Of a DNA stretch of 64,000 nucleotides, positions 1 through 64,000 are shown one piece after another. The translations under genes and the position numbers were made by a program. The notes beneath the pieces are model-generated. The model was not told the DNA's origin. It was given only the letters and a program-made list of their open reading frames with translations, and did not search any database. The first letter of the stretch is position 1, and every line of letters starts with the position of its first letter. This DNA is from Microcoleus sp. AS-A8 (GTDB lineage Bacteria; Cyanobacteriota; Cyanobacteriia; Cyanobacteriales; Coleofasciculaceae), in contig JAMPKV010000013.1 in NCBI GenBank assembly GCA_039962225.1, positions 124,001 to 188,000 of the forward strand, read 5' to 3'.

Positions 1-1
1 C

Positions 2-1990
2 TTTGGCAGAACGTTATTAGCTTTGGATGAATGCAAACCATCCAAACCGAACTGCATCGTTAAGCAGTTTTTCTCCCAAGCACAGGGGACTGACAACCCA
101 GAAGAAGCGGCGCAGTTATTTGAACAAAAAGCTGTACGGTTGGAAGAATTAGGCACCCATCCTCAGATTCCTGAATTACTCGCCCATTTCACCCAAAATC
201 AGTATCACTATTTAGTCCAAGACTTTATCGATGGGCAAAATTTAGCCCAAGACCTAGAATCTCATGGAGCTTTCAATGAATTCCAGATTCGGGAATTATT
301 AAGAGACATACTGCCAGTCTTACAGTTTATCCATGAAAGAAACGTGATTCACCGAGATATTAAACCCAAAAATATTATTCGGCGTATCACATCAAGCATC
401 CAGACCCCTGCCGGCGGTATCTCCTCCGAGCTAGCAGAGATAGGGGGAACAATAGCGAATCCACTGGTTCTCGTCGATTTCGGAGCCGCTAAATTTGCCA
501 CAGACACTCTTTTGCCACCCACAGGCACCGTCATTGGCACCTCTGGATTTGTTGCTCCAGAACAAGCTCTGGGCAAAGGCACATTTGCCAGTGACATTTA
601 CAGTTTAGGTGTCACCTGTATCCATCTGCTGACTCAAAAAGGCCCGTTTGAGTTGTACTCAGTCAGTGAAGGCGGTTGGGTTTGGCGAGAGCATGTGAGC
701 AATCCCGTCACTCCGGGGTTAGGGCGAATCCTCGATAAGATGTTGGAAAATGCCACAAAGCGACGTTATCAGAATGCAGGGGATGTTCTCGATGACTTGA
801 ATCTTTTGGAGAGTGCATCCGCCGCCGCCACAATTTCTATAACACCGTCAAAATCGAGTTCCCAACTCAAGTCATCCGTTCCAGTTCAAACCGAACCATT
901 GGTTGCAACGGAACCTGAGTTACAAGTTCCATCTGAACCTGAGCCATCGGTTGCAACAGAACCTGAGCCATCGGTTGCAACAGAACCTGAGCCATCGGTT
1001 GCAACGGAATCTGAGCCAAAGCCTCTAGCTATAGCCGAGCCAGCCTCGATACCTGTATTTCAGAATTGGAAGTGCGTCCAGACTCTCACTGGACATTCCG
1101 ATGGAGGTTTAGATTGGTACGCAGGGGTGACATGCATCGCCTTCAGCCCTAATCAGGAATGGATTGTGAGTGGCAGTGAAGACCACACTATTAAGGTATG
1201 GGAACTCAGTACTGGCAAAGATATTCACACCCTTGCTGGACATGCCGGGTTTTTTGTGAGGTCAGTCGCAATCAGGCCCGATGGAGAGCTCTTAGCAAGT
1301 GCCGGTGACGACATTATCAAGTTATGGGACTTGAAAACAGGGGAAGAAATTCGTACCCTGTCGGGGCATTCATCCATCATTCAGCGCCTTGTTTTCAGTC
1401 CGGATGGAAAGGTGCTCATTAGTGCTGGGAATGACAAAACGATTAAGATATGGAACCCGGACACTGGGGAAGTCATGCGAACGCTAGGTGGGAACCACTT
1501 AATTGAAGCACTTAGCATCAGCCCAGATGGACAAACCATCGCGAGTGCGGATGGAAATCTTAAAGCTAAGGTGTTTAAGGTCAAGTTGTGGAACTTCAAT
1601 ACCGGAGAAGAAATCCGCACGTTTTCTGGGCATTCTAACACCATTCGTGGTATTGCTTTCAGCCCGGACGGGCAACTCCTCGCCTCCGGCAGTTGTGATA
1701 AAACCATCAAGATTTGGCAGGTGGAGACGGGGGAATTGCTTTATACGCTCACGGGTCATTCGGGTTGGTTTGCCGCAGTGAATTCTGTTGCCTTTAGTCC
1801 TGATGGAAAAATTCTCGCGAGTGGTAGTGATGACAAAACCATTAAACTCTGGAATCCCGCAACCGGAAAAACAATACTGACTCTTTCGGGGCATTCTAAG
1901 GGTGTGAATTCAGTTGCCTTTAGTGCAGACGGGCGAACCCTAGCGAGTGGCAGTGGGGACAAAACAGTGAAGATTTGGCGGTGTGATTGA
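2..1990 (+). CDS. Ser/Thr protein kinase fused to a seven-blade WD40 propeller (5' end cut by window)
   Basis: The frame is open to the first base of the window, and the residues before the first possible TTG (FGRTLLAL) look like the end of a kinase glycine-rich loop, so the true start lies upstream. Visible kinase motifs are the ATP-binding Lys in CIVKQF, catalytic loop HRDIKPKN, DFGAAK and the GFVAPEQA activation segment. A Pro/Glu/Ala linker holds three 8-residue EPEPSVAT-type repeats. The C-terminal 300 residues hold seven WD40 blades (recurring FSPDG, LASGS, KTIKIW, LSGH), enough for one closed propeller. The family phosphorylates Ser/Thr and the propeller is a protein-interaction platform. 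No transmembrane segment is seen, so it is probably cytosolic. The stop codon overlaps the tsaB start (TGATG). Target unknown. Confidence 0.95.
   Translation, partial: FGRTLLALDECKPSKPNCIVKQFFSQAQGTDNPEEAAQLFEQKAVRLEELGTHPQIPELLAHFTQNQYHYLVQDFIDGQNLAQDLESHGAFNEFQIRELLRDILPVLQFIHERNVIHRDIKPKNIIRRITSSIQTPAGGISSELAEIGGTIANPLVLVDFGAAKFATDTLLPPTGTVIGTSGFVAPEQALGKGTFASDIYSLGVTCIHLLTQKGPFELYSVSEGGWVWREHVSNPVTPGLGRILDKMLENATKRRYQNAGDVLDDLNLLESASAAATISITPSKSSSQLKSSVPVQTEPLVATEPELQVPSEPEPSVATEPEPSVATEPEPSVATESEPKPLAIAEPASIPVFQNWKCVQTLTGHSDGGLDWYAGVTCIAFSPNQEWIVSGSEDHTIKVWELSTGKDIHTLAGHAGFFVRSVAIRPDGELLASAGDDIIKLWDLKTGEEIRTLSGHSSIIQRLVFSPDGKVLISAGNDKTIKIWNPDTGEVMRTLGGNHLIEALSISPDGQTIASADGNLKAKVFKVKLWNFNTGEEIRTFSGHSNTIRGIAFSPDGQLLASGSCDKTIKIWQVETGELLYTLTGHSGWFAAVNSVAFSPDGKILASGSDDKTIKLWNPATGKTILTLSGHSKGVNSVAFSADGRTLASGSGDKTVKIWRCD
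936..1012 (+). repeat. 24-bp in-frame tandem repeat in kinase linker
   Basis: Three near-identical 24-bp copies encode EPEPSVAT-like octapeptides between the kinase and WD40 domains. The unit length is a multiple of three, so copy number can change without breaking the frame. Confidence 0.8.
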
Positions 1991-2667
1991 TGCCCAGAAG
2001 CCTGGAGCCAAACAAGTACGGTTTGGCTCTTCACAGCAGCAGCACTGAGTTAGGTTTGGCCTTGAGCAATTTTGCCGATGAAAGTCGCTGCCAAACTTGG
2101 AATTTAGGTCGGGATTTATCGACTCATTTACATCAATATCTCGCTGAGTTTCTCCAGCCACAAAATTGGAAAGAATTGGCGTTTATGGCGGTAGCTAAAG
2201 GGCCAGGGAGTTTTACCAGTACTCGGATTGGCATGGTTACGGCTCGGACATTGGCACAGCAATTGGATATGTCGCTATGGTCAATTTCGACATTGGCAGC
2301 AGTTGCTTGGCACCAATATCGGGAGTTAGGAATCCCGGAAAATTCACAAACAATCCCAAATCGAACACTCGCTCTACAAATGCCGGCTCAACGGGGTCAA
2401 TTATTCGCGGCTATCTACCAGCCATCTTCATCGAACTCAGGACTGACTCCGCTGTTTCCCGATTCCGTGTTGACTCCGGAGGAGTGGCAAAAAACTTTAG
2501 ATCAGTGGCCAACCTCCTATCAGCTCATTGATATTCCTGCGGATAGTGGATTGGGTACCTCGGTTTCCAGTTTGTTAGAACTGGCTTATTTGGATTGGCA
2601 ACAGGGCAAGCGCCCTCACTGGTCAGAAGCATTGCCATTTTATGGTCAGCATCCGGTAGGAAATTAA
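1990..2667 (+). CDS. tsaB: tRNA threonylcarbamoyladenosine biosynthesis protein TsaB
   Basis: TsaB is the non-catalytic ASKHA-fold partner of TsaD and TsaE. The complex transfers threonylcarbamoyl to A37 of ANN-decoding tRNAs (t6A) in the cytosol. The N-terminus (LALHSSSTELGLAL) and the signature VAKGPGSFTSTRIGM, followed by the TLAQQLDM helix, are typical, and about 225 residues is the usual length. The ATG at 1990 is preferred over the in-frame TTG at 1987, because it overlaps the upstream kinase stop codon and suggests translational coupling. A strong intrinsic terminator follows about 85 bases after the stop. No other t6A gene is adjacent; a Sua5/YrdC-family gene lies 40 kb away. Confidence 0.92.
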   Translation: MPRSLEPNKYGLALHSSSTELGLALSNFADESRCQTWNLGRDLSTHLHQYLAEFLQPQNWKELAFMAVAKGPGSFTSTRIGMVTARTLAQQLDMSLWSISTLAAVAWHQYRELGIPENSQTIPNRTLALQMPAQRGQLFAAIYQPSSSNSGLTPLFPDSVLTPEEWQKTLDQWPTSYQLIDIPADSGLGTSVSSLLELAYLDWQQGKRPHWSEALPFYGQHPVGN

Positions 2668-2752
2668 TGCCCTTTGTTCAATCATTGTGCATAAGTACCC
2701 TGTCCTCTAGAGATATCAGCAGGTAGTTACAAATCCTTCAAAGTCAAAGTCC

Positions 2753-2786
2753 AAGCCCCTCTGTCCTACCTAGAGGGGCTTTTTTC
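2753..2786 (+). terminator. Intrinsic terminator after tsaB
   Basis: A perfect 10-bp stem (AAGCCCCTCT paired with AGAGGGGCTT) with a 9-base loop is followed directly by a T run. It should end the kinase-tsaB transcript. The mirrored A/T flanks are weak on the other strand, so I read it as plus-strand. Confidence 0.8.
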
Positions 2787-2854
2787 CGTTTATAAGCTGC
2801 GGCAAGGATTGGAAAACCTCAAGCAGACAACGACCAGAAATCCATCACGGCGAT

Positions 2855-3001
2855 TTACTCTATGGTCGTGGATGCTTCTTCTGGTGGGCCAAGCTCGTCA
2901 GCATCACAGCCAATACAGTACCACCCGACTTCAGAATCTTCAGTCAGTTTGATTTGAACCAAATCGGCTCCACATCGGTGACATTTTGGTACGTCCATCA
3001 T
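2855..3001 (-). CDS. Small zinc-ribbon protein (48 aa), unknown function
   Basis: The minus strand encodes an acidic 48-residue protein with two CxxC knuckles, CHRC (residues 7-10) and CIGC (29-32), the spacing of a rubredoxin-like or zinc-ribbon fold. An AGGGAG ribosome-binding site lies 4 bases before the first of two consecutive ATG codons; the second ATG (2998) would have the better spacing. No catalytic motif is visible; small ribbons of this kind usually bind nucleic acid or protein. It is convergent with tsaB, whose terminator separates them. I do not recognise a named family. Confidence that it is real rests on the paired knuckles plus the SD. Confidence 0.6.
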   Translation of the reverse strand: MMDVPKCHRCGADLVQIKLTEDSEVGWYCIGCDADELGPPEEASTTIE

Positions 3002-3665
3002 TATGCTCCCTGATAATTTAGCCTATCTTTAACCTTACTTTTTCCTTGAACCACTTTTCGTAGTGATTTTTCTGGATAATTACATCCTACTAACGGGTGA
3101 ACCGATTGAGTGAATTATCAATCATCCTTTTGGATGAACTAAATTGGTGAGGTAAGAGTGCTCACACTCGCAATAATGTGGAACTATCCAAACACAGCCA
3201 TGCTCTACTGAGTGAACAACAGCAGACGGTCTACTGCCTTTACGGCAAAGTCCTCAAATGCTGTACGGGCGGGTTTACACGCTTGACCAGTTGCCTCCGC
3301 CTGGGCGGCTGAAGTTCAACCCGCCTTTACCTCCGAAAGGTTTGAGAAATAAGCGCTCTTGCACTAGAAACTTGAGTTTTGTACTCAGCCGGGAGCAAGG
3401 ACACCAGTTCTGTCGTCAGGGTTCTGTGCCAGTAGACACTGACCTAAAATTTAATTTCTCTTCAACTAAAGAAACAAAGCGCAATCTGCTTGCAAGAGAT
3501 TTTTAAGTTTTCACCATATATCCCGAATCCCTAAGAGCCATACCAGAGATATAGATTTGCCTTAAGTCGTTGCTGAAGTGGATTTTAGGATAACTTAAAA
3601 TAAGGATAGCAAAAGAAATTTATCTTTACATATAATCCTGCTCACCGATTGACAGGGGGACAACA
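3002..3665. other. Long spacer with structured repeats, no convincing gene
   Basis: About 660 bases without a supportable gene. It holds a nested GGCGGGTT palindrome (3268-3325), smaller hairpins beside it (TGCC/GGCA near 3235 and ACCT/AGGT near 3330), and the promoter region of the downstream efflux operon with a consensus TATAAT at 3631-3636. An 82-codon frame at 3258-3506 spans the palindrome and has repeat-like, Pro-rich translation, so I do not call it. Confidence 0.6.
3268..3325. repeat. Nested palindromic repeat (GGCGGGTT/AACCCGCC)
   Basis: The outer arms GGCGGGTT (3268-3275) and AACCCGCC (3318-3325) enclose an inner CCGCC-TG-GGCGG hairpin (3297-3308). This resembles GGCGGGTTT-type interspersed palindromes common between genes in filamentous cyanobacteria. 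It could instead be the structured right end of a decayed IS605-like element, but no transposase remnant is visible. Confidence 0.6.
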
Positions 3666-5276
3666 GTGACCAATAAAGTTCCAGACCAAGAACCATCTCA
3701 GTTAAATGGCTCTGCGACAGTCGCTGAGTCTGCCCTCGAAGAGCGGCATTTAGACTCCTTCCCTTTACCTATAGCCGAACCTATAGCCGAACCTATAGCC
3801 GAACCTATAGCCGAAAAAGCACCTCGAACCTGGCTATCCGGCGGGCGGGGCATGTTAATCGGCATAGGGATTGGGGTCGTGCTAGCGGTTGGCGGTACAC
3901 GCTTACTGAGTTCTCAACCCACGAAAGCTCCTGCCAAGTCCCCTGAAGCGACCCCCTCTGCTGCACCCGTCTCCGCTCAAAGCGTCACTGTAGCAACGGT
4001 AGAAACCACTCGCGTTCCTCGTATCTTAAAAGCCGACAACGGAAGTGTTGCCGCCTTTGAGATGATTCCGGTGTCGTCCCAAGCGACGGGATTACAGATT
4101 AAGCAAATCCTAGTAGACCGGAATGACTTTGTGAAGGTGGGGCAAGTGATGGCACGGTTAGATGATGCCATTCTCCAGGCACAATTGACGCAAGCCAAAG
4201 CCTCCGTTGCCCAAGCCGAAGCCCGTTTGGCAGAACTGCGGACGGGGACACGAAAAGAGGAAATTGCTCAGGCACAAGCTCGTTTAGACCAAGCCAAAGC
4301 CCGTCTGAGTCAGGCGCAAGCTAGTATTCCTAGACAGATCGAGCAGGCTCAAGCCCAAGTGGAATCAGCGCAAGCGCGGTTAACACTAGCGGAAAATCGT
4401 TACAAGAGCTATCAATCTTTGGTCGATCAAGGGGCTGTTACCCGCGATCGCTTTAATGAGACGTTCAGTGAGTATCGCAGTGCTCAAGCCAATTTATCGG
4501 AAGCCCAACAACGCTTACAACAAGCCCGAAATACAAATAACCCAGAAATTGACCAGTTAGCGGCTTCTGTGAGAGAAGCCGAACAGGAACTTCAGCAACT
4601 GCGTGCAGGTTCCCGTCAAGAGGTGATTACTCAAGCCGAAGCCCAACTAGCTCAAGCGAAGGGACAACAGCAAGCGATCGCGGCACAACTGGGAAATACG
4701 AAGATCGTGGCTCCTGCGAGTGGTCAAGTCGCTGAACGCAATGCCCGTGTGGGCGAGGTCACCTCAGCCTCACAACCCCTGTTCAAGATTATCGACAAGG
4801 GGCGCTTGGAACTGATATTGAAAGTTCCCGAAACTCAACTGCCGCAAATTAGCCTAGGGCAAAGCGTCAAAATCACGTCTAACAAGGATAGCAAGCTCAG
4901 TCTTGAAGGGAAAGTGCGAGAAATTGACCCTGTCGTTGATGAACAGTCTCGTCAGGCAACAGTCAAAGTTGATTTGCCTGCGACGGAATCTTTAAAACCT
5001 GGGATGTTTTTACGGGCAGCAATTACCACCTCCTCGGCATCCGGTCTAACGGCACCCGCCAAAGCAATACTACCCCAAGCTGATAGCAGCATGATCGCCT
5101 ATCGACTACAAGGAGATGGCACGGTTAAGGCACAGCAGGTGCAGGTGGGAGAACCGATGCCCGGTGAGCGAGTGGAAATTAAAAGCGGTTTATCCCCAGG
5201 CGATCGCATCGTAGTCAAGGGTGCCGCTTACCTCAAAGATGGCGACAAGGTCGAGGTTGTACAGAGTCAAAAGTGA
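3666..5276 (+). CDS. RND efflux periplasmic adaptor (HlyD/MFP family)
   Basis: The adaptor links an inner-membrane RND pump to an outer-membrane channel. The 536-residue protein has a cytosolic N-terminal tail containing four PIAE repeats, one membrane anchor (about residues 60-80, Gly/Ile/Val-rich), a lipoyl/barrel half, a long Ala/Gln-rich coiled-coil hairpin (about 175-335), the second lipoyl half (KIVAPASGQV) and a C-terminal beta-barrel domain. The GTG start has a strong GGGGG ribosome-binding site 6-7 bases upstream, and a consensus TATAAT lies about 30 bases before it. It is followed 110 bases downstream by its pump. A periplasmic adaptor fold is certain; the substrate is not predictable. 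Confidence 0.93.
   Translation: MTNKVPDQEPSQLNGSATVAESALEERHLDSFPLPIAEPIAEPIAEPIAEKAPRTWLSGGRGMLIGIGIGVVLAVGGTRLLSSQPTKAPAKSPEATPSAAPVSAQSVTVATVETTRVPRILKADNGSVAAFEMIPVSSQATGLQIKQILVDRNDFVKVGQVMARLDDAILQAQLTQAKASVAQAEARLAELRTGTRKEEIAQAQARLDQAKARLSQAQASIPRQIEQAQAQVESAQARLTLAENRYKSYQSLVDQGAVTRDRFNETFSEYRSAQANLSEAQQRLQQARNTNNPEIDQLAASVREAEQELQQLRAGSRQEVITQAEAQLAQAKGQQQAIAAQLGNTKIVAPASGQVAERNARVGEVTSASQPLFKIIDKGRLELILKVPETQLPQISLGQSVKITSNKDSKLSLEGKVREIDPVVDEQSRQATVKVDLPATESLKPGMFLRAAITTSSASGLTAPAKAILPQADSSMIAYRLQGDGTVKAQQVQVGEPMPGERVEIKSGLSPGDRIVVKGAAYLKDGDKVEVVQSQK
3768..3815 (+). repeat. Four perfect 12-bp tandem repeats in adaptor N-terminus
   Basis: Four identical copies of CCTATAGCCGAA encode (PIAE)4 in the cytosolic tail before the membrane anchor. 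Perfect identity indicates recent slippage; changes in copy number keep the frame. Confidence 0.9.
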
Positions 5277-5302
5277 GATTAGAAGATTGAATGTTAGCAG
5301 GT

Positions 5303-5340
5303 TTTCAACTTTCAACGTTCAACTTTCCAACGTTCAACCT
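5303..5340. repeat. TTCAAC-type short repeat tract
   Basis: Degenerate tandem copies of TTCAAC/TTCCAAC occupy the spacer between adaptor and pump. Similar tracts recur in this window near 15504-15545, 41560-41590 (inside larC) and 45125, so this is a dispersed low-complexity repeat family. Confidence 0.7.
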
Positions 5341-5386
5341 GATAAATTGCCTCTTCCTAATCTAAAATCTCTGCATCGAAATCCTT

Positions 5387-8300
5387 ATGTCTTTCAACCT
5401 CTCTGCCTGGTCAATCAAAAAGCCGGTTCCGACGCTGGTTTTGTTCTTAGTTTTAACGGTAATCGGCTGGATGTCTTTTACCCAGCTAGGGATTGATTCT
5501 AACCCCAACATTGATATCCCAACGGTTTCGGTCACCGTAACTCAGCCAGGTGCTGGCCCGACGGAATTGGAAACTCAGGTGACAAAGAGAGTTGAAGATG
5601 CGATCGCGGGTTTGGGGAATATCGATAATATGATTTCAACCGTTAACGATGGGGTTTCCAGTACCGTCGTTAACTTTGTCTTAGGCACGGATAGCGATCG
5701 CGCCACCAATGACGTGCGAAATGCGATCGCCCAAATCCGCCAAAACCTCCCCCAAGACATTAACGAACCCATCGTCAAGCGTCTAGAATTTGCCGGTGGC
5801 CCGATTATGACCTATGCCGTCACGTCTGAACGGCAGTCTGTCGAACAATTGAGTTACTTGGTTGACCAAACCATCAGCCGTGCCTTACTTGCAGTGCAGG
5901 GAGTCGCCCAAGTGCAACGGGTGGGCGGCGTGACGAGAGAAATTCGCGTCAACCTCGACCCCAGTCGCTTGCAAGCCCTGGGGATTACTGCCACGCAAGT
6001 TAATGACCAAATTCGCGCCTTTAATGTCAATTTACCAGGGGGACGGACTCAATTAGGAGGGAGTGAACAGAGTATCCGCACGCTGGGCAGTGCGCCCAAT
6101 GTGGAGGTGTTGAAAAGCTATCAAATTTTGCTGCCCAATGGGAGTTATGTTGCCCTGTCCAGTTTGGGAGAAGTGGACAATGGCTATGCGGAAGTGCGGC
6201 AGGAGGCACTGTTTAACGGTAAACCCGTGGTGGCTTACCAGGTGTTGCGGAGTACGGGTAGTACCTTGGTAACGGTGGAAGAGGGGGTACGAAAAGCCGT
6301 AGAGGAACTGAAAAAAACCCTTCCTCCAGATGTTAAGCAAGAACTAATCTTTACACGAGCGGACTACATCCGGGAATCCTATCAAAGCACGATTGATGAC
6401 CTGATCATGGCGTCCGTGCTGGCTGTGGTGGTGATTCTCCTATTTTTACGCAACTGGCGAGCCACCTTGATTACGGCGGTGGCGTTGCCGTTATCGATCC
6501 TTCCGACCTTTGCGGTGCAGAAGATGCTGGGTTATACCCTCAATAGCATGACCTTGCTGGCATTGGCACTGGCGATCGGGAATTTGGTGGATGACGCCGT
6601 TGTGGAAATTGAGAACATGGAACGCCACATGGATATGGGCAAAAAGCCCTTGCAAGCGGCGTTGGATTCTTCGGCGGAAGTCGGTTTAGCGGTGTTAGCG
6701 AGTGCAGCAACGATTATTGCTGTGTTTATGCCCGTTGCGTTTATGGGTGGCGTTCCGGGTCAGTTTTTCCAACCGTTTGGGGTGACGGTTGCCGTTTCTA
6801 CGATCTTCTCGACTTTGGTGGCGCGTACCGTCACCCCGATGATGGGGGCTTTTTTAATGAAGGAAAAGAAAGCAAAGCCAAAAAAGAACTCTCGCTACTA
6901 CGGTTTTCCTCATACCTTCCGCGTGCGCTTTCAACCGTATCGTAGTTTGTTGACATGGGCGTTGCGGCATCGACTGACGACTGTTGCCATAGCCCTTGCT
7001 TTCTTCATCGGCAGTTTGATGCTAGTCCCCTTGATTCCCAAGGGATTAATCGATAGCGGCGATTTTGGTATTTCCACAGTTTCTGTTGAACTACCTCCCG
7101 GTTCGACTCTGAACGACGCAAAATCCGTTGTTCAAGAGGTAACACAGCTGATTCAGCCCAGCCCAGCCATTAATAGTGTGCTGGCGACAGTCGGTTCCGG
7201 TAGTGGCAGTGATGGCAGTGGTGTGAATAAAGCCACTGTGTTTGTTCAGCTTAAGCCCAAGGAAGAGCGGGATATCTCCCAGTTAAAGTTTGAGCAGGGG
7301 TTGCGTCCACAATTTGCCAAAATTCCAGGAGCGAGAATTAGTTTCCAGAGTCAAGGTGCAGTGGGAGGGAGTAAGGATTTATCCATCCTCCTTAAGAGTG
7401 AAAATCCGGAAGCATTAACGACGGCTGCCAATGCATTGGAAAAGCAGATGAGAACGGTGCCGGGATTGGTGGAAGTAAGTTCTAGTGCCAGTTTGGTGAA
7501 GCCAGAGATTCTAGTTGTTCCCGATCCGGCGCGTGCCGCTGATTTGGGAGTGACGGTACAGGCGATCGCACGCACAGCCTCTCTTGCCACGATTGGAGAC
7601 AATGAAGCGAATTTAGCGAAGTTTAATCTCCCCGATCGGCAAATTCCCATTCGCGTGCAAATCGATCCAAAGGCGCGGGAAGATATTGACACGCTCAAGA
7701 ATCTCAAGGTGCCTGGTCAAAATAACACCCTAGTTCCCATCACGGCGGTGGCAGATATCCGTTTGGGCAGTGGGCCGGCACAAATTGACCGCTATGACCG
7801 ATCACGTCAGGTTTCGGTGGAAGCCAACTTGCAAGGCACTTCTCTGGGCGATGGTGTCGCGGCGGTGAAAAAGCTACCTGCGATGAATCCGCTGCCGCCA
7901 GGAGTGGTGGAGCAATCTGCTGGTGATGCCAAGATTATGGGTGATATTTTCGCTCGTTTTGGCGCAGCCGTGGGGCTAGCCCTGATGTGTATCTATGCCA
8001 TCCTGGTTTTGCTGTACAACAATTTTCTCCACCCAGTGACGATTATGGCAGCGTTGCCCCTATCTTTAGGTGGGGCACTGATTGGCTTGCTGATTGCTCA
8101 AAAGGCGTTAGGGCTATATGCGTTGATTGGGATTGTTTTATTGATGGGGATTGTGACAAAAAACTCAATTCTGCTGGTGGATTACACGTTAATTAACCAG
8201 GAGGAGGGCAAGTCGCAGTATCAGGCGGTGCTTGATGCTGGGTTGTCTCGTCTGCGACCGATTTTGATGACTTCCCTCGCTACAATTGCGGGAACAGCCC

Positions 8301-8542
8301 CCCTCGCGCTGGGCATTGGTGCGGGCGCTGAGGTTCGTAGTTCGATGGGAATTGCGGTGATGGGTGGCTTTACAACCTCCACGCTGCTAACGCTGGTGGT
8401 GGTGCCGGTGCTGTTTACTTATGTGGATAATTTGCAGCATGGGATTGTCAAGCTATTGAGTGGCGGGAGCAAGCGTCGCCAGGTAGCTGTGGCGGGGGCG
8501 AGTGGTGAGGATAGTAATGGAATTGTGACTCGTAACGACTAG
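5387..8542 (+). CDS. RND (AcrB/MdtB-type) efflux pump, inner-membrane subunit
   Basis: At 1051 residues it has the usual length of a hydrophobe/amphiphile efflux RND transporter, a proton antiporter of the inner membrane. The N-terminal FNLSAWSIKKPVPTLVLFL helix, two large periplasmic loops and two sets of about six membrane segments are visible. The paired proton-relay aspartates are in GNLVDDAVVEIEN (around residue 400), and the conserved GIVLLMGIVTKNSILLVDY motif lies in the C-terminal half. It forms an operon with the HlyD-type adaptor 110 bases upstream; no outer-membrane TolC gene is nearby. The ribosome-binding site is weak. Multidrug or toxic-compound export is likely; the specific substrate is unknown. 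Confidence 0.96.
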   Translation: MSFNLSAWSIKKPVPTLVLFLVLTVIGWMSFTQLGIDSNPNIDIPTVSVTVTQPGAGPTELETQVTKRVEDAIAGLGNIDNMISTVNDGVSSTVVNFVLGTDSDRATNDVRNAIAQIRQNLPQDINEPIVKRLEFAGGPIMTYAVTSERQSVEQLSYLVDQTISRALLAVQGVAQVQRVGGVTREIRVNLDPSRLQALGITATQVNDQIRAFNVNLPGGRTQLGGSEQSIRTLGSAPNVEVLKSYQILLPNGSYVALSSLGEVDNGYAEVRQEALFNGKPVVAYQVLRSTGSTLVTVEEGVRKAVEELKKTLPPDVKQELIFTRADYIRESYQSTIDDLIMASVLAVVVILLFLRNWRATLITAVALPLSILPTFAVQKMLGYTLNSMTLLALALAIGNLVDDAVVEIENMERHMDMGKKPLQAALDSSAEVGLAVLASAATIIAVFMPVAFMGGVPGQFFQPFGVTVAVSTIFSTLVARTVTPMMGAFLMKEKKAKPKKNSRYYGFPHTFRVRFQPYRSLLTWALRHRLTTVAIALAFFIGSLMLVPLIPKGLIDSGDFGISTVSVELPPGSTLNDAKSVVQEVTQLIQPSPAINSVLATVGSGSGSDGSGVNKATVFVQLKPKEERDISQLKFEQGLRPQFAKIPGARISFQSQGAVGGSKDLSILLKSENPEALTTAANALEKQMRTVPGLVEVSSSASLVKPEILVVPDPARAADLGVTVQAIARTASLATIGDNEANLAKFNLPDRQIPIRVQIDPKAREDIDTLKNLKVPGQNNTLVPITAVADIRLGSGPAQIDRYDRSRQVSVEANLQGTSLGDGVAAVKKLPAMNPLPPGVVEQSAGDAKIMGDIFARFGAAVGLALMCIYAILVLLYNNFLHPVTIMAALPLSLGGALIGLLIAQKALGLYALIGIVLLMGIVTKNSILLVDYTLINQEEGKSQYQAVLDAGLSRLRPILMTSLATIAGTAPLALGIGAGAEVRSSMGIAVMGGFTTSTLLTLVVVPVLFTYVDNLQHGIVKLLSGGSKRRQVAVAGASGEDSNGIVTRND

Positions 8543-8632
8543 TGGATATGGCAGGATTTGCATTTTTCCTGCGATCGATCGATGACTAGCTGACCAGGAC
8601 TTACCCATTTTCTGGCTTAATACACTATCTTC

Positions 8633-8660
8633 GTAGGGGCGACGCAGGCGTCGCCCCTAC
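8633..8660. repeat. Perfect GTAGGGGC palindrome, 13-bp arms
   Basis: GTAGGGGCGACGC and its exact complement are separated by two bases. The sequence belongs to the GTAGGGGC...GCCCCTAC interspersed repeat type frequent in cyanobacterial spacers. It lies between the RND pump and xisH; without a T run it is not a clear terminator. A related copy is at 9551-9577, on the other side of xisHI. Confidence 0.85.
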
Positions 8661-8727
8661 AGGTAGCGCATCAGGGGACCCAACTCGCCATTTGAGTTAA
8701 GATTGGACTAGTTTAATAGCTACCGTA

Positions 8728-9147
8728 ATGGCTGCTAAAGATATTTTTCATGAGGCTGTTAGGAAAGGTCTTGAAAAAGAGGATTGGCTAATTACTGATG
8801 ACCCGTTGAAGCTTCAGGTGGGTGGGGTTGAGATGTATGTTGATTTAGGAGCAGAAAAGATTATTGCGGCTGAGAAAGATGGGGAAAAAATAGCCGTTGA
8901 AATTAAAAGTTTTATTGGGCCGTCCAACATTTCTGAATTTCATACAGCTATTGGGCAGTTTATCAATTATCGTGTGGCTTTAGAAGAACAATATCCCGCT
9001 CGCACTTTATATTTAGCTGTTCCTCTAGGAACTTATCAAACCTTTTTTTCTCTTCAGTTTATTCAAACTGTAATTCAACGCTTTGAAGTTAAGGTTATTG
9101 TTTACGATCCAGCCAATGAGGTGATTTGGCAATGGCAAATAAATTAG
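8728..9147 (+). CDS. xisH: XisH-family protein (PD-(D/E)XK nuclease fold)
   Basis: XisH was described in Nostoc as a factor needed, with XisI, for excision of the fdxN element by the recombinase XisF. This 139-residue protein matches the family end to end: MAAKDIFHEAVRKGLEKEDW at the start, and the fold's putative active-site residues in MYVDLGAEK and VEIKSF (Asp...Glu-x-Lys). This points to an endonuclease-like core. It overlaps xisI by 16 bases, so the pair is translationally coupled. No XisF-like recombinase or fdxN-type element is in the window, so the pair probably has a more general role than the original name implies. Confidence 0.92.
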   Translation: MAAKDIFHEAVRKGLEKEDWLITDDPLKLQVGGVEMYVDLGAEKIIAAEKDGEKIAVEIKSFIGPSNISEFHTAIGQFINYRVALEEQYPARTLYLAVPLGTYQTFFSLQFIQTVIQRFEVKVIVYDPANEVIWQWQIN

Positions 9148-9470
9148 AGACTTACAGAGCTTATGTTCAGCAAGCGTTAAAAGACTATGCGAGTCTGGGT
9201 TCACCGGATGATGATGTTGAGACTCAGCTAATTTTTGATACTGAGGGCGATCATTACCAGTTAGTTTACGCGGGGTGGAAGAATCGACGCCGGAGGTATG
9301 GGTGTGTTTTGCACCTAGATATAAAAGATGGGAAAATCTGGATACAGCATGATGGAACAGAGATTGGGATAGCCAATGAGTTAGTTAAGTTGGGTATTCC
9401 GAAAGAGGATATTGTTTTAGCGTTTCACGAACCTTTTGTTAGACCCTATACAGGGTTTGCAGTCGGTTAA
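9132..9470 (+). CDS. xisI: XisI-family protein, partner of XisH
   Basis: XisI-family proteins are about 110 residues and nearly always directly follow xisH. This 112-residue protein starts at the ATG inside the end of xisH; an in-frame TTG at 9126 is possible but less likely. Family features seen are LETYRAYVQQALKDYA, DTEGDHYQLVYAGW, HLDIKDGKIWIQHDGTE and the closing EPFVRPYTGFAVG. No catalytic motif is known for the family. The fixed pairing and overlap suggest that XisI binds XisH, possibly as regulator or specificity subunit; this is inference. The downstream spacer carries a second GTAGGGGC-type repeat. Confidence 0.92.
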   Translation: MANKLETYRAYVQQALKDYASLGSPDDDVETQLIFDTEGDHYQLVYAGWKNRRRRYGCVLHLDIKDGKIWIQHDGTEIGIANELVKLGIPKEDIVLAFHEPFVRPYTGFAVG

Positions 9471-9550
9471 ATTTGTGAGGGTTGTAGAGCGTTGGTTCAT
9501 TAATAGTAAGGGCAATACTTTTCGCTCTTCGATTGCCCCTCAATGGTTTT

Positions 9551-9577
9551 GGGGCAGGCACAAGGCACTGCCCCTAC
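9551..9577. repeat. Degenerate GTAGGGGC-type palindrome downstream of xisI
   Basis: GGGGCAG pairs with CTGCCCC across a 10-base loop and is followed by TAC, giving the same GCCCCTAC end as the repeat at 8633-8660. Another GCCCC just upstream (about 9536) can pair with the same GGGGC, so the hairpins are mutually exclusive. Confidence 0.65.
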
Positions 9578-9638
9578 GAAAAATCAATGTTTTTAGAACT
9601 ACTAAGCTGACGAACTCAAGCTTATTAAGGTAGTCAAA

Positions 9639-9941
9639 TCATTGATTATTTGTTTTTTGATGACCTACAGTTTTTTTCTTAATGCCAACTCTTGAAAGTG
9701 TAAACCACAATGTTATTGTTCCTAATATAAAAAGCAACGATGAGTTACTTATAGTAATAGATCCTATTTTTTCAACATACATATTCCCCCATCCCATCAA
9801 AATCAAAAAACCACCAAACATCAGCCAAGCACTAGAGATAAAACCTGCCCATAGCTTTGATAGAATGGTAGTTTCATCAGAATCTACTATTCTAGAGGGT
9901 AGAAAAATTTCTACTATTTTTTGGATGTCTTCAGCCTTCAT
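9639..9941 (-). CDS. Small two-TM membrane protein, unknown
   Basis: A 100-residue protein with an amphipathic N-terminus (MKAEDIQKIVEIFLPSRI), two membrane helices (about residues 30-50 and 63-84) and a basic Lys-rich tail on the cytosolic side by the positive-inside rule. I do not recognise a family. The ribosome-binding site is weak. An overlapping plus-strand frame (9682-10005) reads as a shadow with no plausible signal or domain. The base composition is more AT-rich than the flanks, like the neighbouring accessory genes. Confidence 0.55.
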   Translation of the reverse strand: MKAEDIQKIVEIFLPSRIVDSDETTILSKLWAGFISSAWLMFGGFLILMGWGNMYVEKIGSITISNSSLLFILGTITLWFTLSRVGIKKKTVGHQKTNNQ

Positions 9942-10097
9942 GGAAGTTCTATCTTGTCACACAACAATTCAAGCTTATTTAAAAAAAGGTTTGTTGTCTT
10001 CGTAAAATTCACTGAAAAATTCTTACTGGAACGATTACAAATTCAGTAATAACACGTAGCTCTGATATCTGATTTTAGCGATCGCTCCCCTCATCCC

Positions 10098-10343
10098 CTA
10101 CGACTGACTCTCATCGTTAAACGAATCATCCAGATACAGCCGAATAAACTCCTCTGCTGCCGCAGGGTCAATCTTCTGAAGTCCCCTCCTAATTTCAAGG
10201 ATTGCATCACCGGATGGGTCTCTATTTTCATTGACCCAACGGTTAATACTGGAACGCCCAGTACCCATCGCCACTGCCAACTTATTTTGGCTAATGCCGT
10301 AGGCATCCAAAACCCGCTTTAGCACTGTACCCGCTTTTCCCAT
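10098..10343 (-). CDS. XRE-family helix-turn-helix regulator
   Basis: The 81-residue protein is essentially one Cro/CI-type HTH: LDAYGISQNKLAVAMGTGRSSINRWVNENRDPSGDAILEIRRGLQ (residues about 13-57 in outline), then an acidic C-terminal helix. GISQNKLAVAMG and SSINRWVNE are the two DNA-recognition helices. The ATG at 10343 has an AGAGG only one base upstream, so a GTG six codons in is an alternative start. It faces a divergent pair of small genes across a 20-bp-arm inverted repeat (10379-10434), the obvious candidate operator. Likely an autoregulatory repressor; whether it serves as an antitoxin-like or developmental regulator cannot be told. Confidence 0.88.
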   Translation of the reverse strand: MGKAGTVLKRVLDAYGISQNKLAVAMGTGRSSINRWVNENRDPSGDAILEIRRGLQKIDPAAAEEFIRLYLDDSFNDESQS

Positions 10344-10378
10344 GCCTCTGATTGTGTCAAAGGCTCATGACCTCGTAA

Positions 10379-10434
10379 ATGTTGACAAAGATCGACATCT
10401 GGATAAAACTAATAATGTCGCACTTTGTCAACAT
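10379..10434. promoter_or_regulatory. Large inverted repeat: putative operator with divergent promoters
   Basis: Arms of 20 bp (10379-10398 and 10415-10434) match at 17 of 20 positions around a 16-base spacer. Each arm contains TTGACA pointing inwards (10382-10387 on plus; complement of 10426-10431 on minus), so each arm could be the -35 box of one of two face-to-face promoters whose -10 regions fall in the AT-rich spacer or opposite arm. It lies between the XRE gene and the divergent 82-residue gene. Binding by the XRE protein is inferred. Confidence 0.7.
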
Positions 10435-10464
10435 CACTGTCACCAGAAAAGCAGGTAAATCCCA

Positions 10465-10713
10465 ATGACAGAAGACTTTATTCCCGACCAAACTCCCGAC
10501 CCTGAAACGCCTCACCCAGCCAACACCCCATCAGAACCCAACCGAGTCCCCCTCAAAATCCTGGTCATCAGTTCCCCCAAAGTTGTCAATAACACCATTC
10601 ACACCTTCTATCGCCTGGGATACGCCGAAGTGAGCGAATGGAGCAAGCCACAACCCACCCAAAATCCAGGCGAAGTGATGAGCGTCCTCAGCCGCCGTGT
10701 CCAGCTCAACTAA
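10465..10713 (+). CDS. Conserved-looking 82-aa protein, unknown function
   Basis: The first 25 residues are Pro/Asp/Thr-rich and probably disordered (MTEDFIPDQTPDPETP). The remainder is a compact block starting VPLKILVISSPKVVNNTIHTFYRLGYAEVSEWSKP and ending EVMSVLSRRVQLN. No signal peptide, metal motif or membrane segment is seen. The start ATG lies 30 bases after the inverted-repeat operator, so it should be co-regulated with the divergent XRE gene. I believe similar proteins occur in other cyanobacteria but cannot assign a function. Confidence 0.7.
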   Translation: MTEDFIPDQTPDPETPHPANTPSEPNRVPLKILVISSPKVVNNTIHTFYRLGYAEVSEWSKPQPTQNPGEVMSVLSRRVQLN

Positions 10714-10731
10714 AAGATTACCCCCCTCAAT

Positions 10732-10748
10732 CCCCCCGCAACGGGGGG
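10732..10748. terminator. GC hairpin between two small genes
   Basis: CCCCCCG-CAA-CGGGGGG forms a 7-bp all-GC stem 18 bases after the 82-residue gene. There is no T run, so it may be a pause or processing site or an interspersed repeat (the CCCCCC/GGGGGG motif recurs at 34953-34971) rather than a true terminator. Confidence 0.4.
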
Positions 10749-10835
10749 AAGCAAGAATTATATCTGGCTCCCTCCGCGTAATAAGGGTAGTGGGGAGGGG
10801 TTCTTACTAAATGCTCCCCCAATCCCAAAACAACC

Positions 10836-11189
10836 ATGCAACCCCTACGCCACCGCATCAACCCCCAAACCTTTGTTATCACTCTCCGGCAAATCGCCAA
10901 ACACCTGAAAATTAACCAAGAACGCATCCTCAACTGGGAAAAATGGCATAACGTCCTCTGGGTGCATATCCAAGGATTAGGAGGTTACTTCATCAGTTAC
11001 CGCAAGTTAGAACAGTGGATTGCCGCTTGCCGTACCCTAATCCGCTTCTGCCCAAATCTAGAAGCCCTCAACGCTCTTTGGTTACTTATCCTGCAAGAGG
11101 CTCAACGATATGCAGAAGAAGCACTCTCTCGACTCGAAGCAATCTGGCAGCAACGACACACTGATCTATGCGATAGCCAACAGATATAA
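10836..11189 (+). CDS. Unknown 117-aa protein with HTH-like N-terminus
   Basis: A 117-residue protein rich in Arg, Leu and Gln. Residues 14-45 (TFVITLRQIAKHLKINQERILNWEKW in outline) resemble a helix-turn-helix in which LRQIAKHLKI is followed by a recognition-like helix. The C-terminal half is predicted helical (ALWLLILQEAQRYAEEALSRLEAIWQQR). No membrane segment or signal is present. It follows the 82-residue gene by 122 bases on the same strand and could share the operator-controlled transcript, apart from the GC hairpin between them. I do not recognise a named family. Confidence 0.6.
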   Translation: MQPLRHRINPQTFVITLRQIAKHLKINQERILNWEKWHNVLWVHIQGLGGYFISYRKLEQWIAACRTLIRFCPNLEALNALWLLILQEAQRYAEEALSRLEAIWQQRHTDLCDSQQI

Positions 11190-11300
11190 CACTCCAGTGA
11201 ACCTATCCCCACAAGCGATGAACTTATGCCGTCGGGTGAGGAAAAGGAAAAAAGCGCGATCGCTACTCTGTAGAATTACCTTCAAGGCAACGCACAGCAT

Positions 11301-11338
11301 AAAAAAATGCCCTCCTGCATTCACTCAAGAGAGCATTT
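11301..11338 (-). terminator. Intrinsic terminator for the DUF2259-type gene
   Basis: Read on the minus strand, AAATGCTCTCTTG pairs with CAGGAGGGCATTT using two G-U pairs and is followed by a T run. The plus-strand reading has two true mismatches instead, so the direction is clear. It lies about 115 bases beyond the stop of the 11453-12178 gene. Confidence 0.75.
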
Positions 11339-11452
11339 GTGCATTCGTAAATTGAACTGCTGAGCGGGCTGATTGCCTGCTTTATGTCAGCCTACCAAGT
11401 TGAGGTGACATGAAAGTGACAAGGATATGGCAAATCTGCAACAGAGTACCGC

Positions 11453-12178
11453 TCATTGAGTACGCAGTCTCTCAATCGGAAAACTCTGTACAAACGTTGT
11501 CTGTACCAGTCCCTCATAACTTGGTTGCGTCATGTCGATCAAAACCACGGCGTTACGGCGATTGGGCGATAAGCGCACTTCTCTAATCGCATATTTCTGC
11601 ACGGCTTCGCGGTAATTGTTTAAATCTCCAATGGTCAGTTGACGATAATTGTAATTAACCACCAGCCGCATCGAAGCCCGCTCTGTACCAAACGTGCCTC
11701 CAGCTTCAACGGCAGGAATATACTTTTGCTCTAAAGTAATCTGCAATGGCTCTTTTGGGTCATTAATCAGGAATTTATACGTCTCGCTGCTATCGGGATT
11801 GGGTTGGCGAGCAATCATGGGGAGTCTGATTCCGACTTTAAGTAGAGTCAGCTGCAAGTCATACCTAAGCTGTGCAGTTCGTTTGAGTATGTCATCTCCA
11901 GCCGCTTTCGTGGTTAAATTTGAGGCTGAGAGATCATACTCCGTTTTCAGACAGCCATTCCTCACGCAGGAGTTGGTTTCCAAATCGACCATTTGAATTT
12001 GTGCGGTTGGCACTTCTGTAACAGTGTTGCTAAAGCTTTCTAGATAAAGATAGTAACGGCTATCTGGAGAGAAGCCAGACATTCGTCTAGAAGCTCTCAA
12101 CGCACTGGCTAATCCCTCGGAGCTAACCAGAAAGGCGATCGCCACAAACGAGAGTGAAGCCAAGGACAAACGTTTCAT
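11453..12178 (-). CDS. Predicted secreted protein, DUF2259-like
   Basis: A 241-residue protein with a Sec signal peptide (MKRLSLASLSFVAIAFLVSSEGLASA). The mature part begins SGFSPDSRYYLYLES and continues with QIQMVDLETNSCVRNGC, the type of opening seen in DUF2259, a family of predicted secreted proteins. Three cysteines near residues 70-76 (SCVRNGC) could form a disulfide. The C-terminal half carries AVVLIDMTQPSYEGL. Function is unknown; a periplasmic or extracellular location is likely. It is a single-gene unit ending in the intrinsic terminator at 11301-11338. Confidence 0.8.
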   Translation of the reverse strand: MKRLSLASLSFVAIAFLVSSEGLASALRASRRMSGFSPDSRYYLYLESFSNTVTEVPTAQIQMVDLETNSCVRNGCLKTEYDLSASNLTTKAAGDDILKRTAQLRYDLQLTLLKVGIRLPMIARQPNPDSSETYKFLINDPKEPLQITLEQKYIPAVEAGGTFGTERASMRLVVNYNYRQLTIGDLNNYREAVQKYAIREVRLSPNRRNAVVLIDMTQPSYEGLVQTTFVQSFPIERLRTQ

Positions 12179-12240
12179 ATTGGGACTGAAATCTTCTAAA
12201 GGATGAAAGAATTTTTACACTTCGTACTTCATCCTTCCCA

Positions 12241-12280
12241 AAAAAAATTCAAGGCATTCTTTTTAGGAAAGAATGCCTTG
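12241..12280 (-). terminator. Strong intrinsic terminator for the 66-aa gene
   Basis: A perfect 13-bp stem (CAAGGCATTCTTT with its complement, 5-base loop) is followed on the minus strand by AATTTTTTTT. It separates the 12387-12587 gene from the next minus-strand gene. Confidence 0.88.
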
Positions 12281-12386
12281 CTTCGTATTCATGACTGATT
12301 CAAGGGAATGATGTTTCTAATTTTAGAGTTACAGGCACCTAATAGTGCAGTGAAACTCGTCGTCAATTCTACACTTGTGAGTCACT

Positions 12387-12587
12387 TTAGCTGAGTGAAG
12401 CGCCACTGCGATCATAGCTAGAGCGGAAGCTAGGATGCGCCTTACCTTGAATATGATTCCAGTACTCTGTCGCATCGATATCCATACCCACTTCAGCAGC
12501 CGCACGACCAAGCATAGATTGCTGACGATTTTTGATGAGGTGATGGTGACGCATCATCAGGGCACGAGCTTGTTCTTGAGTAGACAT
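12387..12587 (-). CDS. Conserved small cyanobacterial protein (66 aa), unknown
   Basis: Starts MSTQEQARALMMRHHHLIKN with a GGAG ribosome-binding site 9 bases upstream. Notable features are the MRHHHLIKNRQQSML segment, an Ala-rich helix (GRAAAEVGMDID) and the terminal block HIQGKAHPSFRSSYDRSGASL. It is soluble, basic and His-rich, with a strong terminator of its own, which supports a real and well-expressed monocistronic gene. I believe close homologues exist across filamentous cyanobacteria, but I know no function. The His cluster could bind metal; this is speculation. Overlapping frames on both strands are shadows. Confidence 0.78.
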   Translation of the reverse strand: MSTQEQARALMMRHHHLIKNRQQSMLGRAAAEVGMDIDATEYWNHIQGKAHPSFRSSYDRSGASLS

Positions 12588-12952
12588 AATTGGGATTCTC
12601 CGATTGCTTTAGTAAGGTTTAATTGAATTATTTTCTCTTGACTCCTCAACTATAACAAAAAATTCTGTAGCAAAATATACGAAACGCTGATTTTAATAAA
12701 TTTTTACTCTTTTTTCTTAAATGCATAAATGTCATACGCTGTCAAGAGAGTAAAGCCGACTCAGCCGCGACAACCCTCAACACAGGCTGGATTTCCAGAA
12801 AACCTTGTAATACCAAGCCGCCGAGCAGCCCTTCTTGCTATCGAGTGCAGCGAATCAAATTGATGAAAAAATTGTTACAACTTGTGTACTTACGGCGCAG
12901 GGAATTGGGCACAAGAGTTGAAAGTTAGCAAGTTGTTCGGCAAACCTGTTGG
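12588..12952. other. Spacer, nothing recognised
   Basis: About 365 bases with an AT-rich part next to the 66-aa gene (its promoter region) and a mixed part beyond. No ORF with a ribosome-binding site, no RNA gene and no strong hairpin were seen. Confidence 0.5.
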
Positions 12953-13774
12953 TTATTCTACAGGCTTAAGCTCTAATCGATAGCGATAGAGAGCCACAGG
13001 TTGCTCTAAAGCTTTGAAATAATTGGGATCTTGGGGAGAGAGATAAATGGCGGTGATTTGGTCAGCCTCAATCACTAAACTAGGTGACGGCTTTAGCTGA
13101 TAGGCGGTTGTCGTTTCCACCTGATTGAAATAAGGTTGAGGTGTTCCCCGAAAGAATTGGTTGGAAACTTCAGTACCAATAAACTGATCGAGGGCTGGAG
13201 TTTCAGAGGCTCGACCCGTAACGATCGAAATCAGTTGCAGCCCGGTTTGCAGAAACGTAATTTGGCGATTAGGAGAATTGGGATCGACTTTTACCGATTG
13301 AACTCTGGCGTCGCCTAAATAAGCTTTCGCAATATTCAATCCATTAAATGCCCGGTCTGCGACTACTTTAGGAGTTTCTTCAGGGCGGGATAACTGCGAT
13401 TTTCCGGAACTTTGCAGGGTGAAGCGAGGAAAGCGAGTGGCGATGACAGAGGCTTGAGGCGTAACAGCTTGAAATCGCACCAGAAAGTTGACTGGCTCAT
13501 TTAGATAGCGGCGATTGCTTTCAAACCCTGGTGTTACTACATCTGGCGCTAGAGGGGCGACTTGCTCGACTAATGTGCTCGTCACGTTCCAGGTTCCTTG
13601 CATCCAATCAGGATAAATCAAATCTTCCTGGGGTGTAGTAACAGGAGGTTTATTCTCCCAATTAGGAAACTGCGCCAAACGGTCAGCTAACTGACCTGCT
13701 CGTGCTTCACCGCTCCAAATCAGTAAGATTAGACTCAGGCATAATCCTAAAATTTTTCTGATAATCACTACCAC
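12953..13774 (-). CDS. Exported conserved cyanobacterial protein (DUF6816-like), unknown
   Basis: A 273-residue protein with a signal peptide (residues 1-26, ending GEARAG), then LADRLAQFPNWENKPPVTTPQEDLIYPDWMQGTW in outline and a beta-rich body (FLVRFQAVTPQASVIATRF, VKVDPNSPNRQITFLQTGLQLIS). This layout resembles a cyanobacterial/plastid family now listed as DUF6816; I am moderately sure of that link. Location is probably thylakoid lumen or periplasm. The start is GTG at 13774, with another GTG two codons later; no ATG is available before the signal sequence. Function unknown. Confidence 0.8.
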   Translation of the reverse strand: MVVIIRKILGLCLSLILLIWSGEARAGQLADRLAQFPNWENKPPVTTPQEDLIYPDWMQGTWNVTSTLVEQVAPLAPDVVTPGFESNRRYLNEPVNFLVRFQAVTPQASVIATRFPRFTLQSSGKSQLSRPEETPKVVADRAFNGLNIAKAYLGDARVQSVKVDPNSPNRQITFLQTGLQLISIVTGRASETPALDQFIGTEVSNQFFRGTPQPYFNQVETTTAYQLKPSPSLVIEADQITAIYLSPQDPNYFKALEQPVALYRYRLELKPVE

Positions 13775-13796
13775 AATTGAGTCTATTTTTTCTCAA

Positions 13797-13825
13797 ATAC
13801 CCGACTTCCTGAAGAGGTCGGGTAT
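13797..13825 (-). terminator. Hairpin after the ChuX-like gene
   Basis: ATACCCGAC pairs with GTCGGGTAT, with an additional small TTC/GAA stem inside. It sits 30 bases beyond the 13854-14252 gene, with TTT following on the minus strand. The CCCGACTTC core also resembles the interspersed hairpin at 35233-35265, so it may be a repeat used as a terminator. Confidence 0.55.
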
Positions 13826-13853
13826 CTTGGCATTTCCGAATCATTGAGGACTG

Positions 13854-14252
13854 CTATAGAGCTTCAGGTTGCCAAATTTCTCCGTATTTTTCTCGCAGGG
13901 ATTGCCACGCTTCTACCTGTCCTGGTTCGTATTCTCCGGGCTTACCCCATTGCAGAAATGCACTGAGCGCAGGTTCGTCTTTCTCATCCAGAAAGCGAAT
14001 CGCATAGGTCGTGAAATTGCCTCGTTTGGCTTCACCTGTTTCAAATTTGACCTGTTTAATTGCATCCATATTCAGGTGAAACTCTAAGGTATCTTTATGC
14101 ATATTGGCATACTTACCCTTAGGCAACTCGGCATAAAATATCTTTTCAATTGTAGTCTTGACCTCCAAAACGGCTGCACTACTGGTAACAATGAGACGTA
14201 ATGTTCCGAGGGTTTCGCAAGCTTCTAAAAATTCTTTCAGGCTAGTCGTCAT
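13854..14252 (-). CDS. ChuX/HutX-family haem-binding-like protein
   Basis: ChuX/HutX proteins bind haem in the cytosol and are linked to haem uptake, storage or degradation. This 132-residue protein shows the family order: LRLIVTSSAAVLEVKTTIEKIFY, then KYANMHKDTLEFHLNMDAIKQVKFETG, and a final beta-helix unit ending FLQWGKPGEYEPGQVEAWQSLREKYG. The HKDTLEFHLNMD segment corresponds to the HLHL-type core of the family. No haem transporter or haem oxygenase gene is nearby, so the role could be haem trafficking or sensing. Monocistronic, with a hairpin after it. Confidence 0.78.
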   Translation of the reverse strand: MTTSLKEFLEACETLGTLRLIVTSSAAVLEVKTTIEKIFYAELPKGKYANMHKDTLEFHLNMDAIKQVKFETGEAKRGNFTTYAIRFLDEKDEPALSAFLQWGKPGEYEPGQVEAWQSLREKYGEIWQPEAL

Positions 14253-14341
14253 AAAAATAGGTTGGGATCAAGATTGAAACGGCATACGACAATGAAGGAG
14301 ATGAGAAGAAAGTGTGACTTCATTCCCTATTCTCCAATTCC

Positions 14342-15298
14342 CTATTGCTCATGCTGTTCGTAAGCGGCGACGATTCGCTGAACGAGGGGATTCCGGACAA
14401 CATCTTTAGTCGTCAGTTTGCAAAAGGCGATGCCTTCAATGGAATGGAGGATTTTTTGAGCCACAGCCAATCCAGACTGCTGATTGGGTGGTAAATCCGT
14501 CTGAGTAATGTCGCCTGTAACCACCATGCGAGAGCGAAAACCCAGACGTGTCAGCACCATTTTCATCTGAGCCGGCGTTGTATTTTGTGCCTCATCGACA
14601 ATCACAAAGGCATTGCTGAGGGTTCGTCCTCGCATATAGGCTAGGGGGGCAACTTCAATCACCCCTCGTTCCATCAAACTCGGAACTTTTTCTGGATCGA
14701 TTAACTCGTAGAGTGCATCGTAAAGGGGTCGCAGATAAGGATTAATCTTTTGCTGCAAATCGCCGGGTAAGAAACCCAATTTTTCTCCAGCTTCTACCGC
14801 CGGTCGGGTCAAAATTAAGCGCTCGTACTGATTCGCCAGGAGCGCTTGAGCCGCGAGAACAACAGCAAGATAAGTCTTCCCAGTGCCGGCCGGTCCCACA
14901 CAAAAGGTCAAGTCGTGGGTTAATACAGATTTGATGTACTTTCGTTGTCCGAAGGTTTTAGCGCGAACAATATCGCCTTTGCGGGTACGAGCCAGAATAT
15001 CTTGCTGTAAATCCTGTAACTCATCTGAGCGATCAGTATCTAAAGCCTGAAGGGCGGTTTGGATATCCACCTCCGTTACCGCTTTGCCCTCGTTCCAGAA
15101 GGATTTTAGGGATCGCACCAAGGATGAAACCCGTTCAACTTGTTTTTGGGTTCCAGAAATTAACAGTTCTTGCCCTCGCAGCACCAGATTCGTTCCAGTT
15201 AGCCGCGAGAGCGTTTTCAGGTTTTCTTCCCGCTCTCCCGCCAGTGCGATCGCGCTTTCGTTATTTGGTAGCTGAATAGTCTTTGGTACTTCACTCAT
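14342..15298 (-). CDS. phoH: PhoH-like ATPase
   Basis: PhoH-like proteins are cytosolic P-loop ATPases tied to RNA metabolism and ribosome biogenesis. The 318-residue protein has an N-terminal KH-like region (LSRLTGTNLVLRGQELLISG), the Walker A motif VGPAGTGKTYLAVVLA, then TRPAVEAGEKLGFLPGDLQQKINPYLRPLYDAL, Walker B-like AFVIVDEAQNTTPAQMKM and the sensor VVTGDITQTDLP, all characteristic. It is last of four same-strand genes (ffh, rpsP, KH protein, phoH), a conserved cyanobacterial order that fits a translation/RNA role. A 249-base gap with TTCAAC repeats separates it from the KH gene. Confidence 0.95.
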   Translation of the reverse strand: MSEVPKTIQLPNNESAIALAGEREENLKTLSRLTGTNLVLRGQELLISGTQKQVERVSSLVRSLKSFWNEGKAVTEVDIQTALQALDTDRSDELQDLQQDILARTRKGDIVRAKTFGQRKYIKSVLTHDLTFCVGPAGTGKTYLAVVLAAQALLANQYERLILTRPAVEAGEKLGFLPGDLQQKINPYLRPLYDALYELIDPEKVPSLMERGVIEVAPLAYMRGRTLSNAFVIVDEAQNTTPAQMKMVLTRLGFRSRMVVTGDITQTDLPPNQQSGLAVAQKILHSIEGIAFCKLTTKDVVRNPLVQRIVAAYEQHEQ

Positions 15299-15503
15299 GC
15301 CGACAATGGCTCTAAAAGTTGAAAGTTTTTGAGGTATTAGGTGTGAAAAGTTGGTCAGTTGAATGTTGCAAGTTTGGCAGACAACTTAAAATTCTCTAAC
15401 CAACCCCAGTCTCCTGCTTAATAGAGAGCAGCACGAGAGCCTCTACTATTGGAGAACGGTTCCGCTTGAGCGCATGTTTCGCCAACACCGCCTGGTAAAC
15501 GGC

Positions 15504-15545
15504 TTTCAAACCTTCAACCTTTTAACCTTTAACCTTCAACCTTTT
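15504..15545. repeat. TTCAACC/TTTAACC short repeat tract
   Basis: Degenerate heptamers (CCTTCAA, CCTTTTAA, CCTTTAA) lie directly after the KH gene stop on its downstream side. Same type as the tract at 5303-5340. Confidence 0.65.
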
Positions 15546-15547
15546 GA

Positions 15548-15958
15548 TTAAGAGCGAGATCTAGGAGCGGGTTTAGACGTTGGTGGGCGGTGAGATGTAG
15601 CTCTTTTTGCAGCCGGTTTACTACTTGAGGAACTCTCTCGCCGGGAACCTTCATTCGGGTCTTCGTAAATATCCAGATGGACAAATTGACCAGCCGCCTG
15701 AGCGGCTGATTGAATGACCGTCCGAATCGCTTGAATGTTGCGTCCTCCCCGACCAAACACGCGTCCCTTCTCTGACCCGTCGAACGCCAACCGAATCCAT
15801 ACCCGCTCATTGGCATTGGATTTCTCGCAGTCTACCTTTAGCGAAGTCGGTGACTCTAAAAACGGCTCGAACAAAAATCGCACAAGACCGATATAGTCCG
15901 GGCTAGCATTTTGAGAGGAGGCGGAGGGTGTTTCAGGCGTGGACTTGTTCGAGAACAT
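15548..15958 (-). CDS. khpA: KH-domain RNA-binding protein (KhpA-like)
   Basis: KhpA is a small single-KH RNA-binding protein. In this 136-residue version the KH core spans about residues 20-100, with the RNA-binding loop [12 protein letters not shown] (GxxG) and the preceding [17 protein letters not shown]. The C-terminal 35 residues are a Ser/Arg/Pro/Lys-rich disordered tail, common in cyanobacterial versions. The ATG at 15958 lies inside the end of rpsP, a 26-base overlap in another frame, so translation is probably coupled. The context (rpsP, ffh, phoH) fits a translation-associated role. Confidence 0.93.
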
Positions 15959-16181
15959 TGGCTTTCCTCAGAATATCACGCACTGTATCAGTGGGCTGAG
16001 CACCATTTTGGAGCCATTGGACAATCTCTGGAACTTTGAGCCGTGTTTCATCTGTTCTGGGATTGTAGAAGCCCAATTCTTCTAGAGGGCGTCCATCGCG
16101 ACGTGCATTACTTTGAATTGCGACAATTCGGTAGCTGACCTCACGCTTTTTGCCGTATCGTTTTAATCTCAGTTTGACCAT
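15933..16181 (-). CDS. rpsP: 30S ribosomal protein S16
   Basis: The 82-residue product is full length for bS16, which binds 16S rRNA early in 30S assembly. It starts [20 protein letters not shown] and has the conserved [18 protein letters not shown]. The C-terminus ends VLEQVHA. It is 112 bases downstream of ffh and overlaps the KH gene. Confidence 0.98.
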
Positions 16182-16293
16182 ATTTAGGAATAATTCACCT
16201 GTTTGATTTTAAGCGATCTCTGGCTCTAAGGTTGGAACGTTGGCAGGTTGGCAGTTGTATCGTGCAACTTTTAACCGGTTAGCATTCAACGCT

Positions 16294-17739
16294 TCAGAGT
16301 TGACCAAATCCCTTTTTCTTTTTTTCCTTCTTCTTTTTCTTGGAAGAAGCACCTCCGGAGTAACCGCGCCAACCCGGTTGGGAGGGGGGATTTCCGCCCA
16401 TGCCGCCAAACATGCCACCCATGCCTGCCATTCCTGGCATTTGACCTCGGCTCATTTGCTGCATGAGATTTCTCATTTTAGTAAATTCACTCACCAGATT
16501 GGTGACATCTCTCTCGGTATAGCCCGCACCACGCGCAATCCGGCGTCGGCGAGAGGGAGAACTCGCTAACAAATCGGGATTGCGGCGCTCTTCAGCGGTC
16601 ATGGAGTTAATCAGCGCTTCAGATTGCTTGAGTTTCGTTTCCCCTTGTTGCAGTTGGTCAGCACTGAGCTTGCCCATCCCTGGAATCATCTTCATCAAGC
16701 CGCCCAAGGAACCCATATTCTTTAATAGGCGCATCTGCTTTAAGAAATCGCTGAAGTCAAACTTTGCCGTCAGCATTTTCTCCTGCATCTTCTCGGCGTC
16801 CGCTAGGTCGATTTCCTCTTGGGCTTTTTCGACGAGCGTGAGGACATCTCCCATACCGAGAATTCGTGATGCCATCCGGTCAGGATAAAAGGGTTGCAGC
16901 GCTTCTACTTTTTCCCCAACCCCGACAAATTTAATCGGCTGACCCGAAACCCGCCTGACCGAAAGGGCTGCACCACCGCGTGTGTCACCATCTAACTTGG
17001 TGAGGATGGCTCCCGTAATCCCGATTTGGTCATGGAAGGTACGGGTGAGGTTTGCCGCCTCTTGACCCGTCATGGAGTCCACCACTAAGAGGGTTTCATG
17101 GGGTTGAACGGTTTGCTTAATCCGGGCGAGTTCCCCCATCATGTCTTGGTCGATTTGCAGACGTCCCGCCGTGTCGATAATTACGGTATCAACACCCGTT
17201 TCCTTCGCCCGCGCTACGCCTTGACGCGCAATCTCAACGGGGTCAGCATCCGCACCCAGTTCAAAGACTGGGACATTAATTTGTTGTCCTAGGGTGACTA
17301 GCTGGTCAATGGCGGCAGGTCGATAAACGTCTGTGGCGACCAACAGACAGGTGCGGTTTTGCTTTTGCAGATGTAACGCCAGTTTGGCGGTGGCGGTGGT
17401 TTTCCCAGTTCCCTGTAACCCTGCCATCAGCACAATCGTCGGTGCTGTATCGGCTTGGGCTAAGGGAATATTGGTTTCCCCCATCACCTGTACCAGTTCG
17501 TCGTAAACGATTTTGATGAACTGCTGATCGGGACGGACACCAGAGAGTACTTCAGCTCCTTGTGCCTTAGTTTCTACATCTGCAACGAAATCTTTAACGA
17601 CTTGCAGGTTAACATCTGCCGATAACAGAGCGCGACGGACTTCTTTGAGCGCCTCTTGGATATTGGATTGAGAAATTTTGTCCTGGCCCCGTAATTTCTT
17701 CCAGGCGTCTTCTAAGCGTTCGGCTAGGGCATCAAACAT
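16294..17739 (-). CDS. ffh: Signal recognition particle protein Ffh (SRP54)
   Basis: Ffh binds 4.5S/SRP RNA and signal sequences and delivers nascent membrane proteins to FtsY. The 481-residue protein has the N domain (1-85), the G domain with GLQGTGKTTATAKLA, DTAGRLQIDQ, TKLDGDTRGGAAL, and the methionine-rich M domain with the RNA-binding helix SRRRRIARGAG. The tail is Met/Gly-rich, then Gly/Ser and a poly-Lys run before the end (KKGFGQL). First gene of the ffh-rpsP-KH-phoH cluster. Confidence 0.98.
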   Translation of the reverse strand: MFDALAERLEDAWKKLRGQDKISQSNIQEALKEVRRALLSADVNLQVVKDFVADVETKAQGAEVLSGVRPDQQFIKIVYDELVQVMGETNIPLAQADTAPTIVLMAGLQGTGKTTATAKLALHLQKQNRTCLLVATDVYRPAAIDQLVTLGQQINVPVFELGADADPVEIARQGVARAKETGVDTVIIDTAGRLQIDQDMMGELARIKQTVQPHETLLVVDSMTGQEAANLTRTFHDQIGITGAILTKLDGDTRGGAALSVRRVSGQPIKFVGVGEKVEALQPFYPDRMASRILGMGDVLTLVEKAQEEIDLADAEKMQEKMLTAKFDFSDFLKQMRLLKNMGSLGGLMKMIPGMGKLSADQLQQGETKLKQSEALINSMTAEERRNPDLLASSPSRRRRIARGAGYTERDVTNLVSEFTKMRNLMQQMSRGQMPGMAGMGGMFGGMGGNPPSQPGWRGYSGGASSKKKKKEKKKKGFGQL

Positions 17740-17976
17740 AAATCAATTTTTTTAAGGGCTATCTTTAACTAAGGGTAGTATTCTTGGCAACCTTTTGACA
17801 GGTTAGGGAATGACCGGGCAATTTCTGGAATTGAGTTCGCTCCCTAGTGCAGACTGGCAGAAATAAGCCACCCGTTTTTTATAGGTGTTTCTCCCATCCT
17901 CATCGGAGATCCAATCCCCCAATCCCCCCTCCTTTCATCTGGCTGGTGGGAAACTTTCGCCACTTGGCACGAGGCT

Positions 17977-18627
17977 CTACACGGCACGGGCACGAGAAAC
18001 TGGCTGTATTTTCCGTAGCGGACTAGACATTGATTCTAATCCCAGCAGAATTCCATTGAGGACGAAGGCTAAGAGTGCCACGACAATGGCTCCAGCAAAA
18101 ATCTTATCGTTGCGACTTTGGGCAACGCCATCAAATAGTAGTACTCCCAATCCCCCAGCACCGAACTTTGCGCCGATGGTTGCGATCGCTACAGCTACAA
18201 TCGTCGCTAAACGCACACCGGCTAAACAAATCGGTAAGATCAGCGGCACTTGTACCTGCCACCAGCGTTGCCAAACATTCATTCCCATACCGCTGGCGGC
18301 TTCCAAAATTGCAGGCTCAATCGCTTGCAGTCCTACCGAGAAATGGCGTACCAAAATCACTTGGGTATAGAGAATCATGGCAATCACCACTGACTGACGA
18401 TTTAGACCAAAAATCGGGACTAACAGGATAATCAGCGCCAGACTCGGTATGGTGTAGAGCGTTCCGAGAAATCCCAGCACTGGGACACTTAGCCAATGGT
18501 AGTGAGTCACCAGTAAGGCTAAGGGGAGAGCGATCGCGATCGCAATGAGTAGGGCTATGCCAGTCATCTGGAGATGCTCTAGGACTAACCCAAACATCAT
18601 CCCAGGATTTTTCAGGATATAGCTCAT
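17977..18627 (-). CDS. ABC transporter permease, OpuB/ProW (osmoprotectant) type
   Basis: A 216-residue membrane protein of the glycine betaine/choline/carnitine ABC permease type. Five to six membrane helices are visible, along with the EAA loop AILEAASGMGMNVWQRWWQVQVPLILP in outline, where the ATPase docks, and GTLYTIPSLALIILLVPIFGL near the N-terminus, which is typical of OpuBB/ProW. The ATPase and substrate-binding subunits are not adjacent, so it must be encoded apart from them or be an orphan. It probably moves compatible solutes under osmotic stress; the substrate is inferred only from the family. Confidence 0.85.
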   Translation of the reverse strand: MSYILKNPGMMFGLVLEHLQMTGIALLIAIAIALPLALLVTHYHWLSVPVLGFLGTLYTIPSLALIILLVPIFGLNRQSVVIAMILYTQVILVRHFSVGLQAIEPAILEAASGMGMNVWQRWWQVQVPLILPICLAGVRLATIVAVAIATIGAKFGAGGLGVLLFDGVAQSRNDKIFAGAIVVALLAFVLNGILLGLESMSSPLRKIQPVSRARAV

Positions 18628-18754
18628 GGGAATGCCAGGATTTTGAATTAGCGATGTTGACTAATAAATGGGGAGGGATTAAACCCTCCACGAAGAAAGT
18701 CAACAACATCATTCTATTCGCCCAGTTCTTCGTACCCTAGCGCAGCATTCCTGA

Positions 18755-19153
18755 TTAGTCTTTTGGCAGCATTGCCAGAATCTGATCTACAAATTCTTGC
18801 TGATCGATCACGGGTTTGGGGATGAACCCATCTGCGCCACTCACTTTGAGAAAGTTTTCGCGATCGCCCTCCATCACGCTTGCTGTCACCAGAATGACTG
18901 GTACTTTCGCTGTTTGAGGATTGGCTTTGAGCATTTGAGTAATTTTAAGACCATCCATTGCCTTGCCTTTGTAGCGGCTGTTACGCAGATCCACATCCAT
19001 CAAAATAATGTCCGCTTCTCCGGAATCGGCAATTTGCATTACTTCCTCCACATTTTCAGTATGCTTCACCGCTAAGCCGCCTCGCTTACGCAAAATCTTA
19101 GAAAAAACGATAACGTTGGACGGCTCATCTTCTACAATCAAAACAGTGTTCAT
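18755..19153 (-). CDS. Stand-alone response regulator (receiver domain)
   Basis: A single CheY-like receiver of 132 residues with no output domain. The acidic pair is in LIVEDEPSN, the phospho-acceptor Asp in ADIILMDVDLRN, the conserved Thr in VPVILVTASVM and the Lys in DGFIPKPVID. The RNSRYKGKAMDGL insertion after the Asp is DivK-like. The start is placed at the ATG of MNTVLIVEDE, with AGGA 10-11 bases upstream; two further in-frame upstream ATGs would add a non-family extension. No cognate histidine kinase is adjacent. It lies divergent to the NACHT gene with 184 bases between. Confidence 0.92.
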   Translation of the reverse strand: MNTVLIVEDEPSNVIVFSKILRKRGGLAVKHTENVEEVMQIADSGEADIILMDVDLRNSRYKGKAMDGLKITQMLKANPQTAKVPVILVTASVMEGDRENFLKVSGADGFIPKPVIDQQEFVDQILAMLPKD

Positions 19154-19270
19154 CAGAATTTTATTCCTATAATTCATTTCAAATCCAGATAATTCCAGCA
19201 TGACAATCGTACAGTAGCGTTATGTTCGAGTAATGTTCAGGTAATGTTTGATTTTGGTCAATTTATCAAC

Positions 19271-19298
19271 AAACTTTACATAACTGTTAAACTTTACA
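19271..19298 (+). promoter_or_regulatory. Direct repeats upstream of the NACHT gene
   Basis: AAACTTTACA occurs twice, at 19271-19280 and 19289-19298, with an 18-base period in the AT-rich promoter region 40-70 bases before the NACHT start. Near-two-turn spacing would place two bound proteins on almost the same face of the helix. The binding factor is unknown; the NACHT protein itself has an N-terminal HTH. Confidence 0.45.
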
Positions 19299-19337
19299 AA
19301 CTCTTCACACAAGTTTCAAAAGCTTTGTGAGTGAACG

Positions 19338-21698
19338 ATGGCAAGGCAATCCCTCTCAGCCTCTGAACAAGGAATTAAAAAAGCTAAACAAGCATTCAGG
19401 CGGACTGAATTGACTCAGGCACTGCTCGCTGATGAAATCGGTCTCAAGACTCGCTCATCAATTTGGAAATTTTTCAAGGGACAGTCAATTGAGCTTTTTA
19501 TCTTTAAGGCCATCTGCTCCCGGCTTGAACTGGACTGGGAAGAGATTGCTGCACCTCAGATAGTTAATCAAGAAGACACAATCACTATCGATATTGACCC
19601 CCTTGTGCAATATCTGCGCGAGAAGGTACGCCCTAGCATTCAACAGCGCTGTGGCACCATACGGGTACTTGATATGACCCAGCCCATGGGTTTAATGGAT
19701 ATCTATACTAATGTTAATCTTTTGCAGCAACTAACTGGGGATAGACGGCTGAAAATTACTCAACTGTTAAAAGATTTCGACCCAGAAGTACACAGCTTTG
19801 ACCGGATTGGACTGAGTAGAATTACCGAAAAACGCATCTTAGGGGTAGAAGCTGTGAAGCAATACCCTAAGCTGATGGTATTAGGAAAACCTGGTTCCGG
19901 AAAGACGACGTTTTTGAAGTATCTGGCGAGCCGGTGCAGCTCAGGAGATTTACTAGGGAATTTTGTCCCCATTTTTATTGCCATTAGGGATTTATCTGAG
20001 TCAAATAATCAACCAAATTGCCTTGAATATATAACTCAATTTTTCTCTGTGCATAGCATTCAACCCCATCAAATTTCTGAAATCCTTAAACAAGGAAGGG
20101 CATTAATTTTATTTGATGGATTGGATGAAGTTAGAGAAATCGTTGCCAATCGCATCATTAAGGAGATTCGGGATTTTTCGGACCAGTATCATAGGAATCA
20201 GTTTGTCATCACCTGCCGAATTTCAGCCCATGAATATATGTTGGAAAACTTCACAGAATTGGAAGTAGCCGACTTTAATTATAAGCAGATTCAATCATTT
20301 ACTACGAAATGGTTTCAGACCAAAGAGTCAGATTTGGATAGGGCTGATCGATTTATCGAACAGATGCAATTAAATCCACCGATTCGGGAACTAGCCACAA
20401 ATCCTTTGCTGCTGACGCTATTACTATTAGAGTTTGAAGATTCGGGTGACTTTCCCACTGATCGGGCAGAATTATACAGACAAGGCATTGCTACCTTGTT
20501 AAAAAAATGGGATGCCAAACGTGGGGTTATGCGTGACCAAGTCTACCAAAATCTATCGCTGTCGCGCAAGAAAGATTTACTAAGTCACATTGCTCTGGCT
20601 ACATTTGAGCGCAAGGATTTTTTCTTTAAAAAGAAAGATTTTGAACGGTATATTGCTGAGTTTATCCGCCATCTACCCCATGCTCAAACTGACCTAGAAT
20701 CATTACAACTAGATAGCGAGGTTGTACTGAAATCCATTGAAGTGCAGCATGGGTTATTGGTAGAGCGAGCGAGGGATATTTATTCCTTTTCCCATCGCAC
20801 ATTTCAAGAGTATTTTACAGCAAGAAAGATTGTAAAAAGTTCCGATCCGCAAGCGTTAGAGAAGGCTTTGAACGGTTTAGTGAGCCACATCACTGAGACA
20901 AGCTGGCGAGCAATTTTTGTGCTAACGGTGGGAATGTTGCAGTCAGCGGATTACCTGTTGCAGTTGATGAAACTGCGGATTGATCAGCTTTTAGCCACGG
21001 ACGAAAAGCTGCAACAATTTCTGATCTGGGTCAGTAAGAAATCTCTTGGGGTCGAGGTGACCCATAAAACGGTGGCTGTGCGTGCATTTTACTTTAATCT
21101 CGCTCGCGATCGCCATCCTCAGCACGATCCGAAGCGTTACCGGGACTCTGAGTTGATACGCGCCCTTGACTATGACCTGTTTATTCTCCTGCGGTTGGGG
21201 AATATTAGGGCACGGGATGTCGGTCTAGATGATATCCTGGCTCTTGCGTGCGATCGCCTATGGCGCTGCGCTTCGCACAATCGAGCCATTGAACTGGATC
21301 TAACGTATTATCCTTATGCCTTTAAGGGGGCATTTTTCCTGGCTTGTGAGCGTGCCCCTATCCTAGATCCGAATCTAGGGCAAGCGCTGCAAGAACTTAA
21401 GCAGCAACTCCCTGATTTAGATAGTAACGAGCGGAAGTTTAGGCAATGGTGGGAAGTTGAAGGTCAAGCTTGGGCTAAACGGTTAAGAGATATATTAATT
21501 AAACATCGAAGTCTCGCTCATGATTGGCAGTTCAGCGAGGAGCAAAAGAAATTGTTGAAAGCTTATTACGATGCCAATCAGTTATTGGTGGATTGTCTTA
21601 ATAGTGATTGTTACGTCAGTCGTGAGGTACGACAGCATATTGAGGATACCCTATTGTTACCTATGGCTGAAATTGAGAATAGGAAGCACAGTTCGTAA
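19338..21698 (+). CDS. HTH-NACHT NTPase (candidate anti-phage STAND protein)
   Basis: A 786-residue STAND ATPase. Residues about 20-75 form an XRE-like HTH (LTQALLADEIGLKTRSSIWKFF in outline). The NACHT module has Walker A GKPGSGKTTFLKYL (about 183-196), Walker B ALILFDGLDEVRE (about 254-266), the FVITCRISAHEY sensor strand, and the winged-helix part with NPLLLTLLLLEF. After SFSHRTFQEYFTARKIV, the C-terminal 280 residues are helical and contain no LRR, WD40 or TPR repeats, like the NCH2/short C-terminal domains of cyanobacterial NACHT proteins. Bacterial NACHT proteins can block phage; no effector domain (nuclease, TIR, TM) is visible here, so mechanism and target are unknown. No partner gene is adjacent, and two direct repeats lie in the promoter. 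Confidence 0.92.
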   Translation: MARQSLSASEQGIKKAKQAFRRTELTQALLADEIGLKTRSSIWKFFKGQSIELFIFKAICSRLELDWEEIAAPQIVNQEDTITIDIDPLVQYLREKVRPSIQQRCGTIRVLDMTQPMGLMDIYTNVNLLQQLTGDRRLKITQLLKDFDPEVHSFDRIGLSRITEKRILGVEAVKQYPKLMVLGKPGSGKTTFLKYLASRCSSGDLLGNFVPIFIAIRDLSESNNQPNCLEYITQFFSVHSIQPHQISEILKQGRALILFDGLDEVREIVANRIIKEIRDFSDQYHRNQFVITCRISAHEYMLENFTELEVADFNYKQIQSFTTKWFQTKESDLDRADRFIEQMQLNPPIRELATNPLLLTLLLLEFEDSGDFPTDRAELYRQGIATLLKKWDAKRGVMRDQVYQNLSLSRKKDLLSHIALATFERKDFFFKKKDFERYIAEFIRHLPHAQTDLESLQLDSEVVLKSIEVQHGLLVERARDIYSFSHRTFQEYFTARKIVKSSDPQALEKALNGLVSHITETSWRAIFVLTVGMLQSADYLLQLMKLRIDQLLATDEKLQQFLIWVSKKSLGVEVTHKTVAVRAFYFNLARDRHPQHDPKRYRDSELIRALDYDLFILLRLGNIRARDVGLDDILALACDRLWRCASHNRAIELDLTYYPYAFKGAFFLACERAPILDPNLGQALQELKQQLPDLDSNERKFRQWWEVEGQAWAKRLRDILIKHRSLAHDWQFSEEQKKLLKAYYDANQLLVDCLNSDCYVSREVRQHIEDTLLLPMAEIENRKHSS

Positions 21699-21726
21699 AC
21701 CGATGATGATGTATTCCAAATACAGA

Positions 21727-21764
21727 AGCGATCGCCTTTAGAATGATGTAGAAAAGCGATCGCT
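21727..21764. terminator. HIP1-armed hairpin after the NACHT gene
   Basis: AGCGATCGC and GCGATCGCT, each containing a HIP1 octamer, pair across the intervening 20 bases; CTTT and AAAA extend the stem. CTTATTTC follows on the plus strand, giving a weak terminator for the NACHT transcript 29 bases after its stop. Confidence 0.5.
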
Positions 21765-21870
21765 CTTATTTCAGAGTATTTTCCTATTTTGTAGAGGTGA
21801 GTTTAGGCACTCTATTGGTACACCTAACCCTGAATATCCCAACAAAATTCGTTCTTCCCGCTCAACGGTT

Positions 21871-22236
21871 CTACTGCTTGGGTTGAGCTTGCTCGATTTG
21901 CCGAAGTTGATCCTGTGTCAAGATACCTCGAATGGAAGTTAGATAAGATTCAAAAATCTGCTGAAGTTGCGTTTTCTGCGGGTCTGACAGATTTGTCAGC
22001 CCCTGTGGCCCCTTCTTTTTGAACTCCTCCATTTGCGCGGGTGAGAGCACCTTGGAAATTTTAGAGATAGTTTGCTCTCGTATGTCTTTAAACTTAGCTT
22101 GCTGTTCTTGACTTAAAACGATTTCGCCACTAGTCGGCTGTGATTGTTGTTGAGCCATAGCCGCCATTGGAGTGGCAGCAATAGCCGCTGCGACAATCAC
22201 TCCCATAATCAGCGGCATGATTTTGAGTGTTTTCAT
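21871..22236 (-). CDS. Spy/CpxP-like periplasmic protein
   Basis: A 121-residue exported protein. The signal peptide (MKTLKIMPLIMGVIVAAAIAA...MAAMAQQQ) is followed by a helical mature domain with two LTxxQ-like motifs, LSPAQMEEF and LTQDQLRQIE. Spy-like proteins are ATP-independent periplasmic chaperones or metal/stress sensors. The start is set at the second ATG (22236), because AAGGA lies 9 bases before it; the first ATG (22257) has no ribosome-binding site, and that site is itself part of its coding frame. Another Spy-like protein sits in the ECF sigma operon at 56.1 kb, but this one is a lone gene. Confidence 0.8.
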   Translation of the reverse strand: MKTLKIMPLIMGVIVAAAIAATPMAAMAQQQSQPTSGEIVLSQEQQAKFKDIREQTISKISKVLSPAQMEEFKKKGPQGLTNLSDPQKTQLQQIFESYLTSIRGILTQDQLRQIEQAQPKQ

Positions 22237-22490
22237 TCTAATCTTCCTTAGTTTCAATTAGCTCGGATATCCCGATCAACAGTCTTGCAGTTCGCATATC
22301 GTAGAGCTTTTCTGCCATGATAGTCGAGATTGAGTTGAGTAACAAAAAGTGATCGTTAGAAATCTTTGTTAAACCGCTCATACATCCTTGTAACATCCTA
22401 CTGTCTGGTCATCCAATCGGGTGAGTCTCCTCCAATCTGGCTGTCTCACAATAGTAAGTAAAAGGACACAGATACAGGGGCATACGCGTA

Positions 22491-22835
22491 ATGAAACTAC
22501 ATTTTATCCCGATAACACTGGCGATCGCTTTATCGCTTAATACAGCTTGGCTTGTGGGTGAATCGACAAAAGTAGTCGCGAATGAGAGATTTGGTTTAAG
22601 TCCTTCTGATGCTAATCGACTCGGTCGTGACTTAGCTCCTTCTCTTCCACAAAACCCATGGCAACAGAGGATGAACCAAGAAATTTCATGCCTTCTAGAA
22701 AAAAATAGAGCTTCGAGAGAATCTTTCTGCAAAACTGAAGCATCTTTCCAGAATAATGTCGATATACAGGAAGAATTGAAGCCTATACCTCAGCTACAGC
22801 CACACAATCTTAACCCATCTTCAATAAAGCGTTAG
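22491..22835 (+). CDS. Hypothetical exported protein, 114 aa
   Basis: Starts MKLHFIPITLAIALSLNTAW, a credible Sec signal peptide with cleavage near residue 20-30, followed by a polar, Asn/Gln/Pro-rich mature part with two cysteines (SCLLEKN and FCKTEA) that could pair. AGGGG lies 10-11 bases upstream. No family is recognised. An opposite-strand frame (22409-22732) lacks any signal or domain and is less likely. Probably periplasmic. Confidence 0.55.
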   Translation: MKLHFIPITLAIALSLNTAWLVGESTKVVANERFGLSPSDANRLGRDLAPSLPQNPWQQRMNQEISCLLEKNRASRESFCKTEASFQNNVDIQEELKPIPQLQPHNLNPSSIKR

Positions 22836-22908
22836 AGCGATGACTCAGTATCAGAACGTGTTAATATTTAAGGCCATATTTTAGTCGTGAAGTAGATTTT
22901 TTCGCCAA

Positions 22909-23523
22909 CTAAACGGGCTGACTAAAAATCGTCAGCAGAACTGAACCGAGAAGATAGTAATGCCCCAAACACTCGAAACCTGCGGCTGCACCCAATTGCT
23001 CTCGTCGCTGTGGGCTGTAACAGCGAATACCGCCGGGAGAAAACCCGAATAAGCGATCGCCCGTTTCTTCTCTAACGGTATTGTCAGCTAGGTAGAAACG
23101 TCCACCGGGACGCAGTACCCGATTCACTTGGGAAACAACCTGTTGAGGATTGGGGTAATGCAGAAAGCTGATGGTATTAAACACAGCATCAAATTCACCT
23201 TCCGCAAAGGGCATGGATTCAGCATTACCCTGACGATAAGTGAGTCGAGTTCCATGCTGGTTGCGCTGTTGCGCTTGACGCAGCATTTCCGTCGATAAGT
23301 CTAACCCCGTACCTTGAAGTGTGGGAAATTGGGTGGCGAGGCGATGCAGCAGACGACCTGTACCACAACCGAGATCGAGGACATGGGGTTGATGGGGTAA
23401 TTCAACGTATTCTAGCATCCGTTTGTGGACAGCCTGGTAAAATATCGTCGTAAACAGGCAGTCGTAGTTGGGTGCCCAGCGATCAAAGAATTTTTGCTTG
23501 TTGTGGAAAACATTACTAGTCAT
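22909..23523 (-). CDS. Class I SAM-dependent methyltransferase
   Basis: A 204-residue UbiE/Methyltransf_11-type enzyme. SAM motif I is VLDLGCGTGRLLHRLA (about residues 48-63), motif II is GTGLDLSTEMLRQA, and post-motifs AESMPFAEGEFDAVFNTISFLHY and NRVLRPGGRFYLADN follow. The substrate is unknown; UbiE-like small-molecule methylation is plausible. Its ATG overlaps the stop of the upstream TspO-like gene by 4 bases (ATGA), so the two form an operon. Confidence 0.92.
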   Translation of the reverse strand: MTSNVFHNKQKFFDRWAPNYDCLFTTIFYQAVHKRMLEYVELPHQPHVLDLGCGTGRLLHRLATQFPTLQGTGLDLSTEMLRQAQQRNQHGTRLTYRQGNAESMPFAEGEFDAVFNTISFLHYPNPQQVVSQVNRVLRPGGRFYLADNTVREETGDRLFGFSPGGIRCYSPQRREQLGAAAGFECLGHYYLLGSVLLTIFSQPV

Positions 23524-24317
23524 GGGGATTGTACGCGGGAATTTTGACGACGTAGTAAGCTGAACACGAGTAATAAAATGAGAGCAATCGCTAATCCTCC
23601 GGCTGTTGTTGTAATCAGCAGGATGTTACCCTGACGCACGGCAATCGCGATGAAAGCCCAAACAAAAACCAGGACAAAAGCTATATCCCTGTGCCCAATG
23701 GTAACGATAGCGGCGATCGCTCCACCGGCAACTAATGCGATCGCTGTCCACAGTTGCGAGTCAATTCCCCAACCGTTCCACCCTAGGCTGTAGAGTGTTG
23801 ATGCCACATTGACGATAGTCGCCACACTAATCCAAGCCAGATAAATACTCAAAGGAATGTGAACCAACCACTTTTCTAACCTTGAAACTCGGTTTGTGCC
23901 AATCCCCAGCCGCTGATAAACTCCGATCAAGGGCAGCAAAATTCCTAGCATCGCCAGCACTGAGAGAGTGAACCATTGGTACTGAAAGACCCATACCCAG
24001 GCAATTTGAGCCAAGCAAGCCACGACCAAAAGATACCCCATCCGCCGCAGACTAGGGTTTTGTGCTTGGGCAGGCAGTACCTGATAGACGCCGAAGCTTA
24101 GCAAACCTAGATAAATCAGTCCCCAGATGGCAAATGCATAGTTTGCCGGAACAATCAAAACCTCTCGGAAGAAGGTATTGGAAATTGCGCCAATCGTGAG
24201 TCCGTTGAGTGGGGCGACGTTCGCCCAAACATTCATGCCAAAGGCGGCAAGGATAGCTGCCAGGTTAAGGAACTGTCTGAGTTTGTCTCGGTCTAAGGAT
24301 GTAGTAGATTGTTTCAT
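23520..24317 (-). CDS. TspO/MBR-related (tryptophan-rich sensory) membrane protein
   Basis: A 265-residue integral membrane protein with about eight hydrophobic helices. The signature FREVLIVPANYAFAIWGLIYLGL and PSLRRMGYLLVVACLAQIAWVWVFQYQWF match proteins annotated as tryptophan-rich sensory proteins, which are longer than classical five-TM TspO. TspO homologues bind porphyrins and respond to light or oxygen; whether that holds for this long form is unproven. It is translationally coupled to a methyltransferase, which could act on a related lipid or tetrapyrrole; this is inference. Confidence 0.82.
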   Translation of the reverse strand: MKQSTTSLDRDKLRQFLNLAAILAAFGMNVWANVAPLNGLTIGAISNTFFREVLIVPANYAFAIWGLIYLGLLSFGVYQVLPAQAQNPSLRRMGYLLVVACLAQIAWVWVFQYQWFTLSVLAMLGILLPLIGVYQRLGIGTNRVSRLEKWLVHIPLSIYLAWISVATIVNVASTLYSLGWNGWGIDSQLWTAIALVAGGAIAAIVTIGHRDIAFVLVFVWAFIAIAVRQGNILLITTTAGGLAIALILLLVFSLLRRQNSRVQSP

Positions 24318-24466
24318 AACCCAAGAAAAAATTGGTCAACTGAAGGCAGAATGCTCTCCCAACTCTCTGGTCTGCTTCTCAATCCCTCAAATTTATGATA
24401 GTGTTGGTCAATTAATGAGGGGTCTAACCCTTCATGCCTCAATTGGGCATTTGGGCGTGAACTCTC

Positions 24467-24486
24467 TGCACAGCGATCGCTGTGCA
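24467..24486. repeat. Perfect 20-bp palindrome around HIP1
   Basis: TGCACAGCGATCGCTGTGCA is fully self-complementary and extends the GCGATCGC octamer by six bases on each side. It may be an operator or simply a HIP1 hotspot. Confidence 0.6.
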
Positions 24487-24781
24487 GTCGCGAGTTACGT
24501 TAGGGTAGCTGGCGTGTTAAGGCGAACTCCCGATTGAAACTCTTGCGATCCGTTAGGCACGGCAGATGATCGAAAAGTTGGTTTGATAGTCACTGTGTCG
24601 AGACAAAGACTCCCCCTAGATGTGAGGGCTGAAAATCCCCAGGAATCGCCCCAGTACTTAACAGTATTCTTTGTTTGTGGGGTCGCCTTTAACCTATCAC
24701 CTCTCCCCTTTCGAGTATTGCCCTAGGTCTAGGAAAGATATCCCTAGGTTCCCCAAACTTAGCTCAGTACTTTCCTCGATT

Positions 24782-24797
24782 TTTAACAAATGTTAAA
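24782..24797. promoter_or_regulatory. TTTAACA-AA-TGTTAAA inverted repeat upstream of cNMP-binding gene
   Basis: A perfect 7-bp inverted repeat with a 2-base centre lies about 155 bases before the start of the cNMP-binding gene, in an AT-rich promoter-like region. It has the look of a homodimer operator. It does not match the CRP consensus (TGTGA-N6-TCACA). Confidence 0.4.
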
Positions 24798-24951
24798 GAT
24801 TTTTCTGGTTTTTGGCAACCTGAAGACTTGTGTTCAACCATAATAGTTATCTAAAGACTTCAAATCTAAGATAGGGAAACAGCGTATTCAGGGTGTGTCA
24901 GGAAGTTGCCACACTGCTCCTGCTACCACAACTAGAAACAGAACCAACGTT

Positions 24952-25515
24952 ATGAAAAAGGTCTTTTTTTTACTGGGTGAACTAGTGGACGAGGACATCG
25001 ATTGGATGATCTCAACAGGTCGTCGCGAGGAAGTGCCTGCGGGAACAGTACTCATCCAAGAAGGTCGGCCCATCGATACACTTCTGATTCTCCTGGAGGG
25101 AACGCTGTCGGTGTCTGTTGCCGCCCTAGAAGGCAAGACGATCGCTCGCTTAACCAGTGGTGCCGTTGTGGGCGAAATGTCCTTCGCTGATGCCCGTCCC
25201 CCGTCGGCGACGGTTCAGGCTGTAGAAAATTCCTTGATTTTAGCGATTCCTAGAGCGAGTTTGGTGGAAAAACTGAGAGAGGATGAAGGATTTGCGTCCC
25301 GTTTTTATCGGGCGATCGCCATTTTCATGTCCACCCGACTACGGGGTACAGTGCGATATTTGGGTTATGCCAAAGGTCAACTGTTGCAAGACGATAGCAC
25401 CTCAGCCGATGACCTATCCCCCGAAATGCTGGATAATGTTCCCCTTGCCAAGGCTCGATTTGATTGGTTGCTCAGGCGCTTGAGAAATACTGATTACGCC
25501 GCCCTCCCTGAATAA
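24952..25515 (+). CDS. Cyclic nucleotide-binding domain protein
   Basis: A 187-residue protein with one cNMP-binding beta-roll (about residues 20-130): VPAGTVLIQEGRPIDTLLILLEGTLSV, then the phosphate-binding-cassette region GAVVGEMSFADARPPSATVQAVENSLIL in outline, with Gly-Glu and Arg-Pro-Pro-Ser-Ala in the right order. No CRP-type HTH follows; the C-terminus is helical, ending LLRRLRNTDYAALPE, so it is not a classical transcription factor. The start is set at ATG 24952 (MKKVFFLLGELVDEDIDWM) rather than GTG 24895, because the extra 19 residues look non-coding. A class III adenylate cyclase 29 kb away could supply ligand. Confidence 0.85.
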   Translation: MKKVFFLLGELVDEDIDWMISTGRREEVPAGTVLIQEGRPIDTLLILLEGTLSVSVAALEGKTIARLTSGAVVGEMSFADARPPSATVQAVENSLILAIPRASLVEKLREDEGFASRFYRAIAIFMSTRLRGTVRYLGYAKGQLLQDDSTSADDLSPEMLDNVPLAKARFDWLLRRLRNTDYAALPE

Positions 25516-25684
25516 AACCTAAGCTCGGCTATAGAATTGTTTCAGGATTGTTGACCCGTTAACAATCCCCTAGCATACTTATGCTATTACGTCAATAAAA
25601 CGACGATTCTTGGCAGGATAAGTAATTGTGGTCATGAATACCACAAGTTGAGTCAAGATCGATTGAAGGTTTTTTAATGAAATA

Positions 25685-25711
25685 CTGCCTCCAAGCTGTG
25701 TCAAGAGGCAG
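25685..25711 (-). terminator. Hairpin after Psb35-like gene
   Basis: CTGCCTC pairs with GAGGCAG across 13 bases; on the minus strand it is followed by a T-rich stretch (TATTTCATT). It lies 60 bases beyond the 25773-25976 stop. Moderate terminator. Confidence 0.4.
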
Positions 25712-25772
25712 GAATCAAGAATGCTAGTTGTTCTTAGCAGATTGACTCTGTTAACTAGTCATGATGGGGTTT

Positions 25773-25976
25773 TTATAAGCCAGGATTATCTTTCTTTTCT
25801 ACCTTGGGCACAATATCAGGACGCTCTTTGTTTTCCCAACCGGGAGGACGCTTCGAGTTGTACCAGGCAATTGAACCAATGGTTACAGCCGCAATAAAAC
25901 CTACAACGTACACCAGGGTAAAAGAAACTGGAAAATGCGGAGCCGCGTCTACTCCTAAATCCATTAATAAATGCAT
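25773..25976 (-). CDS. psb35: Single-TM photosystem II assembly protein, Psb35-like
   Basis: A 67-residue protein with a short lumenal/periplasmic N-terminus, one membrane helix (FTLVYVVGFIAAVTIGSIAW, about residues 18-38) and a charged tail with NSKRPPGWENKERPDIVPK. This matches my recollection of the cyanobacterial Psb35 (Ssl2148-like) family, which associates with the CP47 assembly module and high-light-inducible proteins; I am fairly but not fully sure of the name. A good AAGGAG site lies 10 bases before the ATG. Monocistronic, with the PBP gene upstream of it on the same strand and about 220 bases between. Confidence 0.7.
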   Translation of the reverse strand: MHLLMDLGVDAAPHFPVSFTLVYVVGFIAAVTIGSIAWYNSKRPPGWENKERPDIVPKVEKKDNPGL

Positions 25977-26200
25977 CGTTTGTAAACTCCTTATGGTATT
26001 TTGGTTATCCTACCAAAACATAGAGAAGCTTCTATCACTCTTGAGTTGGATCTGCCTGATTGAAGCCAAGAGGGACAAAAAAAGAAGGCTTCAAGGCTCT
26101 GCCCAAAAGGCTGAACTCACCACTGTCTCTAGACTCAGCCATGCTCTCCCTCTTTTCAGGGAGGGGGTGACAAACTTTTGCTCCTATTGCACTAGCTTTA

Positions 26201-29050
26201 TTACTGTGCGGCTGGTGCCGGTGGCTCTGGGGGAGGCGCTGGTGCACTAGGAGCTGACTCGCGAGCAGGTTGTGATACTTTTCTAGACGCTGGAGGAGCT
26301 GGAGGAGCCGCTGATGGTGCGGATTCATACCTGCGTCGGCGTCGTCTGGGCGTGGGAGCTGTTGATGAACTTGATTGATCAATCCTTTGGGAAGAGCGCC
26401 GCCTTCTGGAGGATGAGCGGGTGGAAGTCGAGTTGCTGGACTCTGTGGCATTGGAATCTGAGCTTCTGGAGCTTGAGCGCCGAGAACTGGAGCGCCGAGA
26501 ACTGGAGCGCCGAGAACTTGACTCGTTGGAGTTACTATCTTCCCTATAGCTTCGCCGACGCCGAGAACTTGACTCGTTGGAGCTACTATCTTCCCCATAG
26601 CTTCGCCGACGCCGAGAACTTGACTCGTTGGAGCTACTATTTTCCCCATAGCTTCGCCGACGCCGAGAACTTGACTCGTTGGAGCTACTATCTTCCACAT
26701 AGGTTCGCCGCCGCCGGGAACGTCTTGGCGTTTCTGATTGACTCTCATTGGAGCTTTGAGAGGCCGATTGACTCTCACTAGATCTGCGCCGCCGTCGCCG
26801 CCGCCTCGAAGAACTGTCGTCTGAAGAGGTATTTTCGGAAGCATTAGAGCGAGAACTACCGCTAAAACTTGCCTCTGTTCTATAGCGCCTTCTAGAGGTG
26901 CTTTCTGAATTCCTTTCGGACGCGCTATCAGAATCCGAATCCGAATTAGGAATCGCTCTGGTTATCGCTCGTTTGGGTCTAATGGGTTGGGCTTTAATCG
27001 TGGGCTTGCGGTTTTCTATTTGTGTCGGGCGGTCAGGAAATTTCTCAACTTCCATATCTTTGACCACCTTTTCCATAAACTGATGCCAGGTATAGGCGGC
27101 TGTACTACTCGCGCCAGAGGTGGGTTTGTTGTCATCATTGCCGAGCCAGACACCAGCTACCATCTGGGGAATGTAACCAATAAACCAGAGGTCGCGAGCC
27201 TCGTCTGAAGTGCCCGTCTTTCCAGCAACCGGGCGATTATCGAGCTGAGCCGAACGACCCGTACCATCCTTGACGACATTTCGCAGCATCCAAGTCATGG
27301 TAGCAGCCGTTTCTTGGTCAATCGCCCGCTCACTCTTAATTTTTTCCTCGTAAATAACCTTACCGTGCTGATCGAGAATGCGGTGAATACCATAAGGATT
27401 GGTATGCAATCCTTGGGTTGCCAGAGTGCCATAAGCACTGGTGAGCTCTAAAAGATTTACCTCAGAGGCTCCTAAGGCGAGGGAGTAAGTTGGGTGGAGT
27501 GTCGATTCAATACCCATTTTTTTTGCTACATCAATCGTAGGCTCCCAACCCACATCAATGAGCGTTTTCAACGCTACAACATTAATCGAATGGGTGAAGG
27601 CATCTCGGATATTGACCCAACCTCGGAATTTATCCCCATAGTTTTTCGGTGTGTAGCCATCGACGGTATAGGGCGCATCTAGGTAGCCGCGATTGGGAGA
27701 GATACCTGCGGCGACGGCTGTGGCGTACACAAATGTCTTAAAGGTAGAACCGGGCTGACGCTTAGCCTGAGTGACACGGTTAAATTGTTGATTATAAAAA
27801 TCCTTGCCTCCCACCATGGCCTTAATCTGTCCGGTGCGTGGGTCAATGGCAACCAAAGACGCTTGCTTAAACCCTTGCCAGCGTCCTTCTCGTTTAACGG
27901 TTTCTTGAACGGCTTCTTCAGCGGCGTTTTGCCAGTTCACATTTAAAGTGGTTTCAATCGTCAATCCCTGCTGAGCTATTTTTTCTTTAGAAACGTACTT
28001 GGGGAGTTCTTGTTGAATGTAGTCGGTAAAGTAATTGGCTTTTCGTTCCAGTCGCTTGGGATTGCTCGGTTTTGTCACCACAGGCGTGGCAATAGCCTCA
28101 TCCGCTTGTGCTTTCGTGATGAATCCGTTGTTTAGCATCCTGACTAGGACAACATCACGCCGCTCTTTGGCGATTTTGGGGTTGCTTAAAGGTGAGTAGT
28201 CATTAGGAGCCGCGGGCAACCCGGCAATCATCGCCATTTCGGGCAGGGTCAAATCTTTCATCGGTTTGCTAAAGTAGACCCAAGCCGCATCTGCAACTCC
28301 ATAAGCACCGGAACCCAGATAAACGAGGTTTAAATACCGCTCAAGGATAGTGTTTTTGTCAACATTCTTCTCAATTTTTTGCGCCATCAGCATTTCTTTG
28401 AGCTTACGCGCGACTGTTCGCTCCTGATTGAAGTAGACAATTCGAGCAAGCTGCTGGGTGATGGTGCTGCCACCTTCTACGACATCCCCAGCTTGAATGT
28501 TAGATAGTACAGCGCGGAGAATTCCCTGGTAATCGACCCCGTGATGTTTTTCAAAGCGCTGGTCTTCGGTCGCCAGAAAGGCTTGAGTTAAGGTTTTGGG
28601 AACTTCTCGAATTTTGATCGTCTCGCGGGTGGCTGGCCCAATTTGCTGGAGAATCTCACCATTTTCCGCTTTGATCGTAATCGTGTCATCTCGGACATAG
28701 GTCAAGAGATCGGCGGTAGAATCCGGAATACTGTTCTCTAGAGCTAGCCACCCGACACCCAACGCGATCGCACCACCTCCAACACCGATTCCCAACCAAA
28801 ACCAAGGGCGACGATGTAGCTTTCTAGGTCCTGTGAACTGCTCAATGACCGGCGTCGAAACACGCTTGAGGCCGTTGAACGTGAGTGTTACACCCTGTTG
28901 GCATCGCGTCAATAGCCCATGACTCGATTTCGGTTGCCCTGTCTGATCTTGTTGCTGATCAGCAGACAGCGATTCCGGCTCGGATTCTGTTGACGCCGAT
29001 GAATTGATCTGACTTGATAAGTCTTTATGCTTTGGGATGAACTTTGACAC
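26201..29050 (-). CDS. Class A penicillin-binding protein (PBP1A type) with Ser/Arg-rich tail
   Basis: A bifunctional peptidoglycan synthase: membrane anchor at about residues 85-107 (FWLGIGVGGGAIALGVGWLAL), GT51 glycosyltransferase with EDQRFEKHHGVDYQGI and GGSTITQQLAR, then the transpeptidase with active-site Ser in RQPGSTFKTF (about 435), SxN motif HSINVVAL and KTG in GKTGTSDEARDLWF (about 612). After about residue 680 comes a 270-residue low-complexity tail rich in Ser and Arg, with four 17-residue repeats, ending in Pro/Ala. The GTG start has AGGAG five bases upstream. The tail is periplasmic by topology, an unusual place for a strongly basic RS-like segment; it may bind cell wall or acidic polymers. 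Confidence 0.95.
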   Translation of the reverse strand: MSKFIPKHKDLSSQINSSASTESEPESLSADQQQDQTGQPKSSHGLLTRCQQGVTLTFNGLKRVSTPVIEQFTGPRKLHRRPWFWLGIGVGGGAIALGVGWLALENSIPDSTADLLTYVRDDTITIKAENGEILQQIGPATRETIKIREVPKTLTQAFLATEDQRFEKHHGVDYQGILRAVLSNIQAGDVVEGGSTITQQLARIVYFNQERTVARKLKEMLMAQKIEKNVDKNTILERYLNLVYLGSGAYGVADAAWVYFSKPMKDLTLPEMAMIAGLPAAPNDYSPLSNPKIAKERRDVVLVRMLNNGFITKAQADEAIATPVVTKPSNPKRLERKANYFTDYIQQELPKYVSKEKIAQQGLTIETTLNVNWQNAAEEAVQETVKREGRWQGFKQASLVAIDPRTGQIKAMVGGKDFYNQQFNRVTQAKRQPGSTFKTFVYATAVAAGISPNRGYLDAPYTVDGYTPKNYGDKFRGWVNIRDAFTHSINVVALKTLIDVGWEPTIDVAKKMGIESTLHPTYSLALGASEVNLLELTSAYGTLATQGLHTNPYGIHRILDQHGKVIYEEKIKSERAIDQETAATMTWMLRNVVKDGTGRSAQLDNRPVAGKTGTSDEARDLWFIGYIPQMVAGVWLGNDDNKPTSGASSTAAYTWHQFMEKVVKDMEVEKFPDRPTQIENRKPTIKAQPIRPKRAITRAIPNSDSDSDSASERNSESTSRRRYRTEASFSGSSRSNASENTSSDDSSSRRRRRRRRSSESQSASQSSNESQSETPRRSRRRRTYVEDSSSNESSSRRRRSYGENSSSNESSSRRRRSYGEDSSSNESSSRRRRSYREDSNSNESSSRRSSSRRSSSRRSSSRSSDSNATESSNSTSTRSSSRRRRSSQRIDQSSSSTAPTPRRRRRRYESAPSAAPPAPPASRKVSQPARESAPSAPAPPPEPPAPAAQ
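26540..26710 (-). repeat. 51-bp tandem repeat in PBP tail
   Basis: A 51-bp unit encoding RRRRSYGENSSSNESSS is repeated about three and a half times with few substitutions. Flanking Ser/Arg sequence is a decayed version of the same theme. Near-identity of the DNA shows recent expansion. Confidence 0.85.
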
Positions 29051-29464
29051 TTTAACTCCTCAGTTACACCACAAGCCGCCACAACTTCTTGCTTATTTTA
29101 GGGCTTGGGATCAAGATCTGCGATAGGCCGCGATTTTCTTTTTGATGTAATGTTAAATCCGATGCCCCAGAAGCCTCTATCTATTTAGGGAGCAAGGCTT
29201 TCCACAAGCTTGGGTTACCTTGGTTTGGCTGTGCCTTAACTTTTGACCCCCTTGGGTCGCTCAGCACTATTTTCTATTACCCTGTACAGCAGATAAACAA
29301 GAAGCTCCTTTTTTTTGCATAGGGGACTATTTCTCCGATACAGCTCTTCCTAACCATCGTCAACAAAATATCGTGTTCGATGATACATGCCAGGTGAGAT
29401 TTTATCGGACTTCTCTCAAAAATACCATCATATTATTCTAGAAAGTGGGAGAGACAGCATCTAA
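29051..29464. other. Divergent promoter region, nothing else recognised
   Basis: About 410 bases between the minus-strand PBP gene and the plus-strand SemiSWEET gene. It must hold both promoters. I see no ORF with a ribosome-binding site and no strong hairpin. Confidence 0.5.
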
Positions 29465-29725
29465 ATGGGCACACAATTCATCAATATTTTGGGATTAATC
29501 GCTGGAACACTGACAACAATCGCTTTTTTACCTCAACTGCTCAAAACATGGAAATCCAAGTCAGCTAAAGATGTTTCTTTAGTCATGATGATTACCTTCT
29601 CTGTCGGTATTTTTCTATGGATCATATATGGATTTGCTATTGGAGCGATGCCTATTATTGTGTCTAACGCCGTCACCCTGGTTTTGGCGCTACTGATTTT
29701 GGTTCTTAAAATTATATATAGGTGA
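29465..29725 (+). CDS. SemiSWEET-family sugar transporter (PQ-loop)
   Basis: An 86-residue protein with three membrane helices, the exact size of a bacterial SemiSWEET half-transporter, which dimerises to move sugars passively. The PQ-loop proline is in TIAFLPQLLKTWKSKSAKDVSL (about residues 20-41), and helices two and three are MMITFSVGIFLWIIYG and VSNAVTLVLALLILVLKII. Its stop overlaps the GTG start of the radical SAM gene (GTGA), so the two are co-translated. Confidence 0.93.
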   Translation: MGTQFINILGLIAGTLTTIAFLPQLLKTWKSKSAKDVSLVMMITFSVGIFLWIIYGFAIGAMPIIVSNAVTLVLALLILVLKIIYR

Positions 29726-31395
29726 AACAATTCCTTGATAACCCTCGTGCAACGCCTGTGACCTCTGCTGTTTTCGCATCTGAACGCCTTTTGTTTACAC
29801 CCGCTACCCCCCAAGCGGGTGCCATTCCTACAATCTTTGCTTTTCCTAATGAATACAGCGTGGGCATTACCAGCCTGGGTTATCAAGTTGTGTGGGCAAC
29901 TCTAGCCTCGCGCTCCGACCTGCAAGTCAGCCGTTGGTTCACGGATGTTCATGAACCTTTACCGGGACAACCGGAATTATTAGGTTACTCTCTATCATGG
30001 GAATTAGATTATGTCAACTTATTGAACTCCCTAGAAGATTTAGGAATTCCGTTGAGGTCGGTTGAGCGAGAGGATCACCATCCCCTCGTCTTTGGGGGGG
30101 GGCCGGTATTGACAGCGAACCCAGAACCCTTTGCAGATTTCTTCGATCTAATTTTGCTAGGGGATGGAGAAATTCTGCTGGGTGAGTTCCTAGAAGCTTA
30201 CAAAGAAGTTCGCTCCGCTCAAAGAGAAACACAACTACGGCATCTAGCGCAGGTACCGGGAGTCTATGTTCCCAGCTTGTATGAGATAACTTACCACGAC
30301 TCAACGGGCGAAATTCAATCCATTCAACCCGTAGAGGCTGAGATTCCCCCACGGGTGGAAAAACAGACTTATCGGGGTAATACCCTATCGGCTTCAACCG
30401 TGGTGACGGAAAAAGCCGCTTGGGAAAATATCTATATGGTGGAAGTGGTACGCAGTTGCCCAGAGATGTGCCGCTTCTGTTTGGCGAGTTATCTCACGCT
30501 ACCCTTTCGGACGCCAAGTGCGACGGAGTCTTTGATTCCAGCCATTGACAGGGGGTTAGAGGTAACCAAGCGGATTGGCTTACTGGGAGCATCGGTAACA
30601 CAGCATCCTGAGTTTGAAGTATTGCTCGATTACCTATCTCAACCGAGGTATGAGGATGTGCGGCTGAGTATTGCCTCTGTGCGAACCAATACAGTCACAC
30701 CGAAGCTAGCAGAAACGCTCACTCAACGAGGGACAAACTCTATTACTATCGCGGTAGAAAGTGGTTCAGAACGGCTGCGGCAAATTATTAATAAGAAGCT
30801 AACCAACGAGGAAATTCTTCAAGCTGCCCTTAATGCCAAAGCCGGTGGATTAAAGAGTCTCAAACTCTATGGGATGGTGGGTGTTCCGGGAGAGGAAATG
30901 TCCGACGTGGAACAAACCGTGGCGATGATGAAACAGATCAAAAAAGCCGCTCCCGGTTTACGTTTGACTTTCGGTTGCAGTACCTTCGTTCCAAAAGCTC
31001 ATACCCCATTTCAGTGGTTTGGGGTGAATTCTCAGGCAGAGAAGCGGCTGAAGTTTTTGCAGAAACACCTTAAACCCCAAGGAATCGATTTTCGACCGGA
31101 AAGCTATAACTGGTCGGTGATTCAAGCCTTGATATCAAGAGGCGATCGCAGATTATCCCATCTGTTAGAACTCACGCGACATTACGGAGACTCTGTAGGC
31201 AGTTATCGCCGTGCCTTCAAAGAGCTAAAAGGACAATTACCGGAACTGGATTTTTACGTTCATACTAATTGGTCAACGGATAAAGTATTGCCTTGGAATC
31301 ACTTACAGGGGCCACTACCTCAGGGAACGTTACTCAAGCATCGGGATGCGGCAGTCTCTCAATTTGAGCCACCTCAAGTTGTGGGTATTGGATAA
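29722..31395 (+). CDS. B12-binding-domain radical SAM protein
   Basis: A 557-residue iron-sulfur enzyme. The N-terminal 200 residues resemble a B12-binding/Rossmann domain (LLGYSLSWELDYVNLLNSLEDLGI, FGGGPVLTANPEPFADFFD). The radical SAM cluster motif is CPEMCRFC (Cx3Cx2C, about residue 246), followed by GLLGASVTQHPEF and the IAVESGSERLRQIINKK glycine/SAM-binding segment. Related proteins are annotated TIGR03960-like; the reaction is unknown (methylthiolation or methylation are common in the superfamily). Translationally coupled to SemiSWEET by a 4-base overlap. Confidence 0.9.
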   Translation: MKQFLDNPRATPVTSAVFASERLLFTPATPQAGAIPTIFAFPNEYSVGITSLGYQVVWATLASRSDLQVSRWFTDVHEPLPGQPELLGYSLSWELDYVNLLNSLEDLGIPLRSVEREDHHPLVFGGGPVLTANPEPFADFFDLILLGDGEILLGEFLEAYKEVRSAQRETQLRHLAQVPGVYVPSLYEITYHDSTGEIQSIQPVEAEIPPRVEKQTYRGNTLSASTVVTEKAAWENIYMVEVVRSCPEMCRFCLASYLTLPFRTPSATESLIPAIDRGLEVTKRIGLLGASVTQHPEFEVLLDYLSQPRYEDVRLSIASVRTNTVTPKLAETLTQRGTNSITIAVESGSERLRQIINKKLTNEEILQAALNAKAGGLKSLKLYGMVGVPGEEMSDVEQTVAMMKQIKKAAPGLRLTFGCSTFVPKAHTPFQWFGVNSQAEKRLKFLQKHLKPQGIDFRPESYNWSVIQALISRGDRRLSHLLELTRHYGDSVGSYRRAFKELKGQLPELDFYVHTNWSTDKVLPWNHLQGPLPQGTLLKHRDAAVSQFEPPQVVGIG

Positions 31396-31424
31396 GAAAA
31401 ATCGTCGGTAGTCAAAATTCTTGA

Positions 31425-32783
31425 ATGGAACAATTCCCTAAAAATCAGACAGAACCCAGCTCTCATTCTCAGCCTTTACAAATTATTCGCAAACTCGGAA
31501 AATTTTCACAGTTCTGCCTGAATAATGGCTTGCTCTTTGCCCTACTCATGTGGCTGTTGAGCCGATTGCTGATTCTCGTCGCAATGTTCCTAATTGCTCC
31601 TTCCCTGCCAGTACCACCACGAGGGATTGCTCCAGAAATTGGCTGGGATGTCTTCGCTGGTTGGGATGGGGAGTGGTATCAGAAATTGGTCATGTCTGGC
31701 TACGAATATGCCGATGATGGCAAGCAACATACGGTTGCCTTCTTTCCCTTGTTGGCGTTGGTTATCCGGGGCGTCATGGCTTTTGGTTTGCCGTTTGAGG
31801 TGGCAGGGACACTGGTGAATAATCTGGCATTTTTAGCTGCCTTGATGCTGATTTATGTGTGGGTAGAACAGTGTCACGGAAAAGAATCGGCGCGGTGGAC
31901 AATCGCCACTCTAGCCTGGTGTCCATTCTCACTCTATGGCACGGTGATTTATACAGAAGGGCTGTTTCTGTTGTTGAGCTCAGCTAGTTTACGAGCGTTT
32001 GAGAAACGGCACTATGCCTGGGTTGCCTTGTGGGGGGCTTTAGCGAGTGCCACGCGGATCACTGGAGTGATGCTAGCACCGACATTTCTGATTGTCGCGT
32101 GGCGAGAACGTCGAGGTGCGATCGCTTATGTGGCAGGGTTAGCCACCAGTGTAGGGACTTTGCTGTATGTTGCTTATTGCACGCTTCGTTTTGGAGACCC
32201 TTTGGTATTTTTGCATACACAGAAAGCTTGGGGGAGAACCGAGGGATTTGCGTGGCAGGGGTGGTTGGAGATATTGAGAAAGGTTGTGATTGGGTCGATT
32301 GATGCCACTACAGGTACGATTAAAGATCCTTCACATCCAGTCTTATTTGTTGGAATTTGCGTTATTGCCTTTTTGTTGTGGCGCTTTCGTCAAGCCATCG
32401 GTTCGATTAAAGTCGGCTATGGTTTTTGCCTGTTAGGGTTTGTGCTGTGGCTTTTGGGGGGTGACAGTTTGATTAAAGCCGTGATGGTTTTTGGCGGGCT
32501 GTGTTTGTTGTGGCGATTGCCCAAGGGGCACTGCCAAAGGCAATCGCGAACTCAACTCAGCCTCACGGTATGGGTTTATGGCTTGTGTGTCTTTGCTTTA
32601 ATTTTGAATACTGGAAGGGTTGTATCTATTGATCGCTACGCTTACAGTATTGTCTCGTTAGCGATCGCGTTCGGCTTGTGGCTGGCTCGTTACCCGCGTT
32701 GGGGATACCCGATTATGGGATTTTTTGCGCTTTTATTAGTCACCTTCGCAATTCGATTTTCTCAGCAGCTTTGGGTGGCATAG
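31425..32783 (+). CDS. Multi-TM glycosyltransferase-like protein (PIG-V/mannosyltransferase type)
   Basis: A 452-residue polytopic membrane protein, roughly 10-12 helices. The large loop after helix 1 contains FAGWDGEWYQKLVMSGYEY, where WDGxWY is the acidic catalytic-type motif of PIG-V/GT-C enzymes, and FFPLLALVIRG follows. GT-C enzymes use lipid-linked sugar donors on the outer face of the membrane. It is 30 bases after the radical SAM gene and likely in its operon. Its stop codon is three bases from the stop of the convergent TPR gene. Acceptor unknown. Confidence 0.82.
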   Translation: MEQFPKNQTEPSSHSQPLQIIRKLGKFSQFCLNNGLLFALLMWLLSRLLILVAMFLIAPSLPVPPRGIAPEIGWDVFAGWDGEWYQKLVMSGYEYADDGKQHTVAFFPLLALVIRGVMAFGLPFEVAGTLVNNLAFLAALMLIYVWVEQCHGKESARWTIATLAWCPFSLYGTVIYTEGLFLLLSSASLRAFEKRHYAWVALWGALASATRITGVMLAPTFLIVAWRERRGAIAYVAGLATSVGTLLYVAYCTLRFGDPLVFLHTQKAWGRTEGFAWQGWLEILRKVVIGSIDATTGTIKDPSHPVLFVGICVIAFLLWRFRQAIGSIKVGYGFCLLGFVLWLLGGDSLIKAVMVFGGLCLLWRLPKGHCQRQSRTQLSLTVWVYGLCVFALILNTGRVVSIDRYAYSIVSLAIAFGLWLARYPRWGYPIMGFFALLLVTFAIRFSQQLWVA

Positions 32784-32785
32784 TC

Positions 32786-35140
32786 TTACCGCCATTCTCC
32801 TTGCACCACAAAGGCAGCCCAGTAATAGCTGCGTTCTTCGCCTAATGAGTATTCCAACAGAATGGTATTGTCATCGAGGACTTGTTGCTGAATCTGTTGC
32901 AGGTTGAGGGGTTGGGGATACTTTAAGGCTGCATAACGGGGGCTGTTGACTCGGATTTGTCCTTCAAGTTGCTGCAACTGGGTGAGGAGGGTGGCAATTT
33001 GTTGTTTGATTTCGTTTAATTGTTTATCGGTGTATTGACCTTTGAGCAGTTGTTCTCGGTTGTATTCGGCAGCGCTGAGTTGCTGTTGGATGGTGCGTTC
33101 TTGTTGGAGGAGTTCGGGGTTAACGCCTTGGCGGATGTTGGCGTTGGCTTCGGTGAGGAGTTCTAACAAAGAGCGAGCACGGGCGCGTTCGCTGGCGTGG
33201 AGAGCTAGGGCGTCGTATCCTTTATTAGGGTTGGTTTTGTGCAACTGCATCAGCAGGTCGATATAGAACTCGTAATAATCCTGCACTGAGGCAAAATATG
33301 AGGCGCGGAGTTCTTGGCTACCTATTTTGGTGCGGAGGTTTTCAATAATTTTGATTGCAGCCTCCATCTGAGTTAAAGCTGAGTTGAGATTGCCTCGGTT
33401 GCGTTCTAGGTAGGCGACATTATAGAGAGTGAGGGCTTCCCCTGCCTTGTTGCCAGTAGCCCGACTCAAGGGCAAGGATTGGTTGTAGAATTCCAGGGCT
33501 TTTTGCTTTTCTCCTAATGCGTCGTAAACTAAACCGATGTTATTGAGAGTAGCCGCTTCCATTGCCTTGTCCCCAGTAGCCCGTCTCAAGGGCAAGGATT
33601 GGTTGTAGAATTCCAGCGCTGTTTGCTTTTGACCTAACGCGTCGTAGACTAAACCGATGCTAGTGAGGGTAACGGCTTCCTGTGTCTTGTTCCCAGTAGC
33701 CCGAGTCAAGGGCAAGGATTGGTTGTAGAAATCCAGCGCTGTTTGCTTTTGACCTAACGCGTCGTAGACTGTACCGATGTTATTGAGAGTAACGGCTTCC
33801 TGTGTCTTGTTCCCAGTAGCCCGACTCAAGGGCAAGGATTGGTTGTAGAAATCCAGCGCTGTTTGCTTTTGATCTAACGCGTCGTAGACTAAACCGATGT
33901 TATTGAGAGTAGTGGCTTCCCCTGCCTTGTCCCCAGTAGCCCGTCTCAAGGGCAAGGCTTGGTTCAAAAAATCCAGCGCTTTTTGCTTTTCTCCTAATGC
34001 GTCGTAGACTCGACCGATGTTATTGAGAGTAACCGCTTCCCCTGTCTTGTTCCCAGTAGCCCGAGTTAAGGGCAAGGATTGGTTGTAGAAATCCAGCGCT
34101 GTTTGCTTGTCTCCTAATGCGTCGTAAACTCCACCGATGTTATTGAGAGTAGTGGCTTCCCCTGCCTTGTCCCCAGTAGCCCGTCTCAAGGGCAAAGATT
34201 GGTTGTAGAAATCCAGCGCTTTTTGCTTGTCTCCTAATGCGTCGTAGACTGTACCGATGTTATTGAGGGTAGTTGCTTCCCCTGCCTTGTTCCCAGTAGC
34301 CCGAGTCAAGGGCAAGGATTGGTTGTAGAAATCCAGCGCTTTTTGCTTGTCTCCTAATGCGTCGTAGACTCGACCGATGTTACTGAGAGTAACCGCTTCC
34401 TGTTTCTTGTCCCCAGTAGCCCGAGTCAAGGGCAAGGATTGGTTGTAGAAATCCAGCGCTTTTTGCTTGTCTCCTAATGCGTCGTAGACTGCGCCGATGT
34501 TATTGAGGGTAATGGCTTCCCCTGCCTTGTCCCCAGTAGCCCGAGTCAAGGGCAAGGATTGGTTGTAGAAATCCAGCGCTTTTTGCTTTTCTCCTAATGC
34601 GTGGTAGACTGTACCGATGTTATTGAGGGTAGCAGCTTCCCCTGCCTTGTCCCCAGTAGCCCGTCTTAAGGGCAAGGATTGGTTGAAGTAATCCAGCGCT
34701 GTTTGCTTTTCTCCTAATACGGAGTAGATTAAGCCAATCTGATTCAGGCTGACAGCTTCTGATTGGCTATCTCCGACAGCACGATACAGGGCTAGCGCCT
34801 TTTCATATTTTGTAATTGCTTGTCGTAGAGATTCTGCTGTTCCTTGCTTCCGTAGTTGCTCTCCCTCCTGATAAGCTCGTTTAGCAGCGGCGCGAGTTGC
34901 GTCTTGCTCACTAGCTGCTGGCTGTTGGGCAATGCTTGATGATCCCCCCCAGCCCCCCTTTTTAAGGGGGGAGAAGCGTGTTGGGGTGGCAGCTACGGAC
35001 TCTGACAACAAGAGAACACCGATAAATAGAGCTAAACTTCGATGAACTATCCCTGGAAGCGATACTAGATTGAGCAACACCGAGCGCGATTTCTTCCCGA
35101 TAGAGTTCCTTGCAATCTGCCTAACCACCTCGTCGTCCAT
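32786..35140 (-). CDS. TPR protein of the TPR-CHAT type with the CHAT domain missing
   Basis: A signal or anchor helix ([15 protein letters not shown]) is followed by a Pro/Gly insert ([11 protein letters not shown]) and [18 protein letters not shown], then eleven 40-residue tetratricopeptide units and a twelfth degenerate unit. Next comes the helical linker typical before CHAT ([51 protein letters not shown]). CHAT proteases normally continue for about 300 residues after [15 protein letters not shown], but here the frame ends ten residues later. The catalytic His/Cys are therefore absent. ATG 35140 is chosen over TTG 35179 on its AGG site. It may act as a pure scaffold, or be a decayed protease. 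Confidence 0.88.
33430..34760 (-). repeat. 120-bp tandem repeat array (TPR units)
   Basis: Eleven 120-bp units, most 90% or more alike by eye, encode successive TPRs (core [31 protein letters not shown]). Variation is concentrated at a few codons, which suggests ongoing unit duplication or gene conversion. Confidence 0.9.
34953..34971. repeat. CCCCCCTT/AAGGGGGG palindrome inside the TPR gene
   Basis: An 8-bp-arm palindrome within CCCCAGCCCCCCTTTTTAAGGGGGG is translated as [12 protein letters not shown] just after the signal helix. The same motif occurs in many cyanobacterial spacers, so this looks like a repeat inserted in frame. Confidence 0.7.
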
Positions 35141-35232
35141 CACGGCACCTATTTCTCTTGCGTCTACTTTAATCGACAATACCGTGACACTCTATCTCTG
35201 AGAGTTTAGAGGTTATGCAGGTACACTAGCGT

Positions 35233-35265
35233 AGATCCCCGACTTTTTTAAGAAGTCGGGGATCT
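35233..35265. repeat. AGATCCCCGACTT hairpin (interspersed repeat/terminator)
   Basis: Perfect 13-bp arms with a 7-base loop, lying 24 bases beyond the Uma2 stop (minus strand). It can end the Uma2 transcript and belongs to a GATCCCCGACTTCTT-type repeat; a relative is at 13797-13825. Confidence 0.7.
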
Positions 35266-35288
35266 GAACGCCTGACTTCTGCTGTCAA

Positions 35289-35885
35289 TCAACTTAAAAT
35301 CCCGGTTAGAGTCAAAACAAACCCAGGCAACACATCTTCTCCTGACAATCTGGTGGGGTTGTCCAACACTTCCACATCTCGCCCCTGACGATAGATTTCA
35401 ACTGTTCGGTTTTGGATGTCAATCAGCCAACCCAACCTAGCGCCGTTATCCCTATATTCCTGCATTTTGGTTTGCAGGGATTGGAGTCGATCCGAACTGG
35501 AGCGCAATTCTATCACCAAGTCTGGGCAAACATTGGCAAACGTTTGCTTTTGCTCATCACTCAGAGAATCCCACCGTTGCTGACTAACCCAGGATGCATC
35601 AGGTGAGCGATCACTTCCATTGGGTAGACTAAATCCAGTAGAAGAATCAAAGGCAATACCCCCCCCACCCAGTTCCTCAACCCATTTGACAAGTTGATAG
35701 GTAATCTTGGCATTACGCTTCCCTGTTTCCCATCCCGTCGGTGGATTCACAATCAATTCTCCTGTCGCTGTTCTTTCTAATCTCAAGTCTTGATTAGCCG
35801 TTGCCAGTTCGACAAAATTATCATGACTCAGGGAAAGCGTCAGATTTAATGGGAGGTTAAGCTGAATTGTTTCGGCTACTGTCAT
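35289..35885 (-). CDS. Uma2 family endonuclease-like protein (DUF820)
   Basis: A 198-residue PD-(D/E)XK-fold protein of a family hugely expanded in cyanobacteria. Visible family blocks are LTLSHDNFVELATANQDLRLERTATGELIVNPPTG, the Asp in SDRSPDASWVSQQRW, the acidic strand VCPDLVIELRSSSDRL, then KMQEYRDNGARLGWLIDIQNRTVEIYR. Despite the annotation name, nuclease activity is not established for most members. Many copies per genome argue against a species-defining role. It lies between the TPR gene and the caspase gene on the same strand, with spacers over 100 bases on both sides. Confidence 0.93.
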   Translation of the reverse strand: MTVAETIQLNLPLNLTLSLSHDNFVELATANQDLRLERTATGELIVNPPTGWETGKRNAKITYQLVKWVEELGGGGIAFDSSTGFSLPNGSDRSPDASWVSQQRWDSLSDEQKQTFANVCPDLVIELRSSSDRLQSLQTKMQEYRDNGARLGWLIDIQNRTVEIYRQGRDVEVLDNPTRLSGEDVLPGFVLTLTGILS

Positions 35886-35955
35886 TTGGATTTTGGATGC
35901 AAGGATTGGGGATTTTCCCAGGAGGATGAATCTGGGGACTGGAAATTAAGTTTTA

Positions 35956-35985
35956 GGGTGGGTTACCGCTACGCCTAACCCACCC
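35956..35985. repeat. GGGTGGGTTA palindrome after the caspase gene
   Basis: GGGTGGGTTA and TAACCCACCC form a 10-bp stem with a 10-base loop. It lies 38 bases beyond the caspase stop (minus strand) and may end that transcript; the sequence type is a common cyanobacterial spacer repeat. Confidence 0.65.
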
Positions 35986-36022
35986 AATGCTTGTTACCTC
36001 ATAATAATGAACGGCCTGAAGA

Positions 36023-37222
36023 TTAATCTGCCTTCCGCAACAATGCCCCTGGTTGAATAGCACCCTCCACTGTCGCTACTCCCACTAAACCCTCACGCGA
36101 TCGCAAAGTTACCTTCCCCTTATCGGTGATCGCATTAAACACTGTACCCGGTGCGATCGCACCCAACTCTACCCCACCGAACCACAACTTCGCTTCATTC
36201 CCCTTCACCTCAGTAACCACAGTATCTGCTGCCGGATTGGGGGTATTGATGAAATACATGGGTTGCTTTTCATACCCACTTCCCACCTTCGCTTCATAAC
36301 GGGGAGTTTGGTCAAAGTCTTTAGGTATCTTAGGAACCACGTAGGTGATCGCACTTTCTGGTGTACCTGTTTGCTGCCAAAGATACTGCGTCAATTTGTA
36401 GGTAAAAGCGCCTGCATAGAAACCATTAAAACGTGCATCTGCTGCCGTTTGATTGGGGTTTGTTGCTGCCAAGACAACGCCTTTCGCAACTCCCGCTCGA
36501 TACCGCCTGATATACTCTTCACGAGAAAGACTCAGACGTGACAACCACTTGTCTTGATAGGCTTTTTCTTCACGAGAAATCTGTACCTTTTCCCCACCTT
36601 CTCGCGCACGGACTTTAAATTTTCTAGTAGCAGCACCTGAATAGCAACTATCCAGAACAGCCGTAAAATTCTCACTCTTAACAGCCGACATCAACAGGAA
36701 TAAAGTATGTCCCATAATGTCTTGTACAGTACCACCTTGGGCAGGATATTCATCGGGTAGGGAACTATCAATCGGAACAAAGGTACCATTGACTCCACTC
36801 TTATCCCGACTCGAACCCACGAAGATAGGATCGGGATCGAGAACGAGAGAACCATGCCCAGAGTAGTGAAATACGACTACATCCCCAGGCTTAGCTTGCT
36901 GAATTAAATGCCCTTCAAATGCGTCTAAAATTCCAGAACGAGTAGCTTTTTCATCAATCAGAGTATAAATATCTTTAGGATTAAACCCAAAACGGTGAAT
37001 CAGCAGATTGCGCTGCAACTCTACATCATTCAAACATCCATCCAAGGGAGAAGATGAATACTGATTGATGCCAACGAGTAAAGCCAGTTTGCGAGGAGTA
37101 CTTTGTGCTAAAACCTTTCCGTAGCGATTGCCCTGTCGTTGAATGTTAAGCTGATTTAATCCTAAGCTTGCCAGAGTAGACCCAGCAAATTGAAAAAACT
37201 GACGACGAGAAATAGGGTACAT
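36023..37222 (-). CDS. Tat-exported caspase-family (C14) peptidase
   Basis: A 399-residue orthocaspase/metacaspase-like protein. The N-terminus MYPISRRQFFQFAGSTLASLGL is a Tat signal (SRRQFF), so the enzyme should be exported folded to the periplasm or lumen. The p20 domain starts RKLALLVGINQY; the catalytic dyad is His in FHYSGHGS (about 121) and Cys in LDSCYSGAA (about 192), with intact flanking residues. The last 80 residues form a separate beta domain. Such proteases cut after basic residues and are linked to stress or cell-death responses in cyanobacteria, though physiological targets are poorly known. Monocistronic. Confidence 0.93.
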   Translation of the reverse strand: MYPISRRQFFQFAGSTLASLGLNQLNIQRQGNRYGKVLAQSTPRKLALLVGINQYSSSPLDGCLNDVELQRNLLIHRFGFNPKDIYTLIDEKATRSGILDAFEGHLIQQAKPGDVVVFHYSGHGSLVLDPDPIFVGSSRDKSGVNGTFVPIDSSLPDEYPAQGGTVQDIMGHTLFLLMSAVKSENFTAVLDSCYSGAATRKFKVRAREGGEKVQISREEKAYQDKWLSRLSLSREEYIRRYRAGVAKGVVLAATNPNQTAADARFNGFYAGAFTYKLTQYLWQQTGTPESAITYVVPKIPKDFDQTPRYEAKVGSGYEKQPMYFINTPNPAADTVVTEVKGNEAKLWFGGVELGAIAPGTVFNAITDKGKVTLRSREGLVGVATVEGAIQPGALLRKAD

Positions 37223-37490
37223 GACAGCCCTATTTCCGATAGTTTTTTAGGTGTTTTCACCTAGTATATAAGTCATCGGGGCACGATCTTTGCGTGCCAT
37301 ACCCTGCCAAGATATAACAAAAGTCTATTATCTGTCACCCAGATTTTCTCACCTTCATCAAATTCAACGCGCTAGGGAGAATTCCTTGAGCAATCTACCT
37401 ACTGATTGAATAAATTATCGAGTAACTAGCAGACTAAATAGCTCGTCCTGTAATCTGCTATCAAGCTTCTTAGCAGAACGTCTAACAAAT

Positions 37491-38264
37491 TCAAAAATTT
37501 TTGACCTTAACAATTCTTTGATTGAGAGGTTGAACAGGTCTAGCATTCCTACTATAAACCGATGTTAATTTGGCAATTTGCTCTGAGGATATCTCAATAG
37601 GAGTTCTCATCACATTCCAACTCACTCCTTCACTACAAGGAGGGGTAGTTAAGGAGCCAATGTAACTGTAATAAGACTTGTTGTCTGGTGGCAGAACACT
37701 AGCATTCACGCTAATACCCTGAACAAGTTTTTCTCCTTTCTGGGTAGGAATATGAGTCCATAACGTTTCAATGAAATCGTTGAGTTTACCTTCTTTCATA
37801 AAAACCCCAACGACTGCTAATTTTCCATCTTGACTTTTGTGAACTAAGTGAGCTTCCACCGGATATATTTTTCCCTCAACCGTATGTTCACTAGGTGCAT
37901 GAAAATGAAATTGGAGCAGTTCATATCGTTTTTCATCAATTTCAATAAAACTTCCGAATTCATATTTTACTTCTATTCCATGACCGTTATTGATTACTCT
38001 GAATGGCGTATCTTTATAATTAAACTTAATATTTGATAATTCGGGTTCCTCGGATTTTGTAATATTAATTGGAGACTGCTGATTGCCTATTTTACACGTT
38101 AAAAATTCAGAACTTAACTCCCCCCAATGAATCGGGTTATCTTCGCCACTATAAGACCAATGAATTGGATTTGACAACGCGGGATTAGAAGGAGCAGAGC
38201 AAAGGATTACTACTGTTAAGAAGAATGCAACCAAAGGCACAAATAATAACTTTAAAGACTTCAT
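37491..38264 (-). CDS. ecaA: Alpha-type carbonic anhydrase, exported
   Basis: Interconverts CO2 and bicarbonate. The 257-residue protein has a signal peptide (MKSLKLLFVPLVAFFLTVVILCSA) and then the alpha-CA fold: HWSYSGEDNPIHWGEL, CKIGNQQSPINI, the first two zinc-ligand histidines in LLQFHFHAPSEHTVEG and the third in VEAHLVHKS, then YYSYIGSLTTPPCSEGVSWNV with the conserved Thr and the second disulfide cysteine. The name follows EcaA, the external alpha-CA of cyanobacteria. The gene body is AT-rich compared with its neighbours. Periplasmic or extracellular; a role in inorganic carbon supply or pH control is likely. Confidence 0.93.
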   Translation of the reverse strand: MKSLKLLFVPLVAFFLTVVILCSAPSNPALSNPIHWSYSGEDNPIHWGELSSEFLTCKIGNQQSPINITKSEEPELSNIKFNYKDTPFRVINNGHGIEVKYEFGSFIEIDEKRYELLQFHFHAPSEHTVEGKIYPVEAHLVHKSQDGKLAVVGVFMKEGKLNDFIETLWTHIPTQKGEKLVQGISVNASVLPPDNKSYYSYIGSLTTPPCSEGVSWNVMRTPIEISSEQIAKLTSVYSRNARPVQPLNQRIVKVKNF

Positions 38265-38704
38265 TAGATAATTCTATATAGCTACTTAACGATTAGTGAA
38301 TTTACACAAATGTAGTGATAGTTCAACCTATCTTAGCAATTTGATATTTTTAGGGAAAAACCCCTGTATATATTATTAGCATTATTTTAGGAAAACACCT
38401 ATATAGAATTCATTATTTTATGTTTTTTTATTTTCCATAAAAAATATTAAATAAATTTAATTTTTAAGATTTGGATTGTACAAGAGAGGCGTTGGGATGA
38501 GTTTGTCGCCACGACTTTTTGACCATCAATCTTCTTGCAAGATTTGGGTAGGCTGTAGCCCAGTCCCGCAAGCAGCAGTCACTTATGTTAGGCTGCCAAA
38601 TAAGACACCAGCAATGCTCAGCTTAAAATTCTGTAAAGTCGGCTGCGAGATTGGTAGGCTGGGAATAGTCCTCAGTGGCTTTAAATTATTCAGGAGAGTA
38701 GGAC
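38265..38704. other. AT-rich spacer, no gene called
   Basis: About 440 bases. The first 200 are very AT-rich with A and T tracts, containing the carbonic anhydrase promoter. The rest is mixed. The frame at 38476-38784 overlaps the prohibitin gene and shows no coding features. Confidence 0.5.
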
Positions 38705-39562
38705 TTGAAGTATCAGAATTCACAGAATTGGCAAGCTTTATTGGGGGGGATTTTAGCCGCAGCCTTGATTCTCCTCACCTTTAGTTCGTTTGTCATTATC
38801 AACCCCGGACAAGCTGGAGTCTTGAGCATATTGGGGAAAGCTAGAGATGGAGCATTACTCGAAGGTGTTCACTTCAAACCACCTTTGATTTCAGCCGTAG
38901 ACATCTATGATGTGACGGTGCAAAAGTTTGAAGTTCCGGCGCAAAGCTCCACTAAGGATCTTCAGGATTTATCCGCTAGCTTCGCCATCAACTTCCGCCT
39001 CGATCCAACCAAGGTGGTTGAGGTGAGAAGGAAACAAGGAACGTTACAAAATATCGTGTCGAAAATTATTGCACCCCAGACTCAGGAATCCTTCAAAATT
39101 GCAGCGGCGAGGAGAACCGTTGAAGAAGCGATTACCAAACGGGATGAATTAAAGCGAGACTTTGATATGGCTTTAGGTGAACGCTTAGATAAGTACGGAA
39201 TTATCATACTGGATACCAGTGTCGTTGACCTCGCGTTCTCTCCGGAATTCTCCAAGGCAGTTGAGGAGAAACAAATCGCCGAGCAACGGGCGCAAAGAGC
39301 TGTCTATGTAGCGCAGGAAGCTGAGCAAGAAGCGCAGGCAGACATCAATCGCGCTAAGGGTAGAGCAGAGGCTCAAAAACTGTTGGCGGAAACCCTTAAA
39401 GCCCAAGGGGGCCAACTGGTGCTTCAGAAAGAAGCCATTGAAGCTTGGAGGCAGGGGGGTGCTCAGATGCCAAAAGTTCTGGTTATGGGTAGTGATTCTA
39501 AGAGCAGTGTCCCCTTCCTGTTCAACGTCGGTAATATTCCGGATGAAGCTACTCATCAGTAG
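38705..39562 (+). CDS. Prohibitin/SPFH-family membrane protein
   Basis: A 285-residue SPFH protein. One N-terminal membrane helix (ALLGGILAAALILLTFSSFVII, about residues 11-32) is followed by the band-7 domain (INPGQAGVLSILGKARDGALLEGVHFKPPL, QDLSASFAINFRLD) and a long Ala/Glu/Gln coiled coil (EKQIAEQRAQRAVYVAQEAEQEAQADINRAKGRAEAQ in outline). Prohibitins form large rings that organise membrane proteases and quality control. The TTG start is supported by AGGAG 9 bases upstream. Monocistronic. Confidence 0.93.
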   Translation: MKYQNSQNWQALLGGILAAALILLTFSSFVIINPGQAGVLSILGKARDGALLEGVHFKPPLISAVDIYDVTVQKFEVPAQSSTKDLQDLSASFAINFRLDPTKVVEVRRKQGTLQNIVSKIIAPQTQESFKIAAARRTVEEAITKRDELKRDFDMALGERLDKYGIIILDTSVVDLAFSPEFSKAVEEKQIAEQRAQRAVYVAQEAEQEAQADINRAKGRAEAQKLLAETLKAQGGQLVLQKEAIEAWRQGGAQMPKVLVMGSDSKSSVPFLFNVGNIPDEATHQ

Positions 39563-39626
39563 CTAGTAGTAGAATACCTCGCGACGTACCTACAAATGAG
39601 ATTCGAGTAGGATGCGTTGTGCTTAG

Positions 39627-40742
39627 TTACCCCATCGTTTCTGGCAACACAGCCGGCTGGAAAGAGCAAGCGATCGCGAGTTGAGCGTGTCGCAGTAGAG
39701 TATCTTGGTCGAGAGCATGAACGGAATACTGAGGCGTTACCTTTAAGAGCTTCTCTATTCGCGTCTTAGCCGCTTCGATTACAGATTCATCAAGGCTACC
39801 ATTGCTCAGAGAATCAGCAAAATCTTGCGCGATCGCATAAGTGCGTTCAATCGATGAGGAAGGCAGGTTGCGGGATACAATCAACAGATCGCAACCTGCC
39901 TGAAATGTCTGTGCCACGGTGCCCTTATGACTCAACCGCTCTGAGACAGCGTTCATATCCAGGTCATCCGATACCACAACTCCCTCAAAGCCAAGCTCCT
40001 TGCGGAGTAAGGTTTGTAAGATAATTGGTGAGAGTGTCGCTGGCACATCTGGATCGATTTGGGGAAATAGGATGTGTGCCGTCATAATCAATGGAATCTG
40101 CTCGTTGATCAGCGCTTGGAAAGGGATGAGTTCACGCGATCGCAATTCTTCTACAGTTAGATTCAGTATCGGCAACTCAAGGTGAGAGTCCTGACTGGTA
40201 TCTCCATGTCCGGGGAAGTGCTTAGCACATCCCAGAATTCCTGATTCCTGGAGTCCAAGGTAGTAGTCGTGGGCCGCTTGTGCGGCGGTTTGCGGAGTAA
40301 TGCCAAAGGCACGAGGCCCAATGACGGGGTTGAGAGGATTAGAAAAAACATCGGCGACTGGAGACCAGGATACATTGATTCCGAGTGACTGGAGTTCTAG
40401 TCCCGTTGCCCGTGCTACCTCACGAGCGAGTTTTCCCAACAAGTAGGCATGAGGAAATCGGGTAATCGGCAGAGGTGGGCGAATCACAGAACCCCCCTCA
40501 TGATCGAGGGTCATAAACATGGAGTCGCGTTCGCTATATTGTCGGACTTGCTCGCTGAGTTCCTTGAAGGTTTGCAACCAAACTTCATAGGGTTTGCCCA
40601 TCTGAAAGTTCTTGCCGAAGAAGATTACTCCAACGGGTTTCAGTTCGCTGAGTACACGCTTATCGTCGTCATTTAAGGTAGTACCCGAAACACCCACAAT
40701 CAGGTGATGTCCAAAGCGCTGAAGTTCTTGCAATACTGGCAT
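39627..40742 (-). CDS. nagZ: Beta-N-acetylglucosaminidase NagZ (GH3)
   Basis: NagZ removes GlcNAc from muropeptides during peptidoglycan recycling, in the cytosol. The 371-residue protein has the GH3 barrel with LDHEGGSVIRPPLPITRFP and the NagZ-specific loop KHFPGHGDTSQDSHLELP holding the Asp-His general acid dyad, plus the nucleophile region GVVVSDDLDMNAV. There is no signal peptide. The N-terminus (FGHHLIVGVSGTTL) is full length. A 55-base gap separates it from larC on the same strand, so they may be co-transcribed. Confidence 0.94.
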   Translation of the reverse strand: MPVLQELQRFGHHLIVGVSGTTLNDDDKRVLSELKPVGVIFFGKNFQMGKPYEVWLQTFKELSEQVRQYSERDSMFMTLDHEGGSVIRPPLPITRFPHAYLLGKLAREVARATGLELQSLGINVSWSPVADVFSNPLNPVIGPRAFGITPQTAAQAAHDYYLGLQESGILGCAKHFPGHGDTSQDSHLELPILNLTVEELRSRELIPFQALINEQIPLIMTAHILFPQIDPDVPATLSPIILQTLLRKELGFEGVVVSDDLDMNAVSERLSHKGTVAQTFQAGCDLLIVSRNLPSSSIERTYAIAQDFADSLSNGSLDESVIEAAKTRIEKLLKVTPQYSVHALDQDTLLRHAQLAIACSFQPAVLPETMG

Positions 40743-40797
40743 AAAGTTTAATTAATAGTTTCTATATAATTGAAAACGGTTCAGGAGGGACTAAGCA

Positions 40798-42462
40798 CTA
40801 ATGGCAAAGTTTCGGAGACTCAAATTGCTTCCCATACTGGCGATACCAAGCTTGAAGTGCTAACTGATGAATCTCTCGCCATGAGCAATGTTTTAATCGG
40901 GCGACCAGAGCACAATCTTCGTATTCCGGTTGTACGTTAGTAATTATTTTTTGAGGAGAACTGTTGCTCCAAGCCACTTTGACTCGAATTTCTCCATACT
41001 TCGTCTGCACTTGCTGAATTTCTCTGGATAAAATTGTTCGTTGTTGGGTTAGGCGTCGGATTCCCAAAGTCGTGGTTTCGCGGAATAAGACGGCTTCACA
41101 AGCCTCGATATCTTGAGGATGGCAGATGACTGTGAGCAAAATCCCAGGACGAGATTTCTTCATGCCAATCGACTGAGTAAAAACATCCACAGCACCCGCC
41201 TTAAATAGAGTCTCAAATACATAACCAATTGCTTGAGGGCTGAGGTCATCAATTTGAGTTTCCAACACCGAGATAGTTTCTATGTTAGAAGGTTGCAGGT
41301 CTGTTGGAATTGAAGCTTGCAGGTCTGTTGGAGTTGAAGCTTGCTGGTTTGTTGGAATTGAAGATTGCTGGTTTGTTGGAGTTGAAGGTTGATTGTTAGA
41401 AGCTTGCTGGTTTGTTGGAGTTGAAGGTTGATTGTTAGAAGCTTGCTGGTTTGTTGGAGTTGACGATTGATTGTTAGAAGCTTGCTGGTTTGTTGGAGTT
41501 GAAGGTTGATTGTTAGAAGCTTGCTGGTTTGTTGGAGTTGACGATTGATTGTTAGGATATTCAGCTTTCAATTTTCCAACTTTCAACTCTTGTGATGATT
41601 CCCCAATCCACAGTCGCAGAATATTGGGAATCGGTAACTGGAGGGAACCCGCACCAAGACCAACCCGTTGGATGGTCATCGCAGGCGGGGAACCAAAGCA
41701 AGTGGCGAGAGTAACGGTCAGGGCTGCTCCCGTTGGCGTTACCAACTCGCGATCGATACCATTACTGTAAACTGGCACCTGACCGGATTCCCACAACTTC
41801 AGCACCGCTGGTACTGGCACGGGTAAGCGACCATGAGCGGCCCTGACGGTGCCTCCTCCAGTGGGGAGAGCCGAACAGTAAAGTTGGTCAATTCCTAACC
41901 AATCTAACCCCAAGCAGGTACCCACAATGTCTACAATGGCATCAGTGGCTCCCACTTCATGGAAGTGGACTTGCTCGGGTGCAATGCCATGTACCGCGCC
42001 TTCAGCCTCTGCCAACTTGCGAAAGACGGCAAGGCTCCATTGTGAAACTCGTGGCGGTAACGGGGCCGCTAAGATTAATTGCTCAATTTCCGGCAGATAC
42101 CGTGTTGGGGCATACTGGGTGGCGTGATGAACGTGAGGAAGGTGAGGCTCTAATCCTGAGGTGCAACTTGGGGCGTGGTTATGCCCATGCTCGTGTTCAT
42201 GGTTATGTTCTTGGGGATGTTCGTGTTCCTGATCAGGGTCGTGATGATCGTCTACTGACGTTAGCAAATCTACATAAACTTTTGTTGCTAACTGTCCGTT
42301 GCGGTGAACGCTTTCTACTCGTAACCGATACTCCGACTCAATCCCCAGACCTTTGAGCTTTTCAGTCAAATACTCTAAAGGCACACCTGCCGCCACAACA
42401 GCTCCTAGGCACATATCGCCAGAAATTCCAGTCGGACAATCTAGGTACGCTAGTTTGCTCAT
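40798..42462 (-). CDS. larC: Nickel-pincer cofactor biosynthesis protein LarC with repeat insert
   Basis: LarC inserts nickel into the pyridinium-3,5-bisthiocarboxylic acid mononucleotide cofactor of lactate racemase-type enzymes. The 554-residue protein starts MSKLAYLDCPTGISGDMCLGA; a His-rich nickel-storing segment (HEHPQEHNHEHEHGHNH) lies at about 77-95, then HFHEVGATDAIVDIVG and YSNGIDRELVTPTGAAL. Residues about 303-392 are an Asn/Gln/Thr/Pro repeat insert not found in the family. The C-terminal domain (ETQIDDLSPQAIGYVFE, GIRRLTQQRTILSRE) is intact and in frame. In some bacteria the gene is split and joined by frameshifting; here it is one frame. larB, larE and the racemase are not nearby. 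Confidence 0.93.
   Translation of the reverse strand: MSKLAYLDCPTGISGDMCLGAVVAAGVPLEYLTEKLKGLGIESEYRLRVESVHRNGQLATKVYVDLLTSVDDHHDPDQEHEHPQEHNHEHEHGHNHAPSCTSGLEPHLPHVHHATQYAPTRYLPEIEQLILAAPLPPRVSQWSLAVFRKLAEAEGAVHGIAPEQVHFHEVGATDAIVDIVGTCLGLDWLGIDQLYCSALPTGGGTVRAAHGRLPVPVPAVLKLWESGQVPVYSNGIDRELVTPTGAALTVTLATCFGSPPAMTIQRVGLGAGSLQLPIPNILRLWIGESSQELKVGKLKAEYPNNQSSTPTNQQASNNQPSTPTNQQASNNQSSTPTNQQASNNQPSTPTNQQASNNQPSTPTNQQSSIPTNQQASTPTDLQASIPTDLQPSNIETISVLETQIDDLSPQAIGYVFETLFKAGAVDVFTQSIGMKKSRPGILLTVICHPQDIEACEAVLFRETTTLGIRRLTQQRTILSREIQQVQTKYGEIRVKVAWSNSSPQKIITNVQPEYEDCALVARLKHCSWREIHQLALQAWYRQYGKQFESPKLCH
41286..41555 (-). repeat. 39-bp and 24-bp tandem repeats inside larC
   Basis: Five 39-bp units encode NNQ(P/S)STPTNQQAS, followed by three shorter 24-bp units (IPTNQQAS, TPTDLQAS, IPTDLQPS). 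A TTCAAC-type tract (about 41560-41590, read as KVGKLKAEYP) abuts the array on its upstream coding side, so expansion probably began from that dispersed repeat. Confidence 0.88.
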
Positions 42463-42567
42463 AGAGTCTTGCTTATGGAAGGGTCAATTACCTTGTCATT
42501 CATGAATCGTAACTTTTATTCATGTCTCGTAACTTTTATGATTTGACCGTTGAGAGAAAAATTTTTA

Positions 42568-43221
42568 ATGGCTACTATCTATACTGTCCATCCGGAAAAT
42601 CCCCAAATACGACGAATAGAGGAAATTAAGGAGGCCCTGCAAAATGGTGCTGTGATGCTATACCCCACGGACACCGTTTATGCGATTGGTTGCGACCTGA
42701 ATGTCAAGTCAGCTGTAGAACGTGTGAGGCGTCTGAAGCAATTATCTAATGATAAGCCCCTGACGTTTCTGTGTTCTTCTCTATCAGATATTGCCCAGTA
42801 TGCCTGGGTAAGTGACTCATCTTACCGTATTATGAAAAGTCTAATTCCAGGGCCGTACACCTTCTTGCTCCCGGCAACGAAGTTAGTGCCCCGGTTGGTG
42901 ATGAATCCCAAACGAAGAACCAGCGGCATCCGCGTCCCTGCTCATCCAGTCTGCCAAGCACTACTGCGAGCGTTAGGAAATCCAATTATTTCCACCTCGG
43001 CGCATCTAGCGGATGAGAATGGCAAAACTCCAGTCATTGATTTGGAAAGGGCCAGACTATTCGACGAGTTTGATACTTTGGTAGATATCATCGTAGACGA
43101 TGGCAACAAACCAGGCTTTCAAGTGTCTACCATTGTGGACATGACCGATGAGGAACCCGTAATCGTGCGGAAAGGTCTGGGATGGGAAGCTGCAACAAGT
43201 TGGGCATCTCTGGTTAGCTAA
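42568..43221 (+). CDS. YciO/YrdC/Sua5-family protein
   Basis: The family includes TsaC/Sua5, which makes threonylcarbamoyl-AMP for tRNA t6A from Thr, bicarbonate and ATP. The 217-residue protein reads more like the YciO branch: IYTVHPENPQIRRIEEIKEAL at the start, YPTDTVYAIGCDL, KQLSNDKPLTFLCSSLSDIAQYA, GPYTFLLPATKLVPR, GIRVPAHPVCQALL, ISTSAHL. YciO proteins bind nucleotide/RNA in the same fold, but their t6A role is doubtful. ATG 42568 is preferred over TTG 42550, since the family N-terminus starts just after it. With tsaB at the other end of the window, a t6A role cannot be excluded. Confidence 0.88.
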   Translation: MATIYTVHPENPQIRRIEEIKEALQNGAVMLYPTDTVYAIGCDLNVKSAVERVRRLKQLSNDKPLTFLCSSLSDIAQYAWVSDSSYRIMKSLIPGPYTFLLPATKLVPRLVMNPKRRTSGIRVPAHPVCQALLRALGNPIISTSAHLADENGKTPVIDLERARLFDEFDTLVDIIVDDGNKPGFQVSTIVDMTDEEPVIVRKGLGWEAATSWASLVS

Positions 43222-43315
43222 TCGAGGGTGTAAAGGCACTGAACTCACAATTTTAGATTTTGGATTCTGGATGATGAAGAACCAGATGCGGCGACAAGCG
43301 CGTCGTTTCTTCTGA

Positions 43316-43582
43316 TTAAAACTGGCACGAACCATTAAAGGGGTCAATTTTTAAGCCCTGTCCACGGTTGAAATCGGTATTCTCTAGAATCCAAAACCCA
43401 AAATTGGTCGGTTTGAGTGCCTGCAACAGAGTCAGACGTTCTTGTTTCCACACCCGTACTCCGTTCGCCGAAACGTAGACTTCAAGCGGGGAGTAGGGGA
43501 TTACGAAGGCGTAGAACTCAATTGATCCACTTGTTGAGGTGTCACTGGGACAAACCGCTAGGAGTTTTCGGATGAAATCGGT
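43316..43582 (-). pseudogene. Open 88-codon frame without start: decayed or mis-started small gene
   Basis: The minus strand is open for 88 codons with coding-like translation (SGSIEFYAFVIPYSPLEVY, GVRVWKQERLTLLQALKP, FGFWILENTDFN) ending SCQF. There is no ATG/GTG/TTG in the first half; an ATG lies just upstream (43589-43591) but is followed two codons later by an in-frame TGA, giving MH-stop-TDFIRK. That is the picture of a gene knocked out by one nonsense change near its start, or of a frame using an unusual start. The flanking 43222-43315 and 43583-43825 hold only TTTTGGATT-type repeat and the promoter of hetZ. I recognise no family. Confidence 0.4.
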
Positions 43583-43825
43583 TCAATGCATTTACATCAA
43601 AAGGTTACAGCGTTTTCCATGTCAGTCAGCCACAGTCTTAGTGGCAGGCAAAATATAGTGCTGTGGGAGTTCTGGCACTAACGCACCATTCGAGTTCAGG
43701 GTAGCAGCCTACATTCAAAGTGTGGAGAGCCACAGAGGGGGAGTATCCTAGCAGCCACCTCGCCAAACCCTCCCTCTGTTGAGTCTCGTCGCAGTTCATC
43801 AATTAAAGTCTTTAGGGGCAATACC

Positions 43826-45064
43826 ATGAACGTCAAAACAGCTAATTCTATCCATCAAACTTCCCAAGGCCACTTCCACGCTCCGGAAATTCTCCCAGGA
43901 ACTGAATCCCAAGCTCTCAAGGATATGTTACTGGAGGAAATGCGCTCATCCTTCAAGAGCAGTGGTTTGGTATCACACACTGGATTAGATTCTAGCCGCA
44001 CGCACTCCGTGGTCAACCGGATTGTGCAAGAGGTGGAACGGATTTGCCGCAAAAGCGATCGCATTCAAACTTCCGGTGAAATCCGTTCCTGGCAACTGAC
44101 ACTGGCACGTCATCGCCTACAGAAGTGTCTATCATACTACAAACTGGGTTCAAAGCAAGGTCGTATCGAATTACATAGCCACTTGAGTGTGATGATTTAT
44201 CGCCATGTGGCATCCTCTCAAGCCCAACTTAGCTTTTCCGCTCGGTACACCTTAATTGAGGACTTCTTGCAAGACTTCTATGCCGAGTCCCTCAAAGCCT
44301 TCCGGCGGGAAAATGAGGTGGAGGCCGATTACACCCCTCGCACCCAGATTGAACTTGCCGAGTACATGGCGTTTACCGAGCAGTACGCCAAGCGGCGCAT
44401 CCAATTGCCTAACCGCAATAACCAGCAACTGATTGTACTCAGAGCGCAGAGCTTTGCTAAACGGCAACCGAGCGAAACGCCCCTGGATATCGAACAGGCG
44501 GTGGAGTTTGCCAAGGGAGAGGAAGCACAGGAGCACAGTCGCTCTCCTGCCATGCAGCAGGTCAGATTGCGCCTCGTTTCTGAAACCGTTGACCCCAGTG
44601 AGGCTGTGTTGCGCGATCGCGTTGTTGCCGAACTGGTACAGTATCTAGAATCTCAGGGTCACTCCGACTGTGCGGATTACTTAGTCTTAAAATTGCAAGA
44701 CTTGGCAGCACCCGATATCGACGAAATTCTGGGTCTAACGTCCAGACAGCGGGACTACCTGCAACAGCGCTTTAAGTACCATGTGGAGAAATTCTCTCGC
44801 TCCTCCCATTGGAAGCTGGTACACCAATGGCTAGGGGCAGACCTTGACCAAAAGCTAGGCATGTCCTCTGAGCGCTGGGACGCTTTTGTCGGGCAACTCG
44901 ATGAGCAACAGCAGCAGTTGTTGTCACTCAAACAGGGGCAAAGAACCGATAAAGAGATTGCCAAAGTTCTAGGCTGTACACCAAAGCAGGTACAAAAGCG
45001 TTGGACAGCTTTGCTGGAAATCGCTTGGAAGACTCGGAATTCATCCGGTAAAAGTGAGGAATAA
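43826..45064 (+). CDS. hetZ: HetZ-family DNA-binding protein
   Basis: HetZ is an early regulator of heterocyst differentiation in Nostoc, and homologues also occur in non-heterocystous filamentous cyanobacteria. The 412-residue protein shows blocks I associate with the family: RIVQEVERICRKSDRIQTSGEIRSW, LTLARHRLQKCLSYYKLGSKQGRIELHS, YTLIEDFLQDFYAESLKAFRRENE and QIELAEYMAFTEQYAKRRI. The C-terminus (QRTDKEIAKVLGCTPKQVQKRWTALL) is a sigma-region-4-like HTH. AGGGG lies 9 bases before ATG. The PatU genes that follow hetZ in Nostoc are absent; a PHP protein comes next after 418 bases. HetZ proper versus a HetZ-related paralogue cannot be settled here. Confidence 0.82.
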   Translation: MNVKTANSIHQTSQGHFHAPEILPGTESQALKDMLLEEMRSSFKSSGLVSHTGLDSSRTHSVVNRIVQEVERICRKSDRIQTSGEIRSWQLTLARHRLQKCLSYYKLGSKQGRIELHSHLSVMIYRHVASSQAQLSFSARYTLIEDFLQDFYAESLKAFRRENEVEADYTPRTQIELAEYMAFTEQYAKRRIQLPNRNNQQLIVLRAQSFAKRQPSETPLDIEQAVEFAKGEEAQEHSRSPAMQQVRLRLVSETVDPSEAVLRDRVVAELVQYLESQGHSDCADYLVLKLQDLAAPDIDEILGLTSRQRDYLQQRFKYHVEKFSRSSHWKLVHQWLGADLDQKLGMSSERWDAFVGQLDEQQQQLLSLKQGQRTDKEIAKVLGCTPKQVQKRWTALLEIAWKTRNSSGKSEE

Positions 45065-45482
45065 CGAGTGAGCAAGAATCACTTTCTGGTTAAGAGTTGA
45101 CGGTGATCAATTAAAGGGGCTAAACTTTCAACTCTTAACTCTTGCTTACTCCTGTACCCAGCCAAACGAAAAGGATTACCTTCATTACAGAATTTCTGCT
45201 CAAGCCACTTACACAATTATTAAGTCTCAGTCATTTAACACTTCAAGCCCTAACTTAGAGAGCCTTTGGCAATATCTATGTCCGTAAAAAAATGACGAGT
45301 TGGCAACACATCTAGGGTATCTACTGCTAATGAATGCCAAAAGTCAATTACGACTAACTTTTGCTAAGGTTAGGTTAACAATTGAAAATATATATCGCTT
45401 ACCTGACCTAGGCTGACAATCTCTCTCGATTGAAGGTAGTATCTCGTCAATTATCAACATATCCAACAACCAGCAGGCAGTT
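45065..45482. other. Spacer with a TTCAAC tract, no gene called
   Basis: About 420 bases between same-strand genes. A short TTTCAACTCTTAACTC tract lies at about 45125-45143; the rest is AT-rich and should contain the promoter of the PHP gene. No RNA structure recognised. Confidence 0.5.
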
Positions 45483-46193
45483 ATGGTGGTCAAAATTGAT
45501 CAAGCTTTAGCTTCACCCCAAATAACAGCACAGGATGCACTCGCGCTCAGGCAAGTCTGGGCAACCATTGGGCCAGATAGTTGTCCCTGTTCCTATAACT
45601 TTCACATGCACACTATCTATTCCGATGGTCAGCTAAAGCCAGAAGATTTGATCAAGCAGGCGATCGCCATTGGCATCAAAGGACTGGCTATTACCGACCA
45701 CCACACGATTGGGGGCTACCTCGTCGCTCAAGGCTGGCTGGAATACTTGCATAAGCAATCCACTCCTGTCACACCCTATCCTCACCTTTGGACGGGTGTT
45801 GAAATCACAGCGAACCTACTCGGCACTGATGTTCATATCCTCGGCTATGCCTTTGATCCCAAACATCCCGCTATAGAGTCTTATCTCCAAGGCGAAGCAC
45901 CTCGACATCGCGAAGCTCAGGCGGCAGTCGTGATTGCGGCAATTCAGCAGGCGGGCGGTTTAGCTGTTTTGGCTCATCCAGGGCGCTACCGACGCCCCGC
46001 GGTAGAGTTAATTCCCGCCGTAGCGCATTTAGGCATAGATGGGGTCGAAACCTACTACGCCTACGCCAACCCAAACCCCTGGCAAACCAGCCCCATGCAA
46101 ACGCAGCAAGTCAAACAGTTGAGTGAGGCTTACAATCTGCTGAATACCTGCGGGACGGATACTCACGGGATGAATTTACTCCGGCGTCTATGA
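45483..46193 (+). CDS. PHP-domain metal-dependent phosphoesterase
   Basis: A 236-residue protein of the PHP family (YciV/TrpH-like), which hydrolyses phosphoesters, including nucleotides and RNA ends, using a metal centre. Metal-ligand motifs are FHMHTIYSDG (HxH), AITDHHTIGGY, WTGVEITANLLGTDVHILGYAFD and VLAHPGRY, ending with GTDTHG. All expected His/Asp positions are present. Compared with the typical 270-290 residues, the C-terminus is short after GTDTHGMNLLRRL, but the catalytic core is complete. Substrate unknown. Confidence 0.9.
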   Translation: MVVKIDQALASPQITAQDALALRQVWATIGPDSCPCSYNFHMHTIYSDGQLKPEDLIKQAIAIGIKGLAITDHHTIGGYLVAQGWLEYLHKQSTPVTPYPHLWTGVEITANLLGTDVHILGYAFDPKHPAIESYLQGEAPRHREAQAAVVIAAIQQAGGLAVLAHPGRYRRPAVELIPAVAHLGIDGVETYYAYANPNPWQTSPMQTQQVKQLSEAYNLLNTCGTDTHGMNLLRRL

Positions 46194-46276
46194 CGAAGTG
46201 AGGAGTGAGGCGTCACGCAGGGATTAGCGGTGAGAAAAACCGCATCGCCTCTTGAACAATCAAAGGTTGAATACAA

Positions 46277-47413
46277 TCACTCAAACCTATCTGAAACAAC
46301 CAACTGAGCAAGAGTCGCTTCCATGACGGCAGTGGTTTGCCCCGAAACGGTAAATACCAATGCCTCACGATAGACTCGCTGTGCTGCATGATATCGGTAA
46401 TTCGCTGCACCGCTAGAAACCGTCACCGCCGCACTCGCACAGCGTTGCGCGAGATTAATCGCCCACGCTCGCACTTGCAGGCGCTCTTCCCATGTCTGGG
46501 CGTCGGGTGGTAACGCCTGCATCATCGCAGATTGACAGTGAGTGAGTTCGGCGTCGAGAGCGTCAAACGCTTGCTTGATGAAGGGCAGTTGTTTAGCCTG
46601 GTAAGCCGCTTCAACAATATCAAGCCCTGCTCTGGCACAGCCCAGGGAATAAAAACCGTGATGCAGAACATTCTTTTTATCGTTCTCGTGAATTGCCCCT
46701 ATGGGTTTGATAAAGATGACACGCTCTTGGGGTAAAAACCAATGGGTGAGTGTTGCCGTAACAGTATGGGTTGAGGACATGGCTCCCATTTGCATTGGCT
46801 CACTAAAGGTAATGGTTCCTCCAGTTTCTTGGACTGTTTCCACAAACGGGACAACACCATAAACCGCCCGACCATCCGGAAGTGCCGCACCCACAATAAA
46901 ATCCTGAAAGAAGCCAAAACCCGTTACCCAAAGCACCTTTCCTCCCAGGTGATACCCGCCTTCTACGGGAATGGCTTTCATAATCGGGTCACCTGGGCGT
47001 CGTAGGTGGGAAAAGCCGATCCCCACTAATACCTCACCCTTGCTCATATAGGGCAGATATTGCTGTTTTAACGCTTCATTTTCACTGTTGGTGAAGAATC
47101 CTGCCGCACTTTGGTGTTGAGTTTGGAGAAAATTCAAAGCCCCCGAATAGCGGGGAACGAGCTGTTGGAAGTGGCGATAGGTGATTTCACTCACTTGTGC
47201 ACCTCCCCAAACTTGGGGAACCCGTAGCGCGAGTAAGGAGCGCTCGCCCATACCCTGGAGCGCCTTTTTTAAAACCTCTGGATTGTCATCAATCTCTGAA
47301 GCCACGGGCGCAACAAACTCCCGAAGATAAGCCTCCGCAAGATTTAATAGCGCTTGCTGGTCTTCCTGTTCAATCTTATGAGCAACACCCTGATTCACGG
47401 TCGTTGATGACAT
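46277..47413 (-). CDS. Acyl-CoA dehydrogenase-family flavoprotein
   Basis: A 378-residue protein with the acyl-CoA dehydrogenase fold: helical N-domain (LAEAYLREFVAPVASEIDDN), middle beta domain (KGEVLVGIGFSHLRRPGDPIMKAIPVEGGYHLGGKVLWVTG, where family members bind FAD and acyl chain) and C-terminal helical bundle. It is a divergent member; the usual catalytic Glu is not obvious by eye. Some relatives act on non-CoA substrates. The start is ATG 47413 (MSSTTVNQGVAHK). A longer frame to 47536 would overlap the upstream pyrophosphohydrolase gene and adds a Cys/Arg-rich, non-family stretch. Confidence 0.85.
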   Translation of the reverse strand: MSSTTVNQGVAHKIEQEDQQALLNLAEAYLREFVAPVASEIDDNPEVLKKALQGMGERSLLALRVPQVWGGAQVSEITYRHFQQLVPRYSGALNFLQTQHQSAAGFFTNSENEALKQQYLPYMSKGEVLVGIGFSHLRRPGDPIMKAIPVEGGYHLGGKVLWVTGFGFFQDFIVGAALPDGRAVYGVVPFVETVQETGGTITFSEPMQMGAMSSTHTVTATLTHWFLPQERVIFIKPIGAIHENDKKNVLHHGFYSLGCARAGLDIVEAAYQAKQLPFIKQAFDALDAELTHCQSAMMQALPPDAQTWEERLQVRAWAINLAQRCASAAVTVSSGAANYRYHAAQRVYREALVFTVSGQTTAVMEATLAQLVVSDRFE

Positions 47414-47483
47414 CTGATATACCGTTTTGCTGTGAGCCCTATATCTCAGAACACGACCATGTCGTGCCCTCTGTGCCTCTATT

Positions 47484-47816
47484 TTATGAAGATGAAGATT
47501 CAGTCCACAACAACCGCAGGCGCTGGTCAAAGCCACCCCGTTCCGTTCGCTTGTGTCTTTGTTCCTTCACTAAGGCTTCGCGTTCAATCCCATACACTTT
47601 TAGGATTGCATCAATCACTTCTTGCAAGTCGGCTAACTCGCTCACTAAATTTTCCGGAGTCGCCACCACCGCTTCTTGAGCTTCTTCCAGCAGCTTTTCT
47701 CGCAATGCTTGACTAAACTCCGCCTCAGACATCAATGCTACTTCGCACTGCTTCCCTGCTTGGCGAATAATTTCCGGAATACCGTCTCGCACGAGCTTAT
47801 TGTGTTCTTGGCGCAT
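47484..47816 (-). CDS. MazG-like nucleoside polyphosphate pyrophosphohydrolase
   Basis: A 110-residue all-alpha NTP pyrophosphohydrolase (phosphoribosyl-ATP pyrophosphohydrolase-like, COG4997 type). The start NKLVRDGIPEIIRQAGKQCE is diagnostic. The metal-binding EExxE...ExxD pattern is visible in LREKLLEEAQEAVVATPENLVSELADLQEVIDAIL. The C-terminus KEQRHKRTERGGFDQRLRL matches the family. House-cleaning of non-canonical NTPs is the likely role. It is 70 bases upstream of the acyl-CoA dehydrogenase gene on the same strand. Confidence 0.92.
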   Translation of the reverse strand: MRQEHNKLVRDGIPEIIRQAGKQCEVALMSEAEFSQALREKLLEEAQEAVVATPENLVSELADLQEVIDAILKVYGIEREALVKEQRHKRTERGGFDQRLRLLWTESSSS

Positions 47817-47844
47817 GAAGAAGCTAGCTCAAAACTGATGAGGA

Positions 47845-47961
47845 CTAGGTAACAGGTACGGCAAAAGAGTAGGCCAGAAGGATGAAAGCAACACCCACAA
47901 CGGCGCAAACGACAAGGGGGAGTAACTGGGAGAACAGATAGCTGTGAAAAATTCCAAGCAT
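47845..47961 (-). CDS. Possible 38-aa single-TM protein
   Basis: A 38-codon frame with an N-terminal MLGIFHSYLFSQLL and one strong membrane helix (LPLVVCAVVGVAFILLAYSFAV) ending VPVT. Size and shape are like small photosystem or cytochrome subunits, but it matches none that I can recall (PsbK, PsbX, PsbZ, PsaI, PsaJ, PsaM, PetG, PetL, PetM, PetN, Ycf12 considered). The ribosome-binding site is poor. It lies 28 bases upstream of the MazG-like gene on the same strand. Could be chance. Confidence 0.4.
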   Translation of the reverse strand: MLGIFHSYLFSQLLPLVVCAVVGVAFILLAYSFAVPVT

Positions 47962-48281
47962 GTGTAAATCTCAAAGACTAAGTAGAGAGTATGAGTTCAT
48001 GTTGTTCTTAAACACGGCTCACCACCTCTCTCTTTTGTCCCAAATCCGGCGGGAGTTGGCTGTTTCCATAGACTGAGTATATTTACGCATTAAACATAAG
48101 TCTAAATCCTTCATGCCTATTTAGGATAGTCTTTGAGCGAATCATTTTAGGCGAATTATTTTTTTAGGTGTCTCAAAAAAGGATTGACGGTAGGGTCAAC
48201 AAAGTGTATTTTAAATCAAAAAATAAATAAAATAAAGATACGTCTTTGCGGCTGTGATGTCAGACGGGTGAAGTAAAATTC
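47962..48281. other. AT-rich spacer, nothing recognised
   Basis: About 320 bases between divergent genes. Strongly AT-rich near the GT2 gene. No hairpin or ORF with ribosome-binding site seen; promoters for both sides expected here. Confidence 0.5.
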
Positions 48282-49034
48282 ATGGTTAAAATATCAGTAA
48301 TTTTACCTGTTTATAATGAATTAGAATGCATCAATGAAACCTTTGAAGCCGTTTTAGAATACTCTAAAATTCACACCGTTTATCAATTTATTTTTGTAGA
48401 TGATGGTTCTACTGATGGCACCCAATATCTGTTAAAAACAAAAATAGCAGAGACAAAGCAAATTTATCCTATATCTCTAATTTATTACGAACAAAACCAA
48501 GGTAAAGGTTATGCAATAAAAAAAGGCTTAGAATCAACCTGTGGAGATTATATTTGCTTTATAGATAGCGATTTGGCTTATTCGTTATATCATCTAGATT
48601 TTCTGGCTGAGCAATTAAAGTTATTTGATGTGGTTATTGGCTGTAGGAATCTGATTCCTGATAATTTTAAACGAGTAAAACCCATGAGATTTTTGGCAGG
48701 AAAACTATTTAATTGGATGACTCAAGGTATACTATCTCTCAAATTTAGTGATGTTCAAGCTGGCTTAAAGGGGTTTAGAAGAGATGTGGCACAGACTTTA
48801 TTCGAGAAACAAACGATAAAAAGATTTTGCTTTGATGTTGAGCTAATTTACTTAGCTCAAAAGATGGGATATACCATTGGTGAGATTCCAGCGTTTATTT
48901 CCAGTAGTCATTCAAGTAAAATATCAAAAGTGAATCTAGTTAAAGATTCATTGATGATGTTCCAGAGCCTCATTCAAATCAAAATTAATGATAATTTAGG
49001 TCTCTATGAAAAAGTCTATATTGTTGAGTTTTGA
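48282..49034 (+). CDS. Family 2 glycosyltransferase (polyprenyl-phosphate sugar type)
   Basis: A 250-residue GT-A enzyme like dolichyl-phosphate mannose/glucose synthases. Motifs: ISVILPVYNELECINETFEAVLEY, FVDDGSTDGT, the nucleotide-sugar/metal site CFIDSDLAYS (DxD), KFSDVQAGLKGFRRDVAQ and RFCFDVELIYLAQKMGY. No C-terminal TM pair is present. It probably links a sugar to a lipid carrier or nascent glycan at the inner face of the membrane. Overlaps the next gene by 29 bases in another frame. The AT-rich, low-GC codon use is unlike the housekeeping genes here and suggests acquisition. Confidence 0.9.
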   Translation: MVKISVILPVYNELECINETFEAVLEYSKIHTVYQFIFVDDGSTDGTQYLLKTKIAETKQIYPISLIYYEQNQGKGYAIKKGLESTCGDYICFIDSDLAYSLYHLDFLAEQLKLFDVVIGCRNLIPDNFKRVKPMRFLAGKLFNWMTQGILSLKFSDVQAGLKGFRRDVAQTLFEKQTIKRFCFDVELIYLAQKMGYTIGEIPAFISSSHSSKISKVNLVKDSLMMFQSLIQIKINDNLGLYEKVYIVEF

Positions 49035-49785
49035 TATCGAAGAATTTGATATTCCGGAAGAATATGGACAGAAAATCGATGAAAATAAGCAGTTTTATGT
49101 TTCCTTGCAAGGATTAAAATCTGTTATTTCGCTCATCGATTTATTAGAGATAAGAGCGACATTTTTTGTGACAGCTAATTTTGCGATTCATCATCAAGAG
49201 ATGATACGGATAATTTCCCAAAATCATGAAATTGCTTCTCATGGCTTCTACCACTCTTCCTTCAGCTTGGAAGATTTAGAAAAATCTCGAACAACCTTAG
49301 AACAAATTACGAATAGTCGCGTTACGGGCTTCAGAATGCCTCGGCTGATGGACGTTGATGATACAGCCCTGCACACAGCAGGCTATCAATATAACTCGTC
49401 CATGAATCCCACGTATATTCCAGGACGATACAATAATTTTTTCAAACAGAGGACAGTCTATTACTCCAATGACATATGCAATATTCCAGTTTCTGTAACG
49501 CCCAGAATTCGATTTCCTCTGTTTTGGTTGAGCTTTAAAAACTTCCCTTTATTATGGATGAAAATCGCCTCTCAGAGAACTCTTCAGTATGATTCTTACC
49601 TGTGCCTCTATTTTCATCCTTGGGAGTTTACGGATATTCAGGATTTTTACCTCCCTAGTTTTATTAAAAGACACTCTGGTCGTGTAATGGTTGAGCGATT
49701 AAGAAAGTATTTGGGCTGGCTCAAAAACCAAGGAGAATTTATGACTTTTTCAGAATTTATTCATTCAAAAAATTTCTATCAATAG
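49006..49785 (+). CDS. Polysaccharide deacetylase (NodB-like, CE4)
   Basis: A 259-residue NodB-fold enzyme that removes N- or O-acetyl groups from polysaccharides. The first motif is LLSFDIEEFDIPEEY (catalytic Asp/metal Asp), the second is HEIASHGFYHSS (metal His-x3-His), then GFRMPRLMDVDD (TFRxP-like) and LCLYFHPWEF near the end. The DIEEFD-type start matches the group seen with exopolysaccharide clusters. Overlap with the GT2 gene (29 bases) means co-translation; the pair is probably a small glycan-modifying operon. Confidence 0.88.
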   Translation: MKKSILLSFDIEEFDIPEEYGQKIDENKQFYVSLQGLKSVISLIDLLEIRATFFVTANFAIHHQEMIRIISQNHEIASHGFYHSSFSLEDLEKSRTTLEQITNSRVTGFRMPRLMDVDDTALHTAGYQYNSSMNPTYIPGRYNNFFKQRTVYYSNDICNIPVSVTPRIRFPLFWLSFKNFPLLWMKIASQRTLQYDSYLCLYFHPWEFTDIQDFYLPSFIKRHSGRVMVERLRKYLGWLKNQGEFMTFSEFIHSKNFYQ

Positions 49786-49809
49786 AGGGGTCAACTAGAG
49801 AATTGATAT

Positions 49810-50652
49810 TTATTTATGAATATAGACAGGCTTGTTTTTAAGTTTGTCAGCCAGCGGCCTAACTTTGGCGATTATTTCCATTAACGGTTTATACTCAGGA
49901 ACCCTGCTGTTGGTTAAGTATCCGGCTGCTTGTATCGCGTTGGGGGAAGCAGAGGCTAAAGCCTTACGAATTCGCTCTTGTTGGTAGAGTTCTACCATGG
50001 GTCCTACAATAATCGAACCTGGAGGAACCGAATCGCTATGAATCACTCGGTAATTCGTCTGCTTAAAGCCTTGGCGGTAACGTTCCAAATCAGCTAAAGA
50101 TAAAGCTCCAGCGGCTACCTGTTTCTGATCGATCCATTCCAGAACTGTTTTTGGTGTGGGAGCAATTCGTACCTCGGCTAGAGTAAGACCATAGAGATTA
50201 TAGAGGGGTAAAGAATAGCCCGTAGCCGAACCCGGTTGGCCTAACGCGATCGCTTTGCCCTTAAGGTCTGTTAATTTTTTAAAAGGACTTTCCTCTCGCA
50301 CCACAATTAGCGATCGCATCTTTTCCACTCCTTCTAGAGGAAAAAGTGGCGAATACTGTTCCTCAAAAATTGCGATCGCCGCTAAACCCGGAGGCGCGAA
50401 GACTAACGACCAATTTTTGCGTTTAATCTGTTCAACTGCCTTGATTTCGTTGTACGCCGGTTCCAACTCTATCATCGTCTTGAGTTGAGCCTCTAGGTAG
50501 TCAAAAAGCGGTGAGTATTGCTCAATTGAGCGATCGCCTTCACCGTAACTGACTACCCCAATGCTTAATTTCCCTAGTTTCGACGTTTCTGCTGTTTTAC
50601 AAGCTGTCAGGAGGAATAGTATCTGCCACAGGAAGAGACGGCGTGAAAACAT
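49810..50652 (-). CDS. PhnD/SsuA-type substrate-binding lipoprotein
   Basis: A 280-residue periplasmic binding protein. The signal peptide ends in a lipobox (FLLTACKTAETSK, Cys at about 18), so it should be membrane-anchored. The family start LSIGVVSYGEGDRSIEQYSPLFDYLEAQL and SWSLVFAPPG-like, DLKGKAIALGQPGSATGYSLPLY blocks are those of phosphonate/phosphate-type (PhnD) proteins. No ABC permease or ATPase is adjacent. It is divergent from a membrane haem-HAMP sensor, so it may be a sensory receptor rather than a transporter subunit; this is inference. Confidence 0.85.
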   Translation of the reverse strand: MFSRRLFLWQILFLLTACKTAETSKLGKLSIGVVSYGEGDRSIEQYSPLFDYLEAQLKTMIELEPAYNEIKAVEQIKRKNWSLVFAPPGLAAIAIFEEQYSPLFPLEGVEKMRSLIVVREESPFKKLTDLKGKAIALGQPGSATGYSLPLYNLYGLTLAEVRIAPTPKTVLEWIDQKQVAAGALSLADLERYRQGFKQTNYRVIHSDSVPPGSIIVGPMVELYQQERIRKALASASPNAIQAAGYLTNSRVPEYKPLMEIIAKVRPLADKLKNKPVYIHK

Positions 50653-50784
50653 AGTTGAAGAATGAGGAAATTTAACTCTTGAGCTTTTACTGTATAACAG
50701 AGTTATCAGATAGTCATTTTCCTGTTGTTTGGGTCATATATTTGTTACAAAAATTCCCAAATTATCGCTATAAGGAGGCTTCCG

Positions 50785-51690
50785 ATGTTCAAAAATCTCA
50801 AGTTAGGTACCAAACTCAATTTACTTTTACTGTTGATTTTCTTAGGTGTGGTTGGCATCAGTGGTTTAGCGCTATCTAAAATTTTAGGGGATAATGCGAA
50901 AGAAAAAGTCGCTTCCCAGGCTTTCCTATTGCTCGAAACGATGAGTTCTGTCCGTGACTACACAGCGACTCAAATCAACCCTGAGTTAGCACCTCGCTTA
51001 GAAAAAGAAGATTGGTTTTTACCACAAACGGTACCCGCTTATTCAGCGCGTGAAGTTTTTGAGAAATTACGTAAACGCGAGCAATATAGTAACTTTTTCT
51101 ATAAAGAAGCAACTTTAAATCCCACGAATCAACGCGATAAAGCTGACGCTTTTGAAACCGCTGTGGTTGAAAGATTTCGGAAACAATCAGGAATCCAAGA
51201 AGTAACAGGATTTCGTTCCCTTCCGAGTGGAGAAATCTTTTATGTCGCTCGCCCCTTGGTAATTTCTGACCAAAGCTGCCTACGCTGCCACAGCACTCCC
51301 GAACAGGCTCCTAAAAGTCAAATTGCTACTTACGGTCGTGACAACGGTTTTGGTTGGAAACTCAATGAAATTATTGGTGCAAAAGTCATATCAGTCCCCG
51401 CCAGTGCCGTGTTTAATGAAGCTCGGCATTTGCAAGTCTTGGTCATCGGCAGCCTCAGTGTTTTCTTTCTGCTAGCCATGATTATTATTAATCTATTTCT
51501 CAAATTTGCGGTTACTAATCCCCTGAAGCGGATGGCTCACTTGTCGAAACAAGTCAGTACTGGTGACATGAAGGGCGAATTTGAACACCCAGCTCATGAT
51601 GAAATTGGGATATTAGCCGCCTCTCTGAATCGGATGAAAGTCAGCTTGGAAATGGCGATGAATATGTTGAATACAGAAATACAAGAGTGA
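50785..51690 (+). CDS. Tll0287-like (DUF3365) c-haem sensor with HAMP domain
   Basis: A 301-residue membrane sensor. N-terminal helix (LNLLLLLIFLGVVGISGLAL), a periplasmic DUF3365 domain with haem c-attachment motif SCLRCHST (CxxCH, about residues 166-170), a second helix (LVIGSLSVFFLLAMIIINLFL) and a HAMP domain (NPLKRMAHLSKQVSTGDMKGEFEHPAHDEIGILAASLNRM in outline). It ends soon after HAMP (MNMLNTEIQE) with no kinase, cyclase or methyl-accepting domain. The start is decided by a perfect TAAGGAGG site 6 bases before ATG 50785; the upstream in-frame codons are not coding. Haem redox probably controls a separate output protein. Confidence 0.92.
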   Translation: MFKNLKLGTKLNLLLLLIFLGVVGISGLALSKILGDNAKEKVASQAFLLLETMSSVRDYTATQINPELAPRLEKEDWFLPQTVPAYSAREVFEKLRKREQYSNFFYKEATLNPTNQRDKADAFETAVVERFRKQSGIQEVTGFRSLPSGEIFYVARPLVISDQSCLRCHSTPEQAPKSQIATYGRDNGFGWKLNEIIGAKVISVPASAVFNEARHLQVLVIGSLSVFFLLAMIIINLFLKFAVTNPLKRMAHLSKQVSTGDMKGEFEHPAHDEIGILAASLNRMKVSLEMAMNMLNTEIQE

Positions 51691-51731
51691 GGGGATAACC
51701 GCTGGGTAACCGCTTGCCCTGACCTTCAGTT

Positions 51732-53036
51732 TCAGGTTAGTAATCGGCGCTGAAACTCTTGGGAATGCTTCGAGTTGGGAATTTTTTTAGCTAACGCTTC
51801 TACTAATTGATTGGCCGACAGCCCGGGATTTTGAGCCAGTGTGCGCCGACAGATAATTGCCGCCATAGGGCCAATATATTCCGCGAGTTCCTGTTGACAA
51901 TAACGGATAAAATTAGGGTCGAGTGCGGGCGCTGTCGTAGGAATTGATGAGTGACTCGGATTGGCAGTCGGCGGGGGTACTGGGGGGATTTCGGGTTGTG
52001 GGGTTAGGGGTGACTTGGGGGCAGAGGGTGACGAAGGTCTATAGGGTCTGAGTTCTTCGGTCTGCTGTGCTAATGGCTGTACAGGGAGCGTCTGTTGGAA
52101 GTAAATCTGAGGTATAGCCTTGGGCAAAGAATTTTGGGGGATATAGCTATCGCTGCTAATCTGTTCGAGTTGTTGCAAAATCTCGGCGGCTGTTTGAGGA
52201 CGCTGATGGGGGAAACGTGCCATCATCCGATCCAAAAGGTCTGCGAGTTGGGGAGAAGCTAAGGAAGTCGCGTCACGCCAGCGCAGCTCGTCGGTATAGG
52301 AGTCATACAATTTACTAGGGTCTTTGCCACTCAGCAGATAAATAAACGTGCGCCCCAAAGCAAAGAAATCCGATTGGGGTACGGCTTGACCGTTGAATTG
52401 CTCTGGGGGTGTATAACCGGCGGAAATCACTCCCGTAACCTCACCTGTGGCTTGTTTGGTGACATAGGTCTCCGTAACTTCCCGTGCCGTACCAAAATCA
52501 ATTAATACAAGATGTCCATCGGATCGGAGCATGATGTTGGAGGGCTTGATATCCCGATGGAAAAAGTGTTGACTGTGTACCTCCTGTAGGATTGTGAGCA
52601 GTTGGATCAGCCATTGACGTGCTAATTTATGATCGATGGGGCTGCCCCGCTGTTGGATATATTGCTCTAAATTCAACCCCTCAATCTTTTCCATGACCAG
52701 ACAGTGCAATGGCTCTGATCGGTTTCGAGGCAAGAAGACAAAGTAGGCATTGGGTTCTACTCTGGGAATGCCAGGATGATTGAGTCGCGCTAGGACTTGA
52801 GCTTCTCGTTGGAAGAGTTCGACATACTTGGGATGATTATTGCTCAGGACTTTCAAGACTTGAACAGGGCCAGAGCGATCGCTCACTTCATAGGTTTTCC
52901 CGAAGCCGCCACTTCCTAGCTGGCGCATCACCCGATAGCGACCTTCCAACAATAACTCAGAGCTACAGGTCTGACAGAACAGTTGGGTGTCGCGATTGTC
53001 GGTATTTGAGCAGCTAGGATTGATGCAAAGGCTCAT
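51732..53036 (-). CDS. Ser/Thr protein kinase with N-terminal zinc ribbon
   Basis: A 434-residue cytosolic kinase. Cysteines in MSLCINPSCSN...FCQTCSSEL form a double-CxxC-like ribbon ahead of the kinase domain: RQLGSGGFGKTYEV (P-loop), VLKVL (Lys), FFHRDIKPSNIM (about 157), VLIDFGTARE and GYTPPEQF. A Pro/Ser/Thr-rich linker leads to a C-terminal helical domain (FIRYCQQELAEYIGPMAAIICRRTL) found in related cyanobacterial kinases. The start is ATG 53036; the longer GTG/ATG frame to 53099 adds an Arg-rich stretch before the ribbon. The FHA-cyclase gene is 212 bases upstream on the same strand. Confidence 0.94.
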   Translation of the reverse strand: MSLCINPSCSNTDNRDTQLFCQTCSSELLLEGRYRVMRQLGSGGFGKTYEVSDRSGPVQVLKVLSNNHPKYVELFQREAQVLARLNHPGIPRVEPNAYFVFLPRNRSEPLHCLVMEKIEGLNLEQYIQQRGSPIDHKLARQWLIQLLTILQEVHSQHFFHRDIKPSNIMLRSDGHLVLIDFGTAREVTETYVTKQATGEVTGVISAGYTPPEQFNGQAVPQSDFFALGRTFIYLLSGKDPSKLYDSYTDELRWRDATSLASPQLADLLDRMMARFPHQRPQTAAEILQQLEQISSDSYIPQNSLPKAIPQIYFQQTLPVQPLAQQTEELRPYRPSSPSAPKSPLTPQPEIPPVPPPTANPSHSSIPTTAPALDPNFIRYCQQELAEYIGPMAAIICRRTLAQNPGLSANQLVEALAKKIPNSKHSQEFQRRLLT

Positions 53037-53248
53037 CCGGATTAGCGAGTAGTGAACTGGGGGATTTAAGCGTCTTCTTCTATGGCTTTGCCTCCCCAAC
53101 TCTTTTTACCAAGAGCAAGCGCTGGTTCGGGATAAGCACAATCTCTTTCCCTGAACATGGGGGAAGGTAGGAATTCACTGGTTCCAATCCTATGGTAGTG
53201 GATTGCCATCGGGGAGTTGAGGGGTCTAGATTAGAATGTTCTGACTCC

Positions 53249-54883
53249 CTAAACATTCCACTGGACGCGATAGAGCTGAAGCGGATGATCTTTGCCCTTG
53301 ACCCACACGGGGGGCATTTTTTCAATCGCTACATTGGGGTCATTGAGCTGATCTAGGGTGCTTTGGGAAATCATAATCTCCCCTTCCTGCGCGGCGCTAC
53401 AGATTCGGCTCGTGACATTGGTGGTATCGCCAATGGTGGCGTATTGAATCAGATTCTGGGAGCCAATATTTCCCGCAGCAACTTTGCCGGTATTGAGTCC
53501 AATATGGATTTGAATATCGATACCGTGTCGCTGTTGCCATTGGTCGTGCAGGCGCAAAACCGCTTTTTGCATGGCGATCGCCGCATGAACCGCACGCCGC
53601 GCATCATCCGGTTGTCGATAGGGAGCGCCCCAAACAGCCAGTAGAGCATCTCCAATATATTTCTCCAAGGTGCCTTCGTATTGAAATACAATGTCTTCGA
53701 CCATCACCTCGAAGTATTCATTGAGCATTTCAATGATTTGGCGCGGCTCCATGGTGGAGGACATAGCTGTAAAGCCGCTAATGTCTGCAAACAGCGCGGT
53801 TACCTCCGTATCCACAATCTCCAAGTTCCCTTCTTCCTTGAGCTTTTTACTCACGGCTTGAGGGAAGAAACGCTCTAGTTTCGTCCGCACGATCGCTTCC
53901 GATTGCATCTTCTTGTTGAGTTCTGTATTTTCAATCGCGATCGCTGCTTGGTTAGCCAGCGCCGTCAGGAACTCCAAATCTTCCTGGGAATAGATATCCG
54001 CCATGGAAAGATTGTCGGTATAGAGTACCCCAATCACCGTATCTCGCGGTTTCAAGGGTACACACATCGAAGCCTGGATCGCTTGGTTGAGCACAGACAA
54101 CGACTCACTAAACCGCTGATCTTGGCGGGCATCCGAAATTAAAACCGAATCCCCATTTTGCTGAACGAAATTGGTAATCGTTGTGCTATAAAACTGGTCA
54201 TCCGTTGGCACTCCAATTCGGAACTTAACCGCTTTTTGCTCAAGCTGTCCGGTTTCCTCATTCACCAGTAAAATCACAGCTCGGTCAACATTCATAATCT
54301 CGAACAATAGGTCGAGAATTTTCTCAAATAGCCTTTCATTCTCTTCAGGAGAAGAAAGTTGTTTGCTCACTTCCAATAAAATTTTCAGCTTATCTACAGC
54401 CCGTTGAGTCGCATCCTCTTGTCGTAACTTGAGGACTGAGCGCTGATATTTTGAACTCTCTTGCTGGAGTAATTCCTGCATCTCGACACGAGTTTGTTCC
54501 GGTGAAAACCGTCTCAAAATCGAGAGGTTTGCGGTTTCATCCTTTAAGGGAGCCGATGCCTGATGTTTCTCAATGGAATGGACAAATTTAAACAATACAC
54601 TCCCACAGCGAACTAAATCTCCATTCCTGAGTTGACATTGGTCAATTTCCCGCTCATTCACATAGGTTTTATTCAGGCTGCCCAAATCCTTCATCATCAC
54701 ACCCTGATCATTAATGATGAGCTGAGCATGGTGACGGGAAAGACTTTTATGAAGCAAGATGATGGTGTTACTGATCTCACGCCCGATCGTGTTTAAACCA
54801 AACTGTAATTCATGAACTTTTTGGTCAGGATTCTCTGGATTTTGGATTAAGTACGGCACGCTCTCATCTCCCTCAGCGCTCAT
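53249..54883 (-). CDS. FHA-GAF-class III adenylate/guanylate cyclase
   Basis: A 544-residue signalling protein. Residues about 10-105 are an FHA phosphothreonine-binding domain (GREISNTIILLHKSLSRHHAQLIIN, LGSLNKTYVN). About 170-320 is a GAF domain (ILLVNEETGQLEQKAV, VLYTDNLSMADIYSQEDLEFLTALANQAAIAIENTEL in outline). About 345-540 is the cyclase catalytic domain: TALFADISGFTAMSSTM (metal Asp), EKYIGDALLAVWGAP (second metal Asp), HIGLNTGKVAAGNIGS and IGDTTNVTSRI. Catalytic Asp pair and transition-state Arg/Asn region are intact. cAMP is more likely than cGMP, but nucleotide specificity is not read out here. Confidence 0.95.
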   Translation of the reverse strand: MSAEGDESVPYLIQNPENPDQKVHELQFGLNTIGREISNTIILLHKSLSRHHAQLIINDQGVMMKDLGSLNKTYVNEREIDQCQLRNGDLVRCGSVLFKFVHSIEKHQASAPLKDETANLSILRRFSPEQTRVEMQELLQQESSKYQRSVLKLRQEDATQRAVDKLKILLEVSKQLSSPEENERLFEKILDLLFEIMNVDRAVILLVNEETGQLEQKAVKFRIGVPTDDQFYSTTITNFVQQNGDSVLISDARQDQRFSESLSVLNQAIQASMCVPLKPRDTVIGVLYTDNLSMADIYSQEDLEFLTALANQAAIAIENTELNKKMQSEAIVRTKLERFFPQAVSKKLKEEGNLEIVDTEVTALFADISGFTAMSSTMEPRQIIEMLNEYFEVMVEDIVFQYEGTLEKYIGDALLAVWGAPYRQPDDARRAVHAAIAMQKAVLRLHDQWQQRHGIDIQIHIGLNTGKVAAGNIGSQNLIQYATIGDTTNVTSRICSAAQEGEIMISQSTLDQLNDPNVAIEKMPPVWVKGKDHPLQLYRVQWNV

Positions 54884-55006
54884 CAGTGGTCAATGCTTAG
54901 TCGTTAGTGGCAAAAACAACTGATCCTTAACTTCCAAGCATATAGGTTTTTCGGGGTCTTCCTCCCTTAATCAGGGAAGATGGGTTACTGTTTATTGAAC
55001 CTTTGT

Positions 55007-55033
55007 CTGACTCCTTCAGTCTAAAGGAGTCAG
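55007..55033 (+). promoter_or_regulatory. Hairpin in the leader of the ECF sigma operon
   Basis: CTGACTCCTT and AAGGAGTCAG form a perfect 10-bp stem with a 7-base loop, 28 bases before the sigma factor GTG. The 3' arm contains AAGGAG, an SD-like sequence too far from the GTG to serve it, and no T run follows. It could be a transcriptional operator or a leader RNA structure influencing expression. Confidence 0.5.
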
Positions 55034-55061
55034 CAAACCAACTGGTGAGGGAGAACCACAG

Positions 55062-55673
55062 GTGTCAGTAATACCTGCCGAGGCGTCAAGCAATGACCCT
55101 ACTGCTCAAGAAGCTGAAACCGACATCGACTTGGTGCTACAGTGCCAACAGGGAAACCAACAAAGTTTCCGCCAACTGTATCGGCGCTATTGTGCGCGAG
55201 TGCGGTCAACCCTCTACCAACTCTGTGGTGGTGAGGCTCTCGATGATTTAGTCCAAGAGGTTTTCCTCCGTGCCTGGAAAGGCTTACCCCAGCTACGGCA
55301 GGCGTCCCAATTTTCGACCTGGCTTTATCGGATCTGCTGGAATGTGGCATCTGATCAACGGCGGCAATTTGCCCAAGAGCGTTCTTTTAACTCCAAACTC
55401 AAAAGTGATAGAGAGCGATTGTCTCCTAGCGACTCGAAACACTCTCAAGCGCCTGACTTGATGGAACTGCACTATCAAGACATCATACAGAGGGGACTGC
55501 AACAGTTGAGTTTTGAGCATCGTGCTGTACTGGTGTTGCATGACTTAGAGGATTTGCCACAAAAGGAGGTGGCGCAAATTTTGGGCATCGCTGTGGGAAC
55601 CGTGAAGTCTCGTCTTTTTCATGCCCGAACATCCCTGAGGAAATATATCCAGCAACAAGGAGAGATGCTATGA
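55062..55673 (+). CDS. ECF (sigma-E/SigG-type) RNA polymerase sigma factor
   Basis: A 203-residue group 4 sigma factor. Region 2 is QSFRQLYRRYCARVRSTLYQL and DDLVQEVFLRAWKGLPQLRQASQFSTWLYRICWNVASDQRR in outline (promoter -10 recognition). Region 4 is LPQKEVAQILGIAVGTVKSRLFHARTSLRKYI (-35 recognition). It starts at GTG 55062; no ATG fits. Its stop overlaps the ATG of the next gene, a single-TM protein that looks like its anti-sigma factor. A Spy-like periplasmic gene follows, suggesting control of envelope stress. Confidence 0.95.
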   Translation: MSVIPAEASSNDPTAQEAETDIDLVLQCQQGNQQSFRQLYRRYCARVRSTLYQLCGGEALDDLVQEVFLRAWKGLPQLRQASQFSTWLYRICWNVASDQRRQFAQERSFNSKLKSDRERLSPSDSKHSQAPDLMELHYQDIIQRGLQQLSFEHRAVLVLHDLEDLPQKEVAQILGIAVGTVKSRLFHARTSLRKYIQQQGEML

Positions 55674-56026
55674 CTCCGTTACCGCCCGAAGACCGAGAAT
55701 GGCAAGAGTTTCTGCATAAACATCGTCCCATACCTCCACCTGCCCAATTTGACTTGGAAGATCAACTGATGAAGGCGGTGGAAAAGTCTCCCCAGCCTAG
55801 TATTAATCAGCGGCTTTTGCCTTGGCCGCCAGCGCTGATTGCCGGTTTAGTGATGCTGTTAAGTGGTTATCGCCTATTGATTGCCGCACCAGAGTCCTCT
55901 CGCGCCAATGTGGAAACATTCCTACAAGACAACTGGAATGAAGTAGTGGGCGATACATCCCCCCAGTTACAGACTCATGATGTTGTACAAGTCAATTGGC
56001 AGTTAGAGACGAATGGGGCACGGTGA
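55670..56026 (+). CDS. Putative membrane anti-sigma factor
   Basis: A 118-residue protein with a cytosolic N-terminal part (EDREWQEFLHKHRPIPPPAQFDLEDQLMKAVEK), one membrane helix (LPWPPALIAGLVMLLSGYRLLIA, about residues 49-72) and a periplasmic tail. It overlaps the sigma gene by ATGA and has a GGAGAG site, the classical sigma/anti-sigma arrangement. No HxxxCxxC zinc motif is present, so if it is an anti-sigma factor it is not of the ZAS type. Function is inferred from position and topology. Confidence 0.75.
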   Translation: MTPLPPEDREWQEFLHKHRPIPPPAQFDLEDQLMKAVEKSPQPSINQRLLPWPPALIAGLVMLLSGYRLLIAAPESSRANVETFLQDNWNEVVGDTSPQLQTHDVVQVNWQLETNGAR

Positions 56027-56134
56027 GCTTTCTAGACATAGAAAATCAGGAAGCATGAAACTCTACACTTCATCCTTCACACGGCGCTAACGCACTGCTT
56101 CGCTAACATACTTCATAGTTGATACGTCATTAAC

Positions 56135-56617
56135 ATGTGGTTACATCGTGTATCTGTGTCGTTCGTGCTGCTGCTTGCGCTGGGAAGTGCGATCGCCTTG
56201 AGCAAACCCAACACCGCATTCCCCCATCTCGTCGGACAAAACTTAGGAGGGCAAAAGGGTGGGGCGCAGGGGGAGTTCCGGTTGATGGAACAACTCAACC
56301 TGACTTCGGTGCAAAAGCAAAAGCTAAAAGCGATTTACTCCCAGTACAAAGATCGAATATCGCAACACAAACAGGCTGTACGTCAATCGACCCAAGAGTT
56401 GCGTCAACTCATGGTCAGTACGGCTTCAACTGACGAAGTTCGGGCTAAATATCAGCAAGTGGAATTGATGCGCCACCAGTTAGAAGCCGCCAGCTTTGAA
56501 AGTATGCTCGCCATGCGAGAGGTGTTAACCCCCACTCAACGAACCCAGTTTGCTCAACTGATGGAACAACAGGGGAAATTAGCCGACAATCGGATGGTTC
56601 TGCCCAGAGGGTATTAA
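56135..56617 (+). CDS. Spy/ZraP-like periplasmic stress protein
   Basis: A 160-residue exported protein: signal peptide MWLHRVSVSFVLLLALGSAIAL, Gly-rich linker, then a helical Spy-like domain with two LTxxQ motifs, LTSVQKQKL and LTPTQRTQF, about 100 residues apart. Such proteins chaperone periplasmic proteins or bind zinc during envelope stress. It lies 108 bases after the putative anti-sigma gene, fitting a sigma/anti-sigma/effector operon, and is a paralogue-type match to the lone Spy-like gene at 21.9 kb. Confidence 0.85.
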   Translation: MWLHRVSVSFVLLLALGSAIALSKPNTAFPHLVGQNLGGQKGGAQGEFRLMEQLNLTSVQKQKLKAIYSQYKDRISQHKQAVRQSTQELRQLMVSTASTDEVRAKYQQVELMRHQLEAASFESMLAMREVLTPTQRTQFAQLMEQQGKLADNRMVLPRGY

Positions 56618-56620
56618 TGA

Positions 56621-57268
56621 ATGAAGTTCGTCTACCTTCACGGTTTTGCTTCAACGCCTGAGTCAGCGAAAGCCTTGTATCTGCGCGAAGCCTTCGCTGC
56701 CTGTAAGATTTCCCTGGAAGTGCCTGACCTCAACCAGGGTGACTTTTCCCACTTGACGATCGCCCGCCAGATCACTCAAGTCGAGTCTCTATTTCCCTGT
56801 GATGGGACACCCGTCACGTTAATCGGGTCTAGTTTGGGGGGTCTAACATCCGCTTGGTTAGCCGAAAAGCACTCCCAAGTTCAGCGACTTGTCTTACTGG
56901 CTCCAGCCTTTGGATTTCTCGATCATTGGTTGCCGCAACTGCAAGCAGAACAGCTTCGTCAGTGGCAGACATCGGGATATTTGCCGATTTATCACTACGG
57001 AGAACAGCGATCGCTTCCCCTCCATTACCAGTTTATTGAAAACGCCAGCCAGTACCGAGAAACGCAACTTTCGCGACCTGTACCCACCCTAATTTTGCAT
57101 GGACGGCAGGATGAGGTGATACCCTTAGCGGCAAGTCAAGCTTATGCAAATGTGCGTCCTTGGGTACAACTAAGGGAACTGGATAGCGACCACGGATTAA
57201 GGGATGTCATGCCGCAAATTTGGCAGGCTATTCAGGTTTTTTGCAAGCTTAAAATCGAGATTGAATGA
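56621..57268 (+). CDS. YqiA/YcfP-family alpha/beta hydrolase
   Basis: A 215-residue small esterase-type hydrolase. The start KFVYLHGFASTPESAKALYLRE has the oxyanion-hole HGF. The nucleophile elbow is LIGSSLGGLTS (Ser), the acid is in LHGRQDEVIPL (Asp) and the catalytic His in LDSDHGLRD. All three are in the right order, so it should be active on an ester or thioester; the substrate is unknown. The ATG follows the Spy-like stop by 3 bases, so it is probably co-transcribed with the sigma operon. Confidence 0.9.
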   Translation: MKFVYLHGFASTPESAKALYLREAFAACKISLEVPDLNQGDFSHLTIARQITQVESLFPCDGTPVTLIGSSLGGLTSAWLAEKHSQVQRLVLLAPAFGFLDHWLPQLQAEQLRQWQTSGYLPIYHYGEQRSLPLHYQFIENASQYRETQLSRPVPTLILHGRQDEVIPLAASQAYANVRPWVQLRELDSDHGLRDVMPQIWQAIQVFCKLKIEIE

Positions 57269-57447
57269 TAAGTGAGTGATAGAACCTGCACTTGCATATC
57301 GAAGGCATTCATAAAAGCATAAGAGCCTTCTATCCTCTGCCTTTCTTGAGCAGCCTTAAAATCCGCTGACAAGCTACTGATTAGCCAAGGAAGAAACACG
57401 AAGAAAATGCAGGCTAAAATTTAGATTAAGAATCTGACAAAATAGCG

Positions 57448-58017
57448 ATGGAATCAACTACTATACACGCGCTCAAAGAATGGGCTGTTGCCGTTGATGC
57501 CTTAGAAAAAGGCAACATGATCATGCTGCTACGCAAAGGGGGCATTAAGGAAGAGGGGAACCGTTTCAGTGTCACTCACAATCAGATTTTGCTCTACCCT
57601 ACCTATGAGCATCAACAGCCTAACTTGCTGAAACCAGAGTACGCGGCTCAAGTCACACCTGTAACGTCAGGTTGGCATCCGGAAACCGTTCAAATTAGTA
57701 GCTGGGCTGAGATGACTGATATTTTGCTGGTGAGTGACGAAAAAGCGGTTGTCAGGCTGTTACCCTATCACATCTGGAATGAGCAATTTGTCAGCGATCG
57801 CCTCCGCTGGAAACCCCGTCAGTCCCTGTTTATCCTTTTGTTACGAACTTACCGACTCCCTCAACCCCAATCGATTGGTTATCGTCCTGAATACGGGGGC
57901 TGTCGCTCATGGATTGACCTAACTGAAGCGATTAATTTAGAGGGTATTGTGCCTGTTTTGGATGATACAACCTACACCGCTCAGGTGACCCAAATTCGTA
58001 AGGTACTCACAATATAA
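57448..58017 (+). CDS. DUF1802 family protein
   Basis: A 189-residue cytosolic protein with the layout of DUF1802: HALKEWAVAVDALEKGNMIMLLRKGGIKEEGNRF, then FLLYPTYEHQ-type ILLYPTYEHQQPNLLKPEY and WIDLTEAI near the end. The conserved KEWA, RKGGI and YPTYEHQ blocks are all present. Function unknown. It is separated by 179 bases from the hydrolase gene and is a single-gene unit. Confidence 0.9.
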   Translation: MESTTIHALKEWAVAVDALEKGNMIMLLRKGGIKEEGNRFSVTHNQILLYPTYEHQQPNLLKPEYAAQVTPVTSGWHPETVQISSWAEMTDILLVSDEKAVVRLLPYHIWNEQFVSDRLRWKPRQSLFILLLRTYRLPQPQSIGYRPEYGGCRSWIDLTEAINLEGIVPVLDDTTYTAQVTQIRKVLTI

Positions 58018-58085
58018 GGATATTTCTATCTAACTCAAAATCCTCTATCGTCCTGAACATCAAACGTCCCATTTTTTATAGCTTT

Positions 58086-58967
58086 CTATAAATAGCCATA
58101 AAGCTTAAGTTCTGCTTGAGCAATTCTTTCGGCTTCTTCAATTTCTTTAGGAGCACGTCTTTTATGGATGCCAATCGACTGGGGATGAGCCTTTTTGATT
58201 TGTTTTTCCAGTTGTCGATTCATTTTGGCTCCAAAGTGGGTAGCAATTAGCTCTCCACAGGTGAGGCTATCGCTCATTATATCTTCATATTTTACCAATA
58301 GTACTCGGCCTGTCTGTACAACCTCAGGCTGAGAAAAGAAGTTGTGACACCGTCCCACCATCTCCTTCCACATCCAGATGGCTCTGACATAAGGGGTGCT
58401 GCCCAGAAATTCTTCTTCTCGCCCCTCCTCAACCCACCAAGGAACATAACGTGTATCATATTTACGACCGATGGGCATTTCGGAGGTATTGAGAGCCATT
58501 AACTTTTCATCGGTCAGTACATCATAGGTTCTAACTAAGGAATCGGCACAATCTCGACCATCTCGGTAGAGGTGAAGAATACGACAATCGGGTAGCGCAC
58601 GATATGTAAATTCTGGGGCAAAGCTGAGAAAAGGTTCTTTATAAACGATGCGTTCAACGACTCGTTTACGTTGCAAAGTTTGAAAAAGTTCTTGGCTACT
58701 CATATAGCCTTTGAGCCATTGATGCAAGCCTGAAAATCGCGAATAGGGAATACCCGAATCAAGATAATTTTGAAAGGAAGCTTCAAGTTCAAAAGCTAGG
58801 ACATTATAGATATAGTCCGGTAAGGAATAGTTGACCAGATGGGGAATTGAAACGGGAATCAGGAGACCAGAAATACATTCTGAATTCGCTAAAGCTCTGA
58901 GTGCCGTCATTAAAAATGTCGTTCCTGAACGAGGGCATCCCAGAACGATGCAATATTTTACTTTCAT
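58086..58967 (-). CDS. Sulfotransferase-family protein
   Basis: A 293-residue PAPS-dependent sulfotransferase-like protein. The 5'-phosphosulfate-binding loop is CIVLGCPRSGTTFLMTAL (residues about 6-23), and the 3'-phosphate-binding segment is RILHLYRDGRDCADSLVRTYD. Later blocks include LLVKYEDIMSD and KRRAPKEIEEAE. It would transfer sulfate to a carbohydrate or small molecule. In this position, next to an acyltransferase and glycosyltransferases, it probably sulfates a surface polysaccharide; sulfated exopolysaccharides are common in cyanobacteria. Confidence 0.88.
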   Translation of the reverse strand: MKVKYCIVLGCPRSGTTFLMTALRALANSECISGLLIPVSIPHLVNYSLPDYIYNVLAFELEASFQNYLDSGIPYSRFSGLHQWLKGYMSSQELFQTLQRKRVVERIVYKEPFLSFAPEFTYRALPDCRILHLYRDGRDCADSLVRTYDVLTDEKLMALNTSEMPIGRKYDTRYVPWWVEEGREEEFLGSTPYVRAIWMWKEMVGRCHNFFSQPEVVQTGRVLLVKYEDIMSDSLTCGELIATHFGAKMNRQLEKQIKKAHPQSIGIHKRRAPKEIEEAERIAQAELKLYGYL

Positions 58968-59110
58968 GTTTAATTTAGGGTTAAAACAGCTAAGTTGAAC
59001 TTAGCGCTACTTCTCCCAAAAGACAGTTTTACTCTTAAAATATAACTGTTTTAAAAAGATTTACATCAAAACATTGATTTTTTTTATAAAATCAACCCTA
59101 AAGTTAGAAA

Positions 59111-59683
59111 TTAGTAAAACAATCGGCGGTAACTCAGGCGATATTGCAGATTGGTTTGTCGCATTCCTATTGCTTTAGCTGGAACCCCAGCAACAATGGT
59201 GAAGGGGGGAACACTTTTAGTCACAACGGCACCTGCTGCCACAGCACAGCCTTTACCTAAAGTGACTCCCGGTAAAATCATGGCGCGTGTGCCAATAAAA
59301 ACGTAATCTTCAATAGTTACTGGACGAATACGACCTGTAAAATCACAAGTTTGCAAGTCATGATCGGCTGTTAAAATGCATACTTCGGAGGAAATAGATA
59401 CATTATCCCCAATCGTAATAGTACCCCGATTATCCAATCGACAATTCTGATTGATCACGCTGTTCTTGCCCAGCTTCAAGTTTTTTTGGGCATCAAATTT
59501 TGTTCCCATCAAAATAACGCTATCTAAACCAATCTCGAAACGAAGTAATCCTCGATAGAAACCTAAACGAATAAAATGGAAAGGGATATGATTGACGAGA
59601 TGATTAGTAAGGTATAAAAGGCTTTCTGATAAAAAAAGTTTGCTTCTGTCTATCCAAAGCTTTTTAGTCAGGTTCAACATCAT
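59111..59683 (-). CDS. Left-handed beta-helix acyltransferase (WcaF/maltose O-acetyltransferase type)
   Basis: A 190-residue hexapeptide-repeat enzyme. After an N-terminal helix, repeats such as [33 protein letters not shown] and [37 protein letters not shown] in outline form the triangular prism; the catalytic His is in TADHDLQ. Family members O-acetylate sugars in glycan synthesis. It is seven bases downstream of the GT2 gene start-side neighbour on the same strand (59690), so they form an operon. Confidence 0.92.
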
Positions 59684-59689
59684 CTCACT

Positions 59690-60604
59690 CTATTTTTTAG
59701 AGGAAAATCGATGTAATAGATAGGGAACGCCCAGCAGAACTGGCTCTCTAATCAATTCAGAACTGAGTTTTAATCTATCTAATATAGTTTTATTATCTTT
59801 TAAGTGATAATTTCGGTTTTCTGAGTTGAATAAACGTTTCCATTCCCTGTTGGCCTCCTCTTTGCCGATGTGAGTCATCGTGAAACTCTTATGTTCAGAA
59901 TGACAACGAAAATAACCTAAATAATCGTTGAGCTTAAGAAATTTGCCCTGTTTATAGAGGCGACCAAAAAATTCTAAATCAATAGCAAACTGAAGACTAG
60001 CATTCAGAAGTCCACTTTGTGCCATGGCAGAGCGTCGCCAGAATGCTGTTTCGGAGCAGACGTTATACACAAGGGTTTTGGGGTCAAAGGGGGGTAGACA
60101 ACACCAACCCGTTACCTGACCCAAATCATTGATTAAAATTCTATTTCCATGAACAACAATATAATCGGGATGATGATGAAAGGCTTTTAAAATTTTGTGA
60201 AATGTTTCTCTGACATAGACATCATCGCTATTAATCCATCCCAAAATTTCACCGCTACTTTTTTCTAAACCTTGATTAATGGCATCCGCTTGACCTCTAT
60301 CTTTTTGAGAGTGCCAGTAAAATAAATACTTCTCATATTTTTTAATAATTTCAACCGAACCATCGGTACTGCCACCATCAATGAGAATATATTCTAGATT
60401 AGGATAACCTTGTAGTAAAACCGAGCGAATGGTTGCCTCAAGAAAGTTTCCTTGATTGTAACTAGGAGTTACGATACTCAAACGAGGCCACTCAGAGCCA
60501 TTCGGCATCTTTTCAGGTAATAGCTTACTCTGTTTTGTCCAAGGCCATCCTATCTTGCCGGGTGGTGGTGGAGGTAAGTCTTGGAGGGTAAAGGCCGTCG
60601 TCAT
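59690..60604 (-). CDS. Family 2 glycosyltransferase
   Basis: A 304-residue GT-A enzyme. The Pro-rich start (DLPPPPPGKIGWPWTKQSKLLP) leads into LSIVTPSYNQGNFLEATIRSVLLQGYPNLEYILIDGGSTDGSVEII in outline. The nucleotide-sugar/metal site is GWINSDDVYV, and the acceptor region has ETAFWRRSAMAQSG and DLEFFGRLYKQGKF. It adds a sugar to a growing surface glycan at the cytosolic face. It heads the minus-strand operon of glycosyltransferase and acyltransferase; the sulfotransferase follows 143 bases after the acyltransferase. Confidence 0.92.
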   Translation of the reverse strand: MTTAFTLQDLPPPPPGKIGWPWTKQSKLLPEKMPNGSEWPRLSIVTPSYNQGNFLEATIRSVLLQGYPNLEYILIDGGSTDGSVEIIKKYEKYLFYWHSQKDRGQADAINQGLEKSSGEILGWINSDDVYVRETFHKILKAFHHHPDYIVVHGNRILINDLGQVTGWCCLPPFDPKTLVYNVCSETAFWRRSAMAQSGLLNASLQFAIDLEFFGRLYKQGKFLKLNDYLGYFRCHSEHKSFTMTHIGKEEANREWKRLFNSENRNYHLKDNKTILDRLKLSSELIREPVLLGVPYLLHRFSSKK

Positions 60605-60852
60605 GGTTGTGCCGGTGCCTGAAGAATCTGGTTAAAGGTGGTTTTCGCTATGCTAACGCCGACAATGCGATCACACAACTCTCCCACAGGATACAATCCT
60701 CATTATCCCGTTGAGGCGATCGGCTTTACGGGTAGCGTAGGCCATCGCAGTTACAATAAGTGAGCTGAGATTAAGCATTAACAGACTCTTGGCATTAATC
60801 CTATCCATTACCTGAGTTCAAACTACAGGTGTTTGCCTCTCAGGAGTACTTT

Positions 60853-62043
60853 TTGAAAATACAGTCAATGAATAGCTTGAGAATTTTGCTCATCTCTTCA
60901 GTAGTACCACGAGATACCACAGGCGGTGAGTTGGTTCTATACAGGCATTTTTCTCAGTTTCCCGGATTGAACCTTGCAATTGCAACCGATCAAGGCCAAG
61001 GTTTACTAGCTGCCGATATCATCAATGTTCGCGCAAACCGACTATTAACTCGACTAGCAAAAACACGCTTTTCTAAGTGGTTTCATGATGTATTTCAGTG
61101 CTTCAATACTTTTCATGATGCTCAAGAAATTCGGAACTATATCAAAGATAAAAAGCCAGATATAATTCTTACCGTCGCTCACAACGAATTTTGCTGGCTA
61201 GCGCAACAGATGGCAGAAGAATTTAATATTCCCCTGGTAACCTTCTTTCATGATTGGTGGCCTGACATGGCTTATGTGCATTCCTTTGCACGAGGATTTA
61301 TAACCAGGCGCTTCAAGCGACTTTATCAGCAAAGCCAACTGGCATTATGTGTCGATGAAGAAATCAGGCAAGCCCTAGGGAAACACCCCAACGCCCAAAT
61401 TTTGTATCCTATTCCCCATCCATTTGTAAAAGAAGAATCTCCAGCTACAGGGGTTGGAGGAGATTCATTCACCCTAATTTATGCAGGAACTCTTTCTGGT
61501 ATTTACGGGCCTATGATGCAAGATTTATGTGCATTTATTCAGAATTACCCTAAACTAAACTTAAAACTATTTGGCCCTCCCCTTGATTGGCCAGATTTTA
61601 TGGTGCAGCAGGTCAAATCCGCTCAAATTTATGGTGGTTTTATCTCCAATTTAAGAGATGAACTCAAGAAGGCCAATGCTTTACTGGTTGCGATGTCTTT
61701 CAACCCGCGAGATCAGATGCGAATGCAAACCAGCTTCCCTTCTAAAATCGTAGACTATTGCCAGTTTGGAAAACCGATTATCATTTGGGGGCCAGACTAT
61801 AGTTCGGCTGTTCACTGGGGACGTAAACATCAGTCAGCGTTAGTGGTAACCTCTCCTGTCGCCCAGGATTTAGTGAATGCCATTCAAAAATTAGCTAATC
61901 AGACCCAAGAACAAAAACGCTTGGGAAATAAGGCTTTACAAATGGCTCAAAAAATGTTTGAGCCAGAGAAAATTCAACAGCAGTTTGTGAATAGTATCTA
62001 TCAAATTGCTGGTTTAAAATTTAATGATGACACTTATCAATAG
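60853..62043 (+). CDS. Glycosyltransferase (GT-B, GT4-like)
   Basis: A 396-residue GT-B enzyme. N-domain: RILLISSVVPRDTTGGELVLYRHF and DIILTVAHNEFCWLAQQMAEEF. C-domain: FTLIYAGTLSGIYG, QIYGGFISNLRDELKKANALLVAM and SFPSKIVDYCQFGKPIIIWGP, where a nucleotide-sugar-binding Glu/Lys region is usual. The start is set at TTG 60853, because AGGAG (60842-60846) is 6 bases before it; ATG 60868 is too far from the site, and GTG 60829 precedes it. First gene of the plus-strand glycan block, divergent from the GT2 operon. Confidence 0.9.
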   Translation: MKIQSMNSLRILLISSVVPRDTTGGELVLYRHFSQFPGLNLAIATDQGQGLLAADIINVRANRLLTRLAKTRFSKWFHDVFQCFNTFHDAQEIRNYIKDKKPDIILTVAHNEFCWLAQQMAEEFNIPLVTFFHDWWPDMAYVHSFARGFITRRFKRLYQQSQLALCVDEEIRQALGKHPNAQILYPIPHPFVKEESPATGVGGDSFTLIYAGTLSGIYGPMMQDLCAFIQNYPKLNLKLFGPPLDWPDFMVQQVKSAQIYGGFISNLRDELKKANALLVAMSFNPRDQMRMQTSFPSKIVDYCQFGKPIIIWGPDYSSAVHWGRKHQSALVVTSPVAQDLVNAIQKLANQTQEQKRLGNKALQMAQKMFEPEKIQQQFVNSIYQIAGLKFNDDTYQ

Positions 62044-62058
62044 GGGTATTGACACCAT

Positions 62059-63021
62059 ATGGCATCCAAAAAAGTCAATAATTTTATAGACAGTTTATTG
62101 TTGTCTATTTTTCAAAAGCTACCAATTCGTTTAATTAATAGATTTCTGTGGTTATTTCATCGAAATCCCACCTTAGGAGATAAGTGGGGTTACTACATCC
62201 GGAAATTTCACTACTATGACCCTCTACCCAACTTTTCAGATATTACTAAAGAACAGGTTCTTAAAAGACGAATATCAACCGCTATAGATTGGAATTTAGA
62301 GGCTCAAATAAACCTGATTCAAAAGTTGAGTTTATCTAAGCCAGAAATTGACCACATTAAGGATGGAAAAAATTCTAATTTAAAATTTAATTTCTTGAAC
62401 GACTTCTACTCAGAAGTTGATGCAGCAATCTACTATACCCTGATCAGAGAGATAAAACCGACGAAGATTATAGAGATTGGGTGTGGATATTCCACTCAAA
62501 TTGCAGCCTTAGCGATCGCTCAAAATCAACAAGAGGGAAAGAGGGGCAAAATCATTTGTATTGAACCTTATCCCGAACCTCAACTCATTGAAGCCAATCT
62601 TGATGTTGAGCTGCTGATTGAACGAGTCGAAAATATTGATTTAAAAAATTTTGAGCCATTAAGTGCTAACGACATTCTTTTCATTGATTCGACCCATACC
62701 GTAAAATTTGGTAGTGATGTCTGTCGGGAAATTTTGGAAATTTTGCCAGCTCTTGCCAGTGGCGTTTGGATTCACTTTCATGATATATTTTTCCCCTACG
62801 ATTACCCCCCACAATGGTTGATTGAGAAGCGTTTAGCCTGGAATGAGCAATATATGCTAGAGGCATTTTTGGCTTACAATTCTCGCTTTGAAGTCGTCCT
62901 AGCCAATCATTGGCTCTCTGTAGACTACCCGCAGGAAGTTGCTAAGATTTGGCCTGGAGTTGTTAACTGGGAAAAAGACCCTTATCACCATTGTGCAGGT
63001 TTATGGCTCCGTAAAAAATGA
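62059..63021 (+). CDS. Class I SAM methyltransferase of glycan cluster
   Basis: A 320-residue protein. The methyltransferase core is in the second half: KIIEIGCGYSTQIAALAIAQ (motif I, about residues 136-155), GKIICIEPYPEPQLIEANL (acidic loop for SAM ribose), LSANDILFIDSTHTVKFGSDV and GVWIHFHDIFFPYDYPPQWL. The HDIFFPYDYP segment is characteristic of a family often found in polysaccharide loci, which may methylate sugars. The first 100 residues are basic and helical. It lies 15 bases after the GT gene and is probably co-transcribed. Confidence 0.88.
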   Translation: MASKKVNNFIDSLLLSIFQKLPIRLINRFLWLFHRNPTLGDKWGYYIRKFHYYDPLPNFSDITKEQVLKRRISTAIDWNLEAQINLIQKLSLSKPEIDHIKDGKNSNLKFNFLNDFYSEVDAAIYYTLIREIKPTKIIEIGCGYSTQIAALAIAQNQQEGKRGKIICIEPYPEPQLIEANLDVELLIERVENIDLKNFEPLSANDILFIDSTHTVKFGSDVCREILEILPALASGVWIHFHDIFFPYDYPPQWLIEKRLAWNEQYMLEAFLAYNSRFEVVLANHWLSVDYPQEVAKIWPGVVNWEKDPYHHCAGLWLRKK

Positions 63022-63036
63022 TAAGGGACTCCTGCA

Positions 63037-64000
63037 ATGCCAACTTTCTCGATCATTACTCCACTGCATAATAAGGTTGACTATATTAGCGACACCATTC
63101 AGTCAGTACTATCCCAAACCTATTCTGACTGGGAAATGCTTATTGTAGAAAATGGCTCAACCGATGGTAGCTTCTTAAAAGCTCAAGAATTTCAAAATTC
63201 CCGCCTTCACTTTTTGGAATCACCCAAACAGGGGCCAGGAGCCGCTCGTAATTATGCACTCAACTTAGCTCAAGGAGACTGGATTCAGTTTCTAGATGCC
63301 GATGATTTGCTAGAACCCAATCATCTAGAGCAACAATTAATAGCCGCAAAAAAAAACCCAGAGGCTGAGATTATTGCTTGCTCTTGGCAGGAATTTACAG
63401 ATGATAATCCTACCCAGAAAACACTCAGACAACCAACGGGTTTAGGACAACCGATTCAGGTACTACGGGATTTTGCGATCGCATTTACTCCTTGGGCACC
63501 TCATGCAGCTATAATCAAACGTTCTATCTTGTCACCTGATTGCTATTGGCCTGAGCCATTAGATCAATATTTAGCAGAAGATATTGCTTTTTGGTTTAAA
63601 TTAGTTAATCAATGTAAAGTTGCCTATGGACACAGTCAAGGCGTCTTGTATCGGATGCAAACTCCCCAATGCCGTAATCAAGTATCTAATCCTGAAAAGT
63701 TGTTAATAGGAATGCACGCCGTCCTTGAATGGAATCGGCAGTACCTGGAAAATAACAACAGCTCCTATACGCCAACCCAATGTGAAAACTTGATGACGGC
63801 TTACTCACAAATTTATCTTTTAGCACGAAAACAAAAATCAATCAGCGTAGAGCAGCAAGCTCTATCTCTAGCATCTCAATGCTTAAAAGAGTACTTTGAA
63901 GTAGCTCAAAACCCCAGATTACCAATGCTAATTCGTCGCCTATTAGGACTTAAACTTTTTTTTATTTTAACCAAAAACCAACTAAAACATTTTTATCAAC
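63037..64000 (+). CDS. Family 2 glycosyltransferase (3' end cut by window)
   Basis: Starts at ATG 63037, 15 bases after the previous stop, with AAGGG about 10 bases upstream. The frame stays open through 321 codons to the last base of the window. Translation: PTFSIITPLHNKVDYISDTIQSVLSQTYSDWEMLIVENGSTDGS in outline, then GPGAARNYALNLAQGDWIQFLDADDLLEP, giving the GT-A nucleotide-binding start, the Gly/Arg-Asn acceptor-side motif and the DADD metal site. The C-terminal part is helical and Leu/Lys-rich. It belongs with the upstream GT and methyltransferase. The stop lies outside. Confidence 0.9.
   Translation, partial: MPTFSIITPLHNKVDYISDTIQSVLSQTYSDWEMLIVENGSTDGSFLKAQEFQNSRLHFLESPKQGPGAARNYALNLAQGDWIQFLDADDLLEPNHLEQQLIAAKKNPEAEIIACSWQEFTDDNPTQKTLRQPTGLGQPIQVLRDFAIAFTPWAPHAAIIKRSILSPDCYWPEPLDQYLAEDIAFWFKLVNQCKVAYGHSQGVLYRMQTPQCRNQVSNPEKLLIGMHAVLEWNRQYLENNNSSYTPTQCENLMTAYSQIYLLARKQKSISVEQQALSLASQCLKEYFEVAQNPRLPMLIRRLLGLKLFFILTKNQLKHFYQ

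Follow-up and report, generated by a model that had tools for sequence, protein, structure and literature searches.

The xisHI pair of Microcoleus sp. AS-A8: a probable nuclease and guardian beside a degraded MITE

An overlapping xisH/xisI pair was found in the window (the whole stretch of 64,000 nucleotides of Microcoleus sp. AS-A8 DNA that was analysed), and we consider it probable that XisH is a nuclease that is kept only together with XisI, so that the two together would act in the manner of type II toxin-antitoxin systems or of nucleases with an immunity protein. Three observations carry this interpretation: the nuclease motif and fold of XisH, an asymmetry in the pairing of the two genes across genomes, and selection on one xisI gene that lies beside a broken xisH. 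The sequence-only reading of this locus had proposed a nuclease with a dedicated partner, possibly self-protecting, and this idea gains support from the pairing counts, in which an intact XisH lacked XisI in 1 of 150 cases over both sets of genomes (95 in the first set, counted among the matches listed, and 55 in the second), and lone XisI was frequent.

Results

The xisH and xisI genes and their products

The xisH gene (positions 8728 to 9147, plus strand) encodes a protein of 139 aa that matched the family profile PF08814 with 197.8 bits (E=9.8e-59) against a cut-off of 25 bits in a profile search, and phmmer linked it to the solved structures 2inb and 2okf. The predicted model of XisH (pLDDT 90.3) was superimposed on the solved XisH structure 2okf_A with a Z score of 23.8 and an rmsd of 1.0 over 128 aligned residues. 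Putative PD-(D/E)XK active-site residues had been noticed from the letters alone, and it was found that D39, E58 and K60 are all intact in the window copy, the key residues of which are H8, D39, E58, K60, Q77 and Y81. In a comparison of 57 distinct full-length XisH sequences, D39, E58, K60 and Q77 were invariant (57/57), whereas H8 was present in 56/57 and Y81 in 55/57. We take this His / D / ExK / QxxxY set to be reminiscent of RecB- and Cas4-type nucleases.

Outside the XisH family, the top structural match of the model was AF1548, the function of which is unknown (Z 10.3, rmsd 2.9, 114 aligned), and other matches were EndoMS (Z 9.0, rmsd 2.7, 104 aligned), a CdiA-CT toxin chain (Z 8.6, rmsd 3.3, 110 aligned), Card1 (Z 8.1) and FokI (Z 6.2). 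The predicted model's matches to AF1548, EndoMS and CdiA-CT support the fold of XisH, not its function. The D...ExK site lying within a predicted PD-(D/E)XK fold places XisH in the PD-(D/E)XK superfamily, as judged from the sequence and the model, and a passage of PMC1189080 names XisH among the previously identified members of this superfamily.

The xisI gene (9132 to 9470, plus strand) overlaps xisH by 16 bp, has an alternative TTG start at 9126, and encodes a protein of 112 aa that is the proposed guardian or antitoxin-like partner. XisI matched PF08869 with 160.4 bits (E=2.2e-47; cut-off 25 bits), and with both profile matches far above cut-off, the overlapping xisH/xisI pair described in the sequence-only reading is borne out. 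The relatives of XisI among solved structures are 2nlv, 3d7q, 2nwv and 2nvm, and the XisI model aligned to 2nlv_A over 112 residues with a Z score of 18.7 and an rmsd of 2.1. Nothing clear was found outside this family, the next row of the structure comparison having a Z score of 6.0 and an rmsd of 5.5, and RnlA-RnlB gave a Z score of 3.5, which is at noise level. In scans of Pfam, NCBIfam and PADLOC, XisI matched none of the known antitoxin families.

Two other identities of the pair were tried and rejected. As phage genes, neither XisH nor XisI had a match in 50,697 phage records, and a pattern scan of viral_contigs gave no XisI and one XisH locus. As listed defence genes, neither protein had a match in PADLOC.

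Pairing and decay of xisH and xisI

The frequency with which each gene occurs without the other was evaluated in two sets of genomes. XisH was counted as intact if its profile match started at residue 8 or before and ended at residue 128 or later with no stop, and XisI if its match started at residue 8 or before and ended at residue 105 or later (first set) or 96 or later (second set), also with no stop; a "broken" xisH was one with an internal stop or a partial match. Partners were looked for within 1.2 kb in the first set and within 400 bp in the second, and because of the larger distance allowed in the first set, one xisI that is second in a tandem (G011:C399:20020) was counted with a broken xisH although this xisH lies beside the other xisI of the tandem.

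The first set comprised 18 genomes, and the listed matches reach E values of about 1e-38 for XisI and about 1e-8 for XisH; lone xisI genes were therefore counted among the matches listed, at E better than about 1e-38. It was found that 79 of the 146 listed intact xisI genes were accompanied by an intact xisH upstream, 32 by a broken xisH within 1.2 kb, and 35 by none listed. Three of these 35 were at contig ends (L214, L225 and L239) and were dropped, and at least four more keep short XisH remnants, seen by profile in L207, L215 and L221 and by eye in L211. Conversely, 79 of the 95 intact XisH were paired with a listed intact XisI and one (C35) with a divergent XisI (residues 1-99 of 110), and when the sequence around the other 15 was fetched, 14 had an XisI below the listing threshold and one (L194) had none, which gives 94 of 95 intact xisH genes with an adjoining xisI overall, among the matches listed. 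After the addition of the 14 and removal of the three, 64 of 157 xisI genes were without an intact xisH, in contrast to 1 of 95 for lone xisH (Fisher p = 5e-15, with copies treated as independent). The one lone XisH, in genome G011, has R at position 8 in place of His8 and Y at position 25 in place of D25, both of which are near-invariant residues.

For the second set, 59 genomes of the phylum were searched; G000, G020 and G023 were excluded as already counted, and 13 others had matches. In these complete listings, all 55 intact xisH genes had an intact xisI, whereas 30 of 85 intact xisI genes were without an intact xisH (11 with broken remnants and 19 with none found; Fisher p = 2.9e-8, copies again treated as independent). 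In genome_contigs, XisH gave 531 confirmed stretches, of which the best 80 were analysed; a full xisI gene was present in 80/80 of these, and the single viral-contig XisH locus carries a full xisI as well.

The counts are not independent because copies and genomes share ancestry, and the direction of the asymmetry is the robust part of this result, the p-values less so. Many of the genomes are fragmented drafts, and some "broken" xisH genes may be sequence errors; however, such errors should also break xisI beside an intact xisH, and no such case was seen. As the first gene of the pair, xisH could be struck more often by 5′ truncations, and the 19 of 30 second-set lone xisI genes that have no trace of xisH may never have had one. 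With the single exception of L194, the pattern is that of toxin-antitoxin pairs, in which the toxin is not seen without the antitoxin and the antitoxin may stand alone.

The plasmids NZ_AP014640, NZ_AP014644, NZ_CP092421 and AP018205 of Leptolyngbya boryana have xisH in two pieces, annotated as two proteins, and an xisI in one piece adjoins the two-piece xisH.

Selection was evaluated at another locus of the Microcoleus sp. AS-A8 genome (C3), where xisH is broken both here, with profile residues 89-133 remaining, and in the counterpart in the same-genus genome G001, with residues 64-133 and a stop. The XisI proteins of the two are 100% identical, and the genes differ by 10 synonymous and 0 replacement changes, which has a chance of about 1e-7 under neutrality. 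The conservation of this xisI beside a broken xisH indicates that this XisI has a function that is maintained in the absence of an XisH of its own.

These results bear on an alternative explanation in which XisI would have a function of its own, as a regulator or binding protein independent of XisH, and the loss of XisH, a partner it can do without, would be neutral decay. The many stand-alone intact xisI genes, a good part of them without a trace of xisH, would fit this explanation, as would the strong purifying selection on the xisI gene of the C3 locus. However, neutral loss of XisH leaves the rarity of lone XisH (in the 55 and, among the matches listed, the 95 cases above) unexplained, unless xisI itself is indispensable, and we regard this explanation as distinctly unlikely.

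Palindromes and the setting of the pair

The sequence-only reading had described the pair as bracketed by two matching palindromes. The perfect 28-base palindrome on the left is present as described at 8633 to 8660, with two 13-nt arms and 2 nt between them. The family to which it belongs is above chance in the 7.75 Mb genome: the gapped GTAGGGGC...GCCCCTAC pattern, searched for as (GTAGGGGCN{0,24}GCCCCTAC, was found at 22 places compared to 0 for the reversed control, whereas single GTAGGGGC arms were near control frequency, at 301 (140+161) versus 262 (134+128). There are four full-length copies of an element with this core, which are 102-103 bp long and have 13-bp terminal inverted repeats (TIRs) CAGGACTTACGCA / TGCGTAAGTCCTG. 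Target duplications of 4-5 bp were seen by eye at some copies and not at others, and TIR sites with at most one mismatch numbered 70 compared to 5 in the control, some of them bounding elements with other cores. The family of the left repeat thus has the TIRs, target duplication and many copies of a MITE.

In the window, copy matches, a TIR search and alignment with the full-length copies delimit a degraded element at 8595 to 8671: the left TIR, with one mismatch, is at 8595 to 8607, the resemblance to other copies continues to about 8671, and the right TIR is unrecognisable. Therefore, the palindrome at 8633 to 8660 is internal to a dispersed MITE as its central hairpin, and what was taken for a left "bracket" is the core of one such element in a degraded state. 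As to the degenerate relative placed about 80 bases beyond xisI, a motif is indeed present at 9547 to 9577, beginning 77 bases past the gene, but as a palindrome it is weak and imperfect: it has a single GTAGGGGC arm (9570, minus strand), a perfect stem of about 7 bp by eye and no TIR seen in its flanks, and an inverted-repeat search did not report it. The notion of matching brackets is thus replaced by a MITE core on the left and a weak relative on the right. Of 88 elements, built from 99 arms (100 of the total of 301 were listed), 10 have another within 1 kb, so that it is not unusual for a second arm to lie at a distance of about 900 bp, and proximity alone says little.

The pair is one of several dispersed copies: this genome has 7 xisH and 9 xisI matches, fragments among them, at nine xisH/xisI loci that include the window locus. 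The exact GTAGGGGC arm nearest to any of the eight others is 3,756 bases off, and five of the eight have no exact arm in the stretch examined, which for C46 has just 568 bases leftward. No exact arm was found in the 20 kb around the G001 copy, which is 96% identical by blastn over a block at 8717 to 9475 (plus strand) of the window, and the edges of this homology differ from the repeats at 8633 to 8660 and 9547 to 9577. At the loci examined, therefore, xisHI and the GTAGGGGC palindrome are not linked.

Flanks in common with any of the eight G001 loci compared (among the matches listed) were found at two of the nine loci, C3 and the window locus, the latter on its right side only, which indicates that xisHI copies turn over. 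One site, C24, was checked for an empty state: G001 retains both flanks, which are 88-89% identical, together with two fragments whose coordinates place them in xisH and xisI, and is thus a scar rather than a clean empty site.

An explanation in which the flanking palindromes move xisHI as a mobile or excisable cassette could draw on the two related motifs that flank this copy and on the turnover just described, but it is opposed by the position of the palindrome inside a MITE, by the absence of exact arms within 3.7 kb of the eight other loci (with the short leftward reach at C46) or at the G001 copy, by the mismatch between homology edges and repeats, and by the scar at the C24 site. We consider this explanation highly improbable. 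The comparison that had been suggested for it, namely whether xisHI comes and goes at the repeat edges in relatives, went largely against it, as G001 has the pair without the arms.

The left neighbour of the pair is an AcrB-type RND transporter gene (5387 to 8542, plus strand, PF00873) and the right neighbour encodes an HTH protein (10098 to 10343, minus strand, PF01381), at which a stretch syntenic with G001 starts, the right-hand genes being syntenic from 10089 onward. In the 20 kb G001 stretch there was no match to the sequence directly outside 8717 to 9475 on either side, including about 600 bp between xisI and the HTH gene. The left neighbour of the G001 pair is sufS and not the RND transporter, and the sufS gene of the present genome is on a different contig without xisHI. 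The difference on the left together with the synteny on the right places a rearrangement breakpoint between 8548 and 8717, an interval that contains the MITE.

Several further observations were made around xisHI copies. The identity of the RND gene (window 6925-8547) to its G001 counterpart drops part-way from 84% to 68%, which could reflect recombination inside the gene. Directly after xisI in G001 (L071:641-1441) there are an HNH-type gene like PtuB (PADLOC E=1.3e-14) and another gene, followed at about 1519-1619 by a piece of 101 bp that shares 84% identity with the end of xisI (window 9389-9488), as if a cassette lay between two xisI tails. Two xisHI pairs occur together in convergent orientation in L190 (G007:C198), where a partial match at 4635-4856 adds a third xisI, and in tandem at G001:C1:3060535-3062084. 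The window also encodes a NACHT-domain protein (19338-21698) and a caspase-domain protein (36023-37222), kinds of protein often tied to prokaryotic immunity or cell death. The lower synonymous divergence of xisHI relative to seven neighbours (22/162 versus 203/877 synonymous sites, p = 0.007) was considered as a sign of recent exchange, but this was dropped, as even lower values were found for three genes to the right of these (15529-16181).

Discussion

In the mechanism that we propose, XisH would cut DNA, as its fold and motif suggest, and its production in the absence of XisI would probably do harm or at the least not be tolerated, whereas XisI, made from an overlapping or abutting frame, would most likely bind or restrain XisH. 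XisH would often be inactivated by mutation or truncation, with XisI retained. Candidates for the benefit of the pair are plasmid or genome retention, phage defence and controlled recombination, and the fdxN excision role could be a specialised use of xisHI. We attribute the GTAGGGGC palindrome to a mini-transposon family of its own, one member of which inserted near this copy. The decay asymmetry yields a sharp and testable prediction, which is that XisH is harmful without XisI.

In the literature found, the pair is known solely for its assistance in a single developmental excision. A passage of PMC4874684 states that XisH and XisI are required for excision of the fdxN element in Nostoc 7120, which is a role in recombination, and a passage of PMC4853749, citing Hwang et al., terms the pair a likely endonuclease and directionality factor. 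Both statements favour an explanation in which an XisH endonuclease and an XisI directionality factor serve XisF-like serine recombinases, with orphan xisI genes serving other recombinases. We think this explanation unlikely. The absence of XisF nearby, asserted in the sequence-only reading, agrees with a profile search (E up to 1e-5) in which none of the 39 window ORFs with at least 200 aa showed a recombinase domain, and PMC4853749 also mentions that Beggiatoa and a few others have xisHI but not xisF. Furthermore, xisH matches number up to 25 per genome (18 genomes, fragments included, among the matches listed), and the decay asymmetry is not predicted if both proteins act only together in excision.

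A treatment of XisHI as a toxin-antitoxin pair was not found in the literature searched, which was that within reach outside subscription papers and toxin-antitoxin databases. It is also absent from the passages of PMC6390638, PMC2674450, PMC4679880 and PMC5647855, the XisH/XisI passages of PMC4853749 make no link between XisI and antitoxins, and fdxN, excision and XisI do not appear in the full text of Makarova et al. 2009 (PMC2701414). PMC11297309 names XisH and XisI among the domains of predicted contractile-injection-system toxins. The role of xisHI is described as unclear or still to be disclosed in passages of the literature that include one of PMC4874684.

Beyond the nuclease and guardian reading of the pair, we tentatively put forward, as a possibility that falls somewhat short of an even chance, that XisHI is an unrecognised DNA-cutting toxin-antitoxin (or suicide-defence) family, widespread in cyanobacteria and found in a few other bacteria, that its use for excision in Nostoc 7120 was co-opted later, and that the many stand-alone XisI proteins are retained immunity genes against related XisH.

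The repeats and the pair may each be compared to known systems. For the left repeat, the GTAG-type REPs and the MITEs of cyanobacteria come nearest. GTAG repeats are reported in cyanobacteria in a passage of PMC3733652 and MITEs in Anabaena sp. 90 in one of PMC3542288; the left palindrome is likewise dispersed and starts with GTAG, and here it lies inside copies with 13-bp TIRs. The XisH and XisI of the Nostoc (Anabaena) 7120 fdxN element belong to the same Pfam families as those of the window, with 2okf, 2inb, 2nlv and 2nvm as solved relatives. In contrast to that element, the window pair has no recombinase among the ORFs searched and is one of several copies in its genome, and the role proposed for it, that of nuclease and guardian, goes beyond help with excision. 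The pair may also be compared to type II toxin-antitoxin and nuclease-immunity systems: XisI differs in matching no known antitoxin family in the scans above, but xisHI is likewise a multicopy arrangement of two overlapping or abutting genes, found in some cases on plasmids, in which XisI is likewise kept when the nuclease is lost.
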